Positions 1-64,000 of a stretch of DNA of 64,000 nucleotides are shown here, piece after piece (position 1 is the stretch's first letter; every line of letters starts with the position of its first letter). The notes under the pieces were generated by a model that saw only the letters and a program-made list of their open reading frames with translations, was not told the DNA's origin and did no database searches. Location of the stretch: assembly GCF_030409835.1 (NCBI RefSeq), contig NZ_JAUFQO010000005.1, forward strand, positions 124,001 through 188,000, read 5' to 3'. Position numbers and translations under genes: made by a program. This stretch comes from Lutimonas halocynthiae (GTDB lineage: Bacteria; Bacteroidota; Bacteroidia; Flavobacteriales; Flavobacteriaceae).

Positions 1-571
1 GCATAAACTTAGAAAATACATAGAAACTATAGCAGCCGTTAATGAAAAGGACTGGCTTCTTTTTTCATCACGTCTAGAAAAAAGAGTGTTTTCGAAGAAA
101 AGTGTTTTGGTGAAAAAAGGTCAAATCGAGAATTATATCTCTTTTATTGAAAGGGGAGAGGTACGCTTGTATATTCCGAAAGAAGATGAAGAAAAGGAGA
201 TCACTTTTGGCTTTAGCTTTCAAGATGAATTTATAAGCGCCTATGATTCATTTTTAAGACAAACCCCATCAACATATCAGGTAGAAACCTTGGTTGACAC
301 AACACTTTGGAGTATTTCTTATGCTGATCTGCAGGAGGTCTATGAAACTACTAAAATCGGCAATACTATGGGGCGTTATGTAGCAGAAAAATTATTTTTG
401 ATTAAATCTAAAAGAGAGCAAGCGCTATTAAATGAAACGTCAGAACAACGTTATCTGAACCTTTTTAGAGACCGCCCAAATGTGATCAAGCAAATTCCAT
501 TAAAATATATTGCATCTTATATTGGCGTAACGCCACAAGCATTAAGCAGAATCAGAAAGCGAATTTCTTAA
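1..571 (+). CDS. Crp/Fnr family transcriptional regulator (5' end at window edge)
   Basis: An open frame runs from base 2 with no in-frame ATG near the edge. The first base is g, and the first codons read H-K-L-R-K-Y, so the ATG probably straddles the window border, giving about 190 aa, the usual length of this family. An internal GTG at 86 would remove part of the sensor domain and is an unlikely start. The N-terminal two thirds is a cNMP-type beta-barrel (IERGEVRLYIP) but lacks a clear cAMP phosphate-binding cassette, so another ligand or none is likely. The C-terminus (LKYIASYIGVTPQALSRIRK) is a helix-turn-helix. A palindrome just downstream, in front of the desaturase gene, is its most obvious candidate target; this link is inferred. 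Confidence 0.85.
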   Translation, partial: HKLRKYIETIAAVNEKDWLLFSSRLEKRVFSKKSVLVKKGQIENYISFIERGEVRLYIPKEDEEKEITFGFSFQDEFISAYDSFLRQTPSTYQVETLVDTTLWSISYADLQEVYETTKIGNTMGRYVAEKLFLIKSKREQALLNETSEQRYLNLFRDRPNVIKQIPLKYIASYIGVTPQALSRIRKRIS

Positions 572-581
572 CTTAGGTTCA

Positions 582-612
582 TTGTACTTGATGCAAGTCC
601 TTCCTAAATTTG
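582..612 (+). promoter_or_regulatory. Bacteroidota-type promoter of the desaturase gene
   Basis: TTG at 582-584 and TAAATTTG at 605-612 are separated by 20 nt. This fits the known Bacteroidota housekeeping promoter (TTG, 17-23 nt, TAnnTTTG). The expected transcription start lies about 10 nt before the ATG at 632. A 13-nt palindrome lies inside the spacer. Confidence 0.6.
586..598. promoter_or_regulatory. Palindromic operator candidate ACTTG-N3-CAAGT
   Basis: Perfect 5-bp inverted repeat with a 3-nt centre, lying between the -33 and -7 elements of the desaturase promoter and 15 nt after the Crp/Fnr stop codon. A dimeric HTH regulator bound here would block RNA polymerase. That the neighbouring Crp/Fnr protein binds it is inferred from position only. 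Confidence 0.45.
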
Positions 613-631
613 CAGTGTTATATACAGGCAA

Positions 632-1360
632 ATGGAAATTATAGTTTTATTTTTAGTTTTATGGTATGGAGGTTTGTTTTTTCAAACATTCTTTCTTCAT
701 AGATATGCTGCACATCAATCATTCACTATGTCGAAGGCAGCTGAAAGAACAACCTTTGTTTTAACATGGTTATTTCAAGGTTCAAACTATTTAAGCGCCT
801 ATGGATACGGGGTAATGCATAGAATGCACCATGCCTATGCAGATACTGATAAAGACCCTCACTCGCCGAAGTATGATGAGAATGTTTTTGCAATGATGTG
901 GAGAACAAAGTCTATTTATCAAAGCATCAATAGGGGAAAAATTGAGGTCGATAAGAAATTCACAAAGAATGTTCCGCAATGGTATCGTTTTGATCAAATG
1001 GCCAGCTCTAAAATTTCGAGAATTATTTGGACAGCATTATATGTCGCATTCTTTATCAAATTCGCATCATTTTGGTGGTTATGGTTATTTTTACCAGTTA
1101 TCATATTAATGGCACCTATCCATGGTGTAATTATAAATTGGTATGCCCATATTTATGGCTATACGAACTTCAAAGTAAGTGATACCTCTAAAAATTTATT
1201 ACCGATTGATTTTCTAATGATGGGAGAGGCTTATCATAACAACCATCACAAGCATGGGAGCAGGGCAAATTTTGGTGGTGTGCGATGGCATGAAATTGAT
1301 CCGACATATTTCTTAATGAGGGCGCTAAATAAGGTTAAAATTATAAAGATAAAAGGATAG
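632..1360 (+). CDS. Acyl-CoA/fatty acid desaturase, membrane di-iron
   Basis: Membrane desaturase that introduces a double bond into acyl chains, probably for membrane fluidity. The three histidine boxes of the family are visible: HRYAAH at residues 23-28, HRMHH at 63-67 and HNNHH near 202-206. Hydrophobic membrane segments lie at the N-terminus and around residues 135-175. At 242 aa it matches short bacterial delta-9-type desaturases without a cytochrome b5 domain. The upstream Crp/Fnr gene and the promoter with an internal palindrome suggest dedicated transcriptional control. Regiospecificity and acyl carrier cannot be read from the sequence. Confidence 0.88.
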   Translation: MEIIVLFLVLWYGGLFFQTFFLHRYAAHQSFTMSKAAERTTFVLTWLFQGSNYLSAYGYGVMHRMHHAYADTDKDPHSPKYDENVFAMMWRTKSIYQSINRGKIEVDKKFTKNVPQWYRFDQMASSKISRIIWTALYVAFFIKFASFWWLWLFLPVIILMAPIHGVIINWYAHIYGYTNFKVSDTSKNLLPIDFLMMGEAYHNNHHKHGSRANFGGVRWHEIDPTYFLMRALNKVKIIKIKG

Positions 1361-1667
1361 TATTATTACTTAAATCCTTACCGTAAAATTAAATATTAAG
1401 CATAAAAAACCTTTCGTAAATTGAGTTTTGCTACAATAATTCATTCAATCTTATCGAGCCTTATTTGCATTGCCGATTCAGTTAGCACAAGAAAACACTT
1501 CCTTATAAATGTTAGTAGTAAATATGCGGCCTTATCCTCAAAGGAACGCAATATATTCATCCAATATTCACTTATATTATTATCTTCGTCATGCGGTATT
1601 AGTTGATCTTGATTAGACACAAGTAATCATGCTAAAGCCCTTGGCGGTAATATTTGAATATGTCCTT
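1361..1667. other. Gap with a possible small minus-strand ORF
   Basis: About 300 nt between the desaturase and sulfatase genes. The minus strand holds a 59-codon ORF (1441-1620, GTG start) with plausible amino-acid composition. The plus strand shows only a low-complexity shadow ORF. I see no clear promoter motif, although the sulfatase promoter should lie here. Confidence 0.3.
1441..1620 (-). CDS. Possible small hypothetical protein, GTG start
   Basis: Reading leftward from a GTG at 1618-1620 gives 59 aa with an acidic N-terminal part (IPHDEDNNISEYW) and an amphipathic or hydrophobic middle (KAAYLLLTFIRKCFLVLTES), ending in TGA. A stop lies two codons upstream of the GTG. I do not recognise it. 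It may be a small gene, a remnant, or chance; there is no visible ribosome binding site. Confidence 0.2.
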   Translation of the reverse strand: MSNQDQLIPHDEDNNISEYWMNILRSFEDKAAYLLLTFIRKCFLVLTESAMQIRLDKIE

Positions 1668-3305
1668 ATGAAAAAAATATATTATAGTTATTATTTGATA
1701 ATTCTTCTGATTACAATTTCTTGTAATTCAAAAGGAAAAGAGACCGAAATAGTAAATTCAAAACCTAATATTCTCTTGCTGGTTGCCGATGATATGGGGC
1801 TAAGCGATATAGGGCCTTTCGGTTCTGAAATTCAGACACCAGCTTTAAACAGACTTGCCGAGCAAGGAATTTTATTGAGCAATTTTCATGTTTTACCAAC
1901 TTGCTCGCCTTCAAGATCAGTATTGTTATCAGGTACTGATAATCATATTGCAGGCTTGGGTGCTATGGGAGAAATGATGACGGCCGAACAAAAGAAGAAT
2001 CCAGGTTATGAAGGTGTTTTAAATAAGACGGTTGCTGCTTTGCCAGAAATACTGTTTGAAGCTGGTTACCATACCTATATGGTTGGTAAATGGCATCTTG
2101 GAGAGGAGGATGGTTTTAAACCATCTGACAGGGGCTTTGAGCAAACATTTGTATTGCTTAATGGCGGAGGAAGCCACTGGCCAGATCAACTTCCTGTTAG
2201 TCCAACTGAACCTATGACCTATGCGCGAAATGGTGAAGAAATTGAAACACTTCCCGAAGATTTTTACTCTACTAAAAACTATACAGATAACTTGTTAGAA
2301 TGGTTAGAAGCAGACAAGGTTGATGGTAAACCATTTTTCGCATATGTGGCCTATACCGCACCGCATGATCCATTGCATGCTCCGAAGGATTATATAGACA
2401 AATACAAAGGAGCATATGACGCCGGTTTTGATGTATTAAGAACTGAGCGATACAACAAATTAAAGGAGTTAGGAATCATTTCTGAGGATACCAATCAATT
2501 TCCGTGGAATGGTGTGAAATGGGAAGAATTATCTGAAGAAGAGCAGCAAATTACAGCTAGAGAAATGGAAGTGTATGCTGCCATGATTGACTACATGGAT
2601 GCACAAATTTCAAGAATATTCACATGGTTAGAGGAATCTGGAAAGATGGACAATACCATGGTTGTATTTATTAGTGACAATGGCGCAAACGGGCACCATT
2701 TCACGGCTTATCCAGGTCAAACACAGGAGTTTATGGATTCATTCAACAATAGCTTAGAAAACATGGGTCTTCCAAATTCTCTTGGTGATATGGGCCCTAA
2801 TTGGGCTTCAGCCAGTATGTCACCATTTCGTCTATTTAAAGGGTTTACAACAGAAGGGGGTATCAGAGCACCTTGTGTTATTAAACTTCCAAAATCGAAA
2901 AAATCAAATGAATCGATGATTCACTCTTTTGGTCATATTTCAGATTTAATGCCTACTTTTTTAGCCTTGGCAGAAGTCATTCACCCAAGTGAAGAAAGCA
3001 AAAGCACGCCACCCATGATGGGGAAATCGCTTGTGCCATTATTGACTGGCGATGTAGAAAATATTCACGTCAACGAAGGCGTAGGCTATGAATTGCATGG
3101 TAACAGGGCTTATTTTAAAGATGAATGGAAAATTGTTAGTCTTGTCAGTCCTTTTGGTACAGGAGACTGGCAGTTGTATAACCTAAGTCAAGATCCTTCA
3201 GAAATTAATGATCTCTCCGTTGCGTTTCCAGACAAGAAAGAAGAGCTAATTGCTGGTTGGAATGTATACAAAGAGTATGTCGGTATGGTATATCCATTGA
3301 ATTAG
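1668..3305 (+). CDS. Sulfatase (type I, formylglycine-dependent) lipoprotein
   Basis: Hydrolyses sulfate esters. The C-x-P-S-R signature (CSPSR, Cys79 converted to formylglycine) is present, with the metal-binding Asp pair D41-D42 (VADDMG), VGKWHLG and SDNGANGHH. I chose the ATG at 1668 over 1629 because it begins directly with a lipoprotein signal (MKKIYYSYY, lipobox ITIS-C19), so the enzyme is probably outer-membrane or periplasmic. The 545-aa length is normal for arylsulfatase A-like enzymes. No formylglycine-generating enzyme or SusC/D pair is nearby, so maturation must come from elsewhere. The substrate may be an aryl sulfate or a sulfated polysaccharide; this cannot be decided here. Confidence 0.88.
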   Translation: MKKIYYSYYLIILLITISCNSKGKETEIVNSKPNILLLVADDMGLSDIGPFGSEIQTPALNRLAEQGILLSNFHVLPTCSPSRSVLLSGTDNHIAGLGAMGEMMTAEQKKNPGYEGVLNKTVAALPEILFEAGYHTYMVGKWHLGEEDGFKPSDRGFEQTFVLLNGGGSHWPDQLPVSPTEPMTYARNGEEIETLPEDFYSTKNYTDNLLEWLEADKVDGKPFFAYVAYTAPHDPLHAPKDYIDKYKGAYDAGFDVLRTERYNKLKELGIISEDTNQFPWNGVKWEELSEEEQQITAREMEVYAAMIDYMDAQISRIFTWLEESGKMDNTMVVFISDNGANGHHFTAYPGQTQEFMDSFNNSLENMGLPNSLGDMGPNWASASMSPFRLFKGFTTEGGIRAPCVIKLPKSKKSNESMIHSFGHISDLMPTFLALAEVIHPSEESKSTPPMMGKSLVPLLTGDVENIHVNEGVGYELHGNRAYFKDEWKIVSLVSPFGTGDWQLYNLSQDPSEINDLSVAFPDKKEELIAGWNVYKEYVGMVYPLN

Positions 3306-3333
3306 GATAAGCAGTTGAATTGGCATTTAGAAA

Positions 3334-3924
3334 ATGACAAAAAAATATTATAAAACCAAAGAGTCAGTTGAAGAATACATCAGCTTAGCAAAGGATGTAA
3401 ATGGAGCTGAGCTGATTGAAAAACTGAAAGATTTCTTGCCATCCGAATCGAGCTTACTTGAAATTGGGACAGGACCTGGAACAGACTGGAACATCTTAAA
3501 AGATGATTATGAGGTAGTGGGTTCAGATAATTCACCGGAATTTCTAAAACACCTCAATGCGAACCACCCTAACGGAACCTTTCTTGAATTGGATGCGATT
3601 ACGCTCAAAACCAATCAAAATTTTGATGGAATCTATTCTAATAAAGTAATGCATCACCTAAAAGACAGCGAACTTGTAGAGGCTGTAAAAAGGCAAAATG
3701 ACGTTTTAAATCCTCATGGAATCATTTGCCATTCTTTTTGGAGAGGAGAAGGTTCAGAAATTTTTAAAGGTCTGTTTGTCAACTATCACACAGAGCAATC
3801 GTTAAAGCATTTCTTTGCGGAACAATTTGAAATTCTCATGATTGAATTTTATGATGAATTTGAAGAGGCAGATTCTCTTTTATTAATTGCTAAGAAAAGA
3901 GAAGTATCAGAAATTAAATACTAA
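3334..3924 (+). CDS. Class I SAM-dependent methyltransferase
   Basis: Motif I LEIGTGPG at residues 42-49 and an acidic motif II (VVGSDNSPEFL) identify a Rossmann-fold SAM methyltransferase of 196 aa. A post-motif stretch, YSNKVMHHL, fits the usual motif IV region. The C-terminal part resembles small-molecule methyltransferases of the UbiE/TAM type. The substrate is unknown. It follows the sulfatase by 28 nt and may share its transcript. Confidence 0.8.
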   Translation: MTKKYYKTKESVEEYISLAKDVNGAELIEKLKDFLPSESSLLEIGTGPGTDWNILKDDYEVVGSDNSPEFLKHLNANHPNGTFLELDAITLKTNQNFDGIYSNKVMHHLKDSELVEAVKRQNDVLNPHGIICHSFWRGEGSEIFKGLFVNYHTEQSLKHFFAEQFEILMIEFYDEFEEADSLLLIAKKREVSEIKY

Positions 3925-3951
3925 ACTCCTCTGTTAGTTAATGAATATTTT

Positions 3952-3968
3952 GTAGCATATTATGCTAC
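3952..3968. promoter_or_regulatory. Perfect 7-bp inverted repeat upstream of MuiA-like gene
   Basis: GTAGCAT, ATT, GTAGCAT complement (ATGCTAC). It lies 27 nt after the methyltransferase stop and 49 nt before the next ATG. There is no T-tract, so an operator or RNA hairpin is as likely as a terminator. Confidence 0.35.
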
Positions 3969-4017
3969 TATTCTTATATTAGACATTGAAAAAAGATAAA
4001 GATTCAACAAAATAACT

Positions 4018-5868
4018 ATGAAAAAAATTGCATTTATTATTTTATGCTTAAGCTTTAGCGTTTCATTTTCGCAAAAGATAAATGAACAAGCATATGAAAC
4101 AGAAATTAGCGAAGTCACTGTATTTATAAAAGGAGCGCAAATAGTCAGAAAGAAGGCTGTTGTGTTGAATAAGGGTAAAACAATTTTAAAATTTACAAAT
4201 CTTTCTCCCTTTATAAATGCAAAAAGTGTTCAGGTAAAAGCAAATGGCAATGTTACCGTTTTATCAGTTAATCACCAGCAAAATTTTATTGATAAATTGG
4301 AAAAAGACAAGGAGTTAGAGAAACTGGAATTGGAGTTTAAGACTATTAAAAAACGAATTGAATTAGAAAAAACACATCTCGATATTCTCAATGAAGAATT
4401 ATCCTTCCTAAAAGAAAATAGAAGTATTGGAGGTAAGAACCAGGAATTAAGTGTTTCGAACCTAAAAGAAGCCTCTAGCTTTTATAGCAGTAAACTCACC
4501 GAATTAAAGCTAAAAGAAATTGATAGAAATACCACTTTGTACGAGCTAAGAGAAAAGGAATTTGATCTCCAGAATCAAATTAAATCGATGACAAGTCAAA
4601 GGAATTATGCCAATGGAGAAGTTCTGGTTAAGATTGAAAGTGAGGAGCAATCAAAGACTGATTTTGAAATTTCATATTTGGTTTCAAATGCCGGATGGTT
4701 GCCATCATATGATATCAGAGCAAAAAACATCAATGAGCCAATAGAACTAATTTACAAGGCCAACGTAAAGCAGGATACAAAAATTGATTGGAAGAATGTG
4801 AAGTTGAGTCTTTCATCTGCAGACCCTAATTTATCGGGTGTGGCTCCATCATTAAAAACCTATTACTTAAATTACCATACAGCACCCCCCAAGTATAAAG
4901 GTGAGATCAATCAGGTGGAAGGAATCGTTTCAGATGCAGAAGGTCCATTGCCAGGAGTTGTGGTTCTCGTTAAAGGAACAACCATAGGAACTACTACAGA
5001 TTTTGATGGTAAATATACTTTAACAATGCCTGAAACTTCCAGCCAGCTTGAATTTACTTTTATTGGATTTAAGAGCAAAACTATAAATGTAAACAGTTCA
5101 AGACATGATGTGGTTTTAGCGTATGATGAACAAACCTTGGACGAAGTTGTTGTGACATCTCTAGGAATCTCAAGGAAAAAAAAATCAATGGGTTATGCTA
5201 CTCAAAAAGTAAACGAGGATGACTATGATAATTCTATTCCTTTAGTTCAAGTGGAAAACCAGACGAGTATCAATTTTGAGATTGATGTGCCTTATTCCAT
5301 TATGTCTGATAACAAGAGTTATGCTGTTGATATGGCGAAATACAAACTTGCTGCTGATTATCAGTATTATAGCGTCCCGAAAATTCAAAAACAAGCATTT
5401 TTAATTGCCAGTATTAATAACTGGGAGCAATATAATTTATTAGAAGGTGAGGCGAATATCTTTTTTGAGAATACTTATGTAGGCAAGACTTTACTTGATG
5501 TAAGGTTTACTTCAGATAGTTTGCAAATATCACTTGGTCGGGATAAAAATGTAATTGTGGATAGAAAAAAGATATCTAATTATGCCTCCAAGAAATTTAT
5601 GGGAAGTAAGAAAGAAGAAAGTAGAGACTGGGCAATTTCTGTTAAAAATAATAAATCTCAGAGCATAAACATGCTGGTTATAGACCAAATACCCGTGTCA
5701 ACACTTGATGAAATCAAAGTGGAGGTGCTTGAACTTTCAAAAGGGAAGCATAATTTAAGCAACGGTGAAGTGAAATGGGAATTTGATTTGCAGCCTAAAG
5801 AAAACAAAGACATAGATTTAAAATATATTGTCAAGTACCCAAAAAACAAAAGCTTGGTTATTGAATAA
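4018..5868 (+). CDS. Mucoidy inhibitor MuiA family protein (DUF4140/DUF4139) with inserted SusC-like segment
   Basis: Exported 616-aa protein (signal MKKIAFIILCLSFSVSFSQ). Residues about 27-90 form the DUF4140 domain (VTVFIKGAQIVRK). A charged coiled coil spans about 95-200. DUF4139 starts near 205 and ends with the typical WEFDLQPKENKDIDLKYIV tail. Residues about 300-400 interrupt DUF4139 with a carboxypeptidase-like regulatory domain (GIVSDAEGPLPGVVVLVKGT, TDFDGKYTL, FIGFKSKTI) followed by the SusC signature LDEVVVTSLGISRKKKSMGYA, normally found at the N-terminus of SusC-type TonB-dependent receptors. No receptor barrel follows. The function of the MuiA family is poorly defined (linked to envelope or exopolysaccharide). 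A palindrome lies upstream. Confidence 0.85.
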   Translation: MKKIAFIILCLSFSVSFSQKINEQAYETEISEVTVFIKGAQIVRKKAVVLNKGKTILKFTNLSPFINAKSVQVKANGNVTVLSVNHQQNFIDKLEKDKELEKLELEFKTIKKRIELEKTHLDILNEELSFLKENRSIGGKNQELSVSNLKEASSFYSSKLTELKLKEIDRNTTLYELREKEFDLQNQIKSMTSQRNYANGEVLVKIESEEQSKTDFEISYLVSNAGWLPSYDIRAKNINEPIELIYKANVKQDTKIDWKNVKLSLSSADPNLSGVAPSLKTYYLNYHTAPPKYKGEINQVEGIVSDAEGPLPGVVVLVKGTTIGTTTDFDGKYTLTMPETSSQLEFTFIGFKSKTINVNSSRHDVVLAYDEQTLDEVVVTSLGISRKKKSMGYATQKVNEDDYDNSIPLVQVENQTSINFEIDVPYSIMSDNKSYAVDMAKYKLAADYQYYSVPKIQKQAFLIASINNWEQYNLLEGEANIFFENTYVGKTLLDVRFTSDSLQISLGRDKNVIVDRKKISNYASKKFMGSKKEESRDWAISVKNNKSQSINMLVIDQIPVSTLDEIKVEVLELSKGKHNLSNGEVKWEFDLQPKENKDIDLKYIVKYPKNKSLVIE

Positions 5869-5949
5869 AGTTTTTAGAATATGATTTATGCATGGTCTTT
5901 ATGTCAGTATCAAGCAGTGATTCAAAACATACAGATAATGTATATTTAT

Positions 5950-5957
5950 TATATTTG
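5950..5957 (+). promoter_or_regulatory. -7 element TATATTTG upstream of TonB-C-like gene
   Basis: Exact match to TAnnTTTG 55 nt before the TTG start at 6013. No clear TTG -33 element lies at the right distance, so this is only a weak promoter candidate. Confidence 0.25.
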
Positions 5958-6012
5958 CCCCTTGAGAATGAACCCTTATATGAATCATAGTAGAGCATAA
6001 AACACAAAAAAA

Positions 6013-6762
6013 TTGAAAAAGATAACATTGCTACTCGCCATAGTCATGTGCGCAAACATGACAGGTCAACAACTGAAAAAAAAGAAAAACTCAGCATATT
6101 TTTATGAAGAGATATATACCATCGACAAAAGCTCAAAAAAGAAGCAAGGAGATTATTTGAAACTTAGTAAATATTCAGGAGATACCCTGGTAAAAGGCCA
6201 ATATGAGCAAGATAAGCAGGTTGGGATATGGTCATTTATGGGAGCAGATAATAGTAAATATATATCCTATGATTATAATGAAGAAAAGTTAATTGAGATC
6301 ATAGACGTAAACTTTAAAGAGGCTTCAGTCCAAGTCAAAAAAGAAGGTAACTTTAAGATGACAAATGTTGATCATCCAGCTGTTTATATAGGTTTCAAAA
6401 ATGAAATTAAACGGACTATGATAGCGGTACTCAAGCCGCCACCAAGTGTCTATGCTCAAGCAAAACCAGGCGTGGTCATGGTTTCCTTTGATATTAATAC
6501 CGAAGGAGAAATAGAAGGTTATAAAATGGAGACGTCTTATGATAATAATTTGAATAAAGCTTTGGAGAAAGCTTTTGAAAATATAAAGAAAGGATGGCTC
6601 CCTGCATCAATTGGTGGAACTCCGGTAGTTTCAAAAATGCACATGATGTTTAATTTTGATTTTGTTATGGGTGCTATTCCACCCAAAAGCTCAAAACAGC
6701 GATCATTGGAAAGGCCTGATTTAATCGTTATTGATATGGTCTATTATGGTGCTGCTCATTAA
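6013..6762 (+). CDS. Exported protein with TonB C-terminal-like domain
   Basis: The frame opens with TTG; the protein then begins MKKITLLLAIVMCANMTGQQ, a typical signal peptide, while the first ATG would remove it, so TTG is the likely start. The central part carries WSFMGADNSKYISYDYNEEKL, like YwqK/MORN-type repeats. Residues about 150-225 (VMVSFDINTEGEIEGYKM, KKGWLPASIGGTPVVSKMHM) resemble the TonB C-terminal domain. Unlike true TonB it has no uncleaved N-terminal anchor or Pro-rich linker, so it probably does not transduce proton-motive force alone. It shares this design with the protein at 29471. Confidence 0.7.
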   Translation: MKKITLLLAIVMCANMTGQQLKKKKNSAYFYEEIYTIDKSSKKKQGDYLKLSKYSGDTLVKGQYEQDKQVGIWSFMGADNSKYISYDYNEEKLIEIIDVNFKEASVQVKKEGNFKMTNVDHPAVYIGFKNEIKRTMIAVLKPPPSVYAQAKPGVVMVSFDINTEGEIEGYKMETSYDNNLNKALEKAFENIKKGWLPASIGGTPVVSKMHMMFNFDFVMGAIPPKSSKQRSLERPDLIVIDMVYYGAAH

Positions 6763-7206
6763 ATGATGACGGGTTATTAATCAACCCTAAATGAAAAACA
6801 TTATATAGATTAGTCGGCTACTCAGCCATTGTAATAATAGTGATTGTGATGTGCAATGATATAGGACACTTAGGAATAAACCTATAATATTGATCTTAGT
6901 TGCGCCAAACTATTTTCGAATCAAATACGCAATTTGATAGAACAGATTTGCTTCAGGACCTGACTTTGAGAGTATTGCACAAAAATGAGGATAATTCATT
7001 GGCAGCGATAATACAAAAGCTTAAATTAGTATACCCTTACTGGCCTAAATTCTAATTTCAAGACAATGTGTTCACAGGCCTTAAAGGGAGCATAAATCAT
7101 TCTAACAATCCGTGAAAATTAAATCAAATGTTAACAAAGGCGAATATCACAAATAATTGATTGCTTTATTTACCAGATGATAAAGAGCTGTATCAAAAAA
7201 ATATAA
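6763..7206. other. 444-nt gap with a possible gene remnant
   Basis: No gene is supported. A plus-strand stretch at 6900-7055 reads 51 aa of plausible composition from a TTG that directly follows a TAG. The rest shows nothing I recognise; the promoter of the TSUP gene at 7207 should be here but no TAnnTTTG stands out. Confidence 0.4.
6900..7055 (+). pseudogene. Possible ORF remnant, 51 codons
   Basis: Reads LRQTIFESNTQFDRTDLLQD then a helical segment (LAAIIQKLKLVYPYWPKF) to TAA. The codon before the TTG is a stop and there is no ATG. It may be the decayed 3' end of a lost gene or chance. No family recognised. Confidence 0.15.
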
Positions 7207-7947
7207 ATGAATGAGGTCAACTATATTTTTTTACTATTAGCGCTAATAGCTGAAATAATTGGAACTATTGGAGGCTTTGGTTCATCAGTTTTCTTTGTTC
7301 CATTGGGTAATTTTTACTTTGATTTCTATTCAGTTTTAGGACTGACTGCACTATTTCATTTGTCAAGTAATTTGAGTAAAATTTTCTTGTTTAAGAAAGG
7401 CTTAGACAAGAAGTTATTGTTAAGTATAGGTATCCCTTCTGTAGTTTTTGTGACCATTGGAGGATTCCTCTCCAGCTTTTTGAATACTGACATTTTAGAA
7501 ATCGTTTTAGGATTATTTTTAATTGGATTCAGTTCATTATTTCTGATCAAAAGAAAAATCACTATTTCACCGAATAAGAAAAACGCCATTATCGGTGGCT
7601 CTTTTTCAGGATTTTCAGCTGGTTTACTGGGAACTGGTGGTGCAATAAGAGGCCTGACCATGGCGGCATTCAATTTAGATAAAAGTGTATTTATAGCAAC
7701 ATCTGCCTTTATAGATTTCATGATAGATTTTTCAAGGATGTTTGTTTACTACAATAATGGTTACATACACAAGCACGATCTGAAATACGTTCCTTTTTTA
7801 TTTATTATTGGTTTACTAGGCTCCTTTATTGGAAAAAAAATACTTGTCTACATACCTCAATCCAAATTTCGGAGGTTATCCTTATTTTTTATTCTTTTTA
7901 TTGGTGTTGTTACAGTAATTCAGTTGATATTCAGATGGGGAATATAA
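7207..7947 (+). CDS. TSUP family (TauE/SafE) membrane permease
   Basis: A 246-aa inner-membrane protein with about eight hydrophobic segments. Two related halves each start with a Gly-rich motif (GTIGGFGSSVFFVPL near residue 19 and GFSAGLLGTGGAIRG near 137), the internal-repeat signature of the TauE/SafE sulfite/organosulfonate exporter family. The transported anion is unknown. It stands alone between two gaps; the sulfatase upstream makes a sulfur compound conceivable, but that is only proximity. Confidence 0.8.
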   Translation: MNEVNYIFLLLALIAEIIGTIGGFGSSVFFVPLGNFYFDFYSVLGLTALFHLSSNLSKIFLFKKGLDKKLLLSIGIPSVVFVTIGGFLSSFLNTDILEIVLGLFLIGFSSLFLIKRKITISPNKKNAIIGGSFSGFSAGLLGTGGAIRGLTMAAFNLDKSVFIATSAFIDFMIDFSRMFVYYNNGYIHKHDLKYVPFLFIIGLLGSFIGKKILVYIPQSKFRRLSLFFILFIGVVTVIQLIFRWGI

Positions 7948-8043
7948 TAAAGAAAGTAAATAAATTTTTGACCAATATGGGGATTAATTGGTTTTCAAAA
8001 GTCACTTAATCAATGAGTTATTAAATTTCAGTATCTTTAAAGA

Positions 8044-9741
8044 ATGGAACATTCTAAAAAAGTATTGATTTATTTAGTTGCAATTTTATTCTTTTCACTT
8101 TCGGCCTGTAAAAAAGATAAATCCGACCCAACCGAGGCATTGGCATCAATTGATTTACGTCGTGGTGATATTTTGTTGTGCGGAAATCCACAATTTGGCG
8201 ATGTAAGTTTTGCTTTAGAATGTAAATATGATACAAGAGAGGCTTTTGACTTGGCAATATCCTTGTTGCACTCCTTTGAATATGCAGAAGCTGAAAAAGC
8301 ATTTGTAAAAGTAATCGATGCTGACCCTGAATGTGCTATGGCCTATTGGGGCGTTGCCATGAGTATTTACCATGAGTTATGGGCTCCTCCAGGTCCGAAG
8401 GAATTAGAAAAAGGCTCACAACTTCTTGACATTGCAAAAACATTGCAAAAATCTGAACGTGCTGAGGAGTATCTGGATGCAATTGGTGTTTTTTATAAAG
8501 ATTGGGAAACCCTTGACCACAAGACCAGAGAGTTATTGTATGAAGAAAAAATGGAACAGGTTTATTTGAACAATAAAGATGATATAGAGGCGGCAGTCTT
8601 ATATTCCTTGTCTTTAACTTCTTCAGCAGATCCTAATGATATGACCTATGAGAACCAACGAAAATCCGGAGCTATTTTAGAAGCACTTTTCCAGAAATAT
8701 CCCAACCATCCCGGAATTGCACATTATATTATTCACACCTATGATTATCCTGAAATTGCTTCATTAGGTCTGACAACAGCAAGGAGGTATGCTGAAATAG
8801 CGCCTTCTTCTGCACATGCACAACACATGCCATCACATATTTTTACCCGACTCGGGCTTTGGCAAGAGTCGATCGATACCAATCTAAATTCTTCATCGTC
8901 AGCGATTTGTTATTCAGAAAGTGTAGAAGAAGAAGGGCATTGGTCTCAAGAAATACACGCCATGGATTACCTTGTTTATGCTTATTTACAGCAAGGAGAT
9001 AGTGAAAAGGTGAAAGAACAAAACGAATATATGAAGTCGATAAAAACAGCCTTTCCTGTTAATGATTTTGCTGTTGCCTATTCGGCAAATGCCATCCCGG
9101 CCAGAATTGCACTTGAGAATAGAAACTGGATTGAGGCAGCCAATTTAGAGAGGCCTGCATTAGAATTTGAATGGGATAATTTTCCATGGGAAGGATCGAT
9201 TTTGCATTTTGCAAAAGCATTTGGTGCGGTGCGTTCAGGAGATATCGCTTCTGCGGAAAGCGAGCTGGAACTCATCAAAAGTTTCCATCAACAACTGATA
9301 GCGATAAACGATGCTCAGTCAATTTATAAGGCGGGTCAAGTAGCAATTGAAATCAAAATAATCGAAGCCTGGACAGCCCTGGCAAAAGGTGATAATGAAG
9401 AAGCACTTACTTTAATGAAACTTGCAGCCAGACTGGAAAGTGAAACAACAAAACATCCTGTAACCCCCGGAGAAATATTACCTGCGGATGAATTATTGGG
9501 CGATATGCTGCTAGAATTGGATAGGCCAGAGGAAGCATTGGTGGCCTATGAGGTAAATCTTGAGGGTCATCCGAACAGGTTTAATGGCTTGTATGGTGCC
9601 GCTATTGCGGCCAAAGAATCGGGTAATGAAGAAAAAGCTGATTTGTATTTTGATCAGCTCCTTCACTTGACTGAAAATTCAAATAGTGACAGGCCAGAAT
9701 TGAAAGAAGCCAAAGAATTTGTATCGAGAAAAGTAATCTAA
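8044..9741 (+). CDS. TPR-repeat lipoprotein
   Basis: A 565-aa lipoprotein (lipobox LSA-C22). From residue about 75 it carries helical pairs of TPR type (SFEYAEAEKAFVKVIDADP, CAMAYWGVAMS) and later repeats to the C-terminus (ADELLGDMLLELDRPEEAL). The middle contains HAQHMPSHIFTRLGLWQESI, a conserved block I have seen in hypothetical TPR proteins of this type. No catalytic site is evident; a scaffold or binding role is likely. The SCO1-like gene follows after 12 nt, so the two are probably cotranscribed, suggesting a link with copper or redox biology. Confidence 0.75.
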   Translation: MEHSKKVLIYLVAILFFSLSACKKDKSDPTEALASIDLRRGDILLCGNPQFGDVSFALECKYDTREAFDLAISLLHSFEYAEAEKAFVKVIDADPECAMAYWGVAMSIYHELWAPPGPKELEKGSQLLDIAKTLQKSERAEEYLDAIGVFYKDWETLDHKTRELLYEEKMEQVYLNNKDDIEAAVLYSLSLTSSADPNDMTYENQRKSGAILEALFQKYPNHPGIAHYIIHTYDYPEIASLGLTTARRYAEIAPSSAHAQHMPSHIFTRLGLWQESIDTNLNSSSSAICYSESVEEEGHWSQEIHAMDYLVYAYLQQGDSEKVKEQNEYMKSIKTAFPVNDFAVAYSANAIPARIALENRNWIEAANLERPALEFEWDNFPWEGSILHFAKAFGAVRSGDIASAESELELIKSFHQQLIAINDAQSIYKAGQVAIEIKIIEAWTALAKGDNEEALTLMKLAARLESETTKHPVTPGEILPADELLGDMLLELDRPEEALVAYEVNLEGHPNRFNGLYGAAIAAKESGNEEKADLYFDQLLHLTENSNSDRPELKEAKEFVSRKVI

Positions 9742-9753
9742 CAAGTATCATAA

Positions 9754-10398
9754 ATGAGCAATCTAAAAGTATGTTTCATTATTCTATTTGCGCTTGTTTT
9801 CATTTCATCAACTTCTTGCAATCAGGCTTCGGAAGAAACGCTACCCATTTATAATCCCTCAGACTTTGATCCAGTTTTAGTCGATAGGAGTCTTCGGGAT
9901 ACAAATAAAAATCACAAGGTTTCTGATTTCTCACTAATCAATCAAAGTGGTGATATTATTACGCAAAAGGTTTATGAGAATAAAATATATGTGGTTGACT
10001 TTTTTTTTACGCGCTGTCAAACGATTTGCCCGATTATGACTAATAATATGGCTAAAATCCAAAAGGAATTTATGAATGATTCAGATGTTATGTTACTGTC
10101 ATTGTCGGTTACTCCGGATATCGATAGTGTCTCTGTATTGCAAAAGTATGCCATGGATAAAGGTGTGATTGCCTCAAAATGGAATATCACTACCGGAGAA
10201 AAAAAACACATTTATAACTTAGCGCGTAAAAGCTATTTTGCGGTTGTGGAACAAGGCGATGGAGATTTACAAGACTTTATTCATACTTCTAACTTTGTTT
10301 TAGTGGATAAAGACAAGCAAATTCGGGGCCAATATGACGGAACTGACACCGAAGAACTGAAGCGTATTATCGAAGATATTAAAGTCTTAATAAATTGA
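9754..10398 (+). CDS. SCO1/SenC family copper/thiol lipoprotein
   Basis: Thioredoxin-fold SCO protein of 214 aa with a lipoprotein signal (lipobox STS-C22). The copper-binding CxxxC (C88QTIC92) and the distal His177 (DFIHTSNFVLVD) of the family are present. SCO proteins deliver copper to the CuA site of cytochrome oxidase or act as thiol oxidoreductases. No oxidase subunits lie in the window. It follows the TPR lipoprotein by 12 nt. Confidence 0.88.
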   Translation: MSNLKVCFIILFALVFISSTSCNQASEETLPIYNPSDFDPVLVDRSLRDTNKNHKVSDFSLINQSGDIITQKVYENKIYVVDFFFTRCQTICPIMTNNMAKIQKEFMNDSDVMLLSLSVTPDIDSVSVLQKYAMDKGVIASKWNITTGEKKHIYNLARKSYFAVVEQGDGDLQDFIHTSNFVLVDKDKQIRGQYDGTDTEELKRIIEDIKVLIN

Positions 10399-10484
10399 AT
10401 GCAGCTGAAGGGCTATTTTGACTATTTTAGTCAATAATTAGAGCATATGTCAACTTTTGATTTATCTCCATAACAGCCATATCT

Positions 10485-11441
10485 ATGAAGAAACGAATCT
10501 TATCTTATTCAAGCCTGTTAATTTTATTGTCAATACTCATTTTTTCAGCTTTTACAAGAGAAAGTAAGGCAGACAAGGATATATTCAAAACAGATTTTTC
10601 AGATAAAAGCCAGTATCATTTTTTAGAAGTAGGTAATCACGTACAGATGGCCTATCTGGATATCGGAAATAAGAATGACCCAATCGTTCTTCTACTTCAC
10701 GGTGAGCCTGCTAGTGCCTATTTATACAGGAATATTGCACCGCAAATTGCTGCTAGAGGGTTCAGGGTTATTATACCTGATTTGGTTGGTTTTGGATATT
10801 CTGACAAGCCAGAAAATCCTGATGCAATTACGTATTCAAGTCAAACCGAATGGCTGACCAACTTTATTACAAAAATGGAATTGGATGAAATTAATTTATT
10901 TGCTCATGATTGGGGCGGTATGATTGGCCTGCGAATCGTAGCAAAACATCAAGATAAATTCAAAAAAGTCGCAGTTTCTTATGCCTATCTTTTTGAAGGG
11001 AATGAGATGATTCCAGAAAGTTTTACGGGTTTTAAAAATTATGCCAAGAATGAACCTGCATTTTCGGCCGGAAACATTGTCAATTGGGGAAGCAAGAAAG
11101 CATTGCCTGATAGTATAAAAAGAGTATACGATAGTTATTATACTGCTGAAACTGATTACAATGCAGTAAGAAAATTCCCTTCAATGATTCCAACAGAAAT
11201 AGCGGATGAGGAAGCTGGTTTGAATCGAGAACTGAATAAAAAGCTGGTGTCTTTCGAAAAACCATTCATAACCATTTGGGGGAATCACGAAGATTTGATG
11301 TGGAAAGGAAAAGATGTTTTGCTACAAAACAGCATTGCTGGAGCTAAAAACAGAACCCATTATATTTTAGATGCTAGTCATTTTATACAAGAAGATCAAG
11401 CGGATGAGCTTAGCCAAATTCTAATCCGTTTTTTTGAATAG
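10485..11441 (+). CDS. Haloalkane dehalogenase-like alpha/beta hydrolase, exported
   Basis: A 318-aa alpha/beta hydrolase with an N-terminal signal or anchor (LSYSSLLILLSILIFSAFT). The oxyanion motif HGEPASAYLYRNI, the nucleophile elbow AHDWGG with Asp142 followed by a Trp (a halide-binding residue in dehalogenases), the acid-loop region WGNHEDLMW and the catalytic His in DASHFIQED match haloalkane dehalogenases rather than serine esterases. The second halide-binding residue cannot be assigned confidently. Fluoroacetate dehalogenase or epoxide hydrolase are alternatives. Export to the periplasm is unusual for this family. The gene ends 3 nt before the deaminase gene. Confidence 0.78.
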   Translation: MKKRILSYSSLLILLSILIFSAFTRESKADKDIFKTDFSDKSQYHFLEVGNHVQMAYLDIGNKNDPIVLLLHGEPASAYLYRNIAPQIAARGFRVIIPDLVGFGYSDKPENPDAITYSSQTEWLTNFITKMELDEINLFAHDWGGMIGLRIVAKHQDKFKKVAVSYAYLFEGNEMIPESFTGFKNYAKNEPAFSAGNIVNWGSKKALPDSIKRVYDSYYTAETDYNAVRKFPSMIPTEIADEEAGLNRELNKKLVSFEKPFITIWGNHEDLMWKGKDVLLQNSIAGAKNRTHYILDASHFIQEDQADELSQILIRFFE

Positions 11442-11444
11442 ATA

Positions 11445-12434
11445 ATGATGGACTATAAAAAACTACCTAAAGTTGAACTTCATTTACACTTAGACTGCTC
11501 CTTGAGCTTTGATGTTGTGAGTCAGATCGATCCATCAGTGTCATTTAAAGACTATTCAGCATCCTTTATAGCACCTGCAAAGTGCAAGGATCTGGCCGAT
11601 TATCTTCATCGAGCCAATAGAGGGGTTGATTTAATGCAAACCAAAGCGCAATTAAGACTTGTAACGTTAGATCTTTTTAAACAACTCAAAGACGATCATG
11701 TAATCTATGCAGAAATACGTTTTGCACCCCTGTTACATACTATGAAAGGACTTAGTTCTGCTGAGGTTGTTGAATCTGTTAATCGAGCAACAGAAGAAGG
11801 GATAAGAAAATATGGGATTGATGCAAATCTTATACTATGTACTTTGCGACATTACTCTAAGGAGCAAAGTTTGGAAACGGTAAGGCTTGTTGAAGCATAC
11901 AAAAATACCAATGTAGTCGGGTTTGATATTGCTGCTAATGAAGCAGGGTTTCCAATAGACAATCATATTGAGGCCTTTAAGTATGCTCATGATAAGCATA
12001 TTCCTTGCACTTCACATGCAGGAGAGGCTAAAGGAGCAGAAAGTGTTTGGGAAACCTTGTTGAATTTTTACCCATCGAGAATTGGCCATGGTGTTAGGAG
12101 TGTGGAAGATGAAAAATTGCTTGCTCATTTAAAAGCAAATAAGATTCATTTAGAAGTTTGCCCTACCAGTAATATTCAAACAGATGTTTTTGAAAACATA
12201 GAACATCACTCAGCTAATAAATTATTCGAATACGGAGTTTCTATGAGCCTTAATACAGATTCTCGAACCATATCAAATGTCACATTGGCCGATGAATATG
12301 CGCTTATGGAGAAAACATTTGACTGGAAAAAGAAGCGCATTAAACATTGTATCATGGAAGCCATCAAACATTCTTTTGCCAGTGACGCTATTAAAGATAC
12401 ATTACGAAATACAATTGAAGCTGCTTACCACTAA
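11445..12434 (+). CDS. Adenosine deaminase family protein
   Basis: Zn-dependent purine nucleoside deaminase of 329 aa. Metal ligands H13-x-H15 (ELHLHLD), the catalytic block SHAGEAKGAESVW, the IGHGVRS His and SLNTDSRTIS match the family. NTDS replaces the NTDD of the E. coli enzyme, similar to the NTDN of many other bacterial deaminases, so substrate preference may differ (adenosine or a modified adenine). Two adjacent ATGs (11445, 11448) can serve as start. Its stop-to-start distance from the hydrolase upstream is 3 nt, suggesting one transcript. Confidence 0.85.
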   Translation: MMDYKKLPKVELHLHLDCSLSFDVVSQIDPSVSFKDYSASFIAPAKCKDLADYLHRANRGVDLMQTKAQLRLVTLDLFKQLKDDHVIYAEIRFAPLLHTMKGLSSAEVVESVNRATEEGIRKYGIDANLILCTLRHYSKEQSLETVRLVEAYKNTNVVGFDIAANEAGFPIDNHIEAFKYAHDKHIPCTSHAGEAKGAESVWETLLNFYPSRIGHGVRSVEDEKLLAHLKANKIHLEVCPTSNIQTDVFENIEHHSANKLFEYGVSMSLNTDSRTISNVTLADEYALMEKTFDWKKKRIKHCIMEAIKHSFASDAIKDTLRNTIEAAYH

Positions 12435-12447
12435 AATTGAAACGGTA

Positions 12448-12475
12448 TTGTTTAGAGCAAAAAGGCTTATTTTTA
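12448..12475 (+). promoter_or_regulatory. Promoter candidate upstream of DUF302 gene
   Basis: TTG at 12448-12450, 17-nt spacer, TATTTTTA at 12468-12475 (one mismatch to TAnnTTTG). The ATG at 12502 follows by 26 nt. Moderate to weak support. Confidence 0.3.
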
Positions 12476-12501
12476 TAAAATATAAATTCTAGTTAGATAA
12501 G

Positions 12502-13425
12502 ATGATAAGTTACAAAACACTAGTATGGGTATTCTTGCTCATTGTAACAATAGGATGTTCCGATAAGGCTAAAACCAAAGAAGGGGAAGCGCTTTACAAA
12601 ACGGATGAAGTTACTAATAAAACCATATTAGAAAAAGTAGATGCGCTAAATGGCCAGTTGCATAAAGCCAATAAAGGGATGACTTTGGTTGCCTCATTAG
12701 ACCACCATAGAATGGCGAAAGAAGTAGGGGTTTATACGCCCCCTGCTATTGCCGGAATTTTTTCAGATCCAAAAACAAACACAGCAATTCTCGCCAAAAG
12801 TGACCCGCTTGTAGGTTTGGATTTACCCTTTAAGTATTTATGTTACAGCGAGGCAGATACTTTAAAAACCAGCCTGGCTTATACTTCAGCTGCTTTTATC
12901 GCAAAACGACATAATTTAAGTGATGAAACCCTAGCTGAGTTTAATAGTAAACTGAACAAGTCATTAGCATCATTTGATGCTAAGGTTATTTCTACTTCAA
13001 ATATTGAAGGAGTGGAAGCTGGTTTTGGTATGGTGAAAATTCAGTCTGATTTTGATTTTGAAACGACTGTAGAGAAGTTAAAGACAATTGTAAATGCGCA
13101 ATCGGATACACGTTGGTTTGGAGAGATTGATTATAAGAGTGAAGCCAAGGCATATGATGTGGAATTAAATCCAAATACATTGTTGCTTTTCGGTGGGCCT
13201 ACACCTGGTGGTAAGGCTATGATGACATCGCCTAAAATTGGCTTGGATGCCTTTTGTCAAAAACTGTTGGTATATCAAAATGATAAAAAAGAAGTTTGGA
13301 TTGCATTCAACGATATTGTCGCTTTTGCCGAGCTCTATTACGGTGCATCAACAAAACCGCAAAACATGATCAATAAACGCCTTATTTTGACCTTTACAAA
13401 GGCGGTGAAAATAAAAACAGAATAA
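12502..13425 (+). CDS. DUF302 tandem-domain lipoprotein
   Basis: A 307-aa lipoprotein (lipobox TIG-C19). Residues about 50-125 form one DUF302 domain (KGMTLVASLDHHRMAKEVG, LVGLDLPFKYLCY). A second, diverged copy lies at about 190-285 (SDTRWFGEIDYKSEAKAYD, PKIGLDAFCQKLLVYQ). DUF302 is a TATA-box-binding-like fold of unknown function, often secreted. It probably has its own promoter and is followed by a DUF457-like membrane protein after 10 nt. Confidence 0.8.
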   Translation: MISYKTLVWVFLLIVTIGCSDKAKTKEGEALYKTDEVTNKTILEKVDALNGQLHKANKGMTLVASLDHHRMAKEVGVYTPPAIAGIFSDPKTNTAILAKSDPLVGLDLPFKYLCYSEADTLKTSLAYTSAAFIAKRHNLSDETLAEFNSKLNKSLASFDAKVISTSNIEGVEAGFGMVKIQSDFDFETTVEKLKTIVNAQSDTRWFGEIDYKSEAKAYDVELNPNTLLLFGGPTPGGKAMMTSPKIGLDAFCQKLLVYQNDKKEVWIAFNDIVAFAELYYGASTKPQNMINKRLILTFTKAVKIKTE

Positions 13426-13435
13426 TAAAAACACT

Positions 13436-14071
13436 ATGTTTATAGGGCATTATGCACTTGCTTTTGCAGGAAAAAAATTCGACAGACTTCCATCTCTGGC
13501 CATCATGTTTATTGCGGTGCAATTATTGGATTTACTATGGCCGATTTTTGTATTACTTGGAATTGAAACATTTGAAGTCGAAGTGGGTAATACGGCGATG
13601 ACGCCACTTAACTTTATCTCTTATCCTTATTCACACAGTTTATTTGCTGCAATAATATGGGCTGTTCTTTTCTCAACAGTTTACTTTTTGTTTACTAAGA
13701 ATAAAAAAGGTTCTGTTTTGTTAGGTCTGCTGGTGTGCAGTCATTGGGTATTAGATTTCTTAACGCACGCACCTGATTTACAACTATCACCTTTCAGCAG
13801 TACAAGGGTTGGATTGGGTTTATGGAATTTTCCTGTTGTAGAAATTATTGTTGAGGTAGGCTTATTTGTTACGGGTGTTTATTTGTATTTTAAAACGGTT
13901 AGTCCAAAGAGAAAAATTGCTTTTTGGACGCTCATCATATTTTTCTTAGGGATGTATTTCATGAATATTTATGGCCCACCACCTCCATCAATGAACGCTG
14001 TTGCCTGGTCTGCAAATGCTATGTGGCTCTTTGTATTATGGGCTTGGTGGATAGAAAAAAAACAAACTTGA
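13436..14071 (+). CDS. DUF457-like (YdjM-type) integral membrane protein
   Basis: A 211-aa protein with about five or six membrane helices and conserved His/Asp clusters near the helix ends (FIGHYALAFAGKK, SYPYSHSLFA, CSHWVLDFLTHAPDLQL). This pattern matches predicted membrane-bound metal-dependent hydrolases of the YdjM/DUF457 group. The reaction is unknown. It sits 10 nt after the DUF302 gene and 4 nt before a VOC gene, so the three probably form an operon. Confidence 0.72.
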   Translation: MFIGHYALAFAGKKFDRLPSLAIMFIAVQLLDLLWPIFVLLGIETFEVEVGNTAMTPLNFISYPYSHSLFAAIIWAVLFSTVYFLFTKNKKGSVLLGLLVCSHWVLDFLTHAPDLQLSPFSSTRVGLGLWNFPVVEIIVEVGLFVTGVYLYFKTVSPKRKIAFWTLIIFFLGMYFMNIYGPPPPSMNAVAWSANAMWLFVLWAWWIEKKQT

Positions 14072-14075
14072 CACG

Positions 14076-14423
14076 ATGGAACTATTAGACAATCACATTA
14101 ATTATGTTGAATTCAAGGCGAAAAACCTTGAAAAAGTGAAGCAGTTTTATACAAGATGCTTTAATTGGACTTTTAAAGATTATGGACCAGATTATACAGC
14201 CTTTTCGGAAAGCGGGCTGCACGGAGGGTTTGAAAAAACCGAAAACGAGGTTGTTAATGGGGTATTAATAGTTTTGTACCATCGAGATCTAAATTTAATA
14301 AAAGACCTTATTGTAGCTTCGGGTGGAAGTATTTCAAAAGACATTTTCTCTTTTCCAGGGGGTCGAAGATTTCATTTTATAGACCCTTCTCAAAATGAAT
14401 TAGCTGTTTGGTCAGATAAATGA
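14076..14423 (+). CDS. VOC family (glyoxalase-fold) protein
   Basis: A 115-aa single vicinal-oxygen-chelate protein with two beta-alpha-beta-beta-beta modules. INYVEFKAKNLEKVKQFYTR opens the fold and FHFIDPSQNELAVWSD closes it, with Glu in the usual C-terminal metal position. It could be a dioxygenase, lyase, or binding protein; the substrate is unknown. It follows the DUF457-like gene by 4 nt. Confidence 0.78.
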   Translation: MELLDNHINYVEFKAKNLEKVKQFYTRCFNWTFKDYGPDYTAFSESGLHGGFEKTENEVVNGVLIVLYHRDLNLIKDLIVASGGSISKDIFSFPGGRRFHFIDPSQNELAVWSDK

Positions 14424-14497
14424 TGCTTAAAATTTGAAAAATAGAACATATTCTATAATTAGTAAAGATTAAATAATAAATAAAAGTTAATATCATT

Positions 14498-15538
14498 ATG
14501 AATAAAGTGAGTCAATTAGTATCTAGCATTATGATTTGTGGATTGTTGTTTTCTTGTCAAACTTCAAAGAAAGATACTTCAGAAAAACCTATAATTGAGG
14601 AGGTAGCAAAGGAGCCTCAGGGAACAATCGTAACACAAGACAATTTTCCACGCGCCTATACAAATATGCGTTTAGCCGCCGTTATTAAAAAATCAGGTGG
14701 TGTGAATACATTTTTCGAGATGCCAGTGCCAAGCAGTGTTCCTGAAGAACAGTTTGTTGTTAGGATGAACAGAGACACTTACTATTCAGTATCAGTTATA
14801 GACTTGTCAAATGGAGGGGCTTTTGTGAACATACCGAAAACAGATAAGTATGTCTCGTTGCAGATTGTTGACGAGAATCACGAAACACAGCCAATGATCT
14901 ACGGATCAGGTAGGCACCATATTAATGCTAAAACAAGTCATGCTTTTGTGATCGTTCGTGCTCTTGAAGATGCTGCACGTCGTAATCTTGTAGTTGAGTC
15001 ACGCAGCGCAAAGCCTTTTGAGGTTAAAAAATGGGATATGAAGTCATTTAAAGAAATTGACGCGGCAGGGAATATTGATTTCAGCGATGGTTATGATCAA
15101 TCTAAAGCTTTTGGAAATGTTGAGAGTGGTCAAACTCCTTATATGAATTATGTTGGAGCGGCCGGTGGATGGGGTGGTGCCATGGTAGAAGATAATATCT
15201 ACCAAACCAGTCAATACTTTGAAAATGATGCTTGTTATGAGGTGACTTTTAAAGATCCTAAGGATAAGTCATTTTGGTCGGCAACTGTTTATAATGGTGA
15301 TGGTCGTATGTTTAATGATATCGCCCATGTTTCCAGCGAAATGAATCCTGTAGCAAATGCAGATGGTACCTATACGTTACATTTTGGTTGTGAAGGAAAG
15401 CCTAATAATATTCCTATTTTAGAAGGAAATACTACCGGTAAGTTTAATGTTCTTATCCGCCACTATAATCCTAGCGAACAAGTAAGTAAGGGAGAAGAAG
15501 GATACGATCCTTCAATCCTAATTAAGAAGGTAGAATAA
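14498..15538 (+). CDS. DUF1254/DUF1214 lipoprotein
   Basis: A 346-aa lipoprotein (lipobox LFS-C20). An N-terminal DUF1254 region (ENFPRAYT-like stretch, FVVRMNRDTYYSVSVIDL, FVNIPKTDKYVSLQIVDE) is followed by DUF1214 at the C-terminus (SFWSATVYNGDGRMF, FNVLIRHYNPSEQ). The pair is common in secreted proteins of unknown function. The residues between them (about 190-245) hold a Gly-rich loop (AAGGWGGAMVEDN). No catalytic role can be assigned. Confidence 0.8.
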   Translation: MNKVSQLVSSIMICGLLFSCQTSKKDTSEKPIIEEVAKEPQGTIVTQDNFPRAYTNMRLAAVIKKSGGVNTFFEMPVPSSVPEEQFVVRMNRDTYYSVSVIDLSNGGAFVNIPKTDKYVSLQIVDENHETQPMIYGSGRHHINAKTSHAFVIVRALEDAARRNLVVESRSAKPFEVKKWDMKSFKEIDAAGNIDFSDGYDQSKAFGNVESGQTPYMNYVGAAGGWGGAMVEDNIYQTSQYFENDACYEVTFKDPKDKSFWSATVYNGDGRMFNDIAHVSSEMNPVANADGTYTLHFGCEGKPNNIPILEGNTTGKFNVLIRHYNPSEQVSKGEEGYDPSILIKKVE

Positions 15539-15565
15539 TTACCATTATGATGACTTTCATCCAAG

Positions 15566-16507
15566 ATGAAATATAATAAATACATAAAGGATTCTCCAGC
15601 AGTTTCTGAAATAGGCCTTGGGGCCTGGCAACTTGGAGCAGAATCTGGTTGGCGAAGTCTGTCCGAAAAAGAGGCGATTAAAATGGTTCATGCATCAATT
15701 GAACTGGGCGTTAATTTTTTTGATACGGCTCCTAATTATGGATTTGGAACAAGTGAATTAAGACTAGGAAAAGCGCTGAGCGGAATCGACAGAGACACAA
15801 TTGTTGTGAATACAAAATTTGGTCATACAGATTCAGGAGATACTAATTATCATTCAGATTACATTCGAGAATCTTTAGAGGGCAGCTTAAGAAGACTGGG
15901 CTTGGACTATGTTGATTCACTGATTTTTCACAACCCACCGCCTGAGTATCTTGATGGAAATAAAAATGACCATTATGAAATACTCGAAGAGCTTAAGGAA
16001 GAAGGAAAAATAAAAGCATATGGCGCATCTTTAGACACTCATGATCAGATGAAGCTTTTTATGGAAACCACAAACTGTGAAGTAATTGAAGCTTTCTTTA
16101 ATGTTCTTCATCAGGATACAGCAAGAGCATTTGATTTAGCATTAGAAAAAAAGGTAGGTATTATCGCAAAAATTCCGCTTGATTCAGGATGGCTTTCCGG
16201 AAAATATGATGCTGACAGTGCATTTAACGATATAAGAAAACGTTGGTCGAAAAATGATATTAAAGTGAGGGCATCTTTAATAGAAAGCTTAAAAAAAATG
16301 ATTGACGAGGAGCATAACCTGTCGCAAACAGCTATTTCATTTTGTTTGGCTTATGATGCAGTAAGTACTGTTATACCAGGTAATGCTTCAATAAAACAGT
16401 TAGAGAATAATATAGACAGCATCACAAAACCAATTTCAAGAGAACTCGCCGAAAAGTTTGAGAATTTTTATCAGCATGAAGTGAAAGAACTGAACCTACC
16501 TTGGTAA
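15566..16507 (+). CDS. Aldo/keto reductase, cytoplasmic
   Basis: A 313-aa (beta/alpha)8 NAD(P)H-dependent reductase. The catalytic tetrad is complete: Asp53 and Tyr58 (FFDTAPNYG), Lys84 (NTKFG) and His122 (LIFHNPP). The late segment VIPGNASIKQLENNI is the usual nucleotide-binding end. There is no signal peptide. The substrate (aldehyde, ketone or sugar lactone) is unknown. It is 27 nt after the DUF1254 gene. Confidence 0.87.
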   Translation: MKYNKYIKDSPAVSEIGLGAWQLGAESGWRSLSEKEAIKMVHASIELGVNFFDTAPNYGFGTSELRLGKALSGIDRDTIVVNTKFGHTDSGDTNYHSDYIRESLEGSLRRLGLDYVDSLIFHNPPPEYLDGNKNDHYEILEELKEEGKIKAYGASLDTHDQMKLFMETTNCEVIEAFFNVLHQDTARAFDLALEKKVGIIAKIPLDSGWLSGKYDADSAFNDIRKRWSKNDIKVRASLIESLKKMIDEEHNLSQTAISFCLAYDAVSTVIPGNASIKQLENNIDSITKPISRELAEKFENFYQHEVKELNLPW

Positions 16508-16628
16508 TAAAATTTCATATTAACCGAATGGAATTTTAATGATTGTCTTTCCTTATTTCGAAACATTTATTTTGTATCAGAAGCCATCTTCACATTTTAA
16601 CTATCTTAGGAGCTAAACCAAACCAAGC

Positions 16629-17957
16629 ATGGCTGATAAGAATAAGGATGAAGGATTAAAACGTGTTGTAGGCGTAACAGGCTTATCGCTGAATATAATA
16701 AATGGAACAGTTGGCGCAGGTATTTTCGCTTTACCTGCTATCGTCGGAATAGAGTTAGGAGGGTTTAGCGTATTTGCCTATATCTTTTGCGGGATTATGA
16801 TGGCTGCCATCATGCTCTGTTACGCAGAAATTGGTACGCGTATAACCACTGCTGGAGGAAGTTATGCCTATGTGCAAGCTGCCTTTGGAGACTATGCAGG
16901 CTTTATTGTCAGTTGGCTGGCCGTTTTTGGCTGGAGTATTTTAGGAAGCGCAGCATTAATGAATCTTGTTGCCGATTCACTGGCGGTTATATTTCCGATA
17001 TTCGAGAATGCATGGATTCGAGGCTTATTATATTTTATACTTTTGGGCTTTTTAGTTGTCACAAATATTCGTGGAGCTAAAGAAGGTGTTGCCTTAATAG
17101 AGACGATTACTGTAGTAAAATTATTGCCATTATTAGGTATTATTATCTTCGGATTCAGCCTGATAAATTATGAAAATCTGCATTGGGAAAATTTACCATC
17201 CATTTCAACTTTTGGAAACACCACGCTTATTTTATTTTTTGCATTTGCCGGTTTTGAAACGGCATTAGGTGTTAGTGGCGAAATAAAGAATCCTAAACGA
17301 ACTATACCACTAGGAATTTTATTTGGAGGTGGTCTTGTTCTCGTTTTATATTTACTGTTACAAACTGTAACGCAAGGCATTTTGGGTGCTGAAATAGGAG
17401 CGGTTAGAGAAGCGCCTTTAGCGGCAGTTGCAGAAAACATTGTAGGACCAATAGGTGGCACCATTTTATTGGTCGCTGCTGCGATTTCATGTTTTGGGGC
17501 AGTTAGTACAGATGTTTTGAATACACCTCGTGTATTATATGCAGGATCTCATGATGGGTTATTTCCAAAATTCTTAAGTAAGATTCACCCAAAATTTGCT
17601 ACCCCGCATTGGTCCATATTCTGTTTTGCAGGCTTGATTTTTGTTTTTGCGATCTCCGGTGGCTTTGAGCAATTAGCCATATTGGCCAGTGCTGCCATAC
17701 TATTGATTTATTTGCTCGTGATTTTCGCAACGATTAAATTAAGAATGAAAAAACAAGACAGTTCTGAAAAGACTTTTAAAGCACCTGGAGGGTTGATTTT
17801 TCCAATTATTGGTATTGCTTCTATTATTTGGTTGCTTACCAGTCTTAGCGAATGGGAAATCGCGTCAACGCTTATTTTTATTGCGGTTGCCAGTATCGTC
17901 TTCTTTGTAATGAAATGGATTAAAAAAAGACATCAAGAATCTAAGCATAGTACATAG
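16629..17957 (+). CDS. APC family amino acid/polyamine permease
   Basis: A 442-aa transporter with about 12 membrane helices. The first helix carries the unwound substrate site (INGTVGAGIFALP). FFAFAGFETALGVSGEIKNP matches the conserved helix 6 and loop of APC transporters. It is likely an amino-acid uptake or exchange permease; specificity is unknown. A TAGGAG stretch lies about 18 nt before the ATG. Its 3' end faces the only minus-strand gene in the window, 25 nt away. Confidence 0.87.
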   Translation: MADKNKDEGLKRVVGVTGLSLNIINGTVGAGIFALPAIVGIELGGFSVFAYIFCGIMMAAIMLCYAEIGTRITTAGGSYAYVQAAFGDYAGFIVSWLAVFGWSILGSAALMNLVADSLAVIFPIFENAWIRGLLYFILLGFLVVTNIRGAKEGVALIETITVVKLLPLLGIIIFGFSLINYENLHWENLPSISTFGNTTLILFFAFAGFETALGVSGEIKNPKRTIPLGILFGGGLVLVLYLLLQTVTQGILGAEIGAVREAPLAAVAENIVGPIGGTILLVAAAISCFGAVSTDVLNTPRVLYAGSHDGLFPKFLSKIHPKFATPHWSIFCFAGLIFVFAISGGFEQLAILASAAILLIYLLVIFATIKLRMKKQDSSEKTFKAPGGLIFPIIGIASIIWLLTSLSEWEIASTLIFIAVASIVFFVMKWIKKRHQESKHST

Positions 17958-17982
17958 AATCAAGCTACTGGGGCAAGGTCAA

Positions 17983-18507
17983 TTATTGTAAAGATTGAAA
18001 ACTACTAAATTTGTAATCAGTGTCTTTTGCTAAATTATGACATGCAATACATCGGGCAGTACCTTCTGTTGAGCTTTGATAGGTTCCGTTACGTTTTTCA
18101 AAACTTGCATAACCCCAGTTTCCCGGATTATTAGAGAATTTACTGCTGTCTTTTATCGAATAATCAATTTGTTGAATTTCATTTGCTTCAATCGCTTCAT
18201 TAAATTTTGACATTTTTTTTACACTCCAGGCGATGTTTACTAAGATACTTCCTTCAGGAAAATCTTCTTTTTCATATAGCGCTTTATAGGCTTTTTTATT
18301 GGCTAGAATATAACGAAGTTCATTATTGTCAGTAACATAATGAGTGGCAACAATTTTATAATTTTTATAATCTTTAATTTCTTTAAAACGAAGCCCATTA
18401 TCAGGCATAATTAGATCTGGGACGTCAGAGAATAAAGTATAATCATCGTGTTTTTTACAAGATTGGAGTGATGCCATGACCAATAATAGAAGTATGATAT
18501 TTTTCAA
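17983..18507 (-). CDS. Cytochrome P460-like c-type heme lipoprotein
   Basis: A 174-aa lipoprotein (lipobox LQS-C17). The body (KNYKIVATHYVTDNNELRYI, FPEGSILVNIAWSVKK, WGYASFEKRNGTY) matches the cytochrome P460 domain, and the single heme-binding motif CIACH lies at residues 153-157, as expected near the C-terminus. True P460 enzymes oxidise hydroxylamine or are related to the NO-binding cytochrome c'-beta; the heme-crosslinking Lys cannot be assigned without alignment. It is the only gene on this strand, convergent with the APC permease, with a 353-nt gap behind it. Confidence 0.82.
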   Translation of the reverse strand: MKNIILLLLVMASLQSCKKHDDYTLFSDVPDLIMPDNGLRFKEIKDYKNYKIVATHYVTDNNELRYILANKKAYKALYEKEDFPEGSILVNIAWSVKKMSKFNEAIEANEIQQIDYSIKDSSKFSNNPGNWGYASFEKRNGTYQSSTEGTARCIACHNLAKDTDYKFSSFQSLQ

Positions 18508-18860
18508 ATTGATTTGGATTAAAATTTTATCTAAAATAGGCTTTATTATCGATTACATGCTATATTCAGTCTAGATCATCTTTAGGAATATTGATTCCAA
18601 CTCACTTTTCGGCTTCCTAAAATGATGTTTTGAAGTAATTCATGAACAATATACCGGTTATAATGATGTGTTGGATGTTACGCGTTGATCAAATGAAAAA
18701 GTCTGCAGCGATTTTCTAGCATGAAGCAACAGGCATATTCCGTTTTATTTGTTACTTTAGTTGCTCAACAAGGCAATTAACCATGCGGAATCACTTGATT
18801 TCAATTCTGACTATTAATGGGTCATTGAATAAATCTTTAGAGTAGGTAGTTACTGTCTTT
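18508..18860. other. 353-nt divergent gap
   Basis: Must hold the promoters of both the minus-strand P460 gene and the plus-strand channel-like gene. I see no gene, no strong TAnnTTTG box on either strand and no notable repeat. Confidence 0.5.
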
Positions 18861-20714
18861 ATGGATAATAGCTTTATGTTAAAAAAAATATTTCTTTTAG
18901 GTTTTCTTTTTAGCTCTTTTTTAAGTTTTTCTCAAGAAACAAAGTTTAATACCTATTCCCATACCGAGTTATTTGAGATGATAGCAGCCGAAAAGGATTC
19001 GGTTTTTGAATTAAAAGATGCTATCATCATTTTTGATAGAGAAAAAGATTCAATTTCCGGAACGATCTACAATAAGGAAACCAACCAATCAGATTTTATA
19101 AGGACTGACACAATCATTATAAACAAAGCCTTGGATTTTTACAATGTTCATTTTGAACATACAACAGGATACCCGTATATGACAGGAACAATGCATCATA
19201 TAAAGTTTGTTAAGCCAGTTAGTTTTGTCAACACAAGTACTTTAGTCATAAAAAACAGTGTGTTTCTTGATGAATTTGAAATAAGAAGTCATAAAGAAAT
19301 TAGCGAAGGGATAGAATGGCTAGACAAAAATTGGGGTATGTTTTCAGGTTTTATTTCTTTTGATAGCGTTACGTTTAAAAAAAGCCCTAATGTGGCTTTT
19401 CTTTTAGAGAATCATGAATTTTTCACTGCATTGTCAATTACACATTGTGATTTTTACCCACCTGATATGAGTAATGGATCGCGTATATCAGCTAATCATA
19501 TAACTTATGCTGATTTTAAAAATAATACTTTTTATGGAAGTGCAAGAATATACATTGGCTATAATAATGTTCAAAATTTAGATATAGGCTATAATAATTT
19601 CAAAGAATTTAATCCAAGTATTGTTCTGAAAAATTTTAAGGAATCATATGATGTATCCATCATTGGTAACGAGATAAGTGATAGGGTGCCATTTTCAGTT
19701 GATGTTTTAAGCCCAAATTTTGTAATTCCATGGGAGCAATTGAATTCTAAAATTATGTCACCTGAGGGCTATGAATTTTATTTAAGAGGTTTAAATAAAG
19801 AGGTGGGAGGTGATGAGTATGATTGGCGTGATTTATCTAGAATTGATTCGCTACAAAAAGATTATTTTGTCAACAAAATATATATTAAACATAAGAACAG
19901 TTATAAAAAAGAAATACAGTTGCTTGCTAAATTTCGTGATTTTTATGAAGAGCAACACGATCCGGAGGAAGCCAATATGGTTTATATGGCACTTAAGAAT
20001 TTGGAGACTGAGCGTTTAAAATTCCTATATAAATCAAACCCGGCTTTCAAAACCTATTTTAAATGGAAAATCAACCAGTTTTTAAAAGTATTTAGTGACT
20101 ATGGTACCGATCCTTCAAAGGCCATTATTTTTTCTATTTATGTCATCTTGGCTTTTGCTTTTATCTACTTGTTTTTCCCCAATACATGGGATTCTCACGG
20201 AAAAAATAGAATTTTAGACAGGTATAAGTTCTTTATTAAATATATGAATAAAAAGGCCGGTATGCATGAAGTGTATATGGATGAGAAGAAGGAAGCACTT
20301 TTGGAATATGATGAATTCAAGGCGATGGTGCAGTCATCCGGAAAAACGGTGCCCAAATTCTTTACGATTACCGCACTACCAATTTATAAATGGGCTGTTT
20401 CTGGTACAAAACTATCTGTTTCGTTACTTAAAAGAATAGACTTTTTAGAAGGGAATTGGGAGGAGTTACCAGAAAAGAAACGATTTTGGAAAAAAGTACT
20501 TTTAATAAGCGCCTTTTGTGTGGTACTTATTTATGATGTTTTTATAAAAATGCTCAATGCATTAATGCTTTCTGTAAACACGTTTACAACTTTGGGTTTC
20601 GGTGAAATACCAATCAAAGGACTGCCGAGGTACCTGGCTATTATTCAAGGATTTATAGGCTGGTTTATGTTGACCATATTTAGTGTGTCACTGATTACTC
20701 AGTTGCTTAAATAA
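18861..20714 (+). CDS. K+-channel-like membrane protein with exported repeat domain
   Basis: A 617-aa protein. A signal peptide ends at about residue 25 (LSFSQ); the ATG at 18876 would give an even more typical signal. Residues about 60-270 resemble a pentapeptide-like right-handed beta-helix, with a local IGYNN repeat (YIGYNNVQNLDIGYNNFKEF). A charged helical stretch (KDYFVNKIYIKHKNSYKKEI, EEANMVYMALKNLETERLKF) precedes a membrane helix at 421-439. After a roughly 100-residue loop the C-terminus has helix, pore loop and helix, with TTLGFGE at 576-582 matching the K+ selectivity filter T-x-G-[YF]-G-[DE]. The predicted topology is consistent: outside repeats, inside loop, filter facing outside. 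Ligand-gated ion conduction is inferred. Confidence 0.8.
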   Translation: MDNSFMLKKIFLLGFLFSSFLSFSQETKFNTYSHTELFEMIAAEKDSVFELKDAIIIFDREKDSISGTIYNKETNQSDFIRTDTIIINKALDFYNVHFEHTTGYPYMTGTMHHIKFVKPVSFVNTSTLVIKNSVFLDEFEIRSHKEISEGIEWLDKNWGMFSGFISFDSVTFKKSPNVAFLLENHEFFTALSITHCDFYPPDMSNGSRISANHITYADFKNNTFYGSARIYIGYNNVQNLDIGYNNFKEFNPSIVLKNFKESYDVSIIGNEISDRVPFSVDVLSPNFVIPWEQLNSKIMSPEGYEFYLRGLNKEVGGDEYDWRDLSRIDSLQKDYFVNKIYIKHKNSYKKEIQLLAKFRDFYEEQHDPEEANMVYMALKNLETERLKFLYKSNPAFKTYFKWKINQFLKVFSDYGTDPSKAIIFSIYVILAFAFIYLFFPNTWDSHGKNRILDRYKFFIKYMNKKAGMHEVYMDEKKEALLEYDEFKAMVQSSGKTVPKFFTITALPIYKWAVSGTKLSVSLLKRIDFLEGNWEELPEKKRFWKKVLLISAFCVVLIYDVFIKMLNALMLSVNTFTTLGFGEIPIKGLPRYLAIIQGFIGWFMLTIFSVSLITQLLK

Positions 20715-20747
20715 TACAACTCGAATTTAAAATGAATATACAAGATT

Positions 20748-20987
20748 ATGAAAACAATGACCTGTCAACAATTAGGAGGCGCCTGTGATTTGGAGTTCAA
20801 TGCCGATACTTTTGAAGAAATGGCTGAAATGAGTAAGAAGCATGGAATGGATATGTTTCAAAAGAAAGATGCAGCGCATCTAAAAGCTATGAATGATATG
20901 CGGAGTTTGATGAAGACACCTGAGGATATGACCAATTGGTTTGACAAGAAAAGAAAAGAATTTGATGCCTTACCAAATAATAATTAA
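20748..20987 (+). CDS. DUF1059-like small protein
   Basis: A 79-aa soluble protein. The opening MKTMTCQQLGGACDLEFNAD, with its CxxLGG-C pattern, and TFEEMAEMSKKHGMDMF match the DUF1059 family. The C-terminal extension contains MKTPEDMTNWFDKKRKEFD. Function unknown. It is 33 nt after the channel-like gene and 27 nt before the oxidoreductase gene. Confidence 0.65.
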   Translation: MKTMTCQQLGGACDLEFNADTFEEMAEMSKKHGMDMFQKKDAAHLKAMNDMRSLMKTPEDMTNWFDKKRKEFDALPNNN

Positions 20988-21014
20988 TTAAGACATACTA
21001 TAAAATTGTACGAT

Positions 21015-22142
21015 ATGAATAAAGTGACAAGAAGATCTTTCGTTAAAAATATCGGTTTGGGTGTTGGCTCGGCTGCTATTCTACCAACCTTAGTATCTTT
21101 TGAAAATAGTTCTCTGCTGAGTAGCATACCCTACACGGGTAAAAAAATAAATATAGCACTTTGCGGATTAGGGCGATATGCCAACATTCTTGCGGCCGGT
21201 CTTCAGGAAACAGAATTTTGTTCTTTGGCTGGGATCATTACTGGGACACCAGAAAAGGCCAAAAACTGGAAGGATAAATATCAAATCCCTGAGGAAAATA
21301 TCTACAATTATGAAAATTTTGACGAAATCAGTAAAAATAAGGCCATTGATTTGGTCTATGTCGTCTTGCCCAACGGAATGCATAAGGAGTTTACTATAAG
21401 AGCTGCAAAAGCAGGAAAACATGTTATTGTAGAAAAACCTATGGCGAATACTGCAGCTGAGTGCAAGCAAATGATAGATGCTTGCAACAAAGCTGGTGTT
21501 CAATTGGCAGTAGGCTACAGATTGCACTATGAGCCACATCATCTGGAAATTCAAAGATTGGGTCAGGAAAAAATTTTCGGCCCCGTCAGGCATATTGAAG
21601 CTTCTCTTGGGTATAATATAAAAGGAATGCCGGCTGATGATTGGCATTTTAATAAAGCGCTTTCAGGAGGAGGCGTATTAATGAACTTGGGTGTTTATTG
21701 CGTACAAATCAATCGTTACGTTTTAGGAGAAGAACCTGTTTCTGTCACGGCACAATTTTCTCCAAAAACCAAGCCCGAACTCTTTTCTGAAGTTGAAGAA
21801 AATATTAGCTGGCAACTCAATTTTCCCAGCGGAGCAGTGGGTACTTCAACCGCTGCTTCTAATTGCAGAGCCGATCGTTTTTATGCTGCTGCAGAGCAGG
21901 GATTTTTCGAACTATCTCCTGCAATGGGATATGGTCCTTTTAAAGGGAGAACAAGTAAAAAGGAATTTAATTTTCCTGTAATAAATCAACAGGCCATTCA
22001 AATGGATGGGATCTCGAAAGTGATTCTGGATGGGAATAAGCTTCCCAATCATATTTCAGGTGAGGAAGGTTTGAAAGACATGCGTATCATTGACGCGATT
22101 TACAAAGCTGCGGAAACGGGTAAAAAAATCAACTTAATTTAA
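21015..22142 (+). CDS. Gfo/Idh/MocA oxidoreductase with Tat signal
   Basis: A 375-aa NAD(P)-dependent oxidoreductase. An ATG at 21015 is preferred over the TTG at 21006. The N-terminus TRRSFVKNIGLGVGSAAILP is a twin-arginine signal, so the folded, cofactor-loaded enzyme is probably periplasmic, like glucose-fructose oxidoreductase. The Rossmann motif (ALCGLGRYA), the family's EKP motif (VIVEKPMANTAAEC) and the YRLHYEPHH substrate region are present. The substrate is probably a sugar or polyol. Confidence 0.86.
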   Translation: MNKVTRRSFVKNIGLGVGSAAILPTLVSFENSSLLSSIPYTGKKINIALCGLGRYANILAAGLQETEFCSLAGIITGTPEKAKNWKDKYQIPEENIYNYENFDEISKNKAIDLVYVVLPNGMHKEFTIRAAKAGKHVIVEKPMANTAAECKQMIDACNKAGVQLAVGYRLHYEPHHLEIQRLGQEKIFGPVRHIEASLGYNIKGMPADDWHFNKALSGGGVLMNLGVYCVQINRYVLGEEPVSVTAQFSPKTKPELFSEVEENISWQLNFPSGAVGTSTAASNCRADRFYAAAEQGFFELSPAMGYGPFKGRTSKKEFNFPVINQQAIQMDGISKVILDGNKLPNHISGEEGLKDMRIIDAIYKAAETGKKINLI

Positions 22143-22270
22143 TATATAAGGAGTTTGGATAATGTTACTGTTTATTTTTGAAAGGTGATGTTTAGATCAA
22201 TGAATCGGCGAAAAGACAGGGATAGGCTCATTAATAAAAATAATATATCTAGTTCAGTTTAATAGAAATT

Positions 22271-22561
22271 ATGACGGAAGTTGACAAATTAGAATTAATT
22301 AAAACCAGTTGGGAATTGCATAGCCAGGTAGAAGCGAGTTACCTAAATCATAAAGCGAGTCGTGGTGATGATGAATGGTTGGAGAAACAACGCTTTTTAC
22401 TTGCCGATATGGCCTTGCATTTATTGCAAACAGCTATAAAGCCTGGAGATATAAATTTGGAAAGATTGAGAGATAATATTCACGCTGTTTTGACGATTAG
22501 CGATGAGTTTTTACCGAAGGCCGAGCTTAAGGAGGCTACAGCTAAACTTTACGAAGATTAA
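22271..22561 (+). CDS. Small helical hypothetical protein
   Basis: A 96-aa, highly charged, all-helical protein with no signal peptide (KTSWELHSQVEASYLNHKAS, DDEWLEKQRFLLADMALHLL, LERLRDNIHAVLTISDEFLP). Codon use and composition look genuine. I do not recognise the family. A 128-nt gap precedes it and a 64-nt gap follows. Confidence 0.6.
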   Translation: MTEVDKLELIKTSWELHSQVEASYLNHKASRGDDEWLEKQRFLLADMALHLLQTAIKPGDINLERLRDNIHAVLTISDEFLPKAELKEATAKLYED

Positions 22562-22625
22562 AATTCGAAGACCAATCAATATAGAAATATTAACTTAGTA
22601 CAATTCAAAATCAACACCAAGCTCC

Positions 22626-24365
22626 ATGACATTTAAATCATTCATTCACTTCACACTTTTTTTATCCTTTTCATCTATTTTTTCACAGACATATATTACT
22701 AATGTGACTATTGCTGATGTTGAAAAGCAGAAATTAATCCATAACCAGACAGTTGAAATAACCGATGAAATAATTTCAAATATAAAAGGAACAAAGAAAT
22801 TTAAAATTCCTGAAAATGCTAGTATAATAGATGGTTCAGGAAAATTTTTATTCCCGGGATTGACGGATGCACATATCCATTTTTTTCAAAGCGGTGGGCT
22901 GTATGCCCGTCCTGACGCCATTGATTTACGCAAAGTAATGCCATATCACAAGGAACTTGATTTGGTTCACAATTCAATGGAAACGACCTTAAAAAGATAT
23001 TTACAAGTTGGGGTAACAAATGTTATAGATGTAGGCGCATCATATAGCTTTCTCAAGCAAAGAGAGAGTTTTAAAAACAATAACCTTGTGCCTTCCATAT
23101 ATATGACCGGCCCATTACTTACTACTTATGAACCTTCGGTTTATGAAGGTCTGGGTGAAGAAGAACCTTTTAGTCTAGTAGAAACTGTTGAAGATGGAAT
23201 CAAAATGGTTCTAGAGCAACTAGAATATCATCCGGATTTTATTAAGATCTGGTATATCACTTCCAGAGACCCTTTAGAAGTTGAAGCCAGCGCAAGAAAA
23301 AACTTACCAGTCATAAAGGCCATTATTGATGAAGCACATAAGCATGATTTGAAAGTAGCTGTGCATGCCACACAAAGAATTACAGCTCAGCTTGCAGTAG
23401 AAAATGGATGTGATTATTTGGTACATAGTGTTGATGATGAGATTGTTAAAGATGATTTCGTTGCCTTGTTGAAAAAAAACAATACGATACTTTGTCCGAC
23501 CTTGCTAGTTCACATTGGTTATAACAGCACATTTAGTCAAGAATTGAAAATCAGCAATTATGATTTACTTAAGGCTGATCCGAAGCAGTTAGGGACCTTA
23601 TTAGACCTTAATCATCTGTCAGATACTTTATTGGTTAATAATTATAAAAAAGGGGCAAGTTCTGAGCGAAGCAAGGCCCGTTTAAAAAAAACAGACTCTA
23701 TTAGCATGGCCAACCTTAAAATATTAGCAGATGCAGGTGTTTTAATCGCAACGGGTACAGATGCTGGGAATATAGGAACACTGCATGCTTCATCTTATTT
23801 AGCTGAACTGCAGGCAATGAAAAAGAGTGGTTTGTCAAATTGGCAAATATTCCAGGCTTCAACTATTAATGGTGCAAAAGTTTTAGGTAAAGAAAATGAG
23901 TTTGGATCAATTACTGTTGGTAAAAAAGCCAATCTATTGTTATTAAATACCAACCCCATAGAGGAAATAAGCCACATCACATCCCTTGATAAAATAATAA
24001 ATAATGGGGTAGTACTGGAGCCGGATTCTATATTGAAGGAAACACCTTCTGCTCTGGCTCAAAGACAATTAAACGCCTATAATCTTAGAAATATTGATGC
24101 GTTTTTAGAACCTTATGCCGATGACGTCGAAGTTTATAATTATCCGAATGATTTAAGATTCAAAGGAAAAGAAACGATGAGAAAAGGCTATTCTAAGATG
24201 TTTGACAACACACCTAATTTGCACTGTGAATTAATTGGTAGAATTGTTCAGGGCAATGTTGTTATTGATAAAGAAAGAGTTCGATTTGGAGATAAGGTAA
24301 TGGAGGCAGTAGCCATTTATCATATTGAAAATAATAAAATAAAAAAGGTCTATTTCATTCAGTAA
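22626..24365 (+). CDS. Amidohydrolase fused to a SnoaL/NTF2-like domain
   Basis: A 579-aa exported protein (signal ending IFSQ). Residues about 20-465 are an imidazolonepropionase/prolidase-type amidohydrolase: the metal HxH in LTDAHIHFF, VAVHATQR, the HSVDDE region and the catalytic Asp in IATGTDAGN, followed by the barrel-closing GSITVGKKANLLLLNTNP. Residues about 475-579 form a separate cone-shaped NTF2/SnoaL-like domain (ALAQRQLNAYNLRNIDAFL, FKGKETMRKGYSKMF, AVAIYHIENNKIKKVYFI). The substrate is unknown; a cyclic amide or dipeptide is typical for the first domain. The added domain may bind substrate or act as a second enzyme. Confidence 0.85.
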   Translation: MTFKSFIHFTLFLSFSSIFSQTYITNVTIADVEKQKLIHNQTVEITDEIISNIKGTKKFKIPENASIIDGSGKFLFPGLTDAHIHFFQSGGLYARPDAIDLRKVMPYHKELDLVHNSMETTLKRYLQVGVTNVIDVGASYSFLKQRESFKNNNLVPSIYMTGPLLTTYEPSVYEGLGEEEPFSLVETVEDGIKMVLEQLEYHPDFIKIWYITSRDPLEVEASARKNLPVIKAIIDEAHKHDLKVAVHATQRITAQLAVENGCDYLVHSVDDEIVKDDFVALLKKNNTILCPTLLVHIGYNSTFSQELKISNYDLLKADPKQLGTLLDLNHLSDTLLVNNYKKGASSERSKARLKKTDSISMANLKILADAGVLIATGTDAGNIGTLHASSYLAELQAMKKSGLSNWQIFQASTINGAKVLGKENEFGSITVGKKANLLLLNTNPIEEISHITSLDKIINNGVVLEPDSILKETPSALAQRQLNAYNLRNIDAFLEPYADDVEVYNYPNDLRFKGKETMRKGYSKMFDNTPNLHCELIGRIVQGNVVIDKERVRFGDKVMEAVAIYHIENNKIKKVYFIQ

Positions 24366-24408
24366 GGATACCAGCCAGTATTGAATAAAAAAAATAAAAG
24401 TGAATAAC

Positions 24409-25071
24409 ATGGAAACTGACTCATCAAACAATCTAGAAGTTCAAGAATGGCGGACACGCCTGCGATTTCTGGCAGACATTATTTTTGCCACAGCCATGAC
24501 GGTTATGGTTCTCAATTTAGATATTCCTGAATTTGGACATATTACAGACGCCAAAGAGCTAACTACTTTTCTGCTGAAGCAATTAAGTAAGATGTGGGTG
24601 TTTTTTATAGCTTTTATGGTTATTGCGGTTTATTGGATAAAACACTTAGAACATTTCAGTGTTATTAGAATTGTAAACCAAACATTCATTTGGTTTCAGT
24701 TGCTGTTTTTAGTTAGTGTTATGTTGATACCATTTTGGAATTCCTATATAGAGCAGTTTCCTGAGAACATTGCGATTAAAGTATTGTTGAGTATTAATAT
24801 GGTTTTAGTAGGGGTTTTTTCTTTTTTAAGCTTGAATTATGCTGCCAATCCTAAACATCGAATGTTACAAGAAAATGTTACTGACAACAGTATCAAAGAA
24901 GCAAAGAAGCAAATACTCACTGAACCTGTTATAGCTATACTTGCGGCTGGTCTTGCATTTATTAATCCTGTTTTATGGGATGTAGCCTTTATTTTGGTCC
25001 CTGTGTTATTTATGGCAAGAAGAAAGCTCGTGAAAGTTAAATATTTCGGATTAATAAAAACGTCTAATTAA
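24409..25071 (+). CDS. DUF1211/TMEM175-like membrane protein
   Basis: A 220-aa protein with about five or six membrane helices. The first helix RLRFLADIIFATAMTVMVLN matches the TMEM175 K+-channel signature R-x3-FSD-x3-A-x3-T, but FSD is replaced by LAD. The second half (AVYWIKHLEHFSVIRIVNQT, WFQLLFLVSVMLIPF) matches the rest of DUF1211. A GTG at 24400 is possible; I chose the ATG at 24409. Ion conduction is uncertain because of the altered motif. Confidence 0.75.
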   Translation: METDSSNNLEVQEWRTRLRFLADIIFATAMTVMVLNLDIPEFGHITDAKELTTFLLKQLSKMWVFFIAFMVIAVYWIKHLEHFSVIRIVNQTFIWFQLLFLVSVMLIPFWNSYIEQFPENIAIKVLLSINMVLVGVFSFLSLNYAANPKHRMLQENVTDNSIKEAKKQILTEPVIAILAAGLAFINPVLWDVAFILVPVLFMARRKLVKVKYFGLIKTSN

Positions 25072-25146
25072 TAATGGTTTTATACTAAAATGGAGACTAT
25101 ATTTATATGAGAATTATAAAGAACCGGACAAAATAAAAAATTGTTA

Positions 25147-26223
25147 ATGAGGCTATTAAAATGTTTTGCATTAGTTTCTGTTCTCTTTTTGACAACAGAT
25201 TCTTTTGCTCAAGACAGTACTAAAACTGAAAAGCCATTTAAGATTGTACCCCTGATTACGAGTTCACCCTTAATGGGTTTTGGTTTTGGAGCAGCGGTTT
25301 CTTATTTATATGCAACTGATAAAGGAGCATCATCAAAATCGCAATTACAAATAGGAGGTCAATATTCAAACACAGATAGTTATAGCATCTTTCTTAAGAA
25401 CAATGCCTGGTTCAAGAATAATAGAATTTTATCTGCTACGGTGATGACCTATTCGGGAATCAATAATGAATTTACTTCTGATGGAAAAGACGTTGCATAT
25501 AATGTGAATACCTTGTTTATCTCTGAACAGCTCATGTTTAGAGTGGCTGAAGACATTTATCTCGGAGGCCCTTTAAAATACAAGAACATTAAATACAAGG
25601 CTAATAATGATGAAGGAGAAGATTTCCTATACGACAATGGTTTTCAAGATGAAAACTCACTTGGTGTAGGTATTTCTTCAAGCTATGATACCCGTAAGAA
25701 TAAATACTATCCTATGGATGCAGCCTTTGTGAGTTTGAATGTTAATCTAAACCCATCATGGCTGGGTGCAATTGATAATTATAGTTCTCTCATTTTAGAT
25801 GCACGTTATTATGCAAATGGATTTACAGATCATGATGTCTGGGCCTGGCAGGTTTATGGTCAGTATAGTTCTGAGAAAACACCAGACAGTGGTCTTCCAA
25901 CACTTTCGGGTAAGAGTATGCTCAGAGGTTTTCCGGCGGGTCAATTTAAGGCTAAATATATGACAGGGGCCCAATCTGAATACCGTTATACCCCTGGGCA
26001 ATCAAGGTTTCGGATAACCGGTTTTTATGGTCTGGCCAACCTTTCTGGTGGCTCTTACGGCATTGATGATAGATCAAGAGATGATGATGGATGGTATTCA
26101 GCGGGGGGTGTTGGTCTGAGGTACAAATTACAGCAAATTACAGGTGTAGATTTACGACTTGATTTTGTCAGAACGAGCATTGGAGAAAATGCAGTGTATC
26201 TTATGCTGAATCAGGCATTTTAA
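25147..26223 (+). CDS. BamA/TamA family (Omp85-type) outer membrane protein
   Basis: A 358-aa exported beta-barrel protein (signal ending DSFAQ). It begins with PLITSSPLMGFGFGAAVSYL, typical of surface-antigen barrels without POTRA domains. SMLRGFPAG carries the RGF of the Omp85 lid loop, and the protein ends with a terminal Phe (YLMLNQAF), the outer-membrane insertion signal. The ATG at 25147 is preferred to a TTG at 25141. Its role may be lipid, ion or small-molecule passage; unknown. It follows the TMEM175-like gene by 75 nt. Confidence 0.83.
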   Translation: MRLLKCFALVSVLFLTTDSFAQDSTKTEKPFKIVPLITSSPLMGFGFGAAVSYLYATDKGASSKSQLQIGGQYSNTDSYSIFLKNNAWFKNNRILSATVMTYSGINNEFTSDGKDVAYNVNTLFISEQLMFRVAEDIYLGGPLKYKNIKYKANNDEGEDFLYDNGFQDENSLGVGISSSYDTRKNKYYPMDAAFVSLNVNLNPSWLGAIDNYSSLILDARYYANGFTDHDVWAWQVYGQYSSEKTPDSGLPTLSGKSMLRGFPAGQFKAKYMTGAQSEYRYTPGQSRFRITGFYGLANLSGGSYGIDDRSRDDDGWYSAGGVGLRYKLQQITGVDLRLDFVRTSIGENAVYLMLNQAF

Positions 26224-26250
26224 AAGCTAAATTATTGTTGAAGAATATAT

Positions 26251-26258
26251 TATATTTG
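26251..26258 (+). promoter_or_regulatory. -7 element TATATTTG before Tat-type aldo/keto reductase
   Basis: Exact TAnnTTTG match. The predicted transcript start (about 26265) lies downstream of the ATG at 26261, which supports the ATG at 26285 as the real start. The -33 TTG is not at the standard distance. Confidence 0.35.
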
Positions 26259-26284
26259 GTATGCAAATAACCAAAGCACATATC

Positions 26285-27232
26285 ATGAAAGATCAAAATA
26301 AATCCAAGGATGTCAATCGTCGAAAGTTTTTAAAAACCGGATCAGCCTTTGCAGCTGCTAGCATGTTTTTACCCTTAGGAACTTCAAAAATATATGGTGC
26401 ATTTAAAACAGGTCATCTGGAGAATTCAATTCCTGTTGCAACACTTAACAATGGTGTTAAGATGCCCATGCTTGGTTTTGGTACCAATACATTAAGAGAC
26501 GAGCTTGGTGTGAAATCTGTAGCTACTGCCATTTCAGTGGGTTATCGCCTGATAGACACTGCCCACATATACGGAAACGAAGAAGCTGTGGGAGAAGGTA
26601 TCAAGAAAAGTGGTATCAAAAGGGAAGCACTTTTTATAACATCTAAACTATGGGTTGACGATGCGGGCTATGAAAGTACAAAAGAAGCTTTTGAAACCTC
26701 TATCAATAAATTGGGTGTGGATTATTTAGACCTATATCTTATCCATAGACCTCGAGGTGATGTAAAAGGCTCATGGCAAGCCATGGAAGAACTTTATAAA
26801 GAAGGTAAAATTAAAGCCATTGGTATTAGCAACTTTAGTCCTAAACAAATAGATGAACTAATGACTTATGCCAAAGTAAAGCCAGCGGTGAATCAAATTG
26901 AAAACCACGTTTTCTTCCAGCAGGATGAATCGCATAAATTCTTAAAAGAATCTAATATTCAAATGGAGGCCTGGTCACCATTTGCGGCAGGACGAAATGG
27001 AATTTTCACGAATAAAACGATTGCTGACATTGGGAAAAAGTATAATAAGAGGAATGCTCATGTATGTCTTAGGTGGCTGTTTCAAAGAGATGTTGTGGCT
27101 ATCCCAAGGTCTTCTAATAAAGCCCATATGATTGAAAATTTGGATATTTTCGATTTTGAATTGTCAGAAGCTGACATGAAAGCAATAAGCAAATTAGATC
27201 TGAATGTGACTCAATTTCCAGAGTGGGAATAA
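26285..27232 (+). CDS. Aldo/keto reductase with Tat signal
   Basis: A 315-aa reductase. The start at 26285 gives a twin-arginine signal (NRRKFLKTGSAFAAASMF) at the N-terminus and is preferred to 26261. The catalytic tetrad is intact: Asp91 and Tyr96 (DTAHIYGNE), Lys121 (TSKLW), His154 (LIHRPRG). SNFSPKQ and the late VAIPRSSNKAH cofactor loop match the 2,5-diketo-D-gluconate reductase group. Periplasmic location of an NADPH enzyme is unusual and would require the cofactor to be carried out with the folded protein. The SDR gene follows after 36 nt. Confidence 0.86.
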   Translation: MKDQNKSKDVNRRKFLKTGSAFAAASMFLPLGTSKIYGAFKTGHLENSIPVATLNNGVKMPMLGFGTNTLRDELGVKSVATAISVGYRLIDTAHIYGNEEAVGEGIKKSGIKREALFITSKLWVDDAGYESTKEAFETSINKLGVDYLDLYLIHRPRGDVKGSWQAMEELYKEGKIKAIGISNFSPKQIDELMTYAKVKPAVNQIENHVFFQQDESHKFLKESNIQMEAWSPFAAGRNGIFTNKTIADIGKKYNKRNAHVCLRWLFQRDVVAIPRSSNKAHMIENLDIFDFELSEADMKAISKLDLNVTQFPEWE

Positions 27233-27268
27233 AGCTTGATGAACCCAGATAATTATATATACCAATAG

Positions 27269-28075
27269 ATGAACACAAGAGTAGATCAGCAATTAATTTT
27301 AATTACAGGTGGCTCCAGTGGCATTGGTAAAGCTGCAGCTGCAGCCCTGCATCGAAATGGCGCCAAAATTATTTTACAAGCCAGAAATCTAGCAAAGCTA
27401 AAAGCGGCGGCTGAAGAGATCGACCCAAACCTAGAAAGGATTAGTTATTATAGTGCTGACCTTAGCAATGAAGATGAGGTTATCTCTGTTGCAGATGAAC
27501 TAATTAAAAAAGAAGGACTTCCTGATGTGATTATCAATAGTGCAGGAGCAGGTGAGTGGTTGTCTTTTAATGAGGCAGATCTAGGTCATTATAGAGAGAC
27601 TATAAATTCTCCTTACCTGGCAACAGCTTCTACATGCAAAGTGTTTTTTGACCGAATGCAACAAAGAGGATCCGGGCATTTTATCATTATCAATTCTGCA
27701 GCCTGTTATTTTTCATTTCCCGGGACTACGGGTTATGCTCCGGCGAGATGGGCAATGCTGGGATTTGCAAAAGCCTTACAAGCAGATCTTTACGATACCA
27801 ATTTTAAGGTTTCGATGATTGCCTTGGGTAAGGTGGATTCTCCATATTTTGATAATAACCCCTTAAGTGAAGACCGTATTCCTAAGATTGCTGATTGGTT
27901 GATTCCAACAATGACTTTAAATACAGCGGCAAAGGTTATAATGAAAACCGTAGAGACTAAAAAAAATACTGTTATAAAGCCATTTATGATGTCAATGATG
28001 GTGTTTTTGAATAGGTTTATGCCAGGAATTTTTCGATGGTTAATGAGAATCACGAGTAATGTAAAAAGTACATGA
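27269..28075 (+). CDS. Short-chain dehydrogenase/reductase with Lys-to-Arg active site change
   Basis: A 268-aa Rossmann-fold SDR. TGGSSGIG at residues 13-20 binds NAD(P)H, NSAGAG is the usual NAG-type motif, and Ser143 and Tyr156 are in place. The catalytic YxxxK is Y156-APA-R160: Arg replaces the Lys. The segment order resembles 3-ketosphinganine reductase-type enzymes, including a hydrophobic C-terminal tail (MMSMMVFLNRFMPGIFRWL) that could bind membrane. Activity may be altered. It overlaps TspO by 4 nt (ATGA), implying translational coupling. Confidence 0.82.
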   Translation: MNTRVDQQLILITGGSSGIGKAAAAALHRNGAKIILQARNLAKLKAAAEEIDPNLERISYYSADLSNEDEVISVADELIKKEGLPDVIINSAGAGEWLSFNEADLGHYRETINSPYLATASTCKVFFDRMQQRGSGHFIIINSAACYFSFPGTTGYAPARWAMLGFAKALQADLYDTNFKVSMIALGKVDSPYFDNNPLSEDRIPKIADWLIPTMTLNTAAKVIMKTVETKKNTVIKPFMMSMMVFLNRFMPGIFRWLMRITSNVKST

Positions 28076-28530
28076 TATATAGAATTATAATTTTTTTGGT
28101 CATCAATTTTGCCGCCCTCGCTTTGGGAGGTTTGTTTACAAGTAAAGGAGTTCCTTCAGATTGGTATGCGGGTCTTATTAAAGCTCCCTGGACACCGCCA
28201 GGTTGGGTTTTTGGAGCAGCATGGACTACCATCATGATTTGTTTTAGCTTTTATATGGCCTATTTATGGCCAGCTACTGAGAATAAGAATCTCCTTATCG
28301 GGTTATTTATAGTCCAATGGATTCTTAACGTATCATGGAATCCTGCATTCTTTTATTTGCATCAAATTACCACAGGACTTGCTATTATAACGAGTCTTAC
28401 TTTGCTAGTGGGGTTTTTTCTTTTTTATTATTGGCCTCAAATAAAGTTAAAAACGCTTTTTATCCTTCCTTATTTTATATGGCTACTCATCGCTACTTCG
28501 TTAAATGGCTATATTTATTTTAAGAATTAA
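28072..28530 (+). CDS. TspO/MBR family membrane protein
   Basis: A 152-aa tryptophan-rich sensory protein with five membrane helices. APWTPPGWVFGAAWT carries the conserved W-x-PP, and LNVSWNPAFFYLHQ the conserved N-x3-W and FF of the family. TspO binds porphyrins and sterol-like ligands and is linked to stress responses. It overlaps the SDR stop by 4 nt and precedes a lipoprotein hydrolase by 4 nt, so the three genes probably form one operon. Confidence 0.85.
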   Translation: MIYRIIIFLVINFAALALGGLFTSKGVPSDWYAGLIKAPWTPPGWVFGAAWTTIMICFSFYMAYLWPATENKNLLIGLFIVQWILNVSWNPAFFYLHQITTGLAIITSLTLLVGFFLFYYWPQIKLKTLFILPYFIWLLIATSLNGYIYFKN

Positions 28531-28534
28531 ACAG

Positions 28535-29458
28535 ATGAAATACATTGGATTATTAAGCCTCTTCATCATGACCATGTCATGCAAAAAAGAGTTGTCTAAA
28601 AATAGTGAAAAAGAGGAGCACATAGACTATCTGGAAGTAATTAAAGAAGGTTATGAGTTGAGCAGTAACGGAGAAAATAGCAAGGCTGTTTTGGTCTTGT
28701 TTGGCGGATATCCTGAAGTCCCTAAAGATGTAAAAGAACAATTTAACATACTTCCCATAGCAAAAGAGAATCAAGTTGCAGTTCTTATTGTGAATTACAA
28801 TCAAAAATTGTATTTAGAAGAGGAGGAGAAGAAGCAATTGGCCGAACGACTTTTAGGTATTTTAAAAGAGCATAAACTGCCTCTTGATAACCTTTACATC
28901 GGAGGATTCTCAAGCGGAGGAAATGTTTCTTTATTGTTGAGCTCTTATATTATAGGGCATCCGGAATTAGATTTCAGTCCTAAAGGTGTTTTTATTGCTG
29001 ATTCACCAATCGACCTGGCTGCTTTGTATTATGCAGCAGAGAAAAATTTGGAAAACAATTTTTCCAAACCATCGGTTGAAGAAAGCACTTGGATTATAGA
29101 GCAATTTACCACTCAATTTGGTAACCCACATCTCAACCTTTCCAAATATGAATACCATTCGGTATTTACCTTAGAGACTGATGATACGCACAATATCAGT
29201 GAGCTGAAAAACACTAAAATCAGATTGTATACAGAGCCGGATACACTATGGTGGCAAGAAAACCGAATGGCAGCTTATGAGCAAACAAATGCCTTTTATA
29301 TCAAGAAACTTGCTGCGTCTTTACGAGCCAAACAATTCAAAGATGTTGTCTATATTCCAACAGAAAATAAAGGTTATAGAGCCAATGGAGAACGTCACCC
29401 ACATAGCTGGTCAATTGTTGACGAAAAGGATTTGATAGAATGGATGCTGTCAGAATAA
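28535..29458 (+). CDS. Alpha/beta hydrolase lipoprotein
   Basis: A 307-aa protein. The ATG at 28535 gives MKYIGLLSLFIMTMSC, a lipoprotein signal, and lies 4 nt after the TspO stop; the longer frame from 28505 is not needed. The nucleophile elbow is GGFSSGGN. A HG-like oxyanion region is replaced by LFGGYPEVP, and a His lies near the end (GERHPHSWSIVDE). It is probably a serine hydrolase or esterase; the substrate is unknown. Confidence 0.72.
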   Translation: MKYIGLLSLFIMTMSCKKELSKNSEKEEHIDYLEVIKEGYELSSNGENSKAVLVLFGGYPEVPKDVKEQFNILPIAKENQVAVLIVNYNQKLYLEEEEKKQLAERLLGILKEHKLPLDNLYIGGFSSGGNVSLLLSSYIIGHPELDFSPKGVFIADSPIDLAALYYAAEKNLENNFSKPSVEESTWIIEQFTTQFGNPHLNLSKYEYHSVFTLETDDTHNISELKNTKIRLYTEPDTLWWQENRMAAYEQTNAFYIKKLAASLRAKQFKDVVYIPTENKGYRANGERHPHSWSIVDEKDLIEWMLSE

Positions 29459-29470
29459 GCACAAATTAAT

Positions 29471-30196
29471 ATGCAAAAATTAGTACTTTTTTTACTTTTG
29501 ACATGTAGCCTTTGTGCTCATAGTCAGGATACAATTTATTTAGGTGAATTTGGTAGCGGTATTGTTAAGAATAAATCACAAGCGACGAAATACCGTATAG
29601 TAACGCCTGATCCTAGCGAGAAAGACGTGTATGAGGAAAGGACATTTTACATGAATGATACGCTTTCTATGTATAGGAGTGTCTATAAATATTATAAGAA
29701 AAAGAAGCAAGTAAGAATTCAAAAGTCTTATTATAAAAGCGGGAAAATACATTTACTTATTCCATACCACCAAGGGAAAAATCATGGAGATTTTATATCC
29801 TATTGGGAAAGCGGCAAACTAAAAAGAAAAGACCTTTTTAAGAATGGAAAATTTGTTGAAGGAACCTGTTGGGATGAAGAAGGTGTAGAAGTTCCTTTTT
29901 ACAGATTTGAAATAAATCCTGTTTTCCCAGGAGGTCTCGAAGCGATGCATAAGTATGTAAAAGATAATTTTGATGTAAGTAAGGTGCCTGAAGGTAGTAT
30001 TTTCACAAAGGTGCAAGTGAGCTTTTATATTGACACAGATGGTTCAGTAATTGATGCAAAGATGCGAAAAACGGCTGATCCTATGACCAATTACCAGGCC
30101 ATAAAGTTGGTTATGGATATGCCAAAATGGTCTCCAGCCATGCAAGATGGAAATCCAGTAAAAGTGAAAAGAACTTTACCCATTGCTTTAAAATAA
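29471..30196 (+). CDS. Exported protein with YwqK-like repeats and TonB C-terminal-like domain
   Basis: A 241-aa protein with a signal peptide (MQKLVLFLLLTCSLCAHSQ). Residues about 85-135 hold repeats of the form SYYKSGKIHLLIPYHQGKNH and GDFISYWESGKLKRKDLFKN, like MORN/YwqK proteins. The C-terminus (FPGGLEAMHKYVKDNF, VQVSFYIDTDGSVIDAKM, MPKWSPAMQDGNPVKVKRTL) matches the TonB C-terminal domain as used in Bacteroidota. No N-terminal anchor remains after cleavage. It has the same architecture as the protein at 6013. Confidence 0.78.
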   Translation: MQKLVLFLLLTCSLCAHSQDTIYLGEFGSGIVKNKSQATKYRIVTPDPSEKDVYEERTFYMNDTLSMYRSVYKYYKKKKQVRIQKSYYKSGKIHLLIPYHQGKNHGDFISYWESGKLKRKDLFKNGKFVEGTCWDEEGVEVPFYRFEINPVFPGGLEAMHKYVKDNFDVSKVPEGSIFTKVQVSFYIDTDGSVIDAKMRKTADPMTNYQAIKLVMDMPKWSPAMQDGNPVKVKRTLPIALK

Positions 30197-30205
30197 CAGT
30201 CTTTT

Positions 30206-30212
30206 AGGAGGT
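30206..30212 (+). promoter_or_regulatory. Strong Shine-Dalgarno site AGGAGGT
   Basis: Perfect anti-16S complement 6 nt before the ATG of the metallophosphoesterase gene. Most genes in this window lack such a site, as is common in Bacteroidota. Confidence 0.6.
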
Positions 30213-30218
30213 TTAATT

Positions 30219-31031
30219 ATGGCTAAATTTACAAGAAGAAAATTTATCAAAGGAGGTGTTTTAAGCGCCTTGGCACTCGTTATACTAGATTCTTTTTGGT
30301 TCGAAAAATATGTGATAGACTGGAATTATTTTGACATTTCAAAGCCAGGATCGGATAAACTTAAGACGCTTCAAATCTCTGACTTACATTTTGATAAATT
30401 GCGGTATTTTCATAAGTCAATGGCTAAAAAAATCAATAAAATTCAGCCAGATCTCATTTTTATTACCGGAGACTCGGTAGATGCTACAGATAAAATTAAA
30501 GGGCTTGATGATTTTCTTTCTCTGATTGACCATTCTATAAAAAAAATTGCAATTACCGGGAACTGGGAGTATTGGGGGGATGTTGATTTGATTCAACTTA
30601 AAAACGTGTATGCAAAACATAATTGCGAACTGCTAATTAATGAAAACAGGACGCTGACTTTAAGAAACAGAGAATTGTCGATCATCGGACTTGATGATTT
30701 TGTTGGGGGCAATTCTGATTTCGAAAAATCCCTAAAAAATTTAAAACAGACCGAAACGAACATTGTACTTTCTCATTGTCCTGGATATCGAGATGTTTTG
30801 GAGAAGGAAAAAGAAAACTTGTCGATTGACCTGGTACTTTCAGGTCATACCCATGGAGGTCAGATATCAATTCTTGGATTTGTTCCGTTTAAGCCTCAAG
30901 GAAGTGGCAGGTACTTAAAAGGCTGGTATAAAAATACTACACCACATATGTATGTCTCAAAAGGAATAGGAACAAGTGTTTTGCCAATAAGATTCGGTGC
31001 CAGAGCAGAGGTGGTGCAGATTGATTTATAA
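30219..31031 (+). CDS. Calcineurin-like metallophosphoesterase, YkuE type
   Basis: A 270-aa di-metal phosphoesterase. The motifs are in order: SDLHFD, GDSVDAT, GNWEYWG (N of GNHE kept, HE changed to WE), SHCPGYRD and GHTHGGQ. An N-terminal TRRKFIKGG followed by a hydrophobic stretch resembles a Tat signal or anchor, so the active site is outside the cytoplasm. Related YkuE/LpxG-type enzymes act on phosphorylated lipids. In GNHE the His is usually catalytic, and its change to Trp is notable. It has the strongest ribosome binding site seen in the window. Confidence 0.82.
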   Translation: MAKFTRRKFIKGGVLSALALVILDSFWFEKYVIDWNYFDISKPGSDKLKTLQISDLHFDKLRYFHKSMAKKINKIQPDLIFITGDSVDATDKIKGLDDFLSLIDHSIKKIAITGNWEYWGDVDLIQLKNVYAKHNCELLINENRTLTLRNRELSIIGLDDFVGGNSDFEKSLKNLKQTETNIVLSHCPGYRDVLEKEKENLSIDLVLSGHTHGGQISILGFVPFKPQGSGRYLKGWYKNTTPHMYVSKGIGTSVLPIRFGARAEVVQIDL

Positions 31032-31068
31032 AATTCTTACCTTGTAATATAATACAAATCTTGAATAA

Positions 31069-31599
31069 ATGAGAAAGATCATCTCCTATATAGCCGTGAG
31101 TTTAAATGGAAAAATAGCCAAAAAAGATGGCAGCGTTGATTGGCTGGAGTCCATTCCAAACCCTGACAAAAGTGACTATGGTTATGGAGATTTTTATGCT
31201 TCTATCGATACAACTATTCAGGGTTATTCAACCTATAATCAGGTAATGGGCTGGGGAATAGATTTTCCGTATGCTGATAAAAAAAATTATGTATTTACCA
31301 GGAAGACAAACCTAAGTGACACCCAATTTGTTGATTTTATATCAGATGATCATATAGCGTTTATTGAGCAATTGAAGTCGCAAGCAGGATCCGGAATTTG
31401 GCTTATTGGTGGAGGTCAATTGAATTCATTTTTCTTGAATAACAAAATGCTTGATGAGATTATTTTGTTTGTGATGCCAATTGTTTTAAGTGAAGGCATT
31501 GATTTGTTTGGCGCAATTCCTAATGAAACAGCGCTCAAATTACTCGAATCAAAATCATATAGCAATGGGGTTGTTGAATTAAGGTATAGCCTCAAATGA
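31069..31599 (+). CDS. Dihydrofolate reductase family protein (RibD C-terminal type)
   Basis: A 176-aa Rossmann-like reductase. It starts MRKIISYIAVSLNGKIAKKD, with DGSVDWLE, the usual opening of YyaP/YwjB-like proteins, and carries IWLIGGGQLNSFFL, the NADPH-binding Gly-rich motif. It is not the essential FolA. The substrate is unknown. The DUF1801 gene overlaps its stop by 4 nt. Confidence 0.85.
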   Translation: MRKIISYIAVSLNGKIAKKDGSVDWLESIPNPDKSDYGYGDFYASIDTTIQGYSTYNQVMGWGIDFPYADKKNYVFTRKTNLSDTQFVDFISDDHIAFIEQLKSQAGSGIWLIGGGQLNSFFLNNKMLDEIILFVMPIVLSEGIDLFGAIPNETALKLLESKSYSNGVVELRYSLK

Positions 31600-31946
31600 T
31601 GTCAAAGGATGAATTCTATTTAAGCAAGACAGAACCCAACAGAAGTTGTTTCCTGGCACTGCGTGACCTGATTCTTCATCAAAACACATTGATTTCAGAA
31701 ACAAGGAAATATGGAATGCCTTGTTTTTGTTTTAAGGACAAGGCTTTTTGCTATTTATGGAAAGATAAAAAAACAGATGAACCGTATATTCTATTTGTTG
31801 AAGGTAACCCGCTTGAACATCCACAATTAGAAACAGGTGGGCGCGCCAGAATGAAAATTTTAAGAGTGAACCCAAATAAAGACCTTCCAAAACAAATGAT
31901 TGAAGTACTTTTGCGCAAGGCTTTGGATCTTTATAGAGTTGTTTAG
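31596..31946 (+). CDS. DUF1801 domain protein
   Basis: A 116-aa protein of the YdhG/DUF1801 fold (LRDLILHQNTLISETRKYGM, PCFCFKDKAFCYLWKDKK, KILRVNPNKDLPKQMIEVLL). Related domains bind metal or small ligands; function unknown. The ATGATG start overlaps the reductase stop, so the two are coupled. A second DUF1801 gene lies at 52744. Confidence 0.8.
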   Translation: MMSKDEFYLSKTEPNRSCFLALRDLILHQNTLISETRKYGMPCFCFKDKAFCYLWKDKKTDEPYILFVEGNPLEHPQLETGGRARMKILRVNPNKDLPKQMIEVLLRKALDLYRVV

Positions 31947-32015
31947 AAATGCAAACAAAGCCATAAGCGGAGAATTCAAAGACGAATTCATTTATATACA
32001 GCGTAAAAATAAGCT

Positions 32016-32360
32016 ATGCCACATTTTATAATAGATTGCTCAAAACATATCATTGAATTGAAAACACCTGATGAAATTATTCAAAAGGTTTATGATACTG
32101 CTGAAGACAGCGCACTTTTTGAAAAAGGTGATATAAAGGTTAGAATAAACCCTTTTGAATATTACAATGTTGGTAATTCAAAGGATGATTTCATTCATGT
32201 ATTTGCCAATATGATGGAAGGAAGGTCCATAAGTCAGAAAAAGGATTTGTCAGAAAAGATTGTTGCAGCCTTGAAATCGATGTTTCCTGCTGTTCCTATT
32301 ATATCAATCAATATAAGAGATTTTGAAAAGGCGACTTATTGTAATAAGTCAATGGTCTAA
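32016..32360 (+). CDS. 5-carboxymethyl-2-hydroxymuconate isomerase-like tautomerase
   Basis: A 114-aa protein of the tautomerase superfamily. Pro follows the initiator Met and is expected to act as the N-terminal catalytic base ([12 protein letters not shown]). The alternating pattern to the C-terminus ([39 protein letters not shown]) matches CHMI (HpaF). No other homoprotocatechuate pathway gene is present, so the true substrate may differ. The VF530 gene follows after 22 nt. Confidence 0.75.
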
Positions 32361-32382
32361 TAAATCGCAAATCAAGAGGCAG

Positions 32383-32625
32383 ATGAAAGATAAAAATAAA
32401 CCATTGGAGGAACAACCTAACAATCCGTTGCATGGAGTCAAATTAGCTACCATTTTAGAGTCATTGGTTGACCATTATGGATGGGAACAACTGGCATCAA
32501 AAATTAATATTAATTGTTTTAAAAAGAATCCTACGATAAAGTCTAGTCTTAAATTTTTGAGAAGGACACCATGGGCCAGAGAAAAAGTAGAACAATTATA
32601 CCTTTCAATTCAAGCATATCTTTAA
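32383..32625 (+). CDS. VF530 family (DUF2132) DNA-binding protein
   Basis: An 80-aa protein. The ATG at 32383 is preferred because the conserved family core starts soon after ([20 protein letters not shown]) and the longer frame from 32323 only overlaps the isomerase gene. [20 protein letters not shown] and [16 protein letters not shown] are signature blocks of VF530, a small protein reported to bind DNA. The position just upstream of RlmF suggests a nucleic-acid role. Confidence 0.82.
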
Positions 32626-32728
32626 AAGCAGTCTCAACTATTAAATTGTACTTACTTTGGGCTTTCAATAGACGAAATTGTCCCAAGAGATTTTCTTATC
32701 TTACCAACTTAACCAGCTTTAGAATTTC

Positions 32729-33706
32729 ATGTCTGATAAAAAGAAGAAACACCCTGATAAAAAGCCAAAATTACATCCTCGAAACAAACATAGAGAGCGA
32801 TATGATTTTAAAATACTTATAGGCAGTTGCCCGGAATTGAAACAATTTGTCGTTGAGAATAAATATGGCGACGAATCAATTGATTTTTTCAATGCAGCCG
32901 CTGTCAAAATGCTCAATAAAGCCTTGCTTATCCATTATTATGGGCTAAAGGATTGGGATATTCCAGAAGGCTATTTGTGCCCACCCATCCCCGGAAGGGC
33001 AGATTATATACACCATATGGCAGATCATTTGCGTATAAGTAATTTCGGCAGGTTGCCTGATGGAGAAAGGATCACTTGTCTGGATATAGGAGTAGGTGCC
33101 AACTGCGTGTATCCTATCATTGGGGTGCATGAATATGGCTGGTCATTTATAGGCTCGGATATTGATCCTGTTGCTATAGATGCTGCCAATAAAATAATTG
33201 AGGAGAATCCGCATCTAAAAGAAAAAGTTGAATGTAGGTTACAGCCTAAATCATCTGATATCTTTTATGGAGTGCTGCTAAAGACTGAGCGCGTTGATCT
33301 TACTATTTGCAACCCACCATTTCATGCTTCTCAGGCTGAGTCAAGGGCTGGCACGCTGCGTAAACTAAGTAACCTAAAGAAAGAAAAAGTCACAAAAGCA
33401 GAACTGAACTTTGGAGGGAAAGAAGGAGAATTATGGACAGATGGAGGAGAGAAGCGGTTTATCCGAAGGATGATCAAGGAAAGTAAAAAGTTTGGCAAAG
33501 CCTGTTGTTGGTTTTCGACTTTGGTCTCTAAGCAATCAACCTTAAAGGAAATTTATACTTTACTAGACGAGTTGGAGGTAGAAGAATATAAAACCATCCC
33601 TATGGGACAAGGAAACAAAACCAGTAGAATTGTAGCCTGGACTTTTTTAAATAATGAAGAAGAGAAGTCATGGGTTCAAGAACGCTGGATAAAAGCAAAA
33701 AAATAG
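32729..33706 (+). CDS. rlmF: 23S rRNA (adenine-1618-N6)-methyltransferase RlmF
   Basis: A 325-aa SAM methyltransferase. HPRNKHRERYDFKILIGSCP is the typical RlmF opening. Motif I is LDIGVGANCVYPIIG, motif II GSDIDPVAIDAA, and the catalytic N6-adenine motif IV is CNPPFHAS. The late block KFGKACCWFSTLVSKQ is also conserved. It methylates A1618 of 23S rRNA, in the cytoplasm. It starts 103 nt after the VF530 gene. Confidence 0.93.
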   Translation: MSDKKKKHPDKKPKLHPRNKHRERYDFKILIGSCPELKQFVVENKYGDESIDFFNAAAVKMLNKALLIHYYGLKDWDIPEGYLCPPIPGRADYIHHMADHLRISNFGRLPDGERITCLDIGVGANCVYPIIGVHEYGWSFIGSDIDPVAIDAANKIIEENPHLKEKVECRLQPKSSDIFYGVLLKTERVDLTICNPPFHASQAESRAGTLRKLSNLKKEKVTKAELNFGGKEGELWTDGGEKRFIRRMIKESKKFGKACCWFSTLVSKQSTLKEIYTLLDELEVEEYKTIPMGQGNKTSRIVAWTFLNNEEEKSWVQERWIKAKK

Positions 33707-33731
33707 ATTAGTTGATACTATAAATAAGGAT

Positions 33732-34445
33732 ATGATCAAGAAAGTAATTAAGATGAAACTTATATATGTATTGTTGTTTATCATGACAATGGCCTGCAAT
33801 ACAAAAAATGATAATAAGGAAGCGCCGGTAATTAAGGATGTTAGTGTTGATCTGGTGGCCATGCTTGATACTGTTTTTAGCTCAGAACAAGAGCCTATCA
33901 GTTTAAGAGATGAATATATAGACAAGTACGGTGTTGATTCCAAAGAAGCACAAGAACAGCAAAAGATTTACGAACAAAACCATATCATCAATGAGCGGAA
34001 GATTCGTGAGATGCTAGATAATGATGGATGGCCGGATGTAGCGATCATAGGAGAAAGAGGGAATCGGACCATTTGCAATGTAATTCAACACGCTGACAAT
34101 GATGTCAGGATACTTTACCTCCCGATGATGAAAAAGGCTGTTAAAGATGGGAATTTAAATCCTCAGTTATTAGTTAGAGCAGAAGACCGTATCGCAACTG
34201 AACGAGGCGACCTTCAGATATATGGCGGTCAGATGAAGTACTATCCTGAAACCAAAAGTTTCAATGTATGGCCTGTTTATGACCCGGTAAATATTGATAA
34301 AAGAAGGGCCGAAATTGGTTTAGGACCCATTGCGGAGTTTTTGAAAGCGCGATTTGATTTTGAATGGGATCTTGAGGAACAAATCAAAAGATCTGAGGCA
34401 TTTGAAGCTGAAAAGAAGTTAAAAGAAAATGAGGATAATCAGTAA
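33732..34445 (+). CDS. DUF6624 lipoprotein
   Basis: A 237-aa lipoprotein (lipobox MTMA-C; a second ATG at 33753 also fits). An AAGGAT stretch before 33732 supports the longer start. The conserved DUF6624 sequence order is present: NDGWPDVAIIGERGNRTICN, QHADNDVRILYLPMMKKAV, the Asp-Arg plus Q-Y-G-Q box (AEDRIATERGDLQIYGGQM), and RRAEIGLGPIAEFL. Function unknown. A diverged relative lies at 56952. It follows rlmF by 25 nt. Confidence 0.75.
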   Translation: MIKKVIKMKLIYVLLFIMTMACNTKNDNKEAPVIKDVSVDLVAMLDTVFSSEQEPISLRDEYIDKYGVDSKEAQEQQKIYEQNHIINERKIREMLDNDGWPDVAIIGERGNRTICNVIQHADNDVRILYLPMMKKAVKDGNLNPQLLVRAEDRIATERGDLQIYGGQMKYYPETKSFNVWPVYDPVNIDKRRAEIGLGPIAEFLKARFDFEWDLEEQIKRSEAFEAEKKLKENEDNQ

Positions 34446-34454
34446 ATACAACTT

Positions 34455-35156
34455 GTGAAATTAGAAGAAGTCTTGGCATGCCTTTATGATCTTCAGGATG
34501 CAGAGGTGGTTCGTTATAAGGAAAAGAAGTTTGGAGCTATTTCTCATAATTCCCTGGGTATCTACCACAAAGACTTACGTGTTATTGCCAAAGAGATAGG
34601 AAGAAACAATGACCTTGCACTACAGCTATTTGACAGCGGCATTTATGAAGCCAGACTGCTGTGCAGCAAGATATTTAATCCAAAAGACCTGACTGCTGAA
34701 CTTATGGAGACTTGGGTTATTACTTTTGAGAACTGGGAGATTTGTGACAGTTTCTGCATGGGGTTGTTTGCTAAAAGCGAGCTGGCAATTGATAAAATAC
34801 AAAACTGGACCAAGAGGGAAGCTGAGTTTGAGAAAAGGGCTGGTTTTGCCATCATGGCTGCTTATTGTATGGCAGATAAGAAAGCGGCTAATGTAGTTTT
34901 TGAGACATTTTTACCTATCATTAAAAGAGAAGCAAATGATGACCGTCTTTATGTGAGAAAAGCGGTTAACTGGGCCTTGAGAAGCATAGGGAAACGGAAT
35001 ATTGATTTGAATCTTAAGGCTATTCAACTCGCTCATGAAATAGTAAACCTGGATAGTAAGGCGAGTAAATGGATCGGAAAAGATGCCATCAGAAAATTGG
35101 AGTTAGATACAGTTAATATACTTGACTATCCTCGTGCCATATACAGACCACTGTGA
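34455..35156 (+). CDS. DNA alkylation repair protein, AlkD type
   Basis: A 233-aa all-helical HEAT-like protein with a GTG start at 34455. RYKEKKFGAISHNSLGIYHK matches the N-terminal AlkD segment, VITFENWEICDSFC carries the conserved W-x3-D, and DRLYVRKAVNWALRSIGKRN is the signature C-terminal block. AlkD removes bulky or positively charged alkylated bases without base flipping. It starts 9 nt after the DUF6624 gene and is followed by a UDG-family gene after 31 nt. Confidence 0.88.
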   Translation: MKLEEVLACLYDLQDAEVVRYKEKKFGAISHNSLGIYHKDLRVIAKEIGRNNDLALQLFDSGIYEARLLCSKIFNPKDLTAELMETWVITFENWEICDSFCMGLFAKSELAIDKIQNWTKREAEFEKRAGFAIMAAYCMADKKAANVVFETFLPIIKREANDDRLYVRKAVNWALRSIGKRNIDLNLKAIQLAHEIVNLDSKASKWIGKDAIRKLELDTVNILDYPRAIYRPL

Positions 35157-35187
35157 GGAAGACTTTTTTTTTAGATCTATTTAAGGG

Positions 35188-35766
35188 ATGAAAGAACTAC
35201 TTGATAAAATACGAAGTTGTACCATTTGTCTTCCGCATTTAATCAATGGGGTAAATCCTGTATTGGCTGCCCACCGGAATAGCAAGATCGCCATTATTGG
35301 ACAAGCTCCGGGAACAGTGGTCCATAAATCAGGAATACCCTGGGATGATAAAAGCGGAGAAAGGTTGAGAGCATGGCTGGGCATAGATAACACTGATTTT
35401 TATAATGCTGAAAAAGTAGCGTTGATCCCTATGGGTTTTTGTTATCCCGGGAAGGGAAAGAGTGGAGACTTGCCACCAAGAAATGAATGTGCTCCTGAAT
35501 GGCATGAATCCTTATTTAAGGAAATGAAGAACCTACAAATCATCATTTTAATCGGGACTTATGCGCAATCCTATTATCTGAAGGAAAGAAAGAAAAAAAC
35601 ACTGACTGAGACGGTAAAGAATCATGCTGAATATTTGCCAAAATATTTACCTTTGCCTCACCCATCTCCGAGAAATAACATTTGGTTAAGTAAAAATGCA
35701 TGGTTTGAAATAGAAGTGATTCCTATACTGCAAGACAGGGTCAGAGCGATTTGTAATAGTAAGTAG
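35188..35766 (+). CDS. Uracil-DNA glycosylase family protein, Fe-S type
   Basis: A 192-aa protein. Motif A is IIGQAPG and the late catalytic His motif is LPHPSPRN. Four Cys at positions 11, 14, 85 and 101 (CTIC, GFC, NEC) have nearly the spacing I recall for the iron-sulfur cluster of family 4 UDGs, which supports an Fe-S enzyme. It probably removes uracil or other deaminated bases. It neighbours AlkD, suggesting a small base-excision pair. Confidence 0.85.
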   Translation: MKELLDKIRSCTICLPHLINGVNPVLAAHRNSKIAIIGQAPGTVVHKSGIPWDDKSGERLRAWLGIDNTDFYNAEKVALIPMGFCYPGKGKSGDLPPRNECAPEWHESLFKEMKNLQIIILIGTYAQSYYLKERKKKTLTETVKNHAEYLPKYLPLPHPSPRNNIWLSKNAWFEIEVIPILQDRVRAICNSK

Positions 35767-35788
35767 ATTTATTTTTTAAATAGCGTTT

Positions 35789-36484
35789 ATGGCAGAGATT
35801 ATTGATTTAAGTCAAGGGATTTATCAGGGGATGCCTGTTTTTAAGGACCTTCCTCGGGTAAAGATGACAATTCATAATTCACATGAAGAATGGGAAGGAA
35901 TTAAGAATCCAAAAGTAAAGACGCCGGCGGTCCATAAATTAGAACTGGGAGAACATACAGGGACTCACGTTGATGCCATAAACCACATGGCAAAACAATA
36001 CAAAGGGCAGTCAATCGATACCATGCCATTATCCATGTTTTACACCGAAGGAATTTGTCTGGATTTTTCACATAAGGGTTTAAGACAGTTAATCACATCA
36101 GCTGAAATTGAAGCCTACTGCCAAGAAAATGGATTGATTATTCAAAAAGGAGATACGGTATTGCTTTATACCGATCACTATAGAAAAATGTTTGGTAAAA
36201 ACGACTGGAATAATGGCCCAGGGATAACTGCAGAGGCAGCTCGTTGGTTGGGAGAGAAACAGGTCTCGGCTTTTGGTGTAGAAACGATGTCTCCTGGTGT
36301 GTCTGGAGTTTCAAATAAAGAAGTGCATCATATTTGTGGTGAATTGGGCTTTACGCATTATGAGAATTTGATCAATCTTTATAAACTAGTTGGTAGAGGC
36401 AGGTTTAGATTTATAGGGCTTCCTCTTAAGATTATGGGCGGTACTGGTTCTCCTGTAAGAGCCGTAGCTGTTTTTGAGGATTAA
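35789..36484 (+). CDS. Cyclase family protein (kynurenine formamidase-like)
   Basis: A 231-aa metal-dependent hydrolase of the swapped-hairpin fold. The metal motif EHTGTHVDAINHM (HxGTHxD) is intact, and the opening IIDLSQGIYQGMPVF is typical. The late VGRGRFRFIGLPLKI block is also conserved. Related enzymes hydrolyse N-formylkynurenine or isatin, or act as polyketide cyclases. The substrate is unknown. Confidence 0.85.
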   Translation: MAEIIDLSQGIYQGMPVFKDLPRVKMTIHNSHEEWEGIKNPKVKTPAVHKLELGEHTGTHVDAINHMAKQYKGQSIDTMPLSMFYTEGICLDFSHKGLRQLITSAEIEAYCQENGLIIQKGDTVLLYTDHYRKMFGKNDWNNGPGITAEAARWLGEKQVSAFGVETMSPGVSGVSNKEVHHICGELGFTHYENLINLYKLVGRGRFRFIGLPLKIMGGTGSPVRAVAVFED

Positions 36485-36569
36485 ACAATTCATGTTTCTC
36501 ATCCGAGTAATCAAGATTATATTCGACCAGCACAATTTTTTTCGACTTATATAAGTAGTATGGATTTGG

Positions 36570-36577
36570 TATATTTG
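36570..36577 (+). promoter_or_regulatory. -7 element TATATTTG before GNAT gene
   Basis: Exact TAnnTTTG match 10 nt before the ATG at 36588, leaving a very short leader. No TTG element at the right spacing. Weak. Confidence 0.22.
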
Positions 36578-36587
36578 AAATAAAACA

Positions 36588-37181
36588 ATGAGCGAGGATT
36601 TTAACAGAGATATCATACTTGAAAATGAAAGGGTTTTGCTACGACCTTTAGCCATCTCGGATAAAGAACTGTTAATGCATTTTTCTCTAAATGAACCTGA
36701 ATTGTGGACTTACTCTTTAACACCTGCCAGTGGTGTTGAGAACTTAGAACACTATATCTCTAAGGCAATTCATGATAGAAAAGAGGGCAAGTCGTATCCA
36801 TTTTTGGTTATTGATAAGGCTACAAATGAGGTGGCTGGCTCCACGCGATTTTATGATTATAATGAATTGTATAAGACGGTACAGTTAGGCTATACTTGGT
36901 ATGGTAAAAAATTTCAAGGTACAGGCTTAAATAAGCATTGCAAGTATTTACTATTAAGTCATGCTTTTGAATCCTGGCATATGGAACGTGTTGAGTTTAG
37001 AGCAGATGCCACTAATAAACGATCAATAGCTGCCATGAAAAGTATAGGTTGTATCGAAGAAGGTGTTCTAAGGAGCAACTGTTCAAGCCCTAATGGAAGA
37101 CGCGACAGTATTGTGCTTAGCATTTTAAAAAATGAATGGCAGGATGGTGTTAAGCTGCTTTTGAAGGGTAAATTACAATGA
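36588..37181 (+). CDS. GNAT family N-acetyltransferase, RimJ/RimL-like
   Basis: A 197-aa acetyltransferase. VLLRPLAISDKELLMHFSL opens the fold, the acetyl-CoA loop is KFQGTGLNKHCKYLL, and VEFRADATNKRSIAAMKSIG is the typical RimL-like late block, followed by GVLRSNCSSPNGRRDSIV. It may act on a protein N-terminus or a small amine. No signal peptide. Confidence 0.85.
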   Translation: MSEDFNRDIILENERVLLRPLAISDKELLMHFSLNEPELWTYSLTPASGVENLEHYISKAIHDRKEGKSYPFLVIDKATNEVAGSTRFYDYNELYKTVQLGYTWYGKKFQGTGLNKHCKYLLLSHAFESWHMERVEFRADATNKRSIAAMKSIGCIEEGVLRSNCSSPNGRRDSIVLSILKNEWQDGVKLLLKGKLQ

Positions 37182-37242
37182 CAAAAATTAATATGTGCTG
37201 CACTATTAAGTAGCCTAAAAAACAACCCATAATTAAAAATAT

Positions 37243-37749
37243 ATGAATTATTTAAGAATCATCATTACCCTATTTGTATTTAGTATAACAATCAGTTGTA
37301 GTAAAGCGGTAGAACAAAAAGAAACAAATCCATTTACCGGCTTGTGGTCATTAGCTGCTATGGATCAATTGAATCCGGAAACGAATCAATGGGAACAATG
37401 GAGAGACGGCATGCAGGGTTATATTTTATATGATGATCTAAACAATATGTCAGTTCATCTTACTACTTCGGGTTATCAAGATACTGAGATTCGGTTTGCA
37501 AATTTCACGGATACCATTTCTACAGCTGCTTTAAAACACCTGACCGGCTCATATGTTTATGTCGCAAAATATAAGGTTGATAAAGAAGCAGGTACGGTTG
37601 AGCACGCCAGAATATCTCATTCGAACCCTGGTGACTGGAATGCAGTCGTTAAGAGAAGGTATACTTTTAAAGGAGATACCTTGATCTTACAGCCAGTTGA
37701 AAAGGCAAATTCAGGCTTAAGGTTAAAGTGGGTAAAAGACAAAAATTAG
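37243..37749 (+). CDS. Lipocalin-like domain lipoprotein
   Basis: A 168-aa lipoprotein (lipobox TIS-C). NPFTGLWSLAAMDQLNPE, GMQGYILYDDLNNMSVHL and the late GDTLILQPVEKANSGLRLKW fit the lipocalin-like domain found in many Bacteroidota proteins. It probably binds a small hydrophobic ligand in the periplasm or outer membrane. Eighteen nt separate it from the next gene. Confidence 0.72.
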   Translation: MNYLRIIITLFVFSITISCSKAVEQKETNPFTGLWSLAAMDQLNPETNQWEQWRDGMQGYILYDDLNNMSVHLTTSGYQDTEIRFANFTDTISTAALKHLTGSYVYVAKYKVDKEAGTVEHARISHSNPGDWNAVVKRRYTFKGDTLILQPVEKANSGLRLKWVKDKN

Positions 37750-37767
37750 ATTGTAATAGTCACTAAT

Positions 37768-38250
37768 ATGGAAATGGAATATTATACATTGGCACGGGTT
37801 GTTCATGTGATTGCTGTCATCTTATGGATCGGCGGAGTCAGCATGGTAACAACCGTTTTGATACCGGCCATCAAAAAATTAAAATCCAAGGAAGATCAAA
37901 TCAAGACATTCGAGCAGATCGAAGGTAGGTTTGCAGTCCAGGCCAAGGTAACAACCTTACTCACTGGAATAACTGGTTTTTATATGCTGTATGCCATAGA
38001 TGGATGGGACCGATACTTAAACCTTAAGTTTTGGTGGATTCATGCCATGACCTTGGTTTGGGTCTTATTTACATTGGTTTTATACGTTTTAGAACCATTG
38101 GTATTACACAAATTATTTAGAAAATATGCAGAAATAAATCCCGGTAAAACTTTCTCTATTATGCACAAGGCACATTGGTTCTTACTCTTATTGAGTTTGA
38201 TTACAACTGCAGGTGTCGTAGCAGGAAGTCACGGCTGGTTTCTCTTTTAA
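37768..38250 (+). CDS. CopD/DUF2269-like integral membrane protein
   Basis: A 160-aa protein with four membrane helices. ARVVHVIAVILWIGGVSMVT, with the helix-embedded His and WIGG, resembles DUF2269 and CopD/YnbB-type proteins that may bind heme or copper. Further His residues lie in later helices (WWIHAMT, MHKAHWFLLL). Function unknown. Confidence 0.65.
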   Translation: MEMEYYTLARVVHVIAVILWIGGVSMVTTVLIPAIKKLKSKEDQIKTFEQIEGRFAVQAKVTTLLTGITGFYMLYAIDGWDRYLNLKFWWIHAMTLVWVLFTLVLYVLEPLVLHKLFRKYAEINPGKTFSIMHKAHWFLLLLSLITTAGVVAGSHGWFLF

Positions 38251-38268
38251 CACTTTAATTAAACAGAT

Positions 38269-39264
38269 ATGAAAATAACACTAACTAGAACCTTATTTTT
38301 AATTTTAACAAGTATCACCATGTTTCAAACAAATGCACAGCGCGTTTATAAAGATGCTTTCGCCCATACCTTTTCTATTGTAGCCAAAGATGAAGTCACA
38401 GGTGAAATGGCTGTGGCGGTACAAAGTCATTGGTTCGCGGTAGGCACGATCGTTTCATGGGGCCAATCAGGTGTTGGAGTTGTCGCTACCCAATCATTTG
38501 TAAACCCGGCCTTAGGTCCGGAAGGATTGAAATTGATGGATGAGGGCAAGAGTGCTCCAGAAGTACTTGACCTATTAATTGCACAAGATGAAGGCAGGGA
38601 TGTCAGGCAGGTAGCTATGTTGGATGTCAATGGTAAAGTTAGTGCCTATACCGGTAAGAAATGCATTGAATCTGCCAGTCATTATGTTGGTGAAAACTTT
38701 TCTGTTCAAGCCAATATGATGCTCAATGATGAAGTGGTTCCGGCTATGGTTCGCGCTTTTGAAGAGCATAAAAATTTACCTTTAGGAGATCGTGTTTTAA
38801 AGGTCTTGATAGCTGCTCAAGAAGCAGGTGGAGATATCCGTGGACAGCAATCAGCTGCTTTGATTGTAGTCAATGCAGAAAAAGTAAAAGAACCATGGCT
38901 GGATAAGAAAATTGACCTGAGAGTGGATGATCATCAGGCACCTTTAGAAGAGCTGGAAAGGTTGTTAAAGGTACACAAGGCATTTGCCCACCTTAATCGT
39001 GGTGACGTTGCCATGGAAGAAGGGGATATGAAACTGGCACTTGATGAATACGGAGCTGCAGAAAAGATGTTTCCCGATAATTTGGAAATGAAGTATTGGA
39101 AGGCAGTTACCCTTGCAAACAATAACCGTCTGGATGAAGCTTTGCCTATTTTTAAACAGGTTTTTGCAAAAGATGAAAATTGGCGGGAATTAACCAGAAG
39201 GCTTCCAGCCTCTGGATTGCTGACCATCCCAGCAACAGATATTGAAAGTATTCTTGATTTATAG
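38269..39264 (+). CDS. DUF1028 protein with C-terminal TPR-like part, exported
   Basis: A 331-aa protein with a signal peptide (ending QTNAQ). Residues about 25-225 are DUF1028, a predicted Ntn-hydrolase fold (HTFSIVAKDEVTGEMAVAVQ, FAVGTIVSWGQSGVGVVATQ, RGQQSAALIVV). Residues about 245-325 look like TPR helices (HLNRGDVAMEEGDMKLALDE, LANNNRLDEALPIFKQVFAK). Whether DUF1028 is catalytic is not settled. It follows the CopD-like gene by 18 nt. Confidence 0.82.
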   Translation: MKITLTRTLFLILTSITMFQTNAQRVYKDAFAHTFSIVAKDEVTGEMAVAVQSHWFAVGTIVSWGQSGVGVVATQSFVNPALGPEGLKLMDEGKSAPEVLDLLIAQDEGRDVRQVAMLDVNGKVSAYTGKKCIESASHYVGENFSVQANMMLNDEVVPAMVRAFEEHKNLPLGDRVLKVLIAAQEAGGDIRGQQSAALIVVNAEKVKEPWLDKKIDLRVDDHQAPLEELERLLKVHKAFAHLNRGDVAMEEGDMKLALDEYGAAEKMFPDNLEMKYWKAVTLANNNRLDEALPIFKQVFAKDENWRELTRRLPASGLLTIPATDIESILDL

Positions 39265-39369
39265 AATTGCTGAGAATAGTTTGGAGGTTTTTAAATTTGA
39301 CTTTAGATGATTAAATATTATCTTAATCCCTAGGGAATGATGACCTGGTTTAACCAAATATGTAAACAA

Positions 39370-39753
39370 ATGGAAAAACGATTGGACCTGAATAAAGAAA
39401 ATGCAATTGCCTTTTATAGAATGGCCTATGAAGGGGATCCAAGAAAAGCAGTTGAATTATTTGTTGGTGATCAGTATATTCAACATAATCCGCTGGTAGG
39501 AGACGGGAAGCAGTCATTTATTGACTATTTTGAAAGAATGCATGCCGAGTATCCTGAGAAATCAATTGAATTTGTCAGAGGAATAACAGAAGGAGAACTA
39601 GTGGCTTTGCATACACATCAGGTATGGCCAGGCAATGATCAATACGTGACAATGGATTTTTTTAGATTTGATGAGCACGGTAAGATTGTTGAGCACTGGG
39701 ATGCGATGCAGCAGATCCCTGAAACGTCTGCTCATAATAATACCATGTATTAA
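39370..39753 (+). CDS. SnoaL/NTF2-like protein
   Basis: A 127-aa single-domain protein. The ATG at 39370 is preferred to 39337 because the family fold begins directly after (NKENAIAFYRMAYEGDPRKA). The conserved block YIQHNPLVGDGKQSFIDYFE and the late MDFFRFDEHGKIVEHWDAMQ match the SnoaL-like ester-cyclase group, with the YIQHNP motif often seen in cytosolic NTF2-like enzymes. Substrate unknown. Confidence 0.8.
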   Translation: MEKRLDLNKENAIAFYRMAYEGDPRKAVELFVGDQYIQHNPLVGDGKQSFIDYFERMHAEYPEKSIEFVRGITEGELVALHTHQVWPGNDQYVTMDFFRFDEHGKIVEHWDAMQQIPETSAHNNTMY

Positions 39754-39827
39754 ATGATAAGTAGGTCAACACTTCGTTCTAGTGTATCTAATGTAAAAAA
39801 GAATCAAAAAAACAATAAAGAAATAAT

Positions 39828-40760
39828 ATGAAATGTAAGCTTTTTACACTCCTGTTCGTGGGCAGTTTGAGCCTTATGGTTGCTCAAGAAAAACTTCCAA
39901 TCATAGATATGCACGTGCATTCTTATGACTATGATTCAGCCACATTAAAGGAGATTGAATTTAATGGGATTAAAGATTTTTACGGTCATGAAGGGGCGTT
40001 AAGCAAAGAGGAACATTTTAAGGAGACTTATGAGCGATTTAGAAAATATAATATAACCAAAGCAGTAGTAAGTGGTTCGTTAGAAAGTGTTCAGTATTGG
40101 AAAGAGCACGATGTTGATAACAGGATTATACGGGGCATTTTTATGGCATCTTCGAAAGATGAAGGCATGAATCCTGCCCTTTTTGAAAAACTGGTAAAAG
40201 ATGGAACGATTCAGGTATTTGGTGAAATAGGCCCCTATTATTCAGGGAGTACTTTAAGTGATGCTGAATGGGAGCCCTACCTCACTATTTGCGAACAATA
40301 TGATATTCCAGTGGCAGTGCATACTGGAGGGGGCGAGCCAGGAGGAACTTATACCTGGTCACCAAAGGCAAGGTTACGTTTAGGAGATCCTTATCTTATT
40401 GAAGATGCTTTGGTAAAACATCCCAAGTTAAGAATCTATATGATGCATGCAGGAGGTGAAGATTGGCCTGAACACGCTATCAGATTGATGGACTATTATC
40501 CAAGGTTGTATACAGATATAGCAGTGATGTTGTGGGTCAATAACAATACAAAAAGGTTTATAAAAAACTTTTTAAGAAATGCAAAGGAAGCAGGCTATCT
40601 GGATCGCGTGATGTTTGGTTCAGATCAAATGTTCTGGCCAGATGCGATTGATCGGTCAATAGACTATCTCAATAGTATGGAGTTTTTAAGCGAAGAAGAT
40701 AAGCGTAATATTCTATATCATAATGCAGCCAAATTTCTGAAATTGGAAGAAGGAAAGTAA
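39828..40760 (+). CDS. Amidohydrolase family metal-dependent hydrolase, exported
   Basis: A 310-aa protein with a signal peptide (ending LMVAQ). The metal-binding motif is IDMHVHSYD, with VAVHTGGGE, MMHAGGED and the late catalytic Asp of FGSDQMFWPD, all as in TIM-barrel amidohydrolases of the aminocarboxymuconate/TatD-like kind. Substrate unknown. Outer location suggests processing of an external compound. Confidence 0.82.
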   Translation: MKCKLFTLLFVGSLSLMVAQEKLPIIDMHVHSYDYDSATLKEIEFNGIKDFYGHEGALSKEEHFKETYERFRKYNITKAVVSGSLESVQYWKEHDVDNRIIRGIFMASSKDEGMNPALFEKLVKDGTIQVFGEIGPYYSGSTLSDAEWEPYLTICEQYDIPVAVHTGGGEPGGTYTWSPKARLRLGDPYLIEDALVKHPKLRIYMMHAGGEDWPEHAIRLMDYYPRLYTDIAVMLWVNNNTKRFIKNFLRNAKEAGYLDRVMFGSDQMFWPDAIDRSIDYLNSMEFLSEEDKRNILYHNAAKFLKLEEGK

Positions 40761-40789
40761 AATATGGGGAATGAATTCTATCAAAAAGT

Positions 40790-41278
40790 ATGATACACCT
40801 TATTGTAGGGAATACAGGGTCTGGAAAAACGACCTATTCAAATAAGTTAAAACAAGAAACAGGCGGTCTCATATTTAGTATAGACCAATGGAACAAAGCC
40901 TTGTTTTTTCCTGACAAAAAAGAAGATGATGGGCTGGATTGGTTTCTTGAACGCATAGAGCGGGCTGAAGGCCTTATGATCGACTTGATCAAACAATTGG
41001 AAGCTTCCGGGACCGATGCAATTCTAGATTTAGGACTTTCTAAAGCGACACATCGGAAAAAATTCAGAGACTTTGCGACAGAAAATGGATTTGAGCTAAA
41101 AACCCATTTTCTGGATATTTCCAGAGAAACTAGATTAGAACGAATCTGGCGTCGCAATAAGGAAAAGGGTGCAACCTTTGAATTTGAGGTGACAGATGAG
41201 AATTTTGAATTTATGGAGAATTGGTTTGAAAGACCAACAGAAGAGGAGATGAAGAATGGAATAATAATTACTGAATAA
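40790..41278 (+). CDS. P-loop kinase-like protein
   Basis: A 162-aa protein with a Walker A motif at residues 6-13 (GNTGSGKT) and a short form of the AAA_33 fold also seen in zeta-toxin and small-molecule kinases (FSIDQWNKALFFP, ILDLGLSKATHRKKF, RLERIWRRNKEKG). No antitoxin-like gene lies next to it, so a metabolic kinase is more likely than a toxin. Substrate unknown. Confidence 0.78.
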   Translation: MIHLIVGNTGSGKTTYSNKLKQETGGLIFSIDQWNKALFFPDKKEDDGLDWFLERIERAEGLMIDLIKQLEASGTDAILDLGLSKATHRKKFRDFATENGFELKTHFLDISRETRLERIWRRNKEKGATFEFEVTDENFEFMENWFERPTEEEMKNGIIITE

Positions 41279-41288
41279 GGATATCAAA

Positions 41289-42857
41289 ATGTCAGAACCA
41301 AATCTAAATTTATTTTGGAGCTTGAGAAAGCAAAAAATAACCTATATCATCCTTTTTCTCATGAGCTGGTCTTGCGGCAAGGAGGCAACACAGCCTTTAG
41401 ATGAGAAGACTGATTTTTGTGCAAACATTCACCGCAACGACAGCATTAGTTTAACTGAACAGTTACAAGATGTAAAAAACTTGATGGAGTCTAAAACAGG
41501 AGTGTATGTTTTAGAAGATGGCGCCGGATCAATGATCTCAAGAGCCTGGCTTACCTCATATGCTGAAAAGACAATTGACATACAGTACTTTATTTTTTCA
41601 ACAGATAATGTGGGTTTGATCGCCATAGATTATTTGGTTAGAGCTGCTGATCGCGGTGTGAAAATAAGACTATTGGTAGATGATATTATGGTTAATGCTG
41701 AAATTGAAGACATTTTGACTTTGGACTCGCATGAGAATATTAGCATTAAAATTTACAACCCCGGAGTGAATCTTGGGAAAAGTATTTTTGAAAAAGCGAA
41801 AAAGTTTGTCACTGAATTTCGATCTGCTAACCAACGCATGCATAATAAAACATTTATAGTTGATCAGCAAGTTGTAATTACCGGAGGCCGCAATATAGCG
41901 GATGAATACTTTGACTATGATCATGAATACAATTTCAGAGACAGAGACGTCTTATTATTAGGGAAAGTGACAAAAGATGTGGCTGTTTCTTTTGATGAAT
42001 TTTGGAAAGATTCGTTAAGCGTTCCGATCACAGACTTAAGTGATGCTGTCTCTAACGACTCCATTAATAAAGTAACTTTTGAGCGGCTTCATGAGTATGC
42101 TTGTAATCCTGAAAATTTCTGGCCTCAGGTCAGAACAAAAATAGAAAATTTACCATCTCGTTTCGATGAGATAAAGAACTCCGGTGGCTTAACATGGGTT
42201 GATGAGGTTGAATTTATTTCAGATATTCCAGGTAAAAATGAAGAAACAAGTGGCCTTGGTGGAGGAGGTGAGACAACAACGGCACTGCTTCAGCTAGTGA
42301 AAAGTGCAAAGTTTTCTCTGGATATTCAAACGCCTTATTTGATTACTTCTGAATTGAGTCAGAACTTATTTCGTGAAGCTGTACAGCGAGGCGTGAAAGT
42401 TCGAATCTTGACAAATAGCCTGGCTTCAACTGACAATGTTGAGGCTTTTAGTAGTTATCAAACAGACAGGCAAAAACTCCTTGAGACAGGTGTTAGGATA
42501 TTTGAGTTCAGACCTGATGCTGAAGAACGGACTAAGGTGATGACCGGTGAATTACAACGAACCCTAAATCATACACCAATATTTGGTCTACATGCCAAAT
42601 CGATGGTAATCGATGGTCAGGTAACGGTCATAGGAACTTTTAATTTAGATCCTCGAAGTGCCAACCTGAACACTGAATGTATCACGGTAATTCATTCAGA
42701 AAAAATTTCAGCTGGCGTTTTAAAGGGTATGGAGCAAGAATTTCAGCCCGAGAATTCATGGGAAACAACCTTTGAATATAATCCAGATGCTGAGGTGAGT
42801 AAAATTAAAAGGGTTAAAACCTGGACTAGAAAAATTCTACCCAAAGGTATTTTGTAA
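41289..42857 (+). CDS. Phospholipase D family protein (cardiolipin synthase-like), lipoprotein
   Basis: A 522-aa protein. The N-terminal SWSC after a hydrophobic stretch suggests a lipoprotein. Two complete HKD motifs, H185-NK187 with D192 (HNKTFIVD) and H435-AK437 with D442 (HAKSMVID), followed by GTFNLDPRSANLNTE, give the PLD active site. The family includes cardiolipin synthases and periplasmic phospholipases. With a lipoprotein anchor, action on outer or periplasmic lipids is likely. It is 10 nt after the kinase gene. Confidence 0.86.
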   Translation: MSEPNLNLFWSLRKQKITYIILFLMSWSCGKEATQPLDEKTDFCANIHRNDSISLTEQLQDVKNLMESKTGVYVLEDGAGSMISRAWLTSYAEKTIDIQYFIFSTDNVGLIAIDYLVRAADRGVKIRLLVDDIMVNAEIEDILTLDSHENISIKIYNPGVNLGKSIFEKAKKFVTEFRSANQRMHNKTFIVDQQVVITGGRNIADEYFDYDHEYNFRDRDVLLLGKVTKDVAVSFDEFWKDSLSVPITDLSDAVSNDSINKVTFERLHEYACNPENFWPQVRTKIENLPSRFDEIKNSGGLTWVDEVEFISDIPGKNEETSGLGGGGETTTALLQLVKSAKFSLDIQTPYLITSELSQNLFREAVQRGVKVRILTNSLASTDNVEAFSSYQTDRQKLLETGVRIFEFRPDAEERTKVMTGELQRTLNHTPIFGLHAKSMVIDGQVTVIGTFNLDPRSANLNTECITVIHSEKISAGVLKGMEQEFQPENSWETTFEYNPDAEVSKIKRVKTWTRKILPKGIL

Positions 42858-42896
42858 ATTGCTGCATTGAATTTATAAGAACCGCTATAGACATAA

Positions 42897-43775
42897 ATGA
42901 ACAAGGGGATAAAGACCATTAATTTTATTGAACTTAATCTGGCAATACTTTTTATAAGTACTTCCGGAGCATTAGGAAGGTTTATAGATTTACCCATACC
43001 CCTTACTATAGGATTAAGGTCTCTTTTAGGTGGCGTTGCACTTTACTTTTTTTGCAGATGGAAAAAGATAAGTTTTTATGTTGAGGGTCGTGACAGAAAG
43101 ACAATACTATTAGGAGGTTTGTTACTGGGCCTTCACTGGATCACTTATTTTTATGCCTTGAGATTGTCAAATGTAGCAATCGGCATGTTGTCATTATTCA
43201 CTTATCCTGCTATAACAGCTGTTTTGGAACCCATTATTCTTAAGACAAAAATTTTAAAAATACATTTGATATTAAGCCTGATGGTGTTGGTAGGCATCTA
43301 CTTTTTGGTTCCTGATTTTGATCTGCAAAACGACGATTTTAAAGCAGTTGGTTTTGGTATTTTCTCGGCCTTTTGCTATGCTACCCGGAACATCATCATG
43401 AAGAGTAAAATCAATCATTATGATGGTTCTTTGTTGATGGTATACCAATTACTTGTAATCACCATTGTTTTGAGCCCTTTTGCCTTTGTTCTCGATAGTT
43501 CAAATGTGATAGCATATTTGCCGGCCACAATTGTTTTGGCTTTATTAACCACTTCTATCGGGCATACTTTGTTCTTACATAGTTTAAAGTATTTCTCAAC
43601 GGTTACGGCAAGCATAGTGAGTTGCGCGCAACCGGTTTATGGGATCATTATCGGAATGATATTTTTGCATGAATACCCTAAATTGAATACTATTATTGGA
43701 GGAGGGATAATTATATTTACAGTAATCATAGAAAGTTTGAGAGTGTATAAATTAAATAATTCGGTTCATGATTAA
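42897..43775 (+). CDS. EamA/DMT family transporter
   Basis: A 292-aa protein with about ten membrane helices in two EamA repeats. The end of the first repeat is ALRLSNVAIGMLSLFTYPAI, and the second ends SCAQPVYGIIIGMIFLHEYP. This pattern is typical of drug/metabolite exporters. Its 3' end overlaps the VOC gene by 8 nt, so the two are translationally linked. Confidence 0.86.
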   Translation: MNKGIKTINFIELNLAILFISTSGALGRFIDLPIPLTIGLRSLLGGVALYFFCRWKKISFYVEGRDRKTILLGGLLLGLHWITYFYALRLSNVAIGMLSLFTYPAITAVLEPIILKTKILKIHLILSLMVLVGIYFLVPDFDLQNDDFKAVGFGIFSAFCYATRNIIMKSKINHYDGSLLMVYQLLVITIVLSPFAFVLDSSNVIAYLPATIVLALLTTSIGHTLFLHSLKYFSTVTASIVSCAQPVYGIIIGMIFLHEYPKLNTIIGGGIIIFTVIIESLRVYKLNNSVHD

Positions 43776-44157
43776 GATCAATCGAATGCACCATATTGCC
43801 ATTATTTGCAGTGATTATGAAAGATCAAAGCATTTCTATACGCAGGTGTTAGGGTTTAAAATAGAGCAGGAGATCTACCGTAAGGAGCGGGATTCATTTA
43901 AGTTAGATCTTTCGCTTAATGGGCAGTATATGATTGAACTTTTTTCATTTTCAAATCCGCCAAAGCGATTGACCAGACCAGAAGGGCTTGGATTAAGACA
44001 CCTGGCTTTTGAGGTGGATGACCTTGAAGCAAGTATCGAGGAATTGGCCAAGAAGGGTGTGCAAGCTGAACCGGTTAGAGTTGATGACATGACGCACAAG
44101 AAGTTTACATTTTTTTTTGATCCAGATGATTTACCCTTAGAATTATACGAAAGATGA
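43768..44157 (+). CDS. VOC family protein (GloA2/SMU1112c-like)
   Basis: A 129-aa vicinal-oxygen-chelate protein. MHHIAIICSDYERSKHFYTQ begins the fold and LGLRHLAFEVDDLEASIEEL carries the conserved His and Glu. FFFDPDDLPLELYER ends with the C-terminal Glu of the metal site. It resembles the GloA2/SMU1112c group of uncharacterised glyoxalase-like enzymes. It overlaps EamA by 8 nt and the hexapeptide protein by 4 nt. Confidence 0.84.
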   Translation: MIKINRMHHIAIICSDYERSKHFYTQVLGFKIEQEIYRKERDSFKLDLSLNGQYMIELFSFSNPPKRLTRPEGLGLRHLAFEVDDLEASIEELAKKGVQAEPVRVDDMTHKKFTFFFDPDDLPLELYER

Positions 44158-44774
44158 TAGCTATAGATACTTACATTGAGGAATTTTCGACTAAAATCAA
44201 TCAAGACCAAAATCAGCCATGGGAATTGGTTCATAATTTGGAGCCAATTATTGAAGGAATGATCGCCGAACTTGATGATGATTTTATTATTGATAACAGC
44301 ATTGCCATCCATAAAACAGCGAAGATTGAATCAAACGTAATTTTAAAGGGGCCTATAATCATTGGTAAGGATTGTTTTATCGGTGCAAATTCATATTTGA
44401 GAAATGGTGTGATTTTAGGCGAATCAGCCAGAGTAGGAACAAGCTGCGAAATAAAATCATCTATTATTTTTGATCATAGTGCTGTGGCTCATTTTAATTT
44501 TATTGGAGATAGTATCATTGGTAGTCATGTTAATTTTGAAGCAGGATCTATTACAGCAAATCACTTTAATGAACGTGAAAATAAGGCTATTTTTGTTCTG
44601 TATGAGGCTGATGTGATCAATACGGGTGTCCACAAATTCGGAGCACTTATAGGGGATGGCACTAAAATAGGAGCCAATGCAGTATTATCTCCTGGCACAT
44701 TACTACCAAGAAAATCAATTGTAAAAAGACTTGAACTGATTGAGCAAGTGAGTGTTAATTCTTCTGATGAATAG
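44154..44774 (+). CDS. Left-handed beta-helix acyl/nucleotidyl transferase-like protein (GlmU C-terminal/LpxA type)
   Basis: A 206-aa protein. Residues about 50-195 hold hexapeptide repeats of a left-handed beta-helix (AKIESNVILKGPIIIGKDCF, NGVILGESARVGTSCEIK, GALIGDGTKIGANAVLSPGT), similar to the GlmU acetyltransferase half. A charged N-terminal part resembles a linker. No nucleotidyl-transferase domain is present. It may be an acyltransferase for a sugar nucleotide, but the acceptor is unknown. Overlaps VOC by 4 nt. Confidence 0.8.
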   Translation: MIAIDTYIEEFSTKINQDQNQPWELVHNLEPIIEGMIAELDDDFIIDNSIAIHKTAKIESNVILKGPIIIGKDCFIGANSYLRNGVILGESARVGTSCEIKSSIIFDHSAVAHFNFIGDSIIGSHVNFEAGSITANHFNERENKAIFVLYEADVINTGVHKFGALIGDGTKIGANAVLSPGTLLPRKSIVKRLELIEQVSVNSSDE

Positions 44775-44829
44775 CATTTTTTTGACAATTCTTTATTAAC
44801 TTGAGGAGGAAGATTCAAAACGCCTGGTT

Positions 44830-45291
44830 ATGAAACAATTTTTCTTGCTTTGCTTTATTGTGTTATTCACTTCTTGTGCTCATGATAAATCAAGCCCTGA
44901 GGAAATTCTTGATTCGCATCCATATTTGATTGGGGAGTGGTCAGGAGTTGGAGGTTTTATGCACGTGGATTTTGCTAAATCTATGGGAGAAGTTCCGGTA
45001 GAAATTAACATAGCTGCTTATAACAACATCAGTGCAAAAATCGGAGAAGCCCATTTGATTCAGATTGAAATTGCTAAGGCTAATTACGGTATTGAACTAA
45101 GAGGTGTTTTGGATGCCAGGATAAAAGAGACTATTGATTTTGAGAAAGACCATGTGGTATTTTTACTGGTTTTACCAGATGAAAATCGTCAAAACTTAAA
45201 AGTGATCGATGCGAATTTTCACGTTAAGTCAAACTACGCATTTGACTTTGGTATGAGGGTTGGCGGGGTCATGCTTAGAAAACAAGAATGA
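44830..45291 (+). CDS. Hypothetical lipoprotein
   Basis: A 153-aa lipoprotein (lipobox FTS-C). DSHPYLIGEWSGVGGFMHVD and a C-terminal GMRVGGVMLRKQE suggest a beta-rich small-ligand or lipocalin-like fold; I do not recognise a family. A GAGGAGG stretch at about 44802 is too far upstream to be a normal ribosome site. The nitrilase gene starts 7 nt downstream. Confidence 0.65.
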   Translation: MKQFFLLCFIVLFTSCAHDKSSPEEILDSHPYLIGEWSGVGGFMHVDFAKSMGEVPVEINIAAYNNISAKIGEAHLIQIEIAKANYGIELRGVLDARIKETIDFEKDHVVFLLVLPDENRQNLKVIDANFHVKSNYAFDFGMRVGGVMLRKQE

Positions 45292-45298
45292 TAGAACT

Positions 45299-46213
45299 AT
45301 GAATAATATTAAAAAGGTGGCAGCGGCTCAGGTATCTCCTGTGTTTTTAAACAAAGAAGAAACCATAGAAAAAGCCTGTAAAGTAATTCTGGAGGCAGGT
45401 GCAGCTGGAGCAGAACTCATTGTTTTTCCGGAGGCTTTTGTTTCGGGTTATCCTGATTGGGTCTGGCTTATTCCAAATAGCAAAGGCGGCGAGCTCAATA
45501 AGTTATATGTCGAACTGGTAGAAAATGCAATTTCAGTTGGAGACACCAGTACGAAAAAGCTTTGCAAAGCTGCTAAAACCGCAGGGATACATGTGGTCAT
45601 GGGAATGCATGAACGAAATTCAGAAACGAGTAATGCCAGTCTTTTTAACAGTTTACTTTTTATAGATGATCAGGGAGAGATTATTGGAAAGCACAGAAAA
45701 TTAATACCCACTGGGGGAGAGCGACTTATCTGGGCGCAGGGAGATGGACAGACCTTAAAAGCCTACGATACTTCTGTTGGCAAATTAGCCGGCCTTGTTT
45801 GCTGGGAGAATTTTATGCCCTTGGCTCGAAATTGCATATATGAGCAGGGGGCCCAGATATTGGCTACACCTACCTGGGATAAAAGCCCAAATTGGCTGCA
45901 AAGTATGCAGCATATAGCGCGTGAAGGGGGGCTATTTATCATTTCTGCGTGTATGCCGCTAAAAATGGATGACATTCCTGATCGTTATGATTTTAAAAAA
46001 TTATATCCTGAAGGAAGGGAGTGGGTCAATGTGGGCAATAGTTGCATCATTGCTCCCAATGGAAAATTATTAGCCGGGCCTGTTGAAGCAAAAGAACAGA
46101 TCGTCTATGCTGAAATAGACCTAAAGGATATCATACACGCCAAAAGGATGTTTGACGCTACAGGACACTATGCCAGACCAGATGTTTTTGAGTTCAACCT
46201 TCGAAAGAAGTAA
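45299..46213 (+). CDS. Nitrilase family carbon-nitrogen hydrolase
   Basis: A 304-aa enzyme. The ATG at 45299 is preferred over an upstream frame that overlaps the lipoprotein gene. The catalytic triad is complete: Glu45 (FPEAFVSGYP), Lys134 (KHRKLIPTG), Cys168 (GLVCWENFMPLAR). The CWEN-x-MPL block and FVSGYPDW match true nitrilases (R-CN to carboxylate and ammonia) more than amidases. Substrate unknown. It sits at the head of a run of amide and nitrile hydrolase genes. Confidence 0.88.
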   Translation: MNNIKKVAAAQVSPVFLNKEETIEKACKVILEAGAAGAELIVFPEAFVSGYPDWVWLIPNSKGGELNKLYVELVENAISVGDTSTKKLCKAAKTAGIHVVMGMHERNSETSNASLFNSLLFIDDQGEIIGKHRKLIPTGGERLIWAQGDGQTLKAYDTSVGKLAGLVCWENFMPLARNCIYEQGAQILATPTWDKSPNWLQSMQHIAREGGLFIISACMPLKMDDIPDRYDFKKLYPEGREWVNVGNSCIIAPNGKLLAGPVEAKEQIVYAEIDLKDIIHAKRMFDATGHYARPDVFEFNLRKK

Positions 46214-46330
46214 TATTTTACGAATATTTTATTAGAATTTAAACTTTTTAATGAGTTAGTTGAATTGACTGGAACTAGAATTTGAGTCGTTTTTATTTAG
46301 TAAATTAAGGGTCTTAATTTGCGATTATTT

Positions 46331-48742
46331 ATGAAGTACTTAAAGTTTTTTCTTTCTCTTATACTTGCGATTTCCGTCCTTTATGGCTTAAATAATAAAT
46401 TTGGTTCGATTCCTCCCATTGGGAAATTTCTGAACCCTTATTCTGGATTTTGGCAAAATGAAACAGACGAGTCTATTGAAGGTACAGTGCTTATTAATGG
46501 TCTTAAAGATCAAGTAACTGTTCATTATGATGCGCAATTAATTCCTCATGTATTTGCGAAGAACGATGCAGATTTATATAGGGCTCAGGGGTTTATAACG
46601 GCAAAGCATAGACTGTGGCAAATGGAATTTCAGACGCATAGTGCGGCAGGGCGGATTTCCGAAATCATAGGTGAAGCAGCTTTGGATTATGACCGTAAAG
46701 AAAGAAGGATGGGTATGGAGTTTGGTGCAGAGCAGGCTCTTAAGGCAATGCGTGAAGATCCAAAAACAGCAGAACTAGTTGAAGCCTATGCATCGGGTGT
46801 AAATGACTATATAAATCAATTGGATGATAAGGACATCCCTGTGGAATATAAGTTGCTTGACTATAAGCCAGAACAATGGAGTTCTAAAAAAACAGCTTTG
46901 TTATTAATGCTCATGACCAAAGATCTGGCATCATCTGACAACGATCTCGAACGCACGAATGCCTTAAGAATATTTGGCAAGGAAAAATTTGATTTTTTAT
47001 TCCCGGATTACCTTAATGATGGAGAACCTGTGATCCCTGAAGATACTGATTGGAGCTTTATTGATGTCCCGATGACGGAAACTCCAGTTCCTGAGATGGT
47101 TATGGATTCTATTTCTATGGTTATTGAAAAACCTGACCCTGATAATGGGAGCAATAATTGGGCGGTTTCTGGAGCTAAATCCTATTCAGGAAATCCAATT
47201 TTGGCCAATGATCCGCATTTGAGTTTAAGCTTACCTTCAATTTGGTTCGTAATGCAGCTCAGTACTCCTGAGCACAATGCTTTTGGAGCTACCTTGCCCG
47301 GTGCTTTAGGTGTTATTTCAGGTTTTAACAATCACATATCATGGGGTGAAACGAACGCCAGGAGAGATCTCGTGGATTGGTATAAAATTGAATTTGACAA
47401 GACTGATCCATCAAAATATAAGCATGATGAGCAATGGAAGGATGTTTCTTTTCGCATGGAAGAGATTAAAATCAGAGGTGAGATGCCATTTAAAGATACG
47501 GTTCGATACACGCATCATGGGCCCGTGACTTATGATGATAAATTTATGGGAAATGACAGGTATCAGGGTTATGCCATGAAATGGATAGGTCATCATGGCG
47601 GAAATAACCAAAGGACATTTCTAGAATTGAATAGCGCCAAGAATTATGATGATTATGTGAATGCGTTGTCACATTATGCTACGCCTGCACAGAACTTTGT
47701 ATTTGCTTCTGTAGACGGAGATATTGCATTATGGATTCAAGGTAAGTTTCCAAATAAATGGAATGGGCAAGGTAAGTTTTTAATGGATGGTAGCAATCCA
47801 GAACACGATTGGCAAGGATTTATTCCTCAGCGTTTTAATGTGCATACAAAGAATCCTAAACGAGGTTTTGTTAGTTCTGCTAATCAGCGTCCTGTGAATG
47901 ATGCTTATCCGTATTATGTAATTGATGATTTCTATGAGAACTATAGAAACCGTGTAATTAATGACTTTTTTAATACTAAGGAGAAATTTGAAATCCAAGA
48001 TTTTAAAGATTTACACAATAATAATTACAATTTAAAAGCTGCGGAAATTTTGCCGTATATGATTGCGAGTATAAAAAGTGATGACTTGAATGACGAAGAA
48101 TCAAAGATGCTAGGCGAAGTGAAGGCCTGGAATTATATGAACAATATGGATGAGGTTGGCCCTAGCATTTGGTCTTATTGGTGGTGGAATTTTAACAATC
48201 TGTTATGGGATGAGTTCGATATTAAAGATGTGGCGATGGCTAGGCCAGGATCTTATCATACGATTTCTTTATTAAAGAATAACGCCATGGATTCCTTTAT
48301 CGATATGAAGAATACCCCAAAAATCGAAAAGGCTGATGACCTGTTTTTGATCAGTTTTAAGGAAACGGTTGCATCATTGACGAAGTGGAAAACTGAAAAC
48401 GGGGATTATAATTGGAACGCATATAAAGCAACTCATGTTGATCATTTGTTACAAGGTTTACCAGCCTTTTCAAGATTTAATATCCCTATTGGTGGAGGCT
48501 CTGGAATTGTGAATGCAACCAAAGAAAACCATGGCCCTTCATGGCGTATGATTGTTGAGATGAGCAGCCCGCCAAAAGCCTTGGGGATTTACCCTGGAGG
48601 TCAGTCGGGTAATCCTGGTAGTATGCATTACGATGATTTTATAGATACCTGGGCAGCGGGGAATTACCATGAGCTGAACTTTATGCAATCTGCAGAAAAA
48701 ACCGAATTCGTGATAGGTACACAAACATTAAACTCAAACTAA
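46331..48742 (+). CDS. Penicillin acylase family Ntn-hydrolase
   Basis: An 803-aa precursor. The ATG at 46331 gives a signal peptide (MKYLKFFLSLILAISVL) and is preferred to the TTG at 46319. The N-terminal alpha chain includes HYDAQLIPHVFAKNDADLYR and KHRLWQMEFQTHSAAGRISE. The self-cleavage site is GSNNWAVSG, giving Ser274 as the N-terminal nucleophile of the beta chain, followed by NDPHLSLSLPSIWF and RRDLVDWYK. The tail GSMHYDDFIDTWAAGNYHEL is typical of the family. Such enzymes hydrolyse N-acyl amides, including acyl-homoserine lactones and penicillins; the true substrate is unknown. Confidence 0.9.
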   Translation: MKYLKFFLSLILAISVLYGLNNKFGSIPPIGKFLNPYSGFWQNETDESIEGTVLINGLKDQVTVHYDAQLIPHVFAKNDADLYRAQGFITAKHRLWQMEFQTHSAAGRISEIIGEAALDYDRKERRMGMEFGAEQALKAMREDPKTAELVEAYASGVNDYINQLDDKDIPVEYKLLDYKPEQWSSKKTALLLMLMTKDLASSDNDLERTNALRIFGKEKFDFLFPDYLNDGEPVIPEDTDWSFIDVPMTETPVPEMVMDSISMVIEKPDPDNGSNNWAVSGAKSYSGNPILANDPHLSLSLPSIWFVMQLSTPEHNAFGATLPGALGVISGFNNHISWGETNARRDLVDWYKIEFDKTDPSKYKHDEQWKDVSFRMEEIKIRGEMPFKDTVRYTHHGPVTYDDKFMGNDRYQGYAMKWIGHHGGNNQRTFLELNSAKNYDDYVNALSHYATPAQNFVFASVDGDIALWIQGKFPNKWNGQGKFLMDGSNPEHDWQGFIPQRFNVHTKNPKRGFVSSANQRPVNDAYPYYVIDDFYENYRNRVINDFFNTKEKFEIQDFKDLHNNNYNLKAAEILPYMIASIKSDDLNDEESKMLGEVKAWNYMNNMDEVGPSIWSYWWWNFNNLLWDEFDIKDVAMARPGSYHTISLLKNNAMDSFIDMKNTPKIEKADDLFLISFKETVASLTKWKTENGDYNWNAYKATHVDHLLQGLPAFSRFNIPIGGGSGIVNATKENHGPSWRMIVEMSSPPKALGIYPGGQSGNPGSMHYDDFIDTWAAGNYHELNFMQSAEKTEFVIGTQTLNSN

Positions 48743-49096
48743 ATGAACAATACGAGCCTTAATTTTTTGACGACTCTTTTTCTGGCAATACTGTTTTCTT
48801 TCTTCATGCCTTGGTGGTCAGTTATGTTAGCTGCATTATTGGCTGGATTGTTTTTTTCTGTAAAAGGTATTTCAGTATTTCTCGTTCCTTTCTCAGCGAT
48901 TTTTTTCTATTGGATAGTGTATGCTTTTATTTTGTCAAATGGCAATGATTTTATCTTGGCAAAAAAAATAGCAGTGTTACTGCCTCTCGGAGGTAATGCC
49001 TACGCATTAATTTTAGTAACCGCTATTGTTGGAGGTATAGCCGGCGGAGTTGCTGGTGTCTTAGGGAAACAGAGTAAATTACTTTTTGAAAAATAA
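48743..49096 (+). CDS. Small membrane protein
   Basis: A 117-aa hydrophobic protein with about four membrane helices (TTLFLAILFSFFMPWWSVML, VFLVPFSAIFFYWIVYAFIL). Its ATG directly follows the penicillin acylase stop (0-nt gap), implying the same transcript and close coupling. The Gly-rich C-terminal GGIAGGVAGVLGKQSK is noticeable. I do not recognise a family. Confidence 0.72.
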   Translation: MNNTSLNFLTTLFLAILFSFFMPWWSVMLAALLAGLFFSVKGISVFLVPFSAIFFYWIVYAFILSNGNDFILAKKIAVLLPLGGNAYALILVTAIVGGIAGGVAGVLGKQSKLLFEK

Positions 49097-49137
49097 ATAA
49101 ACCAAAAACAGCTTATTAACCAACTTACAACCAGAAC

Positions 49138-50316
49138 ATGAGAAAAATTATTAGCCTATCATTATTATTGCTATGCATCAGTATTTTACACGCTCAAAAA
49201 CCAAGAGCCAGAGATTTAGGGGTGCCCTTTAAGGGAACCACTGGAGAATTTAATGCCATTACTGATGTTAAGGGAGTAGAAGTGGGATACAGTACGATCA
49301 TCAAAGGCACTGGAAAGAATATCTTAGGAGAAGGCCCTATTAGAACAGGCGTTACTGCTATTTTCCCAAGAGGCAAAGCCAAAAAATTTAGCCCTGTCTA
49401 TGCGAATTGGTACAGTTTAAATGGTAATGGTGAGATGACAGGAACCACATGGGTAACAGAATCAGGTTTTTTAGAAACACCTGTAATGATTACCAATACG
49501 AATAGTGTAGGTGTAGTAAGAGATGCTGTTTTGAAATGGTATGTTGATACAGATTGGTATAGAGGAGAAACCTGGTGGTATACTTACCCAGTGGTTGGAG
49601 AGACCTATGATGGTTTTTTAAATGATATTTATGGTTTTCATGTGAAGGAATCACATGTGAGAGAAGCGATTAATGATGCCAAAGGAGGTGCCATAGAAGA
49701 AGGGAATGTGGGTGGAGGAACTGGTATGATGTGTCTTGGCTTTAAGGGCGGAACCGGGACCTCGTCAAGGGTTTTTAAAATAAATGATACAACTTATACA
49801 GTTGGGGCGCTTGTGCAATCAAATTTTGGGGCTAAGAGAAACTTGAGTATTGCTGGAGTGCCTGTTGGAATTGCCTTAAAAGACACTTTAAACTATGAAT
49901 ACAAAGCAGATCCTATCTCCCGACGACAAGAAGGAGATGGTTCAATTATCGTGGTGATCGCTACAGACGTTCCTTTATTGCCGCATCAATTAAAGCGGGT
50001 AGCTCAAAGAATACCTTTAGGTGTCGGTATCGTTGGTGGAAGAGGTAGTAATGGCTCAGGTGATATTTTTATTGCTTTTTCAACAGCCAATGAAAATGCT
50101 TTTCACCGCGATCACAAACAGAAAGTGGAGGTGATTTCTAATGATAAAACCTTCCCATTATTTGAAGCTACAGTACAGGTGGTAGAGGAGGCGATTATCA
50201 ATGCCATGGTTGCTGCGGAAACGATGGAAGGTATTCATGGGAACAAGGCTTATGCTTTGCCACATGATCTGCTTATTGAAACCCTTAAGAAGTACAATCG
50301 ATACGAGAAGAAATAA
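49138..50316 (+). CDS. P1 family peptidase (DmpA/BapA type, S58)
   Basis: A 392-aa exported protein (signal ending ILHAQ). P1 peptidases self-cleave at a Gly-Ser or Asn-Ser bond to form two chains. GVEVGYSTI, GNVGGGTGMMCLGFKGGTGT and the processing/nucleophile block GRGSNGSGDIFIAFSTAN (Ser307 in the GSGD turn) are all present. Family members are L-aminopeptidases with D-amidase or beta-peptidyl activity. The natural substrate is unknown. It lies 41 nt after the small membrane gene. Confidence 0.88.
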   Translation: MRKIISLSLLLLCISILHAQKPRARDLGVPFKGTTGEFNAITDVKGVEVGYSTIIKGTGKNILGEGPIRTGVTAIFPRGKAKKFSPVYANWYSLNGNGEMTGTTWVTESGFLETPVMITNTNSVGVVRDAVLKWYVDTDWYRGETWWYTYPVVGETYDGFLNDIYGFHVKESHVREAINDAKGGAIEEGNVGGGTGMMCLGFKGGTGTSSRVFKINDTTYTVGALVQSNFGAKRNLSIAGVPVGIALKDTLNYEYKADPISRRQEGDGSIIVVIATDVPLLPHQLKRVAQRIPLGVGIVGGRGSNGSGDIFIAFSTANENAFHRDHKQKVEVISNDKTFPLFEATVQVVEEAIINAMVAAETMEGIHGNKAYALPHDLLIETLKKYNRYEKK

Positions 50317-50400
50317 GTGAATAAGCTTTGAATTGGTAAGCTTTTAATAGCTAAGAATGCTTATTAAATCTTGTGAAATAGTTATATTGAAGACGTCTTT

Positions 50401-50408
50401 TAAATTTG
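50401..50408 (+). promoter_or_regulatory. -7 element TAAATTTG before PqqB-like MBL gene
   Basis: Exact TAnnTTTG match. TTG motifs upstream give spacers of 11 and 27 nt, not the ideal 17-23. The transcript would start near 50415, which favours the ATG at 50466 as the signal-peptide start. Confidence 0.3.
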
Positions 50409-50465
50409 TCCTTAATGAATAGATTAAACCTAATACAAATTGCGAACCAGCTAACAGCCAAGCGC

Positions 50466-51437
50466 ATGACAAGAATTCAAATCTATAGCGTTAATTTGAT
50501 CTGTCTCCTATTTTCTTTAATTACTTGGGGACAAGAGACAAGGACGATCCCCTTTAATGATTTAATTGATCCAAGTGTTTTTCTTATCGTTCTAGGAACG
50601 GTTCAAGATGCTGGTTCTCCGCATATAGCCTGTAAAAAAGAATGTTGTGCCCTCTTGTTTGAAAACCATGATGATAGCAGAAAAGTGGTTTCATTGGGTT
50701 TGGTGGATCAGATAAATTTTTCCAAGTATATCTTTGAGGCCACCCCTGATTTACCTACCCAGTTGAAGAAGTTAAAAAATAGAGGGATGGTAGACAATAA
50801 TGAAACTCCAGACGGTATATTTTTAACCCATGCGCATATTGGTCACTATACCGGATTGATGTATTTGGGCAAGGAGGCCATGAATGCGGAACAGGTTGCC
50901 GTTTTTGCCATGCCAAAAATGAAAGGATATCTTGAAACAAATGGGCCCTGGGATCAACTGGTAACTAATAAAAATATTTCGCTTAAAAGTTTAGAGAATC
51001 AGGTGAAATTTAAACTAAATCAAGATGTGAGTGTAACGCCATTGCTTGTGCCACATCGTGACGAGTATTCTGAAACGGTAGGTTATATAATTGAAGGGCC
51101 AAATAAAAAGGCTTTATTCTTACCTGATATCGACAAATGGGAGAAATGGGAGACCGATATTATTGAAATAGTCAAGACTGTTGATTATGCGTTTCTAGAT
51201 GCTACCTTTTATGATGGTGAAGAGATTAACAATAGAGCTATTAGTGAAATACCACATCCTTTTGTAATTGAAAGTATGGAAAAGTTTAGATGGCTCTCTC
51301 CAGAGGAGAAATCTAAAATAATATTTATCCACTTTAACCATACAAATCCGGTTTTAAGAGCTGAAAGCGAAGCCTCCAAGACTGTGATAAAAAAAGGATT
51401 CAGAATTGCGAGGACGGGAGATATATATGAACTGTAA
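50466..51437 (+). CDS. PqqB-like MBL-fold metallohydrolase, exported
   Basis: A 323-aa protein. From 50466 it opens with a signal peptide (MTRIQIYSVNLICLLFSL); an ATG at 50415 would extend it. VLGTVQDAGSPHIACKKECC is the PqqB-like start with a Cys cluster, and LTHAHIGHYTGLMYLG is the metal-binding loop, where Gly replaces the Asp of the usual HxHxDH. VPHRDEYSETVGYII, LFLPDID and FIHFNHTNP supply further ligands. No pqqA, C, D or E gene is nearby. The role may be a general oxidase or hydrolase; unknown. Confidence 0.8.
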   Translation: MTRIQIYSVNLICLLFSLITWGQETRTIPFNDLIDPSVFLIVLGTVQDAGSPHIACKKECCALLFENHDDSRKVVSLGLVDQINFSKYIFEATPDLPTQLKKLKNRGMVDNNETPDGIFLTHAHIGHYTGLMYLGKEAMNAEQVAVFAMPKMKGYLETNGPWDQLVTNKNISLKSLENQVKFKLNQDVSVTPLLVPHRDEYSETVGYIIEGPNKKALFLPDIDKWEKWETDIIEIVKTVDYAFLDATFYDGEEINNRAISEIPHPFVIESMEKFRWLSPEEKSKIIFIHFNHTNPVLRAESEASKTVIKKGFRIARTGDIYEL

Positions 51438-51482
51438 GAACTTGTAGTTTTTTTATTTTTAAACCAGATCGATTGCGCTAAG

Positions 51483-52115
51483 ATGGATACTTATAAAATC
51501 ACTTTTAAAACCTGGGATGCCATAGCCTCAGCTTATGAAAGGCAGTTTATGGATTTGAGTTTGTACAATGATAGCTATAAATTGTTTTTGTCTTCACTTG
51601 ATAAACCGAATGCCAGGATCTTAGAACTGGGATGTGGCCCGGGAATGATAACTCGCTTTATGATGCAACGATTTCCTGACCTGAATTATACTGCAACCGA
51701 TGTATCAGCTCAAATGATCAAAAGAGCTGAATCTAATGTTCCTCAAGTTAAATTTGAGGTATTGGATTGCAGAAATATGTCAAGCATGAAACAACAATTT
51801 GATGGCATTGTTTGCGGCTTTACGCTACCCTATTTATCGAAAGAAGATCGTTTAAAATTAGTTTCGGACTGTACTGAATTACTTTCAAATAAAGGTGTGC
51901 TCTATTTGAGTTATGTGGCAGGTAATCAAACAGAGCCAGTTTGTATGACCGATAAAGAAGGTAACAGCCTGTATTTTTTCTATCATCAGACTGAGGAACT
52001 CAAAAAAGAACTAGAGATGTATGGATTTCAACTAATTGATATCATTAGCTTGATTTATAAGAAAAAGGAGGATGTGGAGGAGGAGCACACTGTCATCATT
52101 GCCAGAAAAAAATAA
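51483..52115 (+). CDS. Class I SAM-dependent methyltransferase
   Basis: A 210-aa Rossmann methyltransferase. FKTWDAIASAYERQFMDLSL opens it, motif I is LELGCGPG, motif II TATDVSAQMIKRA, and motif IV DGIVCGFTLPYLSKED. It resembles trans-aconitate or UbiE-type small-molecule methyltransferases. Substrate unknown. It lies 45 nt after the PqqB-like gene. Confidence 0.86.
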   Translation: MDTYKITFKTWDAIASAYERQFMDLSLYNDSYKLFLSSLDKPNARILELGCGPGMITRFMMQRFPDLNYTATDVSAQMIKRAESNVPQVKFEVLDCRNMSSMKQQFDGIVCGFTLPYLSKEDRLKLVSDCTELLSNKGVLYLSYVAGNQTEPVCMTDKEGNSLYFFYHQTEELKKELEMYGFQLIDIISLIYKKKEDVEEEHTVIIARKK

Positions 52116-52193
52116 CAGGATCAGTAATTTTGTAGCCTGATCTTAGAAAAGGTTTATTATTTTTAATGCGGGTTTAAATCTCGTTTGCAAACT

Positions 52194-52724
52194 ATGATTC
52201 AATTCGAACATTATGCTTTAAGGCTCCTTACAATGGAGGATCTCGAGGCTTACTTCAACATGATGTCAAGAAACAGAGAGCGCCTTCTGCAGTATTTTGC
52301 AGGTACGGTTTCCAAAACGAAAAATTTTGATGACACAAAAGAATTTCTGATAGACATGGAAAAGAGAATAAAGGAAAGAAGCTATTTTCCTTATGTTCTG
52401 GTTGACAACGACACTGTATCATTGATTGGGTTTTATGACCTTAAGAATATCGAATGGTCAGTTCCGAAGACAGAGATCGGTTATTTTATTGACCTTGAAT
52501 ATACAGGGAAAGGAATAGGAGCAAAAGCCTTGAAGGTCTTTTCTGATCACTGCTTTTCAGAATATGGTTTCGAGAAATTGTTTTTACGAACCCATGAAAG
52601 TAATCTGCCGGCGAGAAGGATTGCTGAGAAATCTGGATTCGAAATTGAGGGTACTATTCGTAAAGATTACAAGACTTCATCTGGTGAATTGGTAGATGTC
52701 TTGTATTATGGATTGATACAATAA
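52194..52724 (+). CDS. GNAT family N-acetyltransferase, RimL-like
   Basis: A 176-aa acetyltransferase. The ATG at 52194 is chosen over a TTG at 52185. YALRLLTMEDLEAYFNMM begins the fold. The acetyl-CoA loop is YTGKGIGAKAL, and LRTHESNLPARRIAEKSGF is the typical RimL block, ending GTIRKDYKTSSGELVDVLYY. A ribosomal-protein or small-molecule substrate is possible. Confidence 0.86.
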   Translation: MIQFEHYALRLLTMEDLEAYFNMMSRNRERLLQYFAGTVSKTKNFDDTKEFLIDMEKRIKERSYFPYVLVDNDTVSLIGFYDLKNIEWSVPKTEIGYFIDLEYTGKGIGAKALKVFSDHCFSEYGFEKLFLRTHESNLPARRIAEKSGFEIEGTIRKDYKTSSGELVDVLYYGLIQ

Positions 52725-52743
52725 AAATAGTCAGGATATAGTG

Positions 52744-53091
52744 ATGAAGAAACAAACGGTTCAAGAATTTTTAGATGCTTTGGTATTAACAGATCCTCAA
52801 AAGCATGGTATAGTCATGCAGTTAAGGGCTAAGGTGAAGCATCTTGAGCCAGCTATTCAGGAAAGAATGATGTATGGTGGGATTATGTTGTCGTTAGAAG
52901 AAGATTTAGGTGGTATTTTTGTTTATAAAAATCATGTTTCGCTTGAATTTGGTCAAGGTTATAGATTTGATGATCCTGATGGGATATTGCAAGGAGGTGG
53001 GAAATACCGACGCCATGTCAAAATTAAAACAAGCCAGGATCTAGCTTTTATAAAGATTGATTCTTTCCTGAATCAAATGCTAAGTTTGTAA
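52744..53091 (+). CDS. DUF1801 domain protein
   Basis: A 115-aa protein, the second DUF1801 in the window. TVQEFLDALVLTDPQKHGIV and KHLEPAIQERMMYGGIMLSL resemble the YdhG core, and GGGKYRRHVKIKTSQDLAFI is the usual C-terminal block. GTGATG at 52741 gives two possible starts. It precedes the beta-lactamase gene. Confidence 0.78.
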   Translation: MKKQTVQEFLDALVLTDPQKHGIVMQLRAKVKHLEPAIQERMMYGGIMLSLEEDLGGIFVYKNHVSLEFGQGYRFDDPDGILQGGGKYRRHVKIKTSQDLAFIKIDSFLNQMLSL

Positions 53092-53155
53092 TGTGGATCT
53101 ATTAGAATATTACTGAGCACATTCTTAAGCGGTGTGCAAAAACAAATCACATTCA

Positions 53156-53908
53156 ATGAAGAATATTATTTTTTATAAATTATTTAAAATATTTATAATC
53201 ATTATTTTATCATCACTTTTCTCATGTGATGAATCAATAAAATTAAACGAAGTTTACAAAACGAAAAATTTAAAAATAAATCAATTATCGGAGCATGCTT
53301 ATATACATGAATCCTACCTGGATACAGAAGCGTATGGGAAAGTTCCTTGCAATGGAATGGTTTTTATTGATGAGCTTGAAGCGCTTGTGTTTGATACGCC
53401 CACGACAAATAAAACATCTCAAGAACTAATAGATTGGTTAAAGAATGATATGAATTGCAAGGTTCGTTCTGTAATTGTTACACACTTTCATGTTGATGCG
53501 ATGGGTGGCTTAGAAGCATTTCACAAAAATGAAATTACTTCCTTTGCGAATAGTTTTACCATAGATATTGCTAAAGAAAAGGAGCTTGTTGTGCCGGAGT
53601 ACGGCATAACTTCTTCCTATGAGCATCAGTTTGGAAATAGTAAGGTGATTAGTTTGTTTGTCGGTGAAGGACATAGCAAAGATAATATAGTAGGGTATTT
53701 TTCAAATGAAGGTATTCTTTTTGGGGGCTGTCTTGTCAAGGCATTGGGAGCTAAGAAAGGGAATTTAGAAGATGCAAATACGGTTGAATGGCCAAAAACA
53801 ATCGAGAAATTGAGCGTCATGGTGCCGAAAGTTCAAATTGTTGTTCCTGGTCATGGTGAACCAGGTAGCGCAACATTATTAAAGTATACCATAGAATTGT
53901 TCGAATGA
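53156..53908 (+). CDS. Subclass B1 metallo-beta-lactamase family lipoprotein
   Basis: A 250-aa protein with a lipoprotein signal (lipobox LFS-C24) from the ATG at 53156. All six B1 zinc ligands can be assigned: H110-F-H112-V-D114 (THFHVDAMGG), H173 (GEGHSKDNIVGY), C192 in FGGCLVKA, with Lys195 for substrate binding, and H233 (VPGHGEPG). The GNLEDANTVEWP stretch is the typical post-Cys block. This supports a working B1 beta-lactamase of the type native to flavobacteria, though substrate range must be tested. It overlaps the next GNAT by 4 nt. Confidence 0.88.
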   Translation: MKNIIFYKLFKIFIIIILSSLFSCDESIKLNEVYKTKNLKINQLSEHAYIHESYLDTEAYGKVPCNGMVFIDELEALVFDTPTTNKTSQELIDWLKNDMNCKVRSVIVTHFHVDAMGGLEAFHKNEITSFANSFTIDIAKEKELVVPEYGITSSYEHQFGNSKVISLFVGEGHSKDNIVGYFSNEGILFGGCLVKALGAKKGNLEDANTVEWPKTIEKLSVMVPKVQIVVPGHGEPGSATLLKYTIELFE

Positions 53909-54366
53909 AATTCAGGCCAGCAGAAATAAAGGATATTGAGGCGCTTAATCATATTAGTCTGGCCTCAAAAAGGTATTGGAATTACCCTGAAGAATGGATA
54001 CGGCGTTGGAAGGATGATTTACGTATCAGTGAATTAGATTTGATTGATTTGGAGATTAGGGTCGTGACAATAGACGACCAAATAAAGGGCTTTTGTGCGA
54101 TAAGAGAAGCGGATAGTTATTATGAAGTAGAGCATCTTTGGCTCAGGCCAGATACAATAGGGAAGGGCTTGGGTAAGGCACTTCTTTTAGCATCTTTGGA
54201 GAGTGCAGTGAATAAGGATCTTCCCATCCTGGTTGAGGCTGATCCAAATGCTGAGGTATTTTATAAGAAGCAGGGTTTTGTTACCTATGACAAGAAGGAA
54301 AGTTTCCCGAAAGGGAGGTACCTGCCATTAATGAAAATGGAAAGTTATTTGCGACCTAAAAAATAA
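53905..54366 (+). CDS. GNAT family N-acetyltransferase
   Basis: A 153-aa acetyltransferase with the open MKFRPAEIKDIEALNHISLA, the acetyl-CoA loop RPDTIGKGLGKALLLASLE and the late EADPNAEVFYKKQGFVTYD. Its ATG overlaps the beta-lactamase stop (ATGA), indicating translational coupling. It could modify an aminoglycoside or other small molecule, but nothing in the sequence shows the substrate. Confidence 0.84.
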   Translation: MKFRPAEIKDIEALNHISLASKRYWNYPEEWIRRWKDDLRISELDLIDLEIRVVTIDDQIKGFCAIREADSYYEVEHLWLRPDTIGKGLGKALLLASLESAVNKDLPILVEADPNAEVFYKKQGFVTYDKKESFPKGRYLPLMKMESYLRPKK

Positions 54367-54411
54367 TTAAATCTTAATGGTCTAAGGTCTAGGAATCATA
54401 AACCATTATGA

Positions 54412-54419
54412 TATATTTG
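54412..54419 (+). promoter_or_regulatory. -7 element TATATTTG before GH2 gene
   Basis: Exact TAnnTTTG match 48 nt before the ATG at 54467. No TTG at the normal spacing. Weak to moderate. Confidence 0.28.
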
Positions 54420-54466
54420 AAGTTGAATAAATGTACTTATAACGTTTAATAAATTACAACCTGCTT

Positions 54467-56899
54467 ATGGAAGTTAGATCCTATCGAATTGTAGCTTTTG
54501 TTTTAATTTTTATGTTGCCAATGTTAATAATGTCTCAAGTAAGGGAAGTGAAGGAGTTAAACGATCACTGGAGGTTTGAAAAAGGCCAAAATGACGAAGC
54601 CTATCAAAACTCATTTGATGATTCCTCCTGGGAAACAGTTTCGGTTCCACATGATTGGGCCATTTATGGTCCATTCGATAAAGAAATAGATAAGCAGCTT
54701 GTGAAGATAGAGCAAAATGGGGAAGAAATTGCTACAGAAAAGACGGGTAGAACAGGGTCTTTGCCGCATATTGGACAAGCCTGGTATAGAAATAAATTCT
54801 CTCTTTCATCTGAAGAGGCGGGCAAAAAAGTGATCCTGAGTTTCGACGGAGCCATGAGTGAGGCTAAAGTTTATATAAACGGAAAGTTGGTAGGTCAACA
54901 TAATTATGGCTATAGTTATTTCTATTTCGATGTGAGCGATTATGTAAAAGAAGGAAGCAATACTTTGGCTGTTCAGCTAACTAACAGACCGCTATCGTCA
55001 CGATGGTATCCTGGAGCCGGGCTTTATCGCAAAGTCCAATTAATCATGAAAGAAAAGGAAAGCATAGCACACTGGGGAGCTTATATCACAACTCCAGTTG
55101 TAACAACAGCTAAGGCGAAGGTGAACATCAAATTGAAAGTAACTGCTGAGCAGGGCAGGATGGAGGCGCAATTAATTGATAAAAATGGACAAACAGTAGC
55201 TGAAGGAGAAGCTACTGAACTATTCTTAAATGAGTTTGATTTAAGTCTGGCGGTTAATAATCCTAATCTATGGAGCCCTGAGTCACCAGACTTGTACACA
55301 GCGGTACTTAAGTTCTATGTTGGAGATGAATTAAAAGATGAGATAAGCGAAACTTTTGGAATTCGAAGTATCAGTTATACAGCAAAAACTGGGTTTAGTT
55401 TAAATGGTGAATCCAGGAAATTTAAAGGAGTTTGTCTCCACCATGATCTGGGGCCTTTGGGTGCGGCGATCAATGAAGCTGCATTGCGAAGGCAGTTGGT
55501 GATTCTTAAAGATATGGGGGTTGATGCCATAAGAAGTTCGCATAATATGCCATCATTAGAGCAATTAGCGCTTTGCGATGAAATGGGTTTTATGTTTTTG
55601 GCAGAGAGTTTTGACGAATGGGCCAAACCAAAGGTTGAGAATGGTTATAACCTGTATTTTGAAGAAGATGCTGAAAAAGATGTTGTTAGTCTGGTTCATG
55701 CCACCCGAAATCATCCTTGCATTGTGATGTGGAGTTCCGGGAATGAAGTGCCTGATCAATGGGGTGCCGAAGGTGTTAAAAGAGCAAAATGGTTACAAGA
55801 TATATTTCATCGGGAAGATCCGACAAGACCGGTGACGGTTGGTATGGATCAGGTTGAAGCCACAATGGAATCAGGGTTTGGTGCCCTTATGGACATTCCG
55901 GGTTTAAATTATAGATTACATCTTTATGAAGAGGCTTATCAGCGATTTCCACAAGGACTTTTACTAGGGTCTGAAACGGCATCTACAGTAAGTTCAAGAG
56001 GGGTTTATAAGTTTCCGGTTGAGCAAGGCAAGATGAAACAATATGATGACGGGCATTCATCTTCTTATGATTTGGAATGCTGCAGCTGGTCAAATCTTCC
56101 GGATGATGATTTTGTGTTACAGGATGATAAGCCCTGGGTTATTGGAGAGTTCGTGTGGACGGGTTTTGATTATTTAGGGGAGCCAACACCATATGATGAA
56201 GTCTGGCCATCCAGAAGCTCTTATTTTGGAATATGTGATTTGGCAGGAATCCCTAAAGACAGATACTATTTATATCGCAGTCGATGGAATACGAAGGAGG
56301 AGACTTTACATGTTTTACCGCATTGGAACTGGGAAGGCAGAGAGGGTGAGAAAACGCCCGTATTTGTTTATACAAGCTATCCGAGTGCTGAATTGTTCGT
56401 TAACGGGAAAAGCATGGGAGTCCAGAAAAAGCATAAAGCTACGGCGCAAACACGCTATCGTTTGATGTGGATGGATGTGGTTTATGAGCCGGGAACACTT
56501 AAAGTGCTAGCCTATGATGAAAATGGAAAAGAACAGGCTGTAAAGGAAGTTCACACTGCAGGTAAACCCATAAATTTTTCTTTGGAAGCTGATCGAACTA
56601 CACTTTCAGCGAACGGTAAAGACCTTTCTTTTATAACGGTATCAGCCGTTGATAGGGATGGAAATTTTTGTCCTTTGGCAGACAATGATCTGCAATTTAA
56701 AGTGAAAGGTCATGGCAGTTTTAAGGCAGTTTGTAACGGTGACCCAACGTCATTGGAAATGTTTCATCTGCCAAAAATGAAATTATTTAGTGGTAAATTA
56801 GTGGTCTTGGTTGAATCAAAATTGACGCCGGGAGAAATCATATTAGAAGTCAAATCGAAAGGGTTTAAGACTCAGAGAATAAGCTTATACTCTAAATAA
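54467..56899 (+). CDS. Glycoside hydrolase family 2 (beta-galactosidase type), exported
   Basis: An 810-aa exported glycosidase. The order is sugar-binding jelly roll (about 30-200; PHDWAIYGPFD, AWYRNKFSLS, SRWYPGAGLYR), Ig-like domain (about 200-305), TIM barrel (about 310-620; KGVCLHHDLGPLGAAIN, MWSSGNEVPDQWG with acid/base Glu427, IGEFVWTGFDYLGEP with nucleophile Glu561), DUF4982 (about 635-700) and a C-terminal Ig-like domain. It cleaves non-reducing beta-galactosyl or related residues. No SusC/D or other CAZyme gene is adjacent, so it is not an obvious polysaccharide-utilisation locus. Confidence 0.9.
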   Translation: MEVRSYRIVAFVLIFMLPMLIMSQVREVKELNDHWRFEKGQNDEAYQNSFDDSSWETVSVPHDWAIYGPFDKEIDKQLVKIEQNGEEIATEKTGRTGSLPHIGQAWYRNKFSLSSEEAGKKVILSFDGAMSEAKVYINGKLVGQHNYGYSYFYFDVSDYVKEGSNTLAVQLTNRPLSSRWYPGAGLYRKVQLIMKEKESIAHWGAYITTPVVTTAKAKVNIKLKVTAEQGRMEAQLIDKNGQTVAEGEATELFLNEFDLSLAVNNPNLWSPESPDLYTAVLKFYVGDELKDEISETFGIRSISYTAKTGFSLNGESRKFKGVCLHHDLGPLGAAINEAALRRQLVILKDMGVDAIRSSHNMPSLEQLALCDEMGFMFLAESFDEWAKPKVENGYNLYFEEDAEKDVVSLVHATRNHPCIVMWSSGNEVPDQWGAEGVKRAKWLQDIFHREDPTRPVTVGMDQVEATMESGFGALMDIPGLNYRLHLYEEAYQRFPQGLLLGSETASTVSSRGVYKFPVEQGKMKQYDDGHSSSYDLECCSWSNLPDDDFVLQDDKPWVIGEFVWTGFDYLGEPTPYDEVWPSRSSYFGICDLAGIPKDRYYLYRSRWNTKEETLHVLPHWNWEGREGEKTPVFVYTSYPSAELFVNGKSMGVQKKHKATAQTRYRLMWMDVVYEPGTLKVLAYDENGKEQAVKEVHTAGKPINFSLEADRTTLSANGKDLSFITVSAVDRDGNFCPLADNDLQFKVKGHGSFKAVCNGDPTSLEMFHLPKMKLFSGKLVVLVESKLTPGEIILEVKSKGFKTQRISLYSK

Positions 56900-56951
56900 A
56901 ATCATAAAAATAAGTTCAACAATAATTTTAATTAATAAATCGTAATTATTT

Positions 56952-57947
56952 ATGGTTCAGATGTATAATTATATTTTATTATTGATGTTTCTAATTGGGT
57001 CATTACACTTCTCAAATGTGTTAACTCAAAAGAATAGCGATAAATATAGCTATACGCAATACCACCAAAAAGTAATCTTAGCTGAGACATTTGTAGCTAG
57101 GGAAGCACTTGATTCTGCTCTTGTTGTTTATAAAGATATTTTTAAAACCTATGATTATGTTTTATTGAGAGAATATCAGCTGGCCACACAATTGGCGATA
57201 AAACTAAAGAAGGATGAGGAAGCTGCTTTATTTTTACGAGGAGGCATCGAAACCGGATGGACGAAGAAATCTATTAAAAACAATGAACTACTTAAGCCTT
57301 GGCTTGATACTCAAGATGGAAAGGCTATTCTTCTTGATTACGATAAGTACCATGAAAGCTTTGAGCAGGGTGTCAATGATACTTTAGCTGCTAAGGTGCA
57401 CGATATGTTCAAAAGAGATCAAAAGCTCGCTATAAAGGCTCTTTTTAAGTTGAGTTCAGCATCTCAGGATAAATATGCGGAGAAAAAATTTGCTCCTCAT
57501 AGTGAAAAACAGATGGCCCAACTCTTGATTATTTTAAACCAAGTAGGTTATCCGGGAGGGAGGCTCATTGGGAATGATATGTGGATGTCTATAATTTTAA
57601 GCCACCATAATTCCATTTCACAAAAGTATGTACAGAAGGATACTTTATATCCGCAACTACGACCATTACTGATTGAAGCAATCGATAGAGGGGAAATGCA
57701 ACCTGTTGATTTTGCTTTTATTGAGGAATGGAGAATGGCTACCATGACGGAGCCTTCAGAGGTGAGTTATGGATTTTTAGAGGCTCCTTTTGCGAAAAGT
57801 CTGACGAAAACAGATTCCTTGCGCGCTGCCATCGGTCTAAGATCTGTGCAACTGAGAAATGACTTGGTGGAAGTGCAAAACAAAACAGGTATTGATATGT
57901 ATTTGTTTGGTTCTCCATGGGTTGATGGTAAAATCGAAATGAGATGA
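56952..57947 (+). CDS. DUF6624-like protein without the Q-Y-G box
   Basis: A 331-aa protein with an N-terminal hydrophobic segment, possibly a signal peptide, and a helical TPR-like region (AREALDSALVVYKDIFKTYD). The C-terminal half runs parallel to the DUF6624 protein at 33732: QVGYPGGRLIGNDMWMSIIL, HHNSISQKYVQKDTLYPQLR, IEAIDRGEMQPVDFAFIEEW, and RAAIGLRSVQLRNDL. The Q-x-Y-G-x-Q box is replaced by a different sequence (SYGFLEAPF), so a binding or catalytic element may be lost. Function unknown. Confidence 0.6.
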   Translation: MVQMYNYILLLMFLIGSLHFSNVLTQKNSDKYSYTQYHQKVILAETFVAREALDSALVVYKDIFKTYDYVLLREYQLATQLAIKLKKDEEAALFLRGGIETGWTKKSIKNNELLKPWLDTQDGKAILLDYDKYHESFEQGVNDTLAAKVHDMFKRDQKLAIKALFKLSSASQDKYAEKKFAPHSEKQMAQLLIILNQVGYPGGRLIGNDMWMSIILSHHNSISQKYVQKDTLYPQLRPLLIEAIDRGEMQPVDFAFIEEWRMATMTEPSEVSYGFLEAPFAKSLTKTDSLRAAIGLRSVQLRNDLVEVQNKTGIDMYLFGSPWVDGKIEMR

Positions 57948-58165
57948 ATTCAGCTAATTTGAAAGAGGTTCGTCTGGTTTAACTGACCGTGAGTGTTACT
58001 TGGGATTAAGGTTTCTCAAATTAAGTGCTTTTTGGATTATTATTGGAGGAGGTTTTTCAGGATAGCTTCTCTTGCTTGTCTAATTTGTTGCGTTTTTGTG
58101 GAAAACACAGAAGGAAACAAGGATTTTTGAATTGCATGTTTTATATTTATGGAAAAATTAAAAAG

Positions 58166-58726
58166 ATGGATTTCAAAAAAATTTCAACCCTTTCACTCAT
58201 TTTCTTCATTAGTGCGCTTTCTTCAGGCTTTATAATTACTTCAGACTGGTTTTTAATGAAAAACAAAGACCAGGGATATCAGATTGAATTCCCTAAAGAA
58301 CCTTCTGTAAGTGTCCAAACAGTTAATACAAAGGCTGGGCCGTTAGACATGCATATCAACATGCTGGATCTTTCTAAGAAAGATGAGGACAGTAACATGA
58401 TCTACTTAAGCAGTTTTGCGCAATACCCTGATTCATTGGTGCATTCAGATCGAAAAGAACAATTAGCCGGCTTTTTTAAAGAAACTTTAGATGGTCTGGT
58501 AAGTTCTATTGATGGAGAAATACTCTCCAAAAAAGAGGTTAAGATCGATTCATATCCAGGTAAAGAAGTTAAGATCAATTTCCAAGATGGGATGGCTGTT
58601 ATAAGAATCCGCGTCTTCCTTGTTGAGAATAAGGTTTACATGCTGCAAGTCATTACTAAAACAGAGAAGGATTCTAACGAATCAATTTCAAAGTTTATGA
58701 ACTCCTTCAGTTTAATCACTGATTAG
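58166..58726 (+). CDS. Hypothetical exported protein
   Basis: A 186-aa protein. The ATG at 58166 directly starts a signal peptide (MDFKKISTLSLIFFISALSS); the longer frame from 58025 is not credible. The body (WFLMKNKDQGYQIEFPKEPS, YPGKEVKINFQDGMAVIRIR, KFMNSFSL) is a beta-rich single domain of the kind often left unnamed in Bacteroidota. No family recognised with confidence. Confidence 0.7.
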   Translation: MDFKKISTLSLIFFISALSSGFIITSDWFLMKNKDQGYQIEFPKEPSVSVQTVNTKAGPLDMHINMLDLSKKDEDSNMIYLSSFAQYPDSLVHSDRKEQLAGFFKETLDGLVSSIDGEILSKKEVKIDSYPGKEVKINFQDGMAVIRIRVFLVENKVYMLQVITKTEKDSNESISKFMNSFSLITD

Positions 58727-58750
58727 TTTTAGACTGAATTCAGATCGTTT

Positions 58751-59323
58751 ATGAAGGAAAAGTATTTTGGAGAACAAGACTTTAACAGATTGGTTTTTTC
58801 CGAAGGCACTTTTGAAGAGGCAGACTATGAAAACTGTGTTTTCAATGCCTGTGATTTGTCAAATGCGGATTTCTCATTGATAGATTTCATTGACTGCGAG
58901 TTTATAGATTGCAACCTCAGTCTGGCAACACTTAATGGCACTTTGTTTCAGGAATGTTCATTTAAAGGTTGTAAAATGCTTGGCTTGAGGTTCGAAAACT
59001 GCAATAAATTTGGACTTTCAGTACAATTCGAATCCTGCGTTCTAGATCATTCTTCATTTTATGAAACAAAGATGCAGAAGACTGTTTTTAAAGCATGTCA
59101 ATTGCATAAAGTTGACTTTAGCAATGCCGACCTTCAGGCGTCGGTCTTTGATGGGAGTGATTTAGGTGGGGCTGTATTTAATATGTCAAATCTAGAACAA
59201 GCTGATTTTAGAAACACCATCAATTTTTTAATTGACCCTGAAATGAATAAAGTAAAGAAAAGTAAATTTTCACAATCCGGTCTCTCAGGTTTGCTTACGA
59301 AGTACCAAATTGAAATTGACTAG
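58751..59323 (+). CDS. Pentapeptide repeat protein
   Basis: A 190-aa protein built from A(D/N)LxF-type pentapeptide repeats across almost its whole length (FNACDLSNADFSLIDFIDCE, FKACQLHKVDFSNADLQASV, LGGAVFNMSNLEQADFRNTI), giving a right-handed quadrilateral beta-helix. The compact size and the short C-terminal segment resemble Qnr-type topoisomerase-protecting proteins, but quinolone resistance cannot be inferred from the sequence alone. It is 24 nt after the previous gene. Confidence 0.83.
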   Translation: MKEKYFGEQDFNRLVFSEGTFEEADYENCVFNACDLSNADFSLIDFIDCEFIDCNLSLATLNGTLFQECSFKGCKMLGLRFENCNKFGLSVQFESCVLDHSSFYETKMQKTVFKACQLHKVDFSNADLQASVFDGSDLGGAVFNMSNLEQADFRNTINFLIDPEMNKVKKSKFSQSGLSGLLTKYQIEID

Positions 59324-59393
59324 TTTTGAGTTGTGTCTCAATTCTACATCAGACTAACCGAAGTACAATACCAATTTCGATTAAATCTTTCTT

Positions 59394-59780
59394 ATGAAAT
59401 TAGAACATATAGGGCTTTGGACAAAAGACCTGGAAGCAATGAAAGACTTCTATGTGACTCATTTTAAAATGAGTAGTAATGAAAAATATGTAAATGAAGT
59501 AAAAGGGTTTTCATCTTATTTTCTCACTTTTGAATCTGGTACAAGGATAGAATTAATGCATAGGGCTGATATCAAAGAGGCTTTGGGTGAAAGGGGGCAA
59601 ATCAGCGGTATGGCTCATATGGCCTTTTCATTAGGATCAGTAACGGCAGTGATTGAATTAACGGAGAGATCCCGAGAAATGGGACTCAAGATCATAGGGG
59701 AGCCAAGAACCACTGGAGATGGATATTTTGAAAGCGTCATTGAAGACCCTGAAGGTAATTGGATCGAACTTACAGCCTAA
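59394..59780 (+). CDS. VOC family protein
   Basis: A 128-aa glyoxalase-like protein: KLEHIGLWTKDLEAMKDFYV, then SGTRIELMHRAD, a mid-block GMAHMAFSLGSVTAVIELTE, and the closing FESVIEDPEGNWIELTA. It resembles lactoylglutathione-lyase-related proteins. The third VOC gene in the window after 14076 and 43768. Confidence 0.83.
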   Translation: MKLEHIGLWTKDLEAMKDFYVTHFKMSSNEKYVNEVKGFSSYFLTFESGTRIELMHRADIKEALGERGQISGMAHMAFSLGSVTAVIELTERSREMGLKIIGEPRTTGDGYFESVIEDPEGNWIELTA

Positions 59781-59854
59781 AACCGTCTTTTAATCCATGT
59801 AAATGAGTTCATATTCACGGATATATTAACAAACTAACCAAGTAAATATTAAAA

Positions 59855-62119
59855 ATGTTACAATCAATTAAAGCCAAATTGAGCCTCTTCTTGCTCATTC
59901 AAGTATTATTTATGTCTGCTCAAGAAGTAGATCATACAGGTCTTTTGAATATTGACCGAATCTATTCAGATGAATTTAAGGAGGATACAGAGCGAAAGAT
60001 CCAATGGATTGAAAATGGAGATGCCTATGTTATTATTGAAAAGTCGGCGTCGTCAGAAGGAGCAGATGAATTGATACGCTATGATAGCAAAAGCCTGGAA
60101 AAGAGTATCTACGTTCCGGCAAAAGGATTACAGATAGATTCAGGTTCTTTGCCGATAGAGAGTTTTTCGTTGTCCGCTGATGGAAGCAAAGTGCTGATCT
60201 TTACTAATTCGAGTAGGGTTTGGAGAACCAATACAAAAGGTGACTACTGGGTGTATGACTTACATTCTAAAAAATTGAATCAGGTAGGTAGTAATTTTGA
60301 GGCTTCATCGCTCATGTTTGCAAAATTCTCAGCTGATAATAAGGCCGTGTTCTATGTTCATGATTTCAATGTTTATCAGGAAAACACGCAAACCAATGAG
60401 GTTCAGCAATTGACTTTTGACGGTACAGGAGATATCATTAATGGTACTTTTGATTGGGTCTATGAAGAAGAGTTCGGAAAAAGAGATGGCTTTTTGCTAA
60501 GTTCTAAAGATTCTAATCTGGCATTTTGGCATTTGGATGCTAGTGATACGGGTACTTTTTATATGATCAACAATACGGATTCCATTTATTCAAAACCTAT
60601 TCCGGTACAATACCCAAAGGTAGGGGAGAAACCTTCTGCTGCCAAAATTGGTGTGATCGATTTAAAATCTAAAAAAACAGCTTGGATACCTCTGCCAGGC
60701 GGGGAACGAGAAAATTATATACCTGGGATGCAATGGGTGCAAGATGACTTATTGTTGATCCAGCAAATGAACAGGCATCAGAATACATTGATCGTTTGGA
60801 CTTATATGCCCTCAAGTGGAGAATTAAAGAAAATCTACACCGAAAAAGAGGAAACCTATATTGAATTAAATTACCCTGACCTTTCATCCAATGCTTGGGG
60901 GAGTAATGATTTGCCAATAGTTGCGGACGGAAAGGCATTTTTACGAATGACTGAAAATGACGCATGGCGACATATTTATAAAGTGGATATTACAACGGGA
61001 GACCAAACTTTGATCACGCCTTTTGATTATGATGTTGCTTCAATGCGTGTCCCTACAGAGAAAAACGTGTATTATATGGCTTCTCCTGAAAATGGCATGC
61101 AACGCTATCTTTTTCAAACTGATTTGAAAGGCAAAGGGAAGTCGAAGCGTCTTACACCTGAGGTTTTTGACGGGCTGAACAACTATAATGTGTCTCCTAA
61201 CGGGGCTTTTGCCATTCATACGCATCAGAGTTCTAAAAAGGTAAGAACGGTTAGGCTGATCAGTCTTCCTGATCATAAGGTCATTAAAACCCTTGTTGAT
61301 AATAGTGCTTATGAAAAGCAATTGGCTGGTTTAGCATTGCCGGAGGTCATTTTTAAAAAGGTGACAACTGATGAGGGTATTGAGATTGATGCGAGAATAG
61401 TACTTCCTGTCAATTTTGATAAAAGTAAAAGGTATCCAGTAGTTTTTCATGTATATGGAGAGCCTTGGGGACAAGTAGCTACAGATACGCAGGTAGGGTT
61501 ATGGAACATTATGATGGCGCAAAAGGGCTATGTGGTAATAGATATGGATAACCGAGGCACCCCTTGTTTAAATGGTTCTAAATGGAGAAAGAGTATCTAC
61601 AGGCAAGTTGGTAGGATTAATTCTAAAGACCAGGCTATGGCAGCCAAGGAAATTTTAAAACTGGATTACCTGGATGCAGACAGAACTGCTGTCTGGGGCT
61701 GGAGTGGTGGTGGTACCATGACCTTGAATTTAATGTTCAAATACCCAGAAATATATAAGACTGGTGTGGCCATAGCTGCCGTATCAAATCAACTGGTTTA
61801 TGACAATATTTACCAGGAGCGTTATATGGGCTTGCCACAAGAAAACATGCAAGACTTTATAGATGGTTCTCCGGTAACTTATGCTAAGAATTTGGAAGGC
61901 AATTTGTTACTTATCCATGGTACAGCAGATGATAATGTACATTATCAAAGTGCTGAAATTTTGATCAATGAATTGATTAAACAAGATAGAAAGTTTCAAA
62001 TGATGTCTTATCCAAATCGTTCTCATGGCATTTATGAGGGTGACAATACCAGAAAGCATTTGTTTACTTTAATTAGCGATTACATTATGGAACATACGCC
62101 ACTAAATTCGGTTGATTAG
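59855..62119 (+). CDS. Dipeptidyl peptidase IV family (S9B) serine peptidase, exported
   Basis: A 754-aa exported peptidase (signal [23 protein letters not shown]). A beta-propeller (about 60-490) carries the DPP IV double-Glu motif in [15 protein letters not shown]. The alpha/beta hydrolase domain has nucleophile Ser617 (GWSGGGTM), acid Asp in [12 protein letters not shown] and His in [16 protein letters not shown]. It removes X-Pro dipeptides, or X-X-Pro tripeptides if prolyl tripeptidyl peptidase. Common in Bacteroidota peptide use. Confidence 0.92.
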
Positions 62120-62122
62120 AGG

Positions 62123-62151
62123 TTGAAACTTTTAAATTATCCTTATCTTTA
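62123..62151 (+). promoter_or_regulatory. Promoter of the cbpA-cbpM operon
   Basis: TTG 62123-62125, 18-nt spacer, TATCTTTA 62144-62151 (one mismatch to TAnnTTTG, TATC matching the common form). The ATG at 62224 is 72 nt downstream. No CIRCE-like repeat seen. Confidence 0.42.
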
Positions 62152-62223
62152 GTAGACTTAAAATTATTTCGAAAAACCCAGTTGATTAATTGGGAAGAGG
62201 CGAAAAATGAAAACTTGAATAAA

Positions 62224-63105
62224 ATGGATTTTGTCGATTATTACAAGACCTTAGGTATTACAAAAAAGGCCTCGGAAGCAGATATAAAGAAAGCTTACAG
62301 AAAACTGGCCCGTAAATACCATCCTGATCTGAACCCTAATGATAAGGAGGCAGAAAGGAAGTTTAAGGAGATTAATGAGGCCAATGAGGTGCTTAGTAAT
62401 GCAGCGAATAGGAAAAAGTATGATTCGTATGGCAAGGATTGGAAACATGCCGAGGAATTTGAAAAAGCAGGTCAGAGGAGCAGGTCTCAGCAGTCATATC
62501 AAAGACCAAGTTCTGGTCAGTATTCAGAAGAAGATTTTTCGGATTTTTTTGGTTCGATGTTTGGCGGAGCTCGAGGAGGTCAAAGAGATGTGAAATTCAG
62601 GGGGCAGGATTTTCAAGCTTCCTTGCATTTAAATCTTCAGGATGTTTACCATACCCATAAGCGCACGCTTACTATTAATGGGAAAAACATCCGGTTGACA
62701 ATTCCTGCGGGCGTTAAAAACGGACAGACCATTAAAATAAAAGGTTATGGTGGAGAAGGAGTTAATGGAGGGCCTAAAGGTGATCTGAATATTACTTTTC
62801 AAATTGACAATCACACGAATTTCAAAAGAGATGGCAATAACTTATATTCAAGTATTGATTTAGATTTGTATAAATCAATACTTGGAGGAGAGGTGGTTAT
62901 AGATAGTTTTGAAAGCAAGGTTAAACTTAAAATTGCTCCTGAAACCCAAAATGGCACTCAGGTTAAGTTAAAAGGAAAAGGATTTCCAGTTTATAAAAAA
63001 GAAGGGCAGTTTGGCGACCTCATTATAACATTTAATATCAAAACGCCAGTTAACCTGACTGAAAAGGAAAAAGAATTGTTTAACGAATTGTCAAAATTGA
63101 GATAG
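62224..63105 (+). CDS. cbpA: DnaJ-type co-chaperone, CbpA-like
   Basis: A 293-aa protein. The ATG at 62224 starts directly with the J domain ([20 protein letters not shown]), with HPD at residues 33-35. A Gly/Ser/Gln-rich linker ([20 protein letters not shown]) follows, then the two C-terminal beta domains ([33 protein letters not shown]-like stretch, [18 protein letters not shown]). There is no DnaJ zinc-finger domain, so it is CbpA rather than DnaJ. The CbpM gene follows after 2 nt. Confidence 0.88.
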
Positions 63106-63107
63106 AT

Positions 63108-63407
63108 ATGGATACTGAAAAATATATACCTGTACTTCATCTTTGTGATTTGTATCAAATAGAAATTTCTTTTTTTAAAGAATTAAATGAAGAGGGATTG
63201 ATAGAATTGGTTTCAAGACAGAACAGCATGTATGTGCTGGAGGAAAAACTTTATAAAGTTGAACGAATTATCAGGATTCATCGAGAGTTGAATGTAAATA
63301 TTGAAGGCATTGATGTGGTTTTAAACTTATTGGAAAAAGTGGATACATTACAAAATGAAGTGTACAGTATGCAAAGTAGGCTGAGATTATATGAAGACGA
63401 CCAGTAA
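63108..63407 (+). CDS. Chaperone modulator CbpM-like (MerR-like HTH) protein
   Basis: A 99-aa helical protein with a MerR-like start (KYIPVLHLCDLYQIEISFFK) and a coiled-coil C-terminal part (VLNLLEKVDTLQNEVYSMQS). CbpM binds the J domain of CbpA and inhibits it. The 2-nt distance from the co-chaperone gene strongly supports this role. Confidence 0.82.
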   Translation: MDTEKYIPVLHLCDLYQIEISFFKELNEEGLIELVSRQNSMYVLEEKLYKVERIIRIHRELNVNIEGIDVVLNLLEKVDTLQNEVYSMQSRLRLYEDDQ

Positions 63408-63431
63408 GGTTGAAAATCAAAACATGTAGTA

Positions 63432-64000
63432 ATGATACACAAATTAAAATTTGCTTTTACTTTTCTATTGATCACCATGATATTATCCTGTTCAGACAAG
63501 CATCACAATACAGACAAAGACAGTAAAAGATCCAATTCTGATGGTTTATGGTTGTCTTATACAAAAGAATCGACAGTTTTTAAGCTCTGGTCACCTCACG
63601 CGGATAAGGTGAAAATCTATCTTTATGATGCAGGAAACGAAGGAGAAGCCTATGCAACCTATTTATTGGAGCCTAAAGATGGAAGAACGATATGGCAAAA
63701 ACAGATAAGCGGAGATTTACAAGGTGTTTATTATACCTTTCAGGTGAAAATTGACGGAAAGTGGCTCGATGAAACGCCAGGGATATATGCTAAGGCAGTT
63801 GGTGTGAATGGTAAAAGAGCGATGGTACTTGACATGAAAACTACCGATCCGGAAGGTTGGGATGAAGATAAAGGTCCGAAGCTTAACTACCCGAATGAAG
63901 CGATTATTTATGAATTGCATATAAGGGATATGACCATACACCCGGCATCAGGTTCGAGTATGCCTGGAAGCTATCTTGGTTTGGTTGAATCAGGAACCAA
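63432..64000 (+). CDS. Type I pullulanase, lipoprotein, N-terminal part (cut by window end)
   Basis: Open to the window end: about 189 codons. An ATG at 63432 begins a lipoprotein signal (MILSC lipobox). KLWSPHADKVKIYLYDAGNE, GVYYTFQVKIDGKWLDETPG and the PNEAIIYELHIRDMTIHPAS block match the N-terminal domains and the start of the GH13 catalytic domain of PulA-type pullulanase. It would debranch alpha-1,6 glucans (glycogen, pullulan, starch) at the cell surface. The catalytic residues lie outside the window. Confidence 0.88.
   Translation, partial: MIHKLKFAFTFLLITMILSCSDKHHNTDKDSKRSNSDGLWLSYTKESTVFKLWSPHADKVKIYLYDAGNEGEAYATYLLEPKDGRTIWQKQISGDLQGVYYTFQVKIDGKWLDETPGIYAKAVGVNGKRAMVLDMKTTDPEGWDEDKGPKLNYPNEAIIYELHIRDMTIHPASGSSMPGSYLGLVESGT

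Follow-up and report, generated by a model that had tools for sequence, protein, structure and literature searches.

The locus raises two questions: whether an exported domain and a K+-channel-type pore belong to one protein, and which way such a pore would face in the membrane. It lies in a 64,000-nucleotide stretch of Lutimonas halocynthiae DNA (the window), on contig 17 of a 3.99 Mb genome, and consists of a single open reading frame on the forward strand (18861-20714) with an ATG start and 617 residues. An earlier note, made from the letters of the window, had read both parts into one protein, and this reading was borne out: there is one reading frame, and its parts are conserved as a unit in a family of relatives.

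An exported domain and a pore in one family

The protein opens with a signal-peptide-like stretch (residues 1-25; 18861-18935) whose last residue, Q25, is nearly invariant. The signal peptide of the earlier note was thus upheld, with 69 of 72 aligned sequences satisfying an ad hoc, crude signal-peptide rule; an x-x-small-Q site was present in 66 of the 72. AF2 modeled the window protein from 72 sequences with a mean pLDDT of 88.7 and a pTM of 0.78, and placed strands from residue 30 to 280. VIA-align laid residues 28-297 (18942-19751), the presumed periplasmic sensor, on the PL6 alginate lyase 8bwk (Z 14.9, rmsd 4.0, 214 residues). AlyGC, RbmB, further beta-helix enzymes and tailspikes came after it, the 50 rows listed being mostly beta-helix enzymes and tailspikes, with a Z of 11.6 at rank 50. 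Foldseek returned no match to the whole-protein model at E ≤ 0.001, and Pfam Beta_helix matched the N-terminal part below threshold (E 0.056). Judging from the model, the exported domain is a right-handed parallel beta-helix of the polysaccharide-lyase type. The likeness to PL6 lyases, RbmB and other right-handed beta-helix enzymes, which were compared by fold only, supports the fold and says nothing on function; a glycan ligand would be a guess from the fold. Unlike the PL6 lyases, the window beta-helix is fused to a membrane pore, and it has no sequence family over the cut-off.

The earlier note had taken this domain for a pentapeptide-like repeat. We rejected that identity, as the window protein had no match to the Pfam pentapeptide models at E ≤ 1; what it has in common with pentapeptide-repeat proteins is the beta-solenoid shape. 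Two short relatives (see below) have a sub-threshold Pentapeptide_3 match. An N-terminal profile match to the leucine-rich repeats of plant receptors was taken as repeat similarity, not homology.

A helical juxtamembrane stalk follows (residues 301-417; 19761-20111), seen in the AF2 model, the alignment and VIA-align, and it ends in a pre-M1 or slide-helix-like helix directly before TM1 (residues 418-440; 20112-20180). Downstream of this hydrophobic helix lies a charged helical insert of ∼105 residues (441-545; 20181-20495), predicted to be cytosolic, so that the membrane helix and ∼100-residue loop of the earlier note were confirmed. Next come a hydrophobic segment that we call TM2 (residues 546-564; 20496-20552), a putative membrane span on hydropathy that is continuous with the pore helix in both of our models, and the pore helix itself (residues 565-575; 20553-20585), placed by the Pfam and NaK profile alignments. 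The inner pore helix (residues 588-617; 20622-20711) reaches the C terminus, as judged from AF2 and from where the family members end.

Between these two helices, the motif TTLGFGE (residues 576-582; 20586-20606) fits the pattern T-x-G-[YF]-G, and T577, L578, G579, F580 and G581 were invariant in the 72 aligned sequences, as were their flanks. Pfam Ion_trans_2 (PF07885) matched residues 547-614 with 25.5 bits over a cut-off of 22.5; four short relatives scored 16.4-21.6, under the cut-off. When a profile of the channel part was searched against solved sequences, the first match was 3tet, "Potassium channel protein", at an E of 0.057 that is not significant alone, the second was a SAVED-domain protein (E 0.081), and 25 of the 27 matches at E ≤ 10 were channel or transporter entries. 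We take 3tet to be a NaK variant. The channel part (residues 395-617), folded alone as a monomer from 75 sequences, gave a pLDDT of 82 and a pTM of 0.64. Foldseek found no match to this model at E ≤ 0.001; VIA gave Z scores of 8.1-9.9 to NaK, KirBac, SthK, KcsA and others, a Z of 8-10 being weak for helical proteins according to VIA's own note. On its sequence, we consider the C terminus to be a K+-channel-type pore, from which we infer a tetramer and K+ selectivity. The pore helix, filter and inner helix follow the pattern of NaK and KcsA-type 2TM channels, which were the best-ranked, weakly matching solved sequences; unlike them, the window protein adds an exported domain and an extra hydrophobic helix, and is without a C-terminal tail. 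The C-terminal end fell 36 or 37 residues past GFG in 100 of 102 family matches (duplicates included; the other two were a contig-end cut and a frameshift). Because these matches have no further domain beyond the last helix, gating by the exported domain is plausible from the sequences.

The fusion of the beta-helix domain and the pore is real, being common to a family of relatives, and the pore is not a chance likeness: Ion_trans_2 scored over its cut-off and the filter residues are invariant in 72 sequences. Homologues with the same order of parts, which the earlier note had proposed to look for, were found: signal peptide, beta-helix, stalk, TM1, insert, TM2, pore and last helix are common to 82 distinct sequences of at least 520 aa, the window's included (84 kept, after sequences under 520 aa, filterless sequences and loci fetched twice had been left out). 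Mean pairwise identity was lowest in the beta-helix (0.18), intermediate in the insert (0.40) and highest in the pore and last helix (0.83), the pore end being the least variable part.

The host genome has just this one full copy. Counting the host, a match was present in 1 of 22 genomes of the genus, 9 of 296 of the order and at least 10 of 395 of the phylum (three candidates scored per genome). Genome contigs were scanned and gave 85 relatives, of which 80 were kept, in 75 loci; they occur in Polaribacter, Algoriphagus, Roseivirga, Winogradskyella, Mangrovimonas, Marinifilum and many Bacteroidota MAGs. The window protein had no NCBIfam match at E ≤ 1 and is a member of a family without a name. 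The earlier note did not recall the architecture as described, and our search of titles and abstract starts in the open-licence PMC library likewise found no description of it.

Some entries in the collection were irregular. One genome (G030; loci L005 and L107) has a broken copy with three stops within the match, and Roseivirga sp. E12 has a pore-degenerate relative (L095:1062-2822) with an exported part and TM1 and no recognisable filter. One contig of identical name and size occurs in two different MAGs (L042/L043), and a Bacteroidota-like array lies on a Spirochaetales MAG contig (L044); both are probable binning errors.

Orientation of the pore

The direction of the pore turns on whether TM1 or TM2 is its outer helix. 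In both models, TM2 and the pore helix form one unbroken helix (residues 538-576). Each of the 50 rows that VIA listed for the model of the channel part begins between model residues 1 and 24, within TM1 or the preceding helix, and covers 77-107 residues of a tetrameric-channel pore; VIA re-ranks Foldseek's own matches and reports the first and last aligned residues only. Among these rows were KcsA 3f7y (81 residues, rmsd 2.2), AKT1 (92 residues, rmsd 2.5) and KirBac3.1 6o9t (95 residues, rmsd 3.8); the six NaK rows topping the list had an rmsd near 12 and were little informative. Because the rows all begin at or before TM1, it seems that TM1, not TM2, takes the place of the outer pore helix in the model. 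As the protein has a signal peptide and TM1 crosses the membrane once, a pore that uses TM1 as its outer helix would have to be inverted.

The short relatives bear on the same point. The distance from a YGxxP motif to the filter was 162-186 residues in 93 of 97 sequences measured and 80-95 residues in the remaining four, in which most of the insert is gone and the filter is retained. Three of 100 sequences lacked the anchor motif, and the count was confined to reading frames that end within 60 residues of the filter and contain [TSV]LGFG, which L095 does not. In the short forms, the segment in TM2's place had hydropathies of 0.78 and 0.81 (basic and weakly hydrophobic) and of 1.45 and 1.72 (borderline), compared with a mean of 2.25 (range 1.38-2.81) for TM2 in 72 long forms. 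Two forms without a clear TM2 thus retain the filter.

We also compared charges with those of 28 ordinary Ion_trans_2 channels from related genomes (the 28 of 30 fetched loci that had the motif searched for, most of them close relatives of each other). Between the filter and the last helix, the 72 family sequences carry a mean of 1.94 Lys plus Arg, versus 0.39 in the ordinary channels. All 28 ordinary channels continue for at least 45 residues past the filter and carry 1.96 Lys plus Arg at +37 to +46; this basic tail is missing from the family of the window protein. Because of TM1's apparent outer place in the model, the short forms, the charge on the filter side and the missing basic tail, we lean slightly toward an inverted pore.

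The strongest alternative is a subunit with three membrane spans, in which TM1 would be a mere anchor and TM2 the outer helix, the filter would be periplasmic as in KcsA and NaK, and the C terminus and gate would be cytosolic. Both the Ion_trans_2 alignment and that of a NaK-type chain (to residues 544-603) put the outer helix at TM2 rather than TM1, with nearly normal spacing. TM2 is hydrophobic, with a 19-residue mean above 1.6 at residue 555 in 93% of the 72 long forms, its N-terminal flank is basic (3.24 Lys plus Arg in 12 residues), and the borderline segments of two of the four short forms fall inside the long-form hydropathy range. The last ten residues do not differ from the same place in ordinary channels (charge of 0.01 versus 0.07). 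However, this arrangement sits poorly with a model in which TM1 is apparently outer and TM2 runs unbroken into the pore helix, with the filter kept in two short forms that have no clear TM2, and with a filter side more basic than that of ordinary channels and no basic tail past the last helix. We regard it as possible, at well under an even chance. The earlier note had described a C-terminal helix-pore-helix with TTLGFGE and put the filter on the correct side. Its filter motif and last helix stand, but TM2 as the outer helix is doubtful, given that both models fuse it with the pore helix; the side that it chose fits the hydrophobicity of TM2 and the Pfam and NaK alignments, but on balance the filter is more likely reversed, as the models apparently use TM1.

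A candidate mechanism and its known counterparts

Our best explanation, which we hold tentatively and at just short of an even chance, is one subunit of a tetrameric K+-type channel with a beta-helix sensor, an inverted pore and a gate under the sensor. The signal peptide would export the right-handed beta-helix domain, and the helical stalk would lead into TM1, most likely the outer pore helix, crossing from periplasm to cytosol. The charged insert would stay cytosolic and the pore loop would dip into the membrane from that same side; the inner helix would then return to the periplasm, where the protein would end. Such a pore would be inverted like those of GluR0 and glutamate receptors, and its inner-helix gate would lie next to the sensor, directly beneath the beta-helix. 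The beta-helix may bind a ligand of the envelope or from outside the cell, possibly a glycan, and this binding would move the stalk and TM1 and so open or close the K+ path at the inner helix.

The closest counterparts are the prokaryotic channels with a glutamate-binding domain, of which Group 1 has a K+-type filter and an Ion transport 2 domain (PMC2950845); an origin of glutamate receptors from a binding protein fused to an inverted K+ channel in bacteria has been put forward (PMC6385376). GluR0 and the Group 1 receptors resemble the window protein in that an exported sensor precedes a K+-type pore loop carrying Ion_trans_2 (PMC2950845, PMC6385376). The inverted order M1-P-M2 of GluR0 would, as argued above, be a further likeness. 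The sensor of GluR0 is a substrate-binding-protein domain split around the pore, whereas that of the window protein is predicted to be a beta-helix, and no Pfam model of a substrate-binding-protein-type ligand domain matched the window protein. Unlike GluR0, the window protein has nothing after the last helix and carries the ∼105-residue insert before the pore helix.

It is conceivable, though we would not count on it, that inverted pore-loop K+ channels arose in a second class of independent origin, represented by this family, in which a beta-helix of polysaccharide-lyase type replaces the glutamate-receptor ligand domain. In several Bacteroidota, this class would have expanded into translationally coupled arrays beside arrays of DUF6090 membrane proteins; the subunits of such an array would have the pore, and often the cytosolic insert, in common and differ in their exported sensors, so that mixed tetramers may read several ligands. 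A separate family with another exported sensor on a K+-type pore, perhaps inverted, would show that the glutamate-receptor route was taken more than once. It would offer a compact system for how an extracytoplasmic domain gates a K+ filter, and comparing the short with the long forms could test what the extra helix does.

Tandem arrays and genomic neighbors

The gene stands alone in the window; elsewhere, 9 of 72 loci carry it in two to four head-to-tail copies. The junctions between copies were one base long in 13 of 18 cases (the broken frames of L057 and L079 left out), and stop-N-ATG was found at 17 of 20 hand-picked junctions, some of them to DUF6090-like genes. Eight arrays had two or more full-length copies. 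In four of them (L014, L023, L024 and L035), at least one pair shared an insert identity of at least 0.89 and a beta-helix identity of 0.12-0.19. L027 had one pair with an insert identity of 0.85 (rounded) and another with the reverse pattern (beta-helix 0.57, insert 0.44), and insert identity reached 0.71, 0.70 and 0.81 in L016, L019 and L031. At synonymous sites, one of the three L023 pairs and two of the three from L024 were more alike in the insert than in the pore, and the remaining pairs of both arrays showed the reverse, a sign of mosaics. Overall, 14 pairs combined an insert identity of at least 0.85 with a beta-helix identity below 0.25, eight within a locus and six between loci (one of these within one genome). 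The idea of the insert as an assembly domain was only partly supported because many array copies have their best insert match outside the array. A hypervariable beta-helix was weakened as a reading, as close orthologues are alike in the beta-helix too (identity of 0.96 for L054/L055). The arrays would suggest a sensor repertoire in bacteria.

The inserts often common to array copies would also suit a protein that no longer conducts and retains its pore fold as a module for membrane assembly, relaying a periplasmic signal to the cytosolic insert, and the filterless L095 points the same way; we consider this improbable, given the invariant T-L-G-F-G and flanks and a pore end that varies least. 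Equally improbable is an arms-race or self-recognition effector, in which varied beta-helices would sense phage, toxin or neighbor molecules and the pore would collapse the membrane potential: tandem arrays in which near-identical pores carry unrelated beta-helices and the patchy presence in genus and phylum favor it, but PADLOC gave no family at E ≤ 1 for the window protein, phage records, plasmid records and viral contigs gave no family match, the orthologues L054/L055 share their beta-helix, and the window copy stands alone. An anti-phage or mobile origin was rejected on the same empty searches.

A same-strand DUF6090-like gene adjoins the channel gene in 19 of 72 loci, a count that includes near-identical contigs of two MAGs (L013 and L052), four loci from one genome (L026, L031, L045 and L052) and a neighbor without a Pfam match (L073). 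The 79 members of the DUF6090-like set were clustered by BLAST, and 56 of them have the motif; PF19578 scored over its cut-off in 5 of 9 tested neighbors. DUF6090 makes up ∼0.29% of genes in 23 genomes (900 genes per Mb assumed). Adjacency in at least 8 of 23 would arise by chance with a probability of ∼6e-13, or 1e-5 at the highest density seen, in a calculation that treats clustered genes as independent and uses hand-picked genomes. For it, 24 of the 72 loci were picked after their neighborhoods had been viewed, and 23 genomes were searched, that of L051 left out. The window has no DUF6090 motif, the host genome has 15 DUF6090 genes elsewhere, and DUF6090 is not named in the open-licence PMC literature.

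The neighbors of the channel gene in the window (aldo/keto reductase, amino-acid permease, cytochrome P460, oxidoreductase and amidohydrolase) give no hint of a ligand. The cytochrome P460 family gene lies upstream on the opposite strand (17983-18507), and a 79-residue reading frame without a Pfam match lies just downstream on the same strand (20748-20987). Among four same-genus genomes, the flanks had only a relative of the oxidoreductase, 41-43% identical. In L013, L022, L036, L040, L044, L051, L052 and other loci, DUF6090-like membrane proteins form arrays whose members have a conserved start and differ in the remainder, and one genome (G296) has up to 77 DUF6090-like matches. Inside the L013 array lies a histidine kinase with a long N-terminal part (L013:8629-10773), and proteins linked to it by BLAST lie near the channel gene in L023, L027 and L051.
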